A stretch of 25,813 nt of DNA from positions 1 through 25,813 of IMG/VR virus record IMGVR_UViG_3300023170_000155; one strand, 5' to 3'. Below are positions 1-25,813 of this stretch, piece after piece; the stretch's first letter is position 1, and each line of letters starts with the position of its first letter. The notes under the pieces were generated by a model. The model did not search any database. It saw only the letters and a program-made list of their open reading frames with translations, and was not told the DNA's origin. The translations under genes were made by a program, and so were the position numbers. Origin of the DNA: a virus.

Positions 1-1
1 A

Positions 2-82
2 TACACTAAAACTGGTATGAAAAAAGCTAAAGCAGCTGCAAAGAAAGCTGGTAAAAAAGTAACATACAAAAAGAAAAAATAA
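2..82 (+). CDS. 3' end of a Lys/Ala-rich basic protein (partial)
   Basis: The frame is open from the window edge to a TAA at 80-82 and reads YTKTG followed by about 20 residues that are almost all Lys, Ala and Gly, ending in KKKK. The true start lies outside the window. An ATG at 17 could begin a 21-residue peptide, but a basic tail of a longer upstream protein is more likely. The stop overlaps the next ATG by one base (TAATG), so the two are translationally coupled. A tail like this would be expected to bind nucleic acid; no family is recognisable. Confidence 0.5.
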   Translation, partial: YTKTGMKKAKAAAKKAGKKVTYKKKK

Positions 83-195
83 TGCCTTATAGTAAATACT
101 CACCAAAACAAAAAAGATTAGCTGCGATAGCTAAACCACGAAAAAAGATTACTGCTGCTGATTTTAAAAAGTTAAAATCTAAAAAGAAAAAGTGA
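82..195 (+). CDS. small basic protein, 37 aa
   Basis: ATG at 82 to TGA at 193-195. The product begins MPYSKYSPKQKRLAAIAKP and ends in a run of Lys residues. It overlaps the stop of the upstream ORF by one base and the GTG start of the nuclease gene by four bases, which fits a genuine operon member. The proline-containing N-terminus (YSKYSPKQKRLAAIA) could form a short helix; the rest is highly basic. Possible roles are nucleic-acid binding or a minor capsid component, but nothing in the sequence decides. I recognise no named family. Confidence 0.6.
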   Translation: MPYSKYSPKQKRLAAIAKPRKKITAADFKKLKSKKKK

Positions 196-557
196 AACCA
201 CAATCTGCCAAAGCTAAAGGCAGAGCTTTACAACAATGGGTTGTAGATAAGCTCGTTGAATTACTTGGCTTTGACCCTGAAGATTTAGAATCAAGACCCA
301 TGGGTTCTAATGGTGAAGATATTATTATGGGTGTTCAATCAAGAAAACAATTTCCTTACTCAATAGAGTGCAAAAACCAAGAATCAGTTAATGTATGGAA
401 GGCATACGAACAATCGCAAGAAAACTGTAAAGCTTACGAACCTTTGGTTATAATAAAGAGAAATAGAACAAAGCCTCTCGCATTAGTCGATGCTGAATAC
501 TTTATAAGGTTACACAATGATAGACAAGCTAATACAACCAGTAACGAAGATTCTTGA
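192..557 (+). CDS. PD-(D/E)XK nuclease, Holliday-junction-resolvase-like
   Basis: This 121-residue protein has the core of a PD-(D/E)XK nuclease. An N-terminal helix starts with KGRALQQW, Asp43 lies in GEDI, then the E-x-K pair Glu59/Lys61 in SIECKN, followed by a helix containing YEQSQENC and a strand PLVIIKR. The D-x15-E-x-K spacing suits a metal-dependent endonuclease. Members of this fold in phages resolve branched DNA before packaging or nick DNA. The start is GTG at 192, overlapping the upstream TGA (GTGA). The 3' end overlaps the holin gene by 41 bp. The fold is well supported by motifs; the exact substrate is inference. Confidence 0.7.
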   Translation: MKPQSAKAKGRALQQWVVDKLVELLGFDPEDLESRPMGSNGEDIIMGVQSRKQFPYSIECKNQESVNVWKAYEQSQENCKAYEPLVIIKRNRTKPLALVDAEYFIRLHNDRQANTTSNEDS

Positions 558-888
558 TAAGTTCATACCAGACGCAGATACAAAACAACAAATAGCGCAT
601 GAACTTGCAACTATGTCTGAAAAGCATATTCACGAAATTGCTAAGGCACAAATATCTGTAAACAAAGAAGAAGCTAAAGGTAACTGGTTTCAATCATCAT
701 GGAGACCAGCAACAGCTTGGGTATGTGTTGCAGGTTTTGCAGTCAACTTTTTAATTAGTCCTTTACTAGCACCTTTTGGTATTGATGTACCACAAGCAGA
801 TACTTCTACTATGCTGCCTGTATTAATGGGTATGCTTGGTCTTGGTGGTATGAGATCTTTTGAAAGAATAAAAGGTGTAGGTAAATAA
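517..888 (+). CDS. holin, 3TM/GTA-type family
   Basis: A 123-residue membrane protein. An N-terminal amphipathic region (residues 1-50) precedes the conserved block NWFQSSWRPATAW (56-68), a hydrophobic segment at about 65-86, and a second one at about 98-112 (MLPVLMGMLGLGGMRSFER). This order matches the GTA_holin_3TM family, which forms holes in the inner membrane so that endolysin can reach the wall. ATG at 517 is preceded by AAGG at about 506-509, and the gene begins inside the nuclease gene. The stop overlaps the next ATG (TAATG). Its position at the head of a cassette containing an M15 peptidase supports a lysis role. Confidence 0.8.
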   Translation: MIDKLIQPVTKILDKFIPDADTKQQIAHELATMSEKHIHEIAKAQISVNKEEAKGNWFQSSWRPATAWVCVAGFAVNFLISPLLAPFGIDVPQADTSTMLPVLMGMLGLGGMRSFERIKGVGK

Positions 889-1175
889 TGAGTCGAATAG
901 CCAAGGTTGATGATAAATCAAGCTTAAATATATCACTAAGTTATCTTTTACAAATCATTGGTGTTATAGCTGTAGCTGTTTGGGGTTATGCACATACAAC
1001 TGAAAGAATAGATTTTAATCTTAGAGAAACACAAAACCTTAGAGCTAATCAAAATAAATATTTATTTCCTGACATAAGAAGATTAGAAGAACAGGTGATA
1101 AAATTAGAAAAAGAAGTTATTATTTTAAGAACAGAACTTGAAGCATATAAGAAACAAAATGCAAATAATAAATAA
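888..1175 (+). CDS. single-TM plus coiled-coil membrane protein (spanin- or antiholin-like)
   Basis: A 95-residue protein with a short charged N-terminus, one membrane segment at about residues 16-35 (SYLLQIIGVIAVAVWGYA), and a C-terminal half with heptad-like Leu/Ile spacing (RRLEEQVIKLEKEVIILRTELE). The topology, an N-terminal anchor and a periplasmic coiled coil, matches inner-membrane spanin subunits and some holin partners. No lipobox is present here or in nearby small ORFs, so a matching outer-membrane spanin is not visible. Its place directly after the holin suggests a lysis role; that is inference. Confidence 0.6.
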   Translation: MSRIAKVDDKSSLNISLSYLLQIIGVIAVAVWGYAHTTERIDFNLRETQNLRANQNKYLFPDIRRLEEQVIKLEKEVIILRTELEAYKKQNANNK

Positions 1176-1521
1176 AATAAAAAACACAGAGTTCTATCAA
1201 AACTGGGCAAAAGCATTTGCTGTTTGTTACCCAATGATGGTTGAGGGTGATTTATCAGCATTAACCTTTACCCATTTTTGGAAAGCTAATGTTACTGGTA
1301 TTATCGCAGCTACTTTAGCTTCATTAACCAAAAAGTCTTGGTATCAAAGTTTTATGCAACATAAATATGCACCAGCAATCATTTTAGGTATTTGCACGTT
1401 TCTAGCAGATTTATTAGTACATCCAACTCACTTTGGAGCATTTTGGACTGAAGCTCTAGCAACAGGGGTTGGTGCTGGTTTACTATCAGCATTTTTTATA
1501 TATAGGCCGTTAAAGACATGA
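1159..1521 (+). CDS. multi-spanning membrane protein, possible second holin
   Basis: A 120-residue protein starting at ATG 1159 (MQIINKIKNTEFYQNW), which overlaps the previous gene by 17 bp. A TTG at 1138 would add seven residues and a longer overlap and is less likely. Three hydrophobic segments can be seen: around FTHFWKANVTGIIAATLASL, YAPAIILGICTFLADLLV, and ALATGVGAGLLSAFFIY near the C-terminus. The stop overlaps the endolysin ATG (ATGA). I do not recognise a named family. The three-TM layout and immediate coupling to an endolysin gene suggest a holin or holin modulator. Confidence 0.6.
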   Translation: MQIINKIKNTEFYQNWAKAFAVCYPMMVEGDLSALTFTHFWKANVTGIIAATLASLTKKSWYQSFMQHKYAPAIILGICTFLADLLVHPTHFGAFWTEALATGVGAGLLSAFFIYRPLKT

Positions 1522-1889
1522 GTTGGGAAAATTTCAGCATAGAAGAGTTCGCTTGTAAGCATTGTGGTGAAAATAAGATTGAACACGAACTAATAGATAA
1601 GTTACAATTACTAAGAAGCGATGTAGGCTTTCCATTTAAAATTACAAGTGGATATAGATGTGCAGATCATCCGATAGAAAAAGTCAAATCTGAACCAGGC
1701 ACGCACGCATTAGGAATAGCTGCTGATATATTACTCAGAGGCGAACAAGCATTACAAGTAATATCAAAAGCAACTGATTATGGATTTACAGGCATAGGAA
1801 TTAACCAAAAAGGCAATGCAAGATTTATACACTTGGACATCTCAAAAGACTCACAAGGTAGGCCACGCCCTCATGTGTGGAGCTACTAA
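1518..1889 (+). CDS. endolysin-type peptidase M15 (D-Ala-D-Ala carboxypeptidase-like)
   Basis: A 123-residue zinc peptidase of the Peptidase_M15_3 type, which cuts peptide cross-links or stems in peptidoglycan. Visible motifs in order are SGYRC (44-48) followed by H51, then GTHALGIAAD (61-70) supplying zinc ligands His63 and Asp70, and FIHLD (103-107) supplying the third ligand His105. The C-terminal RPHVWSY is typical. A CKHC pair (13-16) lies near the N-terminus. There is no signal peptide, so export depends on a holin. It is coupled by ATGA to the upstream membrane protein and by direct abutment (TAA/ATG) to the next one. The likely role is host lysis at the end of infection. Confidence 0.88.
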   Translation: MSWENFSIEEFACKHCGENKIEHELIDKLQLLRSDVGFPFKITSGYRCADHPIEKVKSEPGTHALGIAADILLRGEQALQVISKATDYGFTGIGINQKGNARFIHLDISKDSQGRPRPHVWSY

Positions 1890-2129
1890 ATGGAAATAAG
1901 CTCTATCTTATTGTGGAATATTATAATGACTTTGGTATTTGGTCCTATCATCTATAGCATCCGTGCTAACGCGACAGAGGTCAAAAGAGTTGATATACTA
2001 CTCAATAAGACCAGAGAAGAGGTTGCTATTCGATTTGTTACTAAAGAAGAATTGATAATGAATATGGATAGAGTGATTGAGCGTATAGATAAGCTAGACG
2101 CTAAAATAGATAAACTAATTACACAATAA
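1890..2129 (+). CDS. small TM/coiled-coil protein
   Basis: A 79-residue protein starting directly after the endolysin stop. Residues about 5-24 (SILLWNIIMTLVFGPIIYSI) form one membrane segment. The rest is charged and helical with a heptad pattern near the C-terminus (MDRVIERIDKLDAKIDKLI). It has the same overall design as the protein at 888-1175, but no obvious sequence identity to it. It could be a spanin-like or antiholin-like component; no named family is recognised. Confidence 0.55.
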   Translation: MEISSILLWNIIMTLVFGPIIYSIRANATEVKRVDILLNKTREEVAIRFVTKEELIMNMDRVIERIDKLDAKIDKLITQ

Positions 2130-2130
2130 T

Positions 2131-3519
2131 ATGGCAACAGGAATACCAAATACAGAAATCCTTTTTGATTTAGAAGCATTAGCAAATTTACAAAACAGAT
2201 TACCGCCTAATGTAGCAAGAAATATACCAACAGGTCCTGGTGGTTTTATGCAACAATTAAGAAATGTTGTAACTCAAAAACCACAATTAGGCCCAGATGA
2301 TTTTGGTAGTTATGTAATACCACCATCAGATCCTACATATTCTACTGGTTTTGATTATGCGCGTTCTATAGCAGGTGGCATACCAATGTCACAAGTTATT
2401 GCACCAGGTGTAAGTTATTCTCCTGAACAACCAGGTGGTTATACACAAGCACAATTAAACACACCTGTTGGTACAACTCCTGTAGAAACTCCTCCTCCAC
2501 CTCCTCCAGTACAAGAACCTGATATACCAAGCTTTTTAGGTACAGGTATTGGTGGTGTAAGAATACCAGTCGATAGAACAAAACTACCTCCACTTAGAGA
2601 TATATTTGGTGGTTTTCAAAAACCAGATTTAAGACCTGATATACAACCTATAACACCACCTATACAAACTCCTCCAGCTATTGATATAGATGCAATTCGT
2701 CAACAAATAGCAGAATCAGGAATAGACTTTGGTAATTTATTAGGCATACCGAAAATAGAACAACCAGACTTATCACAATTTGTAAGGCGAGAGGACATAC
2801 CTACATTAATACCAGACGTTCCAACAGGAAGAGATTTTTCAGTAGATAGAAAACAATTAATAGAAGATATTAGAAGTGGTATAGATTTACCTGTATATGA
2901 AAAACCAGATTTATCGCAGTTTGTAAGACGTGAAGATATACCGTCTTTAATTCCAAGCGTTCCAACTGGTAAAGATTTTTCTATAGATAGAGATGCTTTA
3001 ATTAGAGATATAAGAAAAGGCATTGAAATACCTAAATATGAAATGCCAGATTTATCACAATTTGCTAGATTGGAAGATATACCTACAGTACCAACATTTG
3101 ATAGAGAGGCTTTAATCAGAGATATTAGAAGCGGTATTGATATACCAAAACCACCATCTATTGATAGGCAATCATTAATAGAAGATATTAGAAGCGGTAT
3201 TGAATTACCGACTTACCAAGCTCCTGACCTATCTGGTTTTGCAAGATTGGAAGATATACCTACATTTGACCCTAGTGTTTTAAAACAAGATATATTAATG
3301 TCGATACCTCAACAACAAGTACCTGATGTATCACAATTTGTAACACAAGAAGATATACAAAAAGCTATAGCTGGTATTGATATGCCAACTTATCAAGCTC
3401 CAGATTTATCTGCTTATGACACAAGACTTGCAGAACTAGAACAACAATTAGCAAGTTTACAACAACCAACTGGCGGTAGATTCTCAATATCACAACCAGC
3501 ACCAAGGGGATTAATTTAA
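2131..3519 (+). CDS. repeat-rich, proline-rich protein of unknown function (462 aa)
   Basis: The N-terminal 110 residues are unremarkable. A Pro run (121-126) and Pro-rich linkers extend to about residue 185. From residue 212 to 429 the protein is built of repeats starting PDLSxF at 212, 259, 306, 365, 398 and 424. The first two units are 47 residues long and carry REDIP, VPTGxDFSxDR and xLIxDIRxGI blocks. The C-terminus is a short coiled coil (YDTRLAELEQQLASLQQ). No signal peptide or membrane segment is visible. It lies just before the scaffold and capsid genes and overlaps the next ATG by one base (TAATG), so a virion or assembly role is plausible. The architecture suggests an extended fibre-like or linker protein. 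I recognise no family. Confidence 0.75.
   Translation: MATGIPNTEILFDLEALANLQNRLPPNVARNIPTGPGGFMQQLRNVVTQKPQLGPDDFGSYVIPPSDPTYSTGFDYARSIAGGIPMSQVIAPGVSYSPEQPGGYTQAQLNTPVGTTPVETPPPPPPVQEPDIPSFLGTGIGGVRIPVDRTKLPPLRDIFGGFQKPDLRPDIQPITPPIQTPPAIDIDAIRQQIAESGIDFGNLLGIPKIEQPDLSQFVRREDIPTLIPDVPTGRDFSVDRKQLIEDIRSGIDLPVYEKPDLSQFVRREDIPSLIPSVPTGKDFSIDRDALIRDIRKGIEIPKYEMPDLSQFARLEDIPTVPTFDREALIRDIRSGIDIPKPPSIDRQSLIEDIRSGIELPTYQAPDLSGFARLEDIPTFDPSVLKQDILMSIPQQQVPDVSQFVTQEDIQKAIAGIDMPTYQAPDLSAYDTRLAELEQQLASLQQPTGGRFSISQPAPRGLI
2764..3417 (+). repeat. degenerate protein-level repeats (PDLSxF...REDIP units)
   Basis: Six in-frame units begin at nucleotides 2764, 2905, 3046, 3223, 3322 and 3400. The first three starts are exactly 141 bp apart (47 codons) and later units are shortened. 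DNA identity is lower than protein identity because synonymous positions differ (for example TTATCACAATTT against TTATCGCAGTTT), indicating old duplications kept by selection on the protein. Confidence 0.85.
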
Positions 3520-3785
3520 TGGCGGTATCACACGAAGAAGTAGTTAGGGCTGCACAAGCAGAACAAATATTAACATCTGATGTTTTTAAAGAAGCAATAG
3601 AAAATCTTAAAAACGAATATATAACTCATTGGTTAAACTCACGGGATATAGATGATGTAACTGCTAGAGAAGATATACATAGATCATTATTACTATTACC
3701 AGAAGTTGAAAGACATCTGCGTATCATTGCAGAAAAAGGTAAGCTAACAAAAGCTAACATTAACAAAATTAGAAAAATCGGTTAA
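3519..3785 (+). CDS. conserved small phage head-region protein, 88 aa
   Basis: An 88-residue, charged, helical protein (MAVSHEEVVRAAQAEQIL at the N-terminus, KLTKANINKIRKIG at the C-terminus) with no membrane segment or Cys. The ATG overlaps the upstream TAA. Small helical proteins of this size just before scaffold and capsid genes occur in many short-tailed phages and are usually unassigned. A role in head assembly is inferred only from position. The 61-bp gap after it separates it from the scaffold gene. Confidence 0.6.
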   Translation: MAVSHEEVVRAAQAEQILTSDVFKEAIENLKNEYITHWLNSRDIDDVTAREDIHRSLLLLPEVERHLRIIAEKGKLTKANINKIRKIG

Positions 3786-3810
3786 ACCTTTTCTTTTCCT
3801 ACATTATTAA

Positions 3811-3822
3811 GCTAAAATACCC
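3811..3822 (+). promoter_or_regulatory. candidate -10 promoter element before the scaffold gene
   Basis: The 61-bp gap 3786-3846 contains TAAAAT at 3813-3818 within GCTAAAATACC. Nearly the same string (GCTAAAATTCC) recurs at 5853-5863 before the next operon. No convincing -35 is seen. Both sit in real intergenic gaps in an otherwise gapless genome, which supports a shared promoter element, but strength is uncertain. Confidence 0.4.
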
Positions 3823-3837
3823 TTAAATACATTAAGG
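3821..3837 (+). promoter_or_regulatory. inverted repeat overlapping the scaffold gene ribosome site
   Basis: CCTTAA at 3821-3826 and TTAAGG at 3832-3837 form a 6-bp inverted repeat around a 5-nt loop (ATACA). The right arm includes AAGG of the AAGGAG ribosome site (3834-3839) for the ATG at 3847. In RNA it could partly mask the site. Only two G-C pairs are present, so any structure would be weak. Confidence 0.3.
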
Positions 3838-3846
3838 AGTATTTAT

Positions 3847-4857
3847 ATGAGCAATAACGGAAAACCGACTGCTTTACAAACTGATAAAGAAGTTGCTGCT
3901 TCTATGTTTGAAAGTTTCTTAACCCCTGAAGAGGACAAGGTTGAGGATGCAGTCACAGAAACAGAAGAAGTAGTTGAAGAAGAAGTCCTTGAAGAAGAAC
4001 TTGAACCATCTGAATATCTTGAAGAAGATGTAGAAGATGATGAAGAGTTTGACGAAGAGGATGAAGAATTAGATGAAGAACAAACCGATGTTGAAGAGGA
4101 AGCCTTGCAACCTCAGACATTTACAGTAAAAGTAGATGGTCAAGAAGTTGAGGTGACGCAAGATGAACTTATCAACGGATATTCTCGTCAGCAAGATTAT
4201 ACGCGTAAAACTCAAGAACTCGCCCAACAGCGTAAGACTATTGAGCAGCAGCAAGCAGAGTTAGCGCAAAGAGATGCGATTTATTCGCAGTTGTTACCGA
4301 AGATGGAAGCCCAATTAAAGGGCGAACTGGCTAACGAACCAGATTGGAACGCTTTGTATGAAGATGATCCTGTTGGTTATGTTCGCGAAAAACAACTTTG
4401 GGATGAAAAGAAAGAAAAGCTTAATGCTGTAGCAGCTGAGCAACAAAGACTTCAACATGATGCCTTTGTTAAACAGCAAGAACAACTTAAACAATATGTT
4501 GAATATGGCAATCAAAAGCTTCTTGAAATTATCCCTGAGTGGCAAAACCCTGAGGTTGCCGCAAAAGAAAAGTTGGCTATTAGCGAATATGCCGTGAATA
4601 CTTTAGGTTATACACCTGAGGAAATTCAACAGGTTTATGATTATCGTGCTTTGCTTGGTTTAAGAAATGCTTGGTTAAACTCTAAAACAGTTGAAGCCAC
4701 AAAGAAAAAACCAACACAAAAAGCACCAGCAAGAGTTGCTAGACCTGGAACTACTAACCGACCAAAAACGGCAGCACCTGTGAAGAAAGCAAAACAAAGG
4801 TTGGCCAAAACTGGAAAAATTCAGGATGCGGCTAAAGTATTTGAACAATTAATTTAA
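3847..4857 (+). CDS. capsid scaffolding protein
   Basis: A 336-residue protein with a strongly acidic stretch from about residue 23 to 80 (runs of Glu and Asp), a short globular motif (TFTVKVDGQEVEVTQDEL, then NGYSRQQDYTRKTQ), a long Gln/Glu-rich coiled coil, and a basic Lys/Arg/Pro C-terminal region ending in an amphipathic helix (DAAKVFEQLI). This composition and the VDGxEVxVTxDEL...YSRQxDYTRKT motif are typical of phage scaffold or head-assembly proteins encoded immediately before the major capsid gene. It guides procapsid assembly and then leaves. Ribosome site AAGGAG lies 7 nt before the ATG. Ten bases separate it from the capsid gene. Confidence 0.8.
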   Translation: MSNNGKPTALQTDKEVAASMFESFLTPEEDKVEDAVTETEEVVEEEVLEEELEPSEYLEEDVEDDEEFDEEDEELDEEQTDVEEEALQPQTFTVKVDGQEVEVTQDELINGYSRQQDYTRKTQELAQQRKTIEQQQAELAQRDAIYSQLLPKMEAQLKGELANEPDWNALYEDDPVGYVREKQLWDEKKEKLNAVAAEQQRLQHDAFVKQQEQLKQYVEYGNQKLLEIIPEWQNPEVAAKEKLAISEYAVNTLGYTPEEIQQVYDYRALLGLRNAWLNSKTVEATKKKPTQKAPARVARPGTTNRPKTAAPVKKAKQRLAKTGKIQDAAKVFEQLI

Positions 4858-4867
4858 AGGATAAAAA

Positions 4868-5803
4868 ATGGCTAAAGTAACAAACGCCTTTGATACATAT
4901 ACAGCTACTGCTGACAGAGAAGATTTAAGTAATATTATTTACAACATCTCTCCAATGCAAACTCCGTTTATGTCATCAATCGGCAAAAGAAATATTAAAA
5001 ACGTAGTATTTGATTGGCAAACAGAATCATTGCCTACTCCAAGTGCTAGTGGTCAGTTAGAGGGTTTTGAGCTTTCAAGATCAGCTGCTACTGCTACAAC
5101 AAGAGTAAGTAATGTTGCTATGATCTCATCAAGAGATGCAACTGTAACTGGCTCACAAGATGCTTCAGACCCAGCTGGTAAAAGGTCAGAAATGGCTCAC
5201 CAACTAGCTATTATGGCTAAAGCTCTTAAAAGAGACATGGAAGAAGCTCTATGTAAAAATGGTGCTAAAACAACTGGTGACGCTACAACAGCTAGGGTAA
5301 CTGGTGGTTTTGAATCATGGATTACATCTAACGATTCAAGAGGTACTTCAGGTGCTTCTACTGGTGGCGGTGCTGCTCCAACAGACGGAACTCAAAGAGC
5401 TTTAACTGAAACTCTACTAAAAGATGTTTTACAACTTGCTTTTACAAATGGTGGCGAGCCATCAATGGCAATTTGTGGACCACATAACAAACAAGTTATT
5501 TCTGGTTTCACAGGTAGAACACAAGCTAGACAAATGATCGATGCTAATACTGTTGAAGCTTCAGTATCAATCTACTCATCTGACTTTGGTGAACTAAAAA
5601 TCGTTCCATCAAACAGATCAAGAGAAAGATCATTACTGTTGGTAGACCCAGAATTTGCTAAAGTATCATATCTCAGAGATTTCAAAACTGTTGATATTGC
5701 TACTATTGGTGATGCTGAAACCAAGATGATTGTGGTGGAATATGGATTGGAAGTATCCAATGAAGCTGCTCATGGTGTGGTTGCAGACTTAACAACATCA
5801 TAA
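4868..5803 (+). CDS. major capsid protein, SU10/DUF5309 type
   Basis: A 311-residue protein beginning MAKVTNAFDTYTATADREDL, with the block YNISPMQTPFMSSIGKR, then VFDWQTESLP and SRDATVTGSQ. These features match the DUF5309 family of HK97-fold major capsid proteins (phage SU10 type). The central KRSEMAHQLAIMAKALKRDMEEAL segment fits the spine helix of the fold, and the Gly/Thr-rich stretch near 135-170 resembles a surface loop. It forms the icosahedral shell. Ribosome site AAAGGA precedes the ATG. A strong intrinsic terminator follows 19 bp after the stop, which suits a very highly expressed scaffold-capsid transcript. Confidence 0.88.
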   Translation: MAKVTNAFDTYTATADREDLSNIIYNISPMQTPFMSSIGKRNIKNVVFDWQTESLPTPSASGQLEGFELSRSAATATTRVSNVAMISSRDATVTGSQDASDPAGKRSEMAHQLAIMAKALKRDMEEALCKNGAKTTGDATTARVTGGFESWITSNDSRGTSGASTGGGAAPTDGTQRALTETLLKDVLQLAFTNGGEPSMAICGPHNKQVISGFTGRTQARQMIDANTVEASVSIYSSDFGELKIVPSNRSRERSLLLVDPEFAKVSYLRDFKTVDIATIGDAETKMIVVEYGLEVSNEAAHGVVADLTTS

Positions 5804-5822
5804 GTTTAGTTAAATAAGCTTT

Positions 5823-5850
5823 AAGGGAAGTTTCGGCTTCCCTTTTTTTT
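5823..5850 (+). terminator. intrinsic terminator after the capsid gene
   Basis: AAGGGAAG (5823-5830) pairs perfectly with CTTCCCTT (5837-5844) around the loop TTTCGG, and the T run continues to 5850. This is a textbook rho-independent terminator, and the clearest one in the window. Confidence 0.93.
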
Positions 5851-5851
5851 G

Positions 5852-5867
5852 TGCTAAAATTCCTACA
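5852..5867 (+). promoter_or_regulatory. extended -10 promoter, predicted leaderless start
   Basis: TGCTAAAAT at 5852-5860 is a TGn-type extended -10. The predicted start site six bases beyond the hexamer is A5867, the first base of the next ATG. There is no ribosome site between terminator and ATG, which agrees with a leaderless message. No -35 is seen because the terminator stem occupies that position. Confidence 0.5.
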
Positions 5868-6157
5868 TGGCAAAAACTACATTAATAGATCATAAAACAG
5901 GCTTGCAATCTATTTTTGCAACTGAAGATGATAAGGTTGTTTATCAGACAAAACAGAACATACAACCAACACTAGACTATGTAAAACACTTATCTGAAAA
6001 TGCACCAGGTAAAGATTTTCGTCATGTAGCAGAAGTACCCATGGTAATATATCAACAAGCTTTAAGAGAAGGTTGGGCTAAAGATTCTGCACAATGGAAG
6101 AAATGGTTAAACCATTCTGATAATAAACCCTTTAGAACATGGAAAGGTAAAGTATGA
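5867..6157 (+). CDS. conserved phage protein after the capsid gene, 96 aa
   Basis: A 96-residue soluble protein (MAKTTLIDHKTGLQSIFATE at the N-terminus; aromatic and basic C-terminus with WKKWLNHSDNKPFRTWKGK). It follows the capsid terminator, has no Shine-Dalgarno sequence, and its ATG sits at the predicted transcription start. The stop overlaps the adaptor ATG (ATGA). Similar small proteins occur between capsid and adaptor genes in related phages, but I know of no assigned function. A minor head or connector role is inferred from position. Confidence 0.65.
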   Translation: MAKTTLIDHKTGLQSIFATEDDKVVYQTKQNIQPTLDYVKHLSENAPGKDFRHVAEVPMVIYQQALREGWAKDSAQWKKWLNHSDNKPFRTWKGKV

Positions 6158-6804
6158 CATACGATGAATTAAAAACTAATATTGCAAATTTCTTAAACAG
6201 GTCAGATTTAACAGACCAATTAGACTTTTTTATTGATGCAACAGAAGCAGAGTTCAATAGAAGATTAAGAACTAAGGATATGATTAAACGGGCAACTGCT
6301 ACAGCAGATGCACAATATATGTCATTACCAACAGATTGGTTAGAAGCTATTAATATAGAAATTACATCAAACGATTTTAGACCATTGTTTCAACAATCTA
6401 TTGAGTCATTAGATGTATATAGAAAAGCTAATAACAATGTAACTGGTCAACCTATTTATTATGCGATTGTAGATAATTCATTAGAATTAGTACCTACCCC
6501 TGACACAAGTTATACGCTACAATTAACATACTATGGCACTATTGATGCTTTAAGCAGTTCTAATACAACGAACTTTATATCCACAGGGTATCCAGATGCT
6601 TACTTATATGGTGCTTTAAAACACGCTTCTATCTATCTAATGGAAGATGAAAGAGTGCCGTTATTTACAGCACAATTTGAAAAAGCATTAGAAGAAATGA
6701 GGTTAGAACAAGAGAAAGCAGAATTTGGCAAAGGCTCTCTAATACAAAGAAGAAGAACTTATGGCAAGTCTGGTAAAAACATTTATTATTGGAATAATAA
6801 TTAG
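6154..6804 (+). CDS. head-tail adaptor protein, SU10 adaptor-like
   Basis: A 216-residue protein starting MTYDELKTNIANFLNRSDL, followed by FIDATEAEFNRRLRTKDM and a central ATATADAQYMSLPTDWLEAI segment. This arrangement (N-terminal helix pair, then SLPxDWLE, a beta-rich middle, and a C-terminal helix with many Glu and Arg) is characteristic of the phage adaptor family that includes the SU10 adaptor and P22 gp4-like proteins. Such proteins form a ring between the portal and the tail hub. The basic, aromatic tail (RRRTYGKSGKNIYYWNNN) could contact the next ring. It is coupled by ATGA overlap to the upstream gene. Confidence 0.75.
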   Translation: MTYDELKTNIANFLNRSDLTDQLDFFIDATEAEFNRRLRTKDMIKRATATADAQYMSLPTDWLEAINIEITSNDFRPLFQQSIESLDVYRKANNNVTGQPIYYAIVDNSLELVPTPDTSYTLQLTYYGTIDALSSSNTTNFISTGYPDAYLYGALKHASIYLMEDERVPLFTAQFEKALEEMRLEQEKAEFGKGSLIQRRRTYGKSGKNIYYWNNN

Positions 6805-6812
6805 GAGATAAA

Positions 6813-7205
6813 ATGGCTGGATTTAGTGATTATTTAGAAGATAAAGTATTAGACCATGTATTTGGTGGTAATGCTTATACAGCACCATCAACATTATATG
6901 TTGCTTTATATACTGTAGCACCTACAGATACAGGCGGTGGCACAGAAGTATCAGGCGGAGCTTATGCAAGACAAACTGGTACATTTACCGTATCTGGTAC
7001 TGATCCTACCACAGCAACAAACTCAGCAGCTATTGAATATCCAACAGCTACAGCAGATTATGGAACTGTAGTTGCAGTTGGTATTTTAGATGCTTCATCA
7101 GCTGGTAATCTTTTAGCTTACGCAAACCTAACAACATCTAAAACTGTAAGCACAGGTGATGTATTCAGATTTGATGCTGGAGATTTAGATATAACATTAG
7201 CGTAA
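6813..7205 (+). CDS. Gp80-like tail/structural protein, 130 aa
   Basis: A 130-residue beta-rich protein. The N-terminus (MAGFSDYLEDKVLDHVFGG) is followed by LYVALYTVAPTDTGGGTEVSG and GGAYARQTGTF, then alternating polar/hydrophobic strands ending in VFRFDAGDLDITLA. The pattern (helix, strand LYVAL, Gly-rich loop, AYARQ) is typical of small Gp80-like phage tail proteins. Its molecular role is not established; a tail decoration or fibre-base role is plausible. Ribosome site AGGAG lies 7 nt upstream. Confidence 0.6.
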   Translation: MAGFSDYLEDKVLDHVFGGNAYTAPSTLYVALYTVAPTDTGGGTEVSGGAYARQTGTFTVSGTDPTTATNSAAIEYPTATADYGTVVAVGILDASSAGNLLAYANLTTSKTVSTGDVFRFDAGDLDITLA

Positions 7206-7209
7206 TATC

Positions 7210-8112
7210 ATGGCCTCAGTAGGCTATGGTCTATATACATACGGGAAGTCCAACTATGGAACTCCCGTTTATCATTTTGGTGCTGCAACAATACAAGCAT
7301 CATCAGGTTTTACAGCTGAATCATCAGTACAAAAACTAGCTAGTGCAACATCTGCACAAACTTCTGATTTCAATGCAGTAGGGCATAAAATTAATTTAGG
7401 AGCAGCAACATCTGCTGCAACATCAGGATTTGCTTCAGTTGGTCATAAAATAAATCTTGGTGCATCAACCATAGCAGCAGTTTCTTCTGCAACAGCAGTA
7501 GGTAGACAAATAGACCGTGGACAAGCGGTTATTAGTGCAGTATCTAGTGCTACAGCTATTGGTAGACAGATTGATAGAGGTACTGCAACTATAACAGGTA
7601 TATCTGGATTTACAGCAGTAGGTACACAAATAGATTTAGGATCTGCAACTATAGCAGCTACATCTAGTGTAACCGCAGTACCAACTAAATTAATACCAGG
7701 AGCATCAACAATAGCTGCAACAAGCAGTATGACTGCTACAGGTACACAAATAGATAAAGCTTTAGCAACTATTGCAGTTGTATCAGGATTTACAGCTACT
7801 GGTAGATTTACTATTGCTGCTTCAGCTACATTAGCTGGTGTAAGTGGCTTTGATGCAGACGGTAGACAGATAGACAGAGGTGCATCTGTAATTGCACAAA
7901 CAAGTGGATTTAATGCTATTGGTAGTCTAAAATGGGAAGATATAATTGTTCCTGATGAAACATGGACAGAACAAGATATAATAGCCGATACCTGGACAAA
8001 CCAAGCGAATCCAGATACATCATGGACAGATTTACAAACAAGTACAACATGGGAGGAGCAATCTAACCCATCGACTACTTGGAATGAATTAGGCGAACAA
8101 GACGCAGCTTAA
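7210..8112 (+). CDS. structural protein built of eleven 20-residue repeats
   Basis: After a 24-residue Gly/Tyr-rich N-terminus, residues 25-244 form eleven tandem units of exactly 20 residues. A typical unit starts (S/A)ATIAA, then SGFTAVG, then a polar QIDRG turn. Residues 245-300 change to a different repeat with Trp at 252, 262, 272, 281 and 291 in TW or SW pairs (spacing 10, 10, 9, 10). The regularity suggests a beta-solenoid or stacked beta rod with a Trp-rich cap. No membrane segment, Cys or catalytic motif is visible. Between adaptor, Gp80-like protein and tail fibre, it is most likely a tail spike, fibre or whisker component. No clear ribosome site precedes the ATG, which begins 5 bp after the previous stop. 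Confidence 0.75.
   Translation: MASVGYGLYTYGKSNYGTPVYHFGAATIQASSGFTAESSVQKLASATSAQTSDFNAVGHKINLGAATSAATSGFASVGHKINLGASTIAAVSSATAVGRQIDRGQAVISAVSSATAIGRQIDRGTATITGISGFTAVGTQIDLGSATIAATSSVTAVPTKLIPGASTIAATSSMTATGTQIDKALATIAVVSGFTATGRFTIAASATLAGVSGFDADGRQIDRGASVIAQTSGFNAIGSLKWEDIIVPDETWTEQDIIADTWTNQANPDTSWTDLQTSTTWEEQSNPSTTWNELGEQDAA
7282..7941 (+). repeat. eleven tandem 60-bp (20-codon) units
   Basis: Each unit is 60 bp and in frame, with no length variation across 660 bp. Nucleotide identity between units is moderate, but some neighbours are near copies, such as units 4 and 5 (both with SSATA(V/I)GRQIDRG) and units 2 and 3 (both ending VGHKINLG). Fixed length with sequence drift implies structural constraint on the 20-residue period. 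Confidence 0.9.
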
Positions 8113-8124
8113 AGGAATTTTTTT

Positions 8125-10164
8125 ATGGCAGATACATTTACAACTAATTTAAACTTAACCAAACCAGAAGTAGGCGCATCTACTGATACTTGGGGTACAA
8201 AACTTAATGACGATCTTGATGATTTAGATGCGTTATTTAGTGCTACTGGCACATCAGTAGCTATGAACCTAGACGGAGCAGTTATAGATAGCTCTGTCAT
8301 CGGAGGTACAACTCCAGCAGCAGGTACATTCACAACCCTTACAGCTAATACTTCTATTACAGGCACACTAGCTACAGCAGCTCAACCTAATATTACAAGT
8401 GTTGGTACGCTTACAGGTTTAGACGTTGCAGGAACAGTAACTGCTGATGGTTTGACTCTAGATGCTGGAGTTTACAAAATTAATAACACTTCTGTCGGTT
8501 CAGGCTCTGACAAATGGATAGGTTCTGATGGCGGTGCTGGTATTTTTATTAATCCAGGAGCTAGTGGAAACTTTAATGTATATAACAATAACGCTGTTGC
8601 TAGATTAGGGGTTAATGGCTCTACAGGAGACATCTCCTTCTACGATGATACAGGAACTAGCCAAGCTCTATTCTGGGATGCAAGTGCTGAATCGCTTGGA
8701 ATTGGAACGACTAGTGTTTCATATCCTCTTGATGTAAGAAAAAATCAAGCAGGATATACATATATTTCTTCTGATAATGGAAATACAGCAGCCTCAGGAA
8801 CAGGAAGTGGTTTTGCTATGACTGAAAGCGGAACTGTTGCTTGGTATATGAGAAGCGAAAGAGATGGTACTGGTAAATTTAATATTGGCAATTCAGCCAA
8901 TAGAATGACCATTGATTCTTCAGGCAATGTTGGAATTAAAACTGATAGTCCTTCAAGTTATCAAGCAAACGCAGACGATTTGGTTGTAGCAACTACTGGG
9001 CATACAGGTATTACTATAGCATCAGGAACATCGCATTTAGGTAATATTCATTTTGCAGATGGAACTTCGGGAGATGATGCGTATAGAGGATTTATTCAAT
9101 ACGAACATACAGCAAATTATATGAGATTTGCAACTAACGCATCAGAAGCCATGCGTATCGACTCATCAGGCAACGTTGGAATTGGAACGACTAGTCCTTT
9201 TTCTTCTGCAAGATTACAAGTAAATACTGGCACAAACTTAAATCTTGCTGTGCAAACAGGCACAACAGAAACAAGTGGTATGAAAATAAATGCTTTCAAT
9301 GATGCAGGAAGTGCAAATATACCATTAGAAATTAATGGCTCTGTAATGTTACTTAAAACTGGCGAAACAGAAAGAATGCGTATTGATTCTTCAGGCATGT
9401 TAGGACTAGGTACAACTCCACCAAGTGATTCACACGCTACTTGGAGTCAATTTTTTATAGGTCAAAAAGGCTCAGTAATTTCTGAAAAATTAGGTAGTGG
9501 TGGTCTTTTTGGAACTTATGTAACAGATAATCTTTATGTTGATAATGATACAGGTGCTTTTGCCTATAGAGTTGCTAATGAAGCAAGTGCTTATTTACAA
9601 GAAGCTGCAACTCATAGATGGTATACAGTAGCAAGTGGAAGTGCAGGTGCAGCAGCTACATTATCAGAAAGAATGCGTATTGATAGTTCAGGCAACTTGT
9701 TGGTGGGGACTACGAGCGCTGCATCAGGTTTTAAATTACAAGTTGATGGTGGTGCTGGTAATGCTCGTTATACTAATATTGATACAGGCGGTTCAACTTT
9801 TGACCAATTTAGATTTAATGGTGGATTAGTTGGCTCTATAACAACCAATGGTTCAACAACATCTTTTAACACATCTTCAGATGCAAGACTAAAAGACGTT
9901 ACAGGCGAAGCTAGAGGTTTAGAAGTAATTAATGAACTTAACCCAGTAGCTTATAACTGGAAAGCAGATGGTAAAGCTGATGAAGGTCTTATAGCTCAAG
10001 AAGTATTAGACATAGTGCCTAACGCTGTATCAGGTTCTGAAGAAGAACAATATTATATGGATTACAGTAAACTTGTAGTACATCTTGTAAAGGCTGTAAA
10101 AGAACAACAAACACAGATTGAAGCCTTACAATCTGAAATTAACTTACTTAAAACAGGAGAATAA
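8125..10164 (+). CDS. tail fibre with C-terminal S74 intramolecular chaperone domain
   Basis: A 679-residue fibre. The N-terminus ([19 protein letters not shown], then [19 protein letters not shown]) is the common virion-attachment start. The shaft contains recurring [14 protein letters not shown]-type motifs near nucleotides 8903, 9147, 9373 and 9670. The C-terminus is a peptidase S74/endosialidase chaperone: SDARLK with Ser585 and Lys590 (the Ser-Lys pair five residues apart used for self-cleavage), VAYNWK, GLIAQEV, and a coiled coil at the end ([18 protein letters not shown]). The domain trimerises the fibre and is then cut off. The protein probably binds the host surface. Ribosome site AAAGGA precedes ATG 8125. 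Confidence 0.88.
8696..9195 (+). repeat. 20-bp direct repeat inside the fibre gene (copies 8696-8715 and 9176-9195)
   Basis: The string TTGGAATTGGAACGACTAGT occurs identically at both positions, 480 bp (160 codons) apart, in the GIGTTS coding motif. Exchange between copies would be in frame. Confidence 0.85.
9368..9684 (+). repeat. 20-bp direct repeat inside the fibre gene (copies 9368-9387 and 9665-9684)
   Basis: CAGAAAGAATGCGTATTGAT occurs identically at both positions, 297 bp (99 codons) apart, encoding ERMRID in each case. It is a second in-frame exact repeat in the same gene. Confidence 0.85.
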
Positions 10165-10165
10165 A

Positions 10166-10507
10166 ATGGCAAATATTTACACATGGAACTGTAAAACAGT
10201 AGACGTTTACCCAACACACGATGGACATTCTGATGTTGTTTATGTGGTTCATTGGCGATTAAACGCAGAGAGCGATCAACAAGATTCTGAAGGAAATAAC
10301 TATTCAGCTTCTGTTTATGGTACTCACAACGTTAATGCAGATGATATATCTAACTTTATACCATTCGCAGATCTTACCAATGACATAGTAACTGGTTGGG
10401 TTACATCTGGTATGGGTGATGATGAAGTTGCTAATCTTAAATCAGGATTAGACAGCAACATTGAAAACCAAATCAATCCTACATCTGTTACTAAAACCAT
10501 AGGTTAA
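10166..10507 (+). CDS. small conserved phage protein, 113 aa
   Basis: Start chosen at ATG 10166, because AGGAG lies just upstream and the ATG follows the fibre TAA. A longer in-frame form from 10118 would be embedded in the fibre gene. The product (MANIYTWNCKTVDVYPTHD...VVYVVHWRLNAE...) has an N-terminal beta sheet region with an aromatic pattern and a helical C-terminus (DDEVANLKSGLDSNIENQI). Comparable proteins are found next to fibre genes of phages and cyanophages without assigned function. It may be a fibre-associated or chaperone protein; that is inference from position. Confidence 0.6.
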   Translation: MANIYTWNCKTVDVYPTHDGHSDVVYVVHWRLNAESDQQDSEGNNYSASVYGTHNVNADDISNFIPFADLTNDIVTGWVTSGMGDDEVANLKSGLDSNIENQINPTSVTKTIG

Positions 10508-10510
10508 ACA

Positions 10511-12019
10511 ATGGCACTATTGCCTGTAACTCCGCCCGCTGGCATAGTTAAAAACGGTACTGACTATGCTAACAAAGGTCGTTGGGTTGACGGCAATCTT
10601 GTGCGTTTTGAAAACGGATTTCTAAAACCTATTGGTGGTTGGACTAAACTAAGAAACACAGCACTAGACGGTGAGCCTATAGGTATGTATGCCTATAAGG
10701 ATAATCTTGGTGAATCCATACTAGCTGTAGGTACAAGACAAAAAGTCTATGTCTTGTACGACAATACTTGGACTGATATAACACCAACAGGCTTTGTAAG
10801 TGACGCTGACAACGATCCTCTCGGTTACGGTGCATACCACTATAACGTAGAAGATTACGGCGATGCTAGAAGCCAATCTGGACTACCTCTTGCTTCAGGT
10901 CATTTCTCCTTTGACAACTGGGGTGAGGATTTAGTCTTTTGTTTTTCTGGTGACGGCAAAATCTATAAATGGCAACCTAATTCAGGCGGCACAGCTGATA
11001 CCATTGCCACAGTCGTAACAAACGCTCCTACAAACTGTCAGGCTGTTCTAGTTACTAATGAAAGGCATTTAGTTGCTATTGGTTCTGGTGGCGATCCTAG
11101 AAAGGTATCTTGGAGTGATAGAGAAGATAGAAATACTTGGACATCTAAAGCTACGAATACAGCAGGTGATGTGCAAATACCTACAGGTGGTCGTGCGTTA
11201 TTAGGCGTTAAATATCAAAACGATGTCATAGTCTTTAGTGATACTGGTATAGATAGAATGAGCTATGTAGGCTCTCCGTTTGTTTATGGTATCGCAGCAG
11301 CAGGTGCAAACTGTAAAGCTGTAAGTAGAAGATCAGTCGTGCAAACAGGAAACTTTCTTGCGTGGATGGGTGAAAACTCATTCTTTGTTTACGATGGTGT
11401 TGTCAGAGAAATCAAATGCGATGTGCATGATTATGTATATGACAATCTAAACATACAGGGCAAGCAATCATGTTGGGGTGGACATAACTCTAATTTCAAC
11501 GAAATATGGTGGGGTTTTCCAAGTGGGGATGGACAATACACACCAAACAAATATGTAATATGGAATTACTTAGAAAACACTTGGTCTATAGGTTCTTTAG
11601 ATAGAGGCTGTTGGATTGACCAAGGTGCGTTTAATTATCCTATTGCTGGTGATTCAAGTGGTTTTGTTTACGAACACGAATCAACTACATTATCTAATTC
11701 ACCAAACTTAAATAGTGATGCACCATTTTGTACAAGCGGTCCAATAGAATTAGGTAACGGTGATAACTATGTGCAATGTAATCAAATTATTCCAGATGAA
11801 GAAGCAAACACATTACCAGGTGTAACAATAAGTTTTAAAGGTAAGTTTACCCCGCTAGGTAGCGAAACAGACTTTGGTAGTTTTACCTTTGAAAATGATG
11901 GATATACCGATGCTAGGTTTACAGCAAGACAAGTACAAATGACTGTAACAGGAAGCACCAATCAAGACTTTCAAGTTGGTAACATAAGATTAAATGTAAG
12001 ACCTAGAGGTAAAAGATGA
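10511..12019 (+). CDS. tail hub/nozzle protein, P22 gp10-like
   Basis: A 502-residue beta-rich protein. The order of motifs resembles P22 gp10 and related hub/nozzle proteins of short-tailed phages: an N-terminal WVDGNLVRFENGFLKPIGGW segment, propeller-like blades (YKDNLGESILAVGT, LVFCFSGDGKIYKWQ, HLVAIGSGGDPRKVSWSD), then GVKYQNDVIVFSDTGIDRMSY, NFLAWMGENSFFVYDG, and NKYVIWNYLENTWSIG near residue 350, with a C-terminal beta domain ending NIRLNVRPRGKR. This class closes the portal channel and attaches fibres. It overlaps the next gene by four bases (ATGA). Family assignment rests on remembered motif order, not on a search. Confidence 0.65.
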   Translation: MALLPVTPPAGIVKNGTDYANKGRWVDGNLVRFENGFLKPIGGWTKLRNTALDGEPIGMYAYKDNLGESILAVGTRQKVYVLYDNTWTDITPTGFVSDADNDPLGYGAYHYNVEDYGDARSQSGLPLASGHFSFDNWGEDLVFCFSGDGKIYKWQPNSGGTADTIATVVTNAPTNCQAVLVTNERHLVAIGSGGDPRKVSWSDREDRNTWTSKATNTAGDVQIPTGGRALLGVKYQNDVIVFSDTGIDRMSYVGSPFVYGIAAAGANCKAVSRRSVVQTGNFLAWMGENSFFVYDGVVREIKCDVHDYVYDNLNIQGKQSCWGGHNSNFNEIWWGFPSGDGQYTPNKYVIWNYLENTWSIGSLDRGCWIDQGAFNYPIAGDSSGFVYEHESTTLSNSPNLNSDAPFCTSGPIELGNGDNYVQCNQIIPDEEANTLPGVTISFKGKFTPLGSETDFGSFTFENDGYTDARFTARQVQMTVTGSTNQDFQVGNIRLNVRPRGKR

Positions 12020-12384
12020 TGGATTTATCCTCACAAAGACAATACATACAAAGAGCAGAAAATGTGCATATTAATATTGCATTAGCTAGTACAGATTATG
12101 TTGTTTATACAGCACCAAGTGGTGATGATTTTACCTTTTCTATTATTCAATCTTTTTTAGTATGTGAACATCAAGGACAGCAAACACAAATTAGTGTAAC
12201 AAATACACACGGTTCTGATACTTTTAATTTATTTAGTGGCAAAGTTATTACTGCTAATAGTACTTCAGAGTTATTAGAAAGACCTATTATTATTCATCAA
12301 GGTGAAATAATAAAAGTACAAGGTAACCATGATGGTAATTTAGATATACACATGAGTATTGTAGAATATGCAAGAGGCGACTAA
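12016..12384 (+). CDS. small beta-rich virion protein, 122 aa
   Basis: A 122-residue protein dominated by alternating hydrophobic and polar strands (ENVHINIALASTDYVVYTAP, FSIIQSFLVCEH, LERPIIIHQGEIIKVQGN). It looks like a small jelly-roll or beta-sandwich structural protein, the sort often found as a head or tail decoration. The ATG overlaps the upstream TGA and the 3' end overlaps the next gene by 17 bp, so it is part of the late operon. No named family is recognised. Confidence 0.55.
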   Translation: MMDLSSQRQYIQRAENVHINIALASTDYVVYTAPSGDDFTFSIIQSFLVCEHQGQQTQISVTNTHGSDTFNLFSGKVITANSTSELLERPIIIHQGEIIKVQGNHDGNLDIHMSIVEYARGD

Positions 12385-12775
12385 TAACGTAATTGATATA
12401 AACCAAGCGAAAAAAGATCCTTGGGAAATTGAATGGGAAAGGTGTAAACCCTATATAGCAAAAGCTGTAAAGTATCAAGATTCCTATACAATTGACGATA
12501 TAGAAGATAAAATAAGACATGGTATATTCCATTTATGGCCAGGCAAAAAGTCTGCATACATAACAGAATTTGTAATATATCCACAAGTTAAAGCAATGAA
12601 TCTATTATTTTGTGGTGGTGATTACGAAGAATTAGAAGAAATGCTACCATCAATAGAAGCATTTGCAAAAGCCGCAGGTATTAAAAGATTATACGGTGGC
12701 GGTAGAAAAGGATGGATTAGAAAGATAAAACATCTAGGATTTGAGACAGAACATTTAATTAGAAAAGACTTATGA
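12368..12775 (+). CDS. GNAT-fold protein, T7 gp13 (internal virion protein A)-like
   Basis: A 135-residue protein with the reduced acetyltransferase-like fold seen in short-tailed phages: helix region up to residue 40, strand SAYITEFVIYP (62-72), a core strand with AMNLLFCGGDYEELEEMLPSIEAFAKAAG (76-104), GGGRKGW at 110-116, and the end HLGFETEHLIRKDL. The usual acetyl-CoA pyrophosphate loop is not clear, so enzymatic activity is doubtful. T7 gp13 has the same fold and acts in head assembly or core formation. It is coupled by ATGA to the gene for the next internal protein, which supports that role. Confidence 0.65.
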   Translation: MQEATNNVIDINQAKKDPWEIEWERCKPYIAKAVKYQDSYTIDDIEDKIRHGIFHLWPGKKSAYITEFVIYPQVKAMNLLFCGGDYEELEEMLPSIEAFAKAAGIKRLYGGGRKGWIRKIKHLGFETEHLIRKDL

Positions 12776-14199
12776 GTAAAGGAAAAACCAGAACAGAAAC
12801 CTCAGTAGATTTGCCAGCATGGCAAGAAGCTCAATTTAAAGAGCTTTACAGCCAAGCACAGGGCGTTGCAAGACAACCTTTTATACCTTATACAGGCCCA
12901 ATGGTTGCTGGATTTTCACCAGACCAATTACGACAGTTTCAAGCTACTAGAGGACTATTTGAATCAGGTATGGGTTATGACCCAACTAAAGCTTTACAGG
13001 GTATGGCACAAGAACAATTTAGACCTACTATACAACCTGTTACTGGTTTTCAAGCACCAACAATAGAAGCAACACAAGCTCCTGGTGCGGCACAAATAGG
13101 TCCAGTATCTACTCCACAATTTCAAGGTTTATTAAGTCAAGACATAGGCGCATATCAATCACCTTATCAACAACAGGTTATAGATTTAGCTATGCAGGAT
13201 ATACAGCGACAAGCTGATATAGCGCGTGGCGGTGCGCAGGAAAGAGCAATTAGAGCAGGTGCTTTTGGTGGTTCACGATCTGCAATACTAGAAGCAGAAT
13301 CACAAAGACCTTATGCAGAGCAGATGGCTAGAACAGCTGCTGGTTTAAGACAAGCAGGATTTGAACAAGCACAAGCAGCAGCACAAGCTGATTTAGCAAG
13401 ACAACAACAATTAGGTATATTTGGTGCTGGTCAAGAACAACAAAGAGCTTTACAACAGGCACAACTTGGTCAACAAGCAGGTATCTTTGGCGCAGAATTA
13501 GGACAGCAAAGACGTATGCAACAAGCACAACTAGAGCAACAAAGACAATTAGCTGGTTTAGATATTGCTGGCAGAGCTGCATTAACACAACCACAATTAG
13601 AGATGCAAGCGCGTGCGCAAAGAGCAGGTTTGCTAGGTGGATTGGCAGGACAACAAGTTCAAGGTCTTGGTTTACTAGGTGGTATAGGCGCACAACAACA
13701 AGCACTACAACAAAGAGCTATAGATGCACAAAGAGGCGAGTTCCAAAGAGCGCTTGGTTATGGACCACAACAATTAAGTTTATTACAAGCTGGTTTAGGA
13801 ACACCATTAATAAGTCAAACAACAACTGGAAGTAAAGGCACAGGTGTTGGTGATGTTTTGGGTGGTGCTGCTGGATTATTTGGTTCATTGGCATTAGGGG
13901 GTGCTTTTGGTGCTGGAGGATTATTTGGAGGCGCAGGTGCAGGATCAGGGGCTGCTGTTACAGCAGGTGGTGGCAGAGGATATTTTTCTGATGAAAGACT
14001 AAAAGAAAACATTAAATCAATAGGCACATCTGAAAACGGACACAAACTATATACTTGGGATTGGAATGACAAAGCTAAAAAGCTTGGTATAAATGACCCA
14101 ACAATAGGTGTGATAGCGCAAGAAGTTATGAAATATATGCCAGAAGCCATTAGCAAAAATACTAATGGTTACTACATGGTTAATTATGGAGTTCTATAA
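12772..14199 (+). CDS. internal virion/ejection protein with glycine-rich membrane segment and S74 domain
   Basis: A 475-residue protein. Residues about 1-150 are Gln/Pro-rich, then Ala/Gln-rich helices extend to about 340 with LGIFGA and AGIFGA repeats. A Gly/Ala/Leu/Phe-rich segment at about 358-398 (LGGAAGLFGSLALGG...) is a candidate membrane-inserting glycine zipper. The C-terminal 70 residues are a compact S74 chaperone domain: YFSDERLK with Ser406 and Lys411, GHKLYTWDW, GVIAQEV and YYMVNYG. S74 domains are usual on fibres but this protein sits between GNAT and ejection genes and lacks a fibre shaft. It probably forms part of the DNA-ejection channel, with the S74 domain acting in its assembly. 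Confidence 0.65.
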   Translation: MSKGKTRTETSVDLPAWQEAQFKELYSQAQGVARQPFIPYTGPMVAGFSPDQLRQFQATRGLFESGMGYDPTKALQGMAQEQFRPTIQPVTGFQAPTIEATQAPGAAQIGPVSTPQFQGLLSQDIGAYQSPYQQQVIDLAMQDIQRQADIARGGAQERAIRAGAFGGSRSAILEAESQRPYAEQMARTAAGLRQAGFEQAQAAAQADLARQQQLGIFGAGQEQQRALQQAQLGQQAGIFGAELGQQRRMQQAQLEQQRQLAGLDIAGRAALTQPQLEMQARAQRAGLLGGLAGQQVQGLGLLGGIGAQQQALQQRAIDAQRGEFQRALGYGPQQLSLLQAGLGTPLISQTTTGSKGTGVGDVLGGAAGLFGSLALGGAFGAGGLFGGAGAGSGAAVTAGGGRGYFSDERLKENIKSIGTSENGHKLYTWDWNDKAKKLGINDPTIGVIAQEVMKYMPEAISKNTNGYYMVNYGVL

Positions 14200-14846
14200 T
14201 GGCAGGCGGAATACCAACAACAAATTTACAAGTACCAACAACACAACCAACAGTACCACAACCAACAGTACTACAACCAACAGCTACTCCATACAATAGG
14301 CAGCAACAAATTGGTTTAGCTTTAAGTGCGTTGTCAGACGTTTTAGGAAAAAGAGATCCTATAGCTGGTACTATGCAAAGACAGGCTTTTTTACAAGCAC
14401 AGCAACAAATGGCAGAACAAGAAAAGAAACAAGAAGAATTAAATAAGCAATTAAATTCCGCTATTGATAAATCTAATTTACCGCAATCACAAAAAGATTT
14501 ATTTAAAAAATTTGATGTACAAACTAAAGCTCAAGCTTTGATGAAAACTTTTGAGCCTCCAAAAACATTAAGCACAGCGCAAAGAGTTTCTGAAATAGCT
14601 GCAAAAGTTGCAAACGATCCAAATTATAAATTAACACCACAAGACGAATTAATTTTACAAATTTCAAGAAAAGCCGATCCTTTAACTAGAGGAATAGAAG
14701 ATATATCTGCCGCAGCTTTATCTGAATTTACCCAAGAAAAAGGAACATTGAAAACATACGCATCAACACAAGATGCCTTGAACGCAGGATTACAATCAGG
14801 AGATCAGTTTATAGGTACTGATGGAGTTACATATAGAATTCCTTAA
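14199..14846 (+). CDS. putative internal virion protein, 215 aa
   Basis: The N-terminus (residues about 6-32) is rich in Thr, Pro and Gln with TQPTV/PQPTV/LQPTA repeats. It is followed by a long charged helical region (RQQQIGLALSALSDVLGKRD, then AFLQAQQQMAEQEKKQEELNKQLN) and a small C-terminal domain (STQDALNAGLQSGDQFIGTDGVTYRIP). No family is recognised. It lies between two candidate ejection proteins, overlapping the first by one base (TAATG), so it may be the third component of an internal core. The short-repeat N-terminus could vary in length by slippage. Confidence 0.55.
   Translation: MAGGIPTTNLQVPTTQPTVPQPTVLQPTATPYNRQQQIGLALSALSDVLGKRDPIAGTMQRQAFLQAQQQMAEQEKKQEELNKQLNSAIDKSNLPQSQKDLFKKFDVQTKAQALMKTFEPPKTLSTAQRVSEIAAKVANDPNYKLTPQDELILQISRKADPLTRGIEDISAAALSEFTQEKGTLKTYASTQDALNAGLQSGDQFIGTDGVTYRIP
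14242..14287 (+). repeat. 15-bp tandem minisatellite, 3 units
   Basis: Two identical 15-bp units (CACAACCAACAGTAC) at 14242-14256 and 14257-14271 are followed by a close third copy. They encode the five-residue PTV-type repeats at the N-terminus of the 215-residue protein, and 15 bp keeps the frame. Confidence 0.8.
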
Positions 14847-14856
14847 GTAAAATGAA

Positions 14857-17800
14857 ATGGCAAATGAAAAACAAACAAATCCATACGAAGGTTCAATACC
14901 AGTAGCGCAAAATCCTTATGCTGGAGCGGTTGCTGTAACAGAAATACCACCAGACCCCTACACAGGCGCTGAAGTTTTGGAAGAAAAAACACCAATAAAA
15001 CAAAATCTTTATAGAACTATAATTGGTGCTGGAAGAGATCTTTTATCTGGTACATTGGATTTTTATGGATTTAGTCAAAAGTTCAAACCAACTGAAATAT
15101 CAAAAGCTATTGTAAAAGCCAAAAAAGAAAAAGATACTGGAGCATTAAATATTTTAAACAATATTGTTAATCAAAAAAACATATATGAAGTTGCGGCAAA
15201 AGCAATCCCAACAATTGAAGAGCCTGAATTTAAAATGGATGTTGGTTTTCCAGAAGTAAAAATTGGAAAAAAAGAAATACCTTTAGGCTTAAAAGATGTT
15301 CCAGTAGGAAGTTTGGCTAGAGATATTATTGGTTTTGGAGGAGCTTATGCTGGTTTGGGAAGAGGCATAACAACTACTGGCGCAAAAAATATACCAGAAA
15401 TGATAAAGCAAGGAGCTAAAGTTATTGGGCTTGGTTCAGCTGCAGAACAGTTAGCATTTTCTCCAGATGAGCAAAGACTTTCTAATGTTATACAAGATAT
15501 TGCACCGAATGTTATAACAGAGTTTTTACAAGCAGACCCTGATGACAATGAGGCTTTGGCAAGATTTAAGATGGGTGTTGAGGGAGCTGGTTTAGCAATA
15601 CCAGTAGAGGCGTTATTTAGATTTGCTGGAAAATTAAGAGCTAATAAACAAATTGAAAAAACAAAACCTATTGAGGTTTCTGAGGAGCAAAAAATAATTC
15701 CTACAGAACCAGAAAAAATAGATTTCAAAACAGAAGCAATTACAGAAGGACCTTACGCTGGTGCAGAAGTTTCAGTCCCCCCAACAACTGGTAAAATGTT
15801 ACCTCCCAGTTTAAGAAATCCAGAGCCAAAAATAAAAAGAGTAAATAGTTTATTGTATGGTCGAATTCCAATGAACGATGAAGTTGCAGAAGAAATGGCT
15901 GCTGCTTTAGGTTATGATTTAGAAACCCTGCCTCTTATATATAGAGCTAAAAATGCTAAAGTAGGTCCAGACGGAAAGGTAATAAGCAGCGCTGATGATC
16001 GTTTGGCACAAGACCTAGATGAGCTTGGTTTTGCATCAAGAGTTGGTAAGGTTGGTACAAAAGAATTTGGTGAAACAACTTTTAGCGGCCAAGATGCCTT
16101 AGAAATATTAAGACAAAATCCTGTCTTACCAGAGTTTGAACAAACTTATATAAACTATATTACAAAAAACAAATCTATTGAAGAAACATTGGATTTATTA
16201 AAAAGAAATAATATAGATCCAAGAGGTATGACAGATGAACAACTTAGTGAAACTCTAAAACAAATAAACGAAAACGAATCTTATACATCTTTTGTAATAG
16301 ATGAAATAGAACTATCTAATATAGCGAAACAACAAACAGATGATTTATACCAACAAATGATGGCTAGAGAAAAAAGTCTTTCTATTACAAAAGAAGATTT
16401 AGCGCAAATACCTCCAAGAGAAACTATTGATGTTGTGCCAGCTAATTATGTAGAAAAAGATTTTGGTTTTAGTAAAAGACCTCCAAGAGTTGCTCTAGAT
16501 ATGGGTGATGATAAATTTGCTGGAAATATTAATTTAAACAAAATAAGCGAACCTACTGAAATTAAAAATATTATTAAAGAAATAGCAAAAGATAATGATA
16601 GTTTTGTAGAAGCAAGAAGGGGTGTTGTTAAGTTTGGAAGCAAGGGAGAAAATTTAGAAGCTTTATCTAGGGAGTTAGGTTTATCAGACTCAACATTATT
16701 AAAAAGAAAGATTGGACAAGCATTTAATTCTGAAGAAGCTTATGCTGCAAGACTTTTGTTTGATGAAGCATTAAAAGATGCTTATGATCTAGCAAATATA
16801 GCAAAAGGAGTAAATGCTTCACAAGTTGATTTAATAAAATTTGAAAACGCAATGGCTAGAGTTGCGTCTGTACAAGAACAAATTGCTGGAATAACAGCGG
16901 AAGCTGGTAGAGCATTAAGATCATTTAGAGAAACTGTTGGCCCAGCGTCATCAAAAAATCCTAAGTTAAGAGATAAATTAATTCAAGAATTTATTGCACA
17001 AAAAGGTGGAGATGATGTAATTAAAGATATAGCAAGAAAAATGACTATGCTCGATGATCCAGCTCAACTTGCTAAATTTGCAAGAGATCAATACAAACCA
17101 AAATTTATGGATTATGTTCAAGAGTTTTGGATTAATGCCTTATTATCATCCCCATCAACTCATATAGTAAATACGTTATCTAATACACTTGTTGCTGGAT
17201 TAACGCCTATAGAGTATATAACAGCAGCCGCAATTGGAAAAATTAGAGGTGGTGAAGATGTAGTTAGTTTGGGAGAAGCTGGAGCAAGATTATTGGGAAC
17301 TTTATATGGAACAATTGATGGTGTAAGGGCTGCTGGAAAAGCTATTATAGATGGAGAAGCAATAGACCCATTAACAAAATTAGAATTACAAAGACAAGAA
17401 ACCATACCTGGAGTTATTGGAAAAGCTGTTAGGTTGCCTGGAACTGCTTTAGTTGCTGAAGATGCTTTCTTTAAATCTATTGGTTATCGTCAAGAACTCT
17501 GGGGTAGAGCAGTAAGACAAGCTCAAAAAGAAAAAAAGGGAATTAAAAGAGCTTATGAATTAATGAGAAACCCAGAAGAACTTGCTCCAAATATTCATTT
17601 GGATGCGATAGACGCTGGTCGTTATCAAACATTTACCAATCCTTTAGGAACTGCTGGTAGATCATATCAAAAAATTGTTGGTAAATATCCAGTTTTAAGA
17701 TTTATAACGCCATTTGTTAGAACTCCTGTAAATATTGTTTCTTACGCTTTTGAAAGAACACCAGCAGGTATGCTTACTAATAAATATAAAGAAGCAATTA

Positions 17801-18801
17801 AAAAGGGCGGGCAAGAGGCAGATATTGCAAGAGCAAAATTAGCAGTTGGTGCGGCTATAGGTTCATCTGTTTTATATTATGCAAATTCTGGTTTGATTAC
17901 AGGAAGAGGTCCAGCAGATTCAAGAGAAAGATCTGTTTTAATGGAGACTGGTTGGCAACCATACTCATTAAAAATTGGAGATAAATATTATGGATATAAT
18001 CGTTTTGAACCAGTTGGAATACTTTTTGGAGTAACTGCTGATATGTCAGACATAGGAAAATATGTAGACAGACAATTAAGCAAAGAAGAAAACATAGAAA
18101 TAGGAAAATTAATGTCCATGCTTGCCGCTTCAATATCAGAGAACATAACTAATAAAACTTTTTTAACTGGTCTTAGTGATGTTGTTGAAATGTTAAATGA
18201 TCCAGACAGATATGGAGAAGCAACAATACAAAGATTTGCTTCTAGTTTTGTTCCAACATTTTCATATTATGAAAGAAAAGCAGACGATCCTGTTATAAGA
18301 GATGTCCAATCTTTTTCAGATGCGTTTGCAAACAGATTCCCAGAAATTGTTGGCGAAATAGGATTGCCAACATCAAAAGATTTGCCTGCTAAAAGAAATG
18401 TTTTTGGTGAAATAAGAACATTTACACCGACATACGCACCGCTAGGTGGAAGATACTCCCCTGTTAGAGTATCCACTAAAACAGATGATGTGGTATTTAA
18501 TGAGTTTGTAAAACTTGGATATTCTCCACCTATGCCTAAAAGAAATATTGGCAGCGTTGATTTAACTCCTCAACAATATGAAGATTTATTAGCAATACAA
18601 CAACTTTTACAAACTAAGCAAACTCTTGCTAAATTAATTATGTCACCTGGTTATAAGAAAAGTCTTAAATCAACAAAAGAAGAAGAGATAAGCAAAATAT
18701 TTAGATTAAATCAAGAAAAAGCTAGGGATCTTTTAAAGATTAAATATCCAGAAATTATAATAAAAGAAGCAAGAAGTTCTTTAGAAGAGCTAACGGAATA
18801 A
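14857..18801 (+). CDS. large ejection/internal core protein, 1314 aa
   Basis: The largest gene. The N-terminus has NPYEGS (8-13), NPYAGA (19-24) and DPYTGA (33-38), and a related GPYAGA at 298-303. A middle domain from about 350 to 750 is helical, charged and unassigned. The C-terminal third carries motifs seen in large phage internal or ejection proteins: FWINALLSSPSTHIVNTLSN near residue 757, FITPFVRTPVNIVSYAFER near 948, and a hydrophobic AKLAVGAAIGSSVLYYANSG near 992 that could insert in a membrane. No lysozyme or transglycosylase motif is obvious. It probably acts in DNA ejection across the cell envelope, with the two upstream proteins. The 10-bp gap before it has no strong ribosome site. 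Confidence 0.7.
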   Translation: MANEKQTNPYEGSIPVAQNPYAGAVAVTEIPPDPYTGAEVLEEKTPIKQNLYRTIIGAGRDLLSGTLDFYGFSQKFKPTEISKAIVKAKKEKDTGALNILNNIVNQKNIYEVAAKAIPTIEEPEFKMDVGFPEVKIGKKEIPLGLKDVPVGSLARDIIGFGGAYAGLGRGITTTGAKNIPEMIKQGAKVIGLGSAAEQLAFSPDEQRLSNVIQDIAPNVITEFLQADPDDNEALARFKMGVEGAGLAIPVEALFRFAGKLRANKQIEKTKPIEVSEEQKIIPTEPEKIDFKTEAITEGPYAGAEVSVPPTTGKMLPPSLRNPEPKIKRVNSLLYGRIPMNDEVAEEMAAALGYDLETLPLIYRAKNAKVGPDGKVISSADDRLAQDLDELGFASRVGKVGTKEFGETTFSGQDALEILRQNPVLPEFEQTYINYITKNKSIEETLDLLKRNNIDPRGMTDEQLSETLKQINENESYTSFVIDEIELSNIAKQQTDDLYQQMMAREKSLSITKEDLAQIPPRETIDVVPANYVEKDFGFSKRPPRVALDMGDDKFAGNINLNKISEPTEIKNIIKEIAKDNDSFVEARRGVVKFGSKGENLEALSRELGLSDSTLLKRKIGQAFNSEEAYAARLLFDEALKDAYDLANIAKGVNASQVDLIKFENAMARVASVQEQIAGITAEAGRALRSFRETVGPASSKNPKLRDKLIQEFIAQKGGDDVIKDIARKMTMLDDPAQLAKFARDQYKPKFMDYVQEFWINALLSSPSTHIVNTLSNTLVAGLTPIEYITAAAIGKIRGGEDVVSLGEAGARLLGTLYGTIDGVRAAGKAIIDGEAIDPLTKLELQRQETIPGVIGKAVRLPGTALVAEDAFFKSIGYRQELWGRAVRQAQKEKKGIKRAYELMRNPEELAPNIHLDAIDAGRYQTFTNPLGTAGRSYQKIVGKYPVLRFITPFVRTPVNIVSYAFERTPAGMLTNKYKEAIKKGGQEADIARAKLAVGAAIGSSVLYYANSGLITGRGPADSRERSVLMETGWQPYSLKIGDKYYGYNRFEPVGILFGVTADMSDIGKYVDRQLSKEENIEIGKLMSMLAASISENITNKTFLTGLSDVVEMLNDPDRYGEATIQRFASSFVPTFSYYERKADDPVIRDVQSFSDAFANRFPEIVGEIGLPTSKDLPAKRNVFGEIRTFTPTYAPLGGRYSPVRVSTKTDDVVFNEFVKLGYSPPMPKRNIGSVDLTPQQYEDLLAIQQLLQTKQTLAKLIMSPGYKKSLKSTKEEEISKIFRLNQEKARDLLKIKYPEIIIKEARSSLEELTE

Positions 18802-18805
18802 CCCC

Positions 18806-19219
18806 ATGGCACGCCAATCAGAAAGAGTTGGCCGATCTGGAGAATACTTAGTAGCCTCGCTACTTTCTTTATATGCTGATACTGTGGTTATCGTTCCACA
18901 TAGCGCAGAAGCAGACATCATCTTTGACGTAGACCACACGCTTTATAAATGCCAGGTTAAAACACAATCTAAAATAAGAAACCATAGAGTGTCATGGGAG
19001 TATGACTTTAGGCGTGGTTCGTTTACCAAAAAAAGACATTATGAAAAAAATGCAATAGATGTTTATGCTTTGGTTGCATTAGACCCACAAAAAGTTATCT
19101 TTACTTTTCCAGACGGAAGCAAACAGAAAACTATTAAAGACGAAGAGATGCAAGCGATGGACTCGCTTACTAATGTCAAAAACCTATTTAAAGAGCTTCG
19201 ATGTCAACAGACACCTTAG
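18806..19219 (+). CDS. PD-(D/E)XK nuclease-like protein
   Basis: A 137-residue protein with the motif order of small PD-(D/E)XK nucleases (PDDEXK_5 type): N-terminal helix RSGEYLVASLLS with Glu13, Asp37 in AEADIIF, then the Q-x-K pair Gln50/Lys52 in YKCQVKTQS (Gln replacing Glu, as in several family members), and IDVYALVAL at 84-92. The N-terminus GRSGEYLVA suggests a metal-dependent DNA-cleaving or resolvase-like role. It is the last plus-strand gene of the late arm. Its last 32 bp overlap the end of the convergent minus-strand gene. Activity is not certain because one acidic residue is Gln. Confidence 0.65.
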   Translation: MARQSERVGRSGEYLVASLLSLYADTVVIVPHSAEADIIFDVDHTLYKCQVKTQSKIRNHRVSWEYDFRRGSFTKKRHYEKNAIDVYALVALDPQKVIFTFPDGSKQKTIKDEEMQAMDSLTNVKNLFKELRCQQTP

Positions 19220-19403
19220 GTTCTTCATAATATTTAGCAGAGTTCATACCTAATGATATTAGATATTCAGCCACTTCATGTGGTTGTTTCTGCTCACTCT
19301 TACAAAAGTTTTTAAACTTTTCTGCAAGGTGTTTGTTTACATATATAGGTTTTCTTCCGTTTCTTTCTTTTAAGATTCGATCATCAAACTCATATAAGTT
19401 CAT
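19188..19403 (-). CDS. ribbon-helix-helix-like DNA-binding protein, 71 aa
   Basis: A 71-residue protein. Residues about 17-54 (RKPIYVNKHLAEKFKNFCKS, then QKQPHEVAEYLISLGMNS) fit a ribbon-helix-helix pattern: a short strand, helix 1, turn, helix 2. Such proteins repress transcription as dimers. Its ribosome site AAGGAGGT (19415-19408) is strong and lies inside a 6-bp inverted repeat. The ORF is 21 bp downstream of the DUF3310 stop on the same strand, so the two form an operon. Its 3' end overlaps the plus-strand nuclease gene. The fold assignment is moderate because the strand is only partly typical. Confidence 0.6.
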   Translation of the reverse strand: MNLYEFDDRILKERNGRKPIYVNKHLAEKFKNFCKSEQKQPHEVAEYLISLGMNSAKYYEEPKVSVDIEAL

Positions 19404-19404
19404 G

Positions 19405-19421
19405 TTTACCTCCTTGGTAAA
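19405..19421 (-). promoter_or_regulatory. 6-bp inverted repeat containing the ribosome site
   Basis: TTTACC (19405-19410) and GGTAAA (19416-19421) are perfect inverted copies around five bases. On the minus-strand mRNA this places AAGGAGGU in the loop and 3' arm, right before the AUG of the 71-residue protein. It could be an RNA hairpin controlling translation or a DNA operator. Confidence 0.5.
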
Positions 19422-19424
19422 TCC

Positions 19425-19718
19425 CTACAACTCCTCGTAATATCTAACTAACTCGTTGAGATACCATTGACATTTTTTTAAGTCCTGTATGTTCTCTTCT
19501 TTATTCTTATGTCTATATAAATACTTCCAGATGTTACCCTCTAAATAAGCTGCATATCCTTTAGAACCAACTCTATCTCTGATTAGTTCTATGCACTCTA
19601 TCTTTCCTTGGTAATGTGCTGGTTTATTAACCATATCTGGTTTTATATCAGTTACATTATCCTGTCCGTTTTTACGAACTCGATCCCACTCTTCTTTTTT
19701 AATATCGTCTATCGACAT
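19425..19718 (-). CDS. DUF3310 protein (SaV-like; T7 gp1.7-related group)
   Basis: A 97-residue protein with the DUF3310 signature: VNKPAHYQGKIECIELI (residues 30-46), then YLEGNIWKYLYRHKNKE (58-74) and DLKKCQWYLNELV (79-91). DUF3310 proteins are small phage proteins that include the nucleotide-kinase-like gp1.7 of T7; the function in most members is unproven. The ribosome site AAGGAG (19731-19726) is 7 nt before ATG 19718. It is the first gene of a two-gene minus-strand operon, transcribed from an extended -10 promoter in the divergent gap. Confidence 0.85.
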   Translation of the reverse strand: MSIDDIKKEEWDRVRKNGQDNVTDIKPDMVNKPAHYQGKIECIELIRDRVGSKGYAAYLEGNIWKYLYRHKNKEENIQDLKKCQWYLNELVRYYEEL

Positions 19719-19746
19719 ATTTTTACTCCTTTTTTTAAATTAACTG

Positions 19747-19775
19747 TTGTATTCAAGTACATTTACATATATATT
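19747..19775 (+). promoter_or_regulatory. rightward sigma70-type promoter for the replication module
   Basis: TTGTAT at 19747-19752 and TATATT at 19770-19775 are 17 bp apart, predicting a start near 19782 and a leader of about 24 nt that includes GGGAG before ATG 19806. It overlaps the leftward promoter. Confidence 0.5.
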
Positions 19776-19781
19776 ATAACA
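19773..19781 (-). promoter_or_regulatory. leftward extended -10 promoter
   Basis: On the minus strand the sequence reads TGTTATAAT, a perfect TGn-TATAAT extended -10. The predicted start is near 19766, giving a 48-nt leader for the DUF3310 gene. No -35 is needed for such promoters and none is evident. Confidence 0.6.
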
Positions 19782-19805
19782 AATCAAAATAAAAAGGGAG
19801 ATTAA

Positions 19806-20006
19806 ATGGAAAAAGAAAAAACTTTTCTTGATACTAAACAACTCGCTCAAAGGTGGAGTAGATCTCCAAGAACGATAGAGGGATGGCGCGCAAAAAAGAC
19901 TGGGCCAGACTATCTAAACCTTAACGGTAAAATTTTATATGATATTGACGAAATCATAAGAGCAGAGGAAGAAGCAAGGGTATCACATGAAGCACGCCAA
20001 ACTTAG
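19806..20006 (+). CDS. HTH_17-type DNA-binding protein (excisionase/regulator-like)
   Basis: A 66-residue protein with the motif order of an HTH_17 domain: FLDTKQLAQRWSRSPRTIEGWRAK (helix-turn-helix), GPDYLNLNGKILYDIDEI (wing), and a charged C-terminal helix. The domain occurs in phage excisionases, Xis-like and small regulators. It is the first gene of the rightward module and lies directly beside the divergent promoters, so a regulatory role at that site is attractive but inferred. Ribosome site GGGAG lies 5 nt before ATG 19806. Its end overlaps the next gene by 20 bp. No integrase is seen in the window. Confidence 0.75.
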   Translation: MEKEKTFLDTKQLAQRWSRSPRTIEGWRAKKTGPDYLNLNGKILYDIDEIIRAEEEARVSHEARQT

Positions 20007-20724
20007 CCCATCAGCAGCTGAAAAATGGACTAATTGCCCTGGTATGCCAACATTGGCAGCCAAGGTTGATTATCAAGTCGGTTTACCAGCCGCTGTTGGT
20101 ACTTTGATTCACAACATGACAGAACAACTCTTAAAGGGATTCTTAGTTGATGTGACACTTGAAGATTATTGGCTTGGTAAAAAAGAATATGTAGAAGATT
20201 TTGAAATAGAAGTCGACCAAGACATGATTGATTGTGCAAAGATTTATGTGGATTATGTACAAGAACGAGCAAAAAGATTAAACGGCAAACTATTAGTAGA
20301 ACAAAAAGTAAGACTGCAAGAAATATCAGAAGATTTATATGGTTATGCAGATGCACTAATTATCACTCCACATAAAATGTGCGTGATAGATTTAAAGACA
20401 GGTAAATATCCTGTTAGTCCAGAACACAACAAACAAGCCATGATATATGCAATAGGTGCATTATCTCGTTATGGTAATGAAGATACTGAAGTAGAGATAA
20501 CAATAGTCCAACCTCGCGCAACGTGGGGAGGCGGACCTATAAAGACTTGGACCACCACCGCTGAATTTCTGGTGGATTGGGCATACGATTTCTTACAGCC
20601 GCGCGTGGAAGCGTGCTTGGAAGAAAACCCTGTATTTGTTTATGGGGATCATTGTCGCTTTTGTAACGCAAGAAGCATCTGCGATTTATATAAACAATAT
20701 AATAAAGGAGAAACTAATGAGTGA
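19987..20724 (+). CDS. DUF2800 Cas4/RecB-like PD-(D/E)XK nuclease with predicted Fe-S cluster
   Basis: A 245-residue protein. N-terminal LSPSAAEKWTNCPGMP with Cys17, then GTLIHNMTEQLL with His42, Asp122 in GYADALI, Asp135 and Lys137 in VIDLKTGK, Gln150 and Tyr154 in KQAMIYAIGAL, and a C-terminal cluster HCRFCNARSIC (Cys223, 226, 232). The four Cys (17, 223, 226, 232) match a Cas4/AddB-like 4Fe-4S site, and the H-D-D-K set matches RecB-family nucleases. The likely role is 5'-3' or single-strand DNA end processing for recombination. The ATG overlaps the HTH gene by 20 bp. It is followed directly by an 88-residue protein and a Sak4-like ATPase. Confidence 0.85.
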   Translation: MKHAKLSPSAAEKWTNCPGMPTLAAKVDYQVGLPAAVGTLIHNMTEQLLKGFLVDVTLEDYWLGKKEYVEDFEIEVDQDMIDCAKIYVDYVQERAKRLNGKLLVEQKVRLQEISEDLYGYADALIITPHKMCVIDLKTGKYPVSPEHNKQAMIYAIGALSRYGNEDTEVEITIVQPRATWGGGPIKTWTTTAEFLVDWAYDFLQPRVEACLEENPVFVYGDHCRFCNARSICDLYKQYNKGETNE

Positions 20725-20983
20725 AGAAAATAAAACTGAAGCTGAAGAGCTAACAGTTAAGTTTGCTGACGATGGCAAGGAGCATAAAGTTAATGATATG
20801 CCAGATGAAGCAAAACAACTTTATATTCGTTGGCAAGAGAAAAGACGAATCAGAGATGAGTTTATTATCAAAGCCAACAACGATATAGATGACTTAAATA
20901 CTTTACTTTCATCTTACGAAGCTCGTATGCGAAACATATTAGAGCCAGTAGAAGAAGAAAAAAAGATTGAGGTGTCTAAATGA
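20717..20983 (+). CDS. small acidic helical protein, 88 aa
   Basis: Start chosen at ATG 20717, which has AAGGAG 6 nt upstream and overlaps the nuclease stop by 8 bp; a longer in-frame form from 20636 lies inside the nuclease gene. The product has an acidic N-terminus, a short strand-like ELTVKFADDGKEHKVNDMP, then a long charged helix (LYIRWQEKRRIRDEFIIKA, then DDLNTLLSSYEARM). The layout, a beta hairpin followed by a coiled coil, resembles small helper proteins encoded next to phage recombinases. Function is unknown. The stop overlaps the next ATG (ATGA). Confidence 0.6.
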   Translation: MSEENKTEAEELTVKFADDGKEHKVNDMPDEAKQLYIRWQEKRRIRDEFIIKANNDIDDLNTLLSSYEARMRNILEPVEEEKKIEVSK

Positions 20984-21702
20984 GTTTAGCTGATATACGA
21001 AAGAAGTCTAAACAGAAACCACCAAGAATTATTGTTCATGGTGAAGCAGCTGTTGGTAAGACTTATTTAGCATCACAAACTAGAAACCCAATTATGTTAG
21101 ACGTTGAAGATGGTCTAGGTAAAATTCAAATGGACCATATACCATGTAAAACATACTCTGATGTAATGAGTAATTTAGATGAACTAGCAAATGAAAAACA
21201 TGAATATAAAACTGTTTGTGTTGATTCACTTGATTGGTTTGAACGATTACTTTGGGATAAAGTTTGTGAAGATAATAGCTGGAAATCAATAGATCAACCT
21301 AGCTATGGTAAAGGTTATGCAGAGACACTTCGATATTGGGGTGAGTATGTAGAAAAGCTTAATAGACTAAGAGATAAAGGAATGATGATATTCCAAATAT
21401 GTCATAGTGAGGTTAGAAAAGTGGAAGATCCACGAATCGAAGCTTACGATAGATATTCTCTTAAACTTCATAAAAAAGCTGCGGCATTGTTATTAGAACA
21501 TTCTGATGCGTGCTTTTTTGCAGCTAAGAAGTTAGGAACTATTAAGGTGCAAGGTAAGAGTGGTATGACTACTAAAACTGTGTCTGGCGATAGAATCATC
21601 TACACCAACAACGACCCAGCTTATCTTGCAAAAAACAGATATAACTTACCAGACGAATTACCAATGGATTGGAACGCAATTCGTGAGGAAATGTTGAAGT
21701 GA
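20980..21702 (+). CDS. Sak4-like / AAA_24 RecA-fold ATPase
   Basis: A 240-residue ATPase. The Walker A motif is GEAAVGKT (21-28), and the Walker B-like strand is KTVCVDSLDWF (77-87) with Asp82. MIFQICHSEVRK (136-147) carries a conserved His. The C-terminus (PDELPMDWNAIREEML) is typical of phage AAA_24 nucleotide-binding proteins. Several members act as single-strand annealing or RecA-like recombinases (Sak4 group). Its neighbours, a Cas4-like nuclease and a DUF669/SSB-like protein, are the usual partners in phage recombination modules, so a role in homologous recombination and replication is likely. The GTG start of the next gene overlaps its TGA. Confidence 0.8.
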   Translation: MSLADIRKKSKQKPPRIIVHGEAAVGKTYLASQTRNPIMLDVEDGLGKIQMDHIPCKTYSDVMSNLDELANEKHEYKTVCVDSLDWFERLLWDKVCEDNSWKSIDQPSYGKGYAETLRYWGEYVEKLNRLRDKGMMIFQICHSEVRKVEDPRIEAYDRYSLKLHKKAAALLLEHSDACFFAAKKLGTIKVQGKSGMTTKTVSGDRIIYTNNDPAYLAKNRYNLPDELPMDWNAIREEMLK

Positions 21703-21899
21703 GTATCTTATCTGATATTGATGTGGTACAGAGAGATCTTGACAGGATAACTGCAAGACTTGATTCATTATTAACTAAGGTTGATTTTGAAGCTGAGTCT
21801 TATCCAGTTGAAACCTACGATAGGCTTTCTGATTTAAAAAAGGATTGTGAGGATTTGAATGAGTATCTAAATACTTATTCGTCTTACGATCCTGGTTAA
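21699..21899 (+). CDS. small coiled-coil protein, 66 aa
   Basis: GTG start at 21699 overlapping the ATPase TGA (GTGA). The product (MSILSDIDVVQRDLDRITARL...) is almost entirely helical with heptad-like Leu/Ile/Val spacing (DIDVVQRDLDRITARLDSLL, then LSDLKKDCEDLNEYL). Acidic overall. It sits between the Sak4-like ATPase and the SSB-like gene, which suggests an accessory role in recombination. No family is recognised. Confidence 0.55.
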   Translation: MSILSDIDVVQRDLDRITARLDSLLTKVDFEAESYPVETYDRLSDLKKDCEDLNEYLNTYSSYDPG

Positions 21900-21916
21900 T
21901 CTAAAAGGAGTAAAAA

Positions 21917-22405
21917 ATGGATTTAAGTAATTTTAATGTAGATACCTCTAATGAGGGTAAATCGGTTGTTGAACCAGGTAGGCACGTTCTACATTGGCAA
22001 GGCGAAGATGAAGATTTAGTAGAGGGTAGAAATGGTTGGCGTGGTTGTAAAATGTATTTTGAAATAGATGGTACAAGCATAAGACTAAATCATACCTTTA
22101 CTGTTGGTCACGATAACGAAAATTATGTAAAGAGTGGTGTTAAATCAATGATGCTTATGGCAGAAGCTATGGGTATTAAAGAACCACCAAAAGATACATC
22201 AACTGCTTTTATTGGTAAAAGTGTCTCAGCTGAATTAGTCAAAGATGAAAATGGTTATCTAAAGATTAATGAGGATTGGGGTAGAACTTGGCAAGCTACT
22301 GATAAAAAAGCAGAAGTTGTTGATGATAACATTAAAGTAAGTCCGTCTGAAGCAGACCTAGAAGCTATGGGTTCTACTGATTTAGATGATGACACACCAT
22401 TTTAA
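21917..22405 (+). CDS. DUF669-like single-stranded DNA-binding protein
   Basis: A 162-residue protein. A beta-rich N-terminal domain (PGRHVLHWQGEDEDLVEGRNGWRG... with aromatic residues, CKMYFEIDGTSIRLNHTF) is followed by a helical part (VKSGVKSMMLMAEAMG), and an acidic tail ending DLDDDTPF. That tail resembles the C-terminal peptide (DDDIPF) by which bacterial SSB recruits partner enzymes. Phage DUF669 proteins are believed to be SSB-like. Its neighbour is a Sak4-like ATPase. It probably coats ssDNA during replication and recruits host or phage enzymes. Ribosome site AAGGAG lies 6 nt upstream. The stop overlaps the next gene by 20 bp. Confidence 0.75.
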   Translation: MDLSNFNVDTSNEGKSVVEPGRHVLHWQGEDEDLVEGRNGWRGCKMYFEIDGTSIRLNHTFTVGHDNENYVKSGVKSMMLMAEAMGIKEPPKDTSTAFIGKSVSAELVKDENGYLKINEDWGRTWQATDKKAEVVDDNIKVSPSEADLEAMGSTDLDDDTPF

Positions 22406-22787
22406 TTACAATGGTAAAAACAGGCCCACGCTGTGTGCATATTGTAAAGCACCAGCAGGGCCATTACTTTACAAAGACGGGGACTACTGGTTGGGAGCGT
22501 GCAGTATGGATCATTTAAAAAAGATTGGAGAGGGTAAACGATTACCAAACAAAGCACAATTAAATGACGAAGGTGTTGAATACTCTATTGCACAAACTAA
22601 AAACGTCTATGTAGAATTAGCAAGAAAGGAACGTAATCAACCTTTACATAAATGGGAGAGAGACAATAGGAAAAGAGTCTTTACTTCTATTGTGAGGGAA
22701 TATTTAAACTGGGCAAATGAAGTTGCCAGAAAAGACGATGAAAGGGCAAAACATGGATCTGACGAAATACTTTCCACAAGGAAATAA
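22386..22787 (+). CDS. zinc-finger-containing protein of unknown function, 133 aa
   Basis: ATG at 22386 (or 22389) overlaps the SSB-like gene by 20 bp. Cys17 and Cys20 form a CxxC (CAYC) and Cys39/His43 (ACSMDH) supply a likely second half, so a zinc site C-x2-C-x18-C-x3-H is plausible. The remainder is basic and helical (KNVYVELARKER...KWERDNRKRVFTSIVREYLNW). The protein lies between the SSB-like and primase-helicase genes, which suggests a replication accessory role, perhaps DNA binding. I do not recognise a family. Confidence 0.55.
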   Translation: MMTHHFNYNGKNRPTLCAYCKAPAGPLLYKDGDYWLGACSMDHLKKIGEGKRLPNKAQLNDEGVEYSIAQTKNVYVELARKERNQPLHKWERDNRKRVFTSIVREYLNWANEVARKDDERAKHGSDEILSTRK

Positions 22788-24570
22788 TTTAGAACAAAAT
22801 AAACCAAAAGACACAAGCGATTTAATAAATGAAATGCAATCACAAGGATTGCAAATCAATCATTTAGAAATAACAGGAGAAATAGTAAGAGTACCAGTTA
22901 ATGAATTAGCTGGTGTTAAGGCTGATTCAAATAATCAGAAGTCTGGTTATTATGTAGTCAATGAAGTAAACGGCAATTACTTTGCAACTTTTGGTAATTG
23001 GAAAACAGGCTTTGAGGGTAAATGGTCAAGCATAAATCATCAAGCTATGACATCTCAACAAAGAGAAGATTTACAACGTCAACTGCAAGAGGCTAAGGAA
23101 AGGGCCGAAGAAACTAAAAAACAAAGGCACAATGAAGTGGCCAAAAAAGTAGAACGCTGGTTTGACTCTTACACGAATGTTATTGAACATGAATATCTCA
23201 CAAATAAAAAGGTTAAAAATTATGGTTTAAAGCAATACCAGGATATGTTGGTTTGCGGTGTGTATTCTACAACAGGAGACATACGTTCTCTACAGTATAT
23301 TAGTAAAAATGGTGAAAAAAGATTTGCCGCTGATTCAGAAATAAAAGGCAACATATTTCTCATTGGTGCTGATATAAAAGATATTCCAAAACTAGATAAA
23401 ATTATATTAGCAGAGGGTTATTCAACTTCTGCAACTATTTATGAAGCAACCCAGATTCCCGTAGCTTGCGTATTTTCTGCCAATTTCGTCATGGCAGTAG
23501 CCCTTGAAATACGCAAGCTTTCGGGTGCTAGAATTGTTGTTGCGTTAGACAACGATGAAAGCGGAGTCGGAGAGAAGAAAGCCCAAGAATGTGTGCAGAG
23601 TGTTACTAATGCGTGCGTGCGTTTGCCGAGCGAACATGGAGACTATAACGATTTATATTTAAAACATGGTTTGGATAAAGTTAAACAAGAACTTACTGAA
23701 TCTAAATTTAATATTAAAAAGTATGCGATTCGTAATTTAATTGAGAAACCAGAACCGCAAAAGTTTCTAGTAGATTCGTTTATACCATTAGCTAAACCAG
23801 GAATATTAGCCAGTAGTGGTGGTGTAGGAAAATCTTTATCATTATTACAGTTAGCACTTGCTATCGCTAAAGGCTCTAGTTGGTGGGGTAAAGATGTAAA
23901 AGAGAATGGCTCTAGTGTAATCTTCTGTGCTGAAGATGATCTAGTCGAAGTACACCATAGAATTGATTTATTAGACCCATACGGAGAAAGATTTAAACAT
24001 AACAACGATGTATATGTTTATCCAATACCAGACCAAAAAGAGCCATTAATTTTATTGCGAGAAGAAGGTATTACTGAACAAGCAAGAGAGATTGTAGAAG
24101 AATTAAAAGGTATAGATAACTTAAAGTTAGTTGCGTTCGACCCATTACAAGCATTTACAACAGCTAGTGTCTCGCAAAGTAATGAAGCTGGACAACTCTG
24201 GGGAAGTTACTGTGCGATGATTAGTGCGAATATTGGTTGTACTACTTTAACAACGCATCATATTAATAAACAAAGTATTACCAATGATTCTGATGATCCT
24301 TATTCGCATAAGGCAGATATAAGAGGTGCATCATCAATTACAGATTCAGTTAGGTTTGCAATCTCAATGTGGATTCCAAGCGAATCAGATGCAGAGGAGT
24401 TATGTGAACAAGCAAATATACCATATGATAGGTTGAGCGTGGTCAAGGCGGCCTTAGTCAAATCTAACTCTGGTAATGTGGATTATGGAGTGCAAACTTT
24501 AATAAGAAAAGACGGCATATTAGAGCCAATAAACTCTATGCCAAAGACAGATTATGAAATACATTTTTAG
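22753..24570 (+). CDS. TOPRIM primase-helicase (RepA/DnaB-like)
   Basis: A 605-residue replication protein from ATG 22753 (GAAAGGG upstream); a longer form from 22717 or 22738 is possible. It overlaps the previous gene by 35 bp. A variable N-terminal region (about 1-150) is followed by a primase TOPRIM domain with Glu221 in ILAEGY and Asp266/Asp268 in ALDNDESG, then a RecA-like helicase domain with Walker A SSGGVGKS (354-361), IFCAEDD, Walker B FDPLQ with Asp463, and HH at 502-503. The order (primase then helicase) suits a fused primase-helicase that primes and unwinds DNA at the fork. No zinc-ribbon is visible at the N-terminus. Confidence in the domains is high, in exact start moderate. Confidence 0.85.
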   Translation: MDLTKYFPQGNNLEQNKPKDTSDLINEMQSQGLQINHLEITGEIVRVPVNELAGVKADSNNQKSGYYVVNEVNGNYFATFGNWKTGFEGKWSSINHQAMTSQQREDLQRQLQEAKERAEETKKQRHNEVAKKVERWFDSYTNVIEHEYLTNKKVKNYGLKQYQDMLVCGVYSTTGDIRSLQYISKNGEKRFAADSEIKGNIFLIGADIKDIPKLDKIILAEGYSTSATIYEATQIPVACVFSANFVMAVALEIRKLSGARIVVALDNDESGVGEKKAQECVQSVTNACVRLPSEHGDYNDLYLKHGLDKVKQELTESKFNIKKYAIRNLIEKPEPQKFLVDSFIPLAKPGILASSGGVGKSLSLLQLALAIAKGSSWWGKDVKENGSSVIFCAEDDLVEVHHRIDLLDPYGERFKHNNDVYVYPIPDQKEPLILLREEGITEQAREIVEELKGIDNLKLVAFDPLQAFTTASVSQSNEAGQLWGSYCAMISANIGCTTLTTHHINKQSITNDSDDPYSHKADIRGASSITDSVRFAISMWIPSESDAEELCEQANIPYDRLSVVKAALVKSNSGNVDYGVQTLIRKDGILEPINSMPKTDYEIHF

Positions 24571-24759
24571 GAGGAAATTATGAATTGTTGGCATTGTGGA
24601 ACAAAATTAATTTGGGGTGGAGACCATGACATTGGAGATGAGAACGAAGAATTTGACATCGTTACTAACTTATCTTGCCCAAAATGTGAGGCATTTGTTG
24701 AGGTTTATTTACCAAAAATAAAAGATGAATAAATGTATTTTTAGGAGAAAATTATGAAT
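24563..24759 (+). repeat. near-identical 23-bp leader direct repeat flanking the 50-aa gene
   Basis: The sequence ATTTTTAGGAG(G/A)AAATT followed by ATGAAT occurs at 24563-24585 and 24737-24759 with one mismatch in 23 bp. Each copy supplies the ribosome site and start codon of a gene: the zinc-ribbon miniprotein and the methyltransferase. Confidence 0.9.
24580..24732 (+). CDS. zinc-ribbon miniprotein, 50 aa
   Basis: A 50-residue protein starting ATG 24580 with AGGAGG upstream. The sequence contains CWHC (residues 3-6) and CPKC (34-37), a typical four-Cys zinc ribbon, with a Trp/Gly-rich acidic loop between them (IWGGDHDIGDENEEFD). It was too short for routine ORF finding but has a good ribosome site and a compact Cys pattern. 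Possible roles include nucleic-acid or protein binding. It is flanked by near-identical leader repeats shared with the methyltransferase gene. Confidence 0.75.
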   Translation: MNCWHCGTKLIWGGDHDIGDENEEFDIVTNLSCPKCEAFVEVYLPKIKDE

Positions 24760-25695
24760 ATAAATATACTGCAAGGGGATTGTATAAAAACATTACAAAA
24801 ATTAGATGATAAATCTATTAACACCTGTATTACCTCACCACCTTATTGGGGTTTGCGTGATTATGGTGAAAGCAATCAATTAGGTTTAGAAGATACACCA
24901 GAAAAATTTGTTGATAACTTGGTTAAAGTATTTAGAGAAGTAAAACGAGTATTGCGTGATGACGGAACTGTTTGGCTAAATCTTGGCGATAGTTATGCAA
25001 GAACTGGTGGCGATAGCTCTAAAAAAGGTAGGCATTGGGATGATAGAAAAAATAATCCAAATACAGGTCATAACAGATATGCAAAAGATATAGGACTAAA
25101 GCAAAAAGACTTAGTTGGAATACCTTGGAGAGTTGCATTAGCTTTACAACAAGATGGCTGGTATTTAAGACAAGATATTATCTGGCACAAACCTAACCCA
25201 ATGCCTGAAAGTGTTAAAGATAGATGTACCAAAGCACATGAATATATATTTTTATTAAGTAAAAATGTCAAGTATTACTTTGATAATGAAGCTATTAAAG
25301 AAGATGCAAAGTTTCCTGAAGGCCCAAATTCAGCACATAATATAAAAAAAGGATCTGATGATCCTAAAATGAGAACAAGAGTAGGGTTAAATAAGATAGG
25401 TGCTAATCCAAAAAAAAATAAAAGATCTGTTTGGACTATTACCACTAAACCATTCAAAGGCGCACATTTTGCAACTTTTCCAATGGATTTAATAGAGCCA
25501 TGCGTGTTAGCTGGTTGTCCAGAAGGAGGTACAGTTTTAGATCCTTTTGGTGGTAGTGGCACAACAGGAATCGTTGCGGTTAATCATAATCGTCATGCAG
25601 TTTTGTGTGAGCTTAACCAAGAATATATAGATTTAGCTAAGAAAAGAATCGAAGAACAAGCTGGTTTTTTAGCAACAATAAATATAACCAAATGA
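24754..25695 (+). CDS. beta-class DNA methyltransferase (N4-cytosine or N6-adenine), orphan
   Basis: A 313-residue methyltransferase. Motif IV TSPPYWGLRDYG (27-38, SPPYW) comes before motif I, LDPFGGSGTTG with DPF at 263-265, the order of beta-class enzymes. LNLGDSYARTGGD and IIWHKPNPMPESVKDR lie between, and a target-recognition region is probably in the divergent parts near residues 95-125 and 185-230. It would methylate exocyclic amino groups on DNA. No restriction enzyme is encoded nearby, so it likely protects phage DNA or controls expression. Ribosome site AGGAGA is 7 nt before ATG 24754. Confidence 0.88.
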   Translation: MNINILQGDCIKTLQKLDDKSINTCITSPPYWGLRDYGESNQLGLEDTPEKFVDNLVKVFREVKRVLRDDGTVWLNLGDSYARTGGDSSKKGRHWDDRKNNPNTGHNRYAKDIGLKQKDLVGIPWRVALALQQDGWYLRQDIIWHKPNPMPESVKDRCTKAHEYIFLLSKNVKYYFDNEAIKEDAKFPEGPNSAHNIKKGSDDPKMRTRVGLNKIGANPKKNKRSVWTITTKPFKGAHFATFPMDLIEPCVLAGCPEGGTVLDPFGGSGTTGIVAVNHNRHAVLCELNQEYIDLAKKRIEEQAGFLATINITK

Positions 25696-25698
25696 CCT

Positions 25699-25767
25699 TA
25701 TATGCGAAGAAAAGTGTATCTGCTTGCGAAAAAAAGTGTACCTGCTTGCGAAGAAACTTCGCATATA
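25699..25767. repeat. TGCGAA iteron array with 11-bp terminal inverted repeat
   Basis: TGCGAA occurs at 25703, 25725 and 25747, exactly 22 bp apart, inside two tandem near-identical 22-bp units (AAAAGTGTA, a variable base, then CTGCTTGCG). An inverted TTCGCA is at 25758-25763. The whole set is bracketed by TATATGCGAAG (25699-25709) and CTTCGCATATA (25757-25767), a perfect 11-bp inverted pair. Binding-site phasing at about two helical turns is typical of iterons. It is non-coding or barely coding, downstream of the methyltransferase, and has no terminator T run. Confidence 0.85.
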
Positions 25768-25775
25768 TCCATACC

Positions 25776-25787
25776 ATACCATGGTAT
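25776..25787. promoter_or_regulatory. perfect 12-bp palindrome ATACCATGGTAT
   Basis: ATACCATGGTAT is fully palindromic and is preceded by another ATACC (25771-25775). It lies 8 bp beyond the iteron array, so it looks like an operator half-site pair for a dimeric protein. Confidence 0.55.
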
Positions 25788-25813
25788 AGGAGTCGGAAAA
25801 ACGCTGGCGCGTT

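Follow-up and report, generated by a model that had tools for sequence, protein, structure and literature searches.

A short array of repeats closes the viral contig studied here, and its place beside replication genes raises the question of whether replication starts there and, if so, which protein recognizes the repeats. The window, meaning the whole stretch of DNA analysed, is a linear virus record of 25,813 bases whose end falls inside the repeat and hairpin feature itself. An earlier note had read this feature as a replication origin or main control site. We put at roughly 60% the probability that positions 25699-25813 are the left part of an iteron-type replication origin belonging to an uncultured marine tailed-phage family. 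Our computations establish the array, its period, two hairpins with compensatory change, and linkage both to a winged-helix gene downstream (HTH146) and to a RepA-like primase-helicase; events at the site itself are treated as a model below.

A 22-bp repeat array at the window end

The motif TGCGAA starts at 25703, 25725 and 25747, spacings of 22 and 22 bp. The array (25703-25756, plus strand) consists of two full units, 25703-25724 and 25725-25746, which are 91% identical, and a third partial copy from 25747, giving a period of exactly 22 bp. It is bracketed by an 11-bp inverted repeat whose left arm, TATATGCGAAG (25699-25709, plus strand), is perfectly complementary to the right arm, CTTCGCATATA (25757-25767, minus strand), itself an inverted half-iteron. 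The tandem units and the perfect bracketing repeat described in the earlier note are thus both there. With the third direct copy, the right arm also forms TGCGAAG-AAA-CTTCGCA. In L005 and L006, two relatives without the methyltransferase gene upstream, only the ATGCGAAG / CTTCGCAT part of the bracketing arm is shared with the window. The final half-unit is an inverted copy of an earlier half-unit in groups A, B and C, as in the window, judged by eye.

No comparable tandem triple, defined as three identical 6-mers at one period (15-29) in units with at most 3 differing positions, arose when the full window was put through 30 dinucleotide shuffles. Elsewhere in the window, the only triples that qualify are 15-bp (five-codon) repeats within coding genes; such in-frame tandem repeats occur at 3963-4010 and 14243-14290. 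A minus-strand open frame spans the array region, but because relatives preserve structure rather than codons there, we take that frame to be a product of chance and treat the region as non-coding.

Conserved spacing across relatives

The exact repeat occurs twice in each of six other viral contigs, all of which continue beyond the point at which the window stops. Past that point they contain the full second hairpin, a short stretch and the gene for the 146-aa HTH146, which supplies through relatives the extension past 25813 that the earlier note had proposed. Relatives of HTH146 were taken from viral contigs, 46 in a first search and 80 kept of 183 found in a second; one more match is on a contig assigned to a Pelagibacter bin, and that contig may itself be viral. 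The detailed comparison covered 73 relatives, representing 25 non-redundant arrays (less than 90% identical).

Wherever the contig of a relative extends far enough, the layout is identical: the direct repeats, which in most groups end in an inverted half-repeat, are followed by ATATCC, then by hairpin 1 and, after a short link, by hairpin 2 and the start of HTH146. Each site holds three or four iterons. The letters of the repeats differ completely between groups, comprising TGCGAAG (the window's), TGCGACA, GGACAnnnTGTACC, GTAGAACTT/CATAAC, GTGTTAGGGACATA, TTGTAGC/GCTACAA and a 21-bp set, GGGAACTTTAGGGACATACTA, whereas the 22-bp period is constant: among the 25 non-redundant arrays, self-match averages 0.60 at lag 22 and 0.52 at lag 44 but only 0.18-0.33 at the remaining lags from 8 to 43. 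Groups reached through the primase-helicase usually have a short lag of 21, often with 43. What relatives preserve is a spacing of about two helical turns, as the earlier note had supposed. That note had also allowed for an array that close relatives lack or that proves to be coding; the opposite was found, and its tie to the replication module holds in relatives as well.

Eight near-complete genomes contain no comparable cluster elsewhere, so each of these has one array, and on this sample a regulator with many sites is rejected. A blastn search of the region against annotated phage records returned nothing beyond a 22-base match at chance level. Some relatives carry rearranged arrays: at about 1110-1160 in L098, a whole repeat unit on the hairpin side runs in the opposite orientation to those beside it, and L163, L167, L177, L190, L193 and L205 have an inverted whole unit just before ATATCC. 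These inverted units look as if they had been flipped between inverted half-repeats.

Two hairpins conserved in shape

Between the array and the first hairpin lies ATATCC (25765-25770, plus strand), which is invariant and occurs in all relatives with contigs that span the site. Hairpin 1, ATACCAT-ACC-ATGGTAT (25771-25787, plus strand), includes the 12-bp palindrome ATACCATGGTAT (25776-25787), which starts 8 bp after the right arm; the palindrome recorded in the earlier note is real and can now be understood as a by-product of this conserved hairpin. Similarly, the short AACGC/GCGTT hairpin seen at 25800-25813 is the inner part of a longer structure, hairpin 2 (GGAGTCGGAAAAACGC-TGGC-GCGTT..., 25789-25813, plus strand), which is truncated by the end of the contig. 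In relatives it is complete, with an inner 7-bp stem, a loop of 4-5 nt, usually a 1-nt bulge, and an outer stem, and in most of the six contigs with the exact repeat it reads GGAAAAACGC-TGGT-GCGTTTTCC; a one-base bulge between the inner and outer stems is found in several groups.

Nearly all sequences have hairpin 1 directly after ATATCC (offset 0-3), and every distinct version of this hairpin is perfectly paired. Because MAFFT misaligned stems of unequal length when run on the full hairpin region, pairs were counted in equal-length subsets. In the alignment of eight distinct hairpin 1 versions, 6 of 7 pairs have changed on both sides, and covariation is 0.724 compared with 0.169 after shuffling, a value reached in 0 of 500 shuffles. 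For the inner stem of hairpin 2, 4 of 7 pairs have changed on both sides, with covariation of 0.455 compared with 0.124 (0 of 500). Paired cells amount to 100% in both cases, a percentage favoured by selection because the distinct versions were picked from hairpins already found; the compensatory changes, together with slid controls, are the stronger evidence. These comparisons indicate that the shape of the hairpins, not their letters, is conserved, through compensatory changes that are purely Watson-Crick. Between hairpin 2 and the HTH146 start there are runs of the tetranucleotide AAGC, whose copy number varies in the near-identical L152, L153 and L154.

A replication block with a variable neighbour

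The gene for the primase-helicase (TOPRIM and AAA_25; 22717-24570, plus strand) lies upstream of the array. The N-terminal half of its product is TOPRIM and the C-terminal half matches the RepA helicase of RSF1010 (1g8y; phmmer E=6e-9, residues 345-562). In all groups examined the protein terminates right after the helicase domain, whereas in the distant cultured phages XX1924, 1N2-2 and RHph_Y3_1 it has roughly 100 further residues, which we would guess to bind DNA. Dense repeats, TGGTTCAT, CGTTCCCA and GCGGTACATTT, occur directly downstream of the primase-helicase gene in these three cultured phages (L230, 6890-7100; L231, 6440-6620; L232, 6790-7000) and are candidate origins.

Ten near-complete relatives share one gene order where covered: exonuclease, Sak4-like annealing ATPase, SSB-like protein, a gene in the NinG position, primase-helicase, variable genes, array, HTH146, small minus-strand genes and terminase (SSB and NinG being working labels from gene position, not family matches). 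The block from exonuclease through Sak4, SSB and primase-helicase to array and HTH146 is kept in near-complete genomes, with variation only in the genes between helicase and array, and of the 28 primase-helicase contigs that extend 1.5 kb or more downstream, 27 contain HTH146 in that stretch. One contig of 34,201 bases (L214/L215) has a 127-base terminal repeat and is therefore probably a complete genome of the phage family.

In the window, the gene nearest to the array encodes an N4/N6 DNA methyltransferase (24754-25695, plus strand; Pfam 3.3e-52). L005 and L006 have no such gene yet retain the array letter for letter, and further relatives also lack the gene while keeping the array; the array therefore goes with the downstream part, and the methyltransferase is a variable neighbour that we rule out as a component of the site. 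Of the two genes that the earlier note invoked for an origin or control site, the primase-helicase link stands and the methyltransferase proves incidental. The interval between primase-helicase and array looks like an insertion hotspot (window 24580-25695; also L005, L093, L095, G003 and G005), holding nothing, a 50-aa zinc-ribbon-like open frame, an N4/N6 methyltransferase, a probable C5 methyltransferase or other genes.

GC skew, which the earlier note had put forward as a check, does not switch at the array. It follows gene direction, which confounds it as an origin marker. In near-complete relatives, the skew turns negative about 1-2 kb downstream of HTH146, over the small minus-strand genes before terminase.

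HTH146 as the candidate binder

HTH146 is a 146-aa winged-helix protein encoded directly downstream of the array in all relatives used, its gene starting about 60 bp beyond the complete hairpin 2 and thus outside the window. Among 32 HTH146 proteins, 28 match Pfam HTH_36 (best 1.8e-6); the protein from the window's relative falls below the Pfam cut-off. Up to 18 of the 32 match PHROG replication-initiation families, weakly (best 2.7e-4), and 3 of the 32 match phage_O_Nterm, also weakly (best 0.069). Pfam matches of the 32 members comprise only HTH_36 and DIP2311-like_C, with the RepC family absent. We found no relative by tblastn in annotated phage records, nothing useful among solved structures and no recognizable helicase-contact domain. 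An AlphaFold2 model is weak (mean pLDDT 58.6); its fold matches, none with E below 0.001, are mostly MarR-family regulators and also include the DnaD N-domain.

Which protein goes with the letters of the array? We compared array similarity with protein similarity pairwise over 49 contigs, using smaller subsets for HTH_17 and RHH where these were found. The correlation is 0.74 for HTH146 and 0.65 for the primase-helicase, and on the subsets 0.36 for HTH_17 and 0.19 for RHH; as contig pairs are not independent, these values describe and do not test. The partial correlation with the array is 0.55 for HTH146 given the primase and 0.32 for the primase-helicase, and once HTH146 is accounted for it falls to -0.03 for HTH_17 (19806-20006) and 0.08 for RHH (19188-19403), so that both are rejected as binders. 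Of the proteins that the earlier note had nominated, these two drop out, and the primase-helicase follows the array in part, less well than HTH146. The clearest case is group A2 set against group A, with one primase lineage: their primases are 88-89% identical and their HTH146 proteins 68%, and their iterons are wholly different. Only three HTH146 residues, A60, T98 and K100, are private to the window's TGCGAAG group, two of which (T98 and K100) sit in the predicted recognition helix (95-107); this change in the recognition helix is one evolutionary event.

On these comparisons, the letters of the array follow HTH146 better than they follow the primase-helicase, HTH_17 or RHH, and the best reading is that HTH146, rather than HTH_17 or RHH, is the probable binder. 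HTH146 and the array are neighbours, however, and their co-inheritance could stem from nothing more than linkage.

Comparison with known origins

Like iteron origins in general, the site has a number of regularly spaced direct repeats in the range of about 17-22 bp (RSF1010 iterons are about 20 bp long) and a linked gene that could encode the DNA-binding initiator, HTH146, with weak family matches. At RSF1010 oriV, RepC binds the iterons, RepA exposes the ssiA and ssiB stem-loops, and RepB' primes there (PMC4234260). The phage site shares with it several iterons for what would be a dedicated initiator, a helicase that is of RepA type by sequence (6e-9), a primase, and stem-loops beside the iterons. 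However, the phage primase is not a separate RepB' type but a TOPRIM domain fused with the helicase, the candidate initiator is a 146-aa HTH_36-like protein without a RepC match, the positions and letters of the hairpins differ, and the host element is a phage rather than a plasmid. The best reading is that the site would work like RSF1010 in outline and is not a member of that class, since neither the RepC family nor a RepB' primase was found.

Other systems share single features. Lambda-type origins have four spaced iterons adjoining an AT-rich stretch (PMC7466680), an arrangement similar to that seen here, and HTH146 weakly matches replication-initiation families and the N-terminal domain of O. 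Unlike O, it has no C-terminal domain for contact with a helicase loader, and the phage has its own helicase; the lambda iterons lie inside the initiator gene, whereas this array is upstream of HTH146 and is joined by paired hairpins. At the P4 alpha, SaPI Rep and SCC Cch2 origins, repeats come immediately after the gene for the replicative primase-helicase or helicase, as with the iterons of SaPI and SCC elements (PMC7581432), but their helicase carries the origin-binding domain; here the primase-helicase stops after its helicase domain in every group examined, and a separate winged-helix gene follows. pRN1 has a stem-loop that is required for replication (PMC4234260); like the hairpins here, it lies downstream of the replication gene and is conserved in structure rather than letters. 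pRN1 is, however, an archaeal plasmid without iterons and with an unrelated replication protein.

Alternative explanations

The main rival to an origin is an operator or leader at which HTH146 represses its own gene or an early operon, with the hairpins as leader or termination elements. An array directly before an HTH gene is in the classic operator position, there is one site per genome and the fold matches of HTH146 are mostly MarR-like. Nevertheless, we regard an operator alone as unlikely: the best family matches of HTH146 are replication-initiation proteins, the array is tightly linked to the primase-helicase, and an operator has no need of covarying hairpins. A consensus scan of L003 8500-9500 found no plus-strand promoter-like or terminator-like site, although the consensus may not be that of the host, and hairpin 2 lacks a T-run in groups B1 and B2, which argues against an intrinsic terminator. 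Operator and origin functions may coexist, autoregulation at iterons being common for initiators. If the hairpins instead act in a transcript, in leader control, antisense regulation or as primer RNA, the iterons would be a separate protein site. The stem-loops are strong, their architecture is conserved and the site lies within a probable transcript of the replication operon. However, G-U steps are usual in RNA evolution and G-U pairs number 0 among 154 cells and are very rare across the larger collection of distinct stems; this suits selection on DNA strands better than on RNA, an argument rather than proof, and it makes an RNA element improbable in our view. The window, in which hairpin 2 is truncated, matches no Rfam family and contains no tRNA.

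We consider it less probable still that the site is a cos or pac site for packaging, recognized by a small terminase-like HTH protein in the manner of the R sites of lambda cosB. Repeats accompany a winged-helix protein here, terminase genes lie about 2-6 kb downstream, and left ends of contigs fall within 250 bp of the HTH146 start more often than expected (8 versus 2.4), with the window also ending near it. Yet these ends do not share one base; they are scattered, a pattern that assembly breaks in variable, repetitive sequence would give, and they are rejected as physical genome ends. The array is linked to the primase-helicase and not to terminase, and another small gene sits immediately before that of the large terminase.

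Model and implications

For an iteron-type origin, we infer binding, opening, loading and priming at the site in the following way. HTH146 dimers would bind the iterons, three or four in number, all from the same face of the helix because the spacing is about two helical turns, and the AT-rich side with ATATCC and hairpin 1 would open. The RepA-type primase-helicase, encoded just upstream, could then be loaded at the opened side of the array; unwinding would leave both hairpins single-stranded, and the primase half may start primers there. HTH146 bound at the array probably also limits its own expression, a likely role additional to that at the origin.

A more specific version, which we offer tentatively as possible, is a split-initiator origin. 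A stand-alone winged-helix binder of the iterons would have taken over origin recognition on behalf of a RepA-type primase-helicase without the C-terminal extension of the three distant relatives, and the hairpins would be loading or priming sites at the level of DNA, selected for shape rather than letters. Iteron and binder could consequently switch specificity together between phages.

If these readings are right, they would show where replication begins in this uncultured family of marine phages and name its initiator. The family would provide a natural series of matched iteron and winged-helix pairs, with about seven repeat types, in which to study DNA recognition, and hairpins with perfect compensatory change would offer a clean test for selection on single-stranded DNA structure at a phage origin. 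The array may also serve as a practical landmark for reading the direction and activity of replication from coverage in marine metagenomes.
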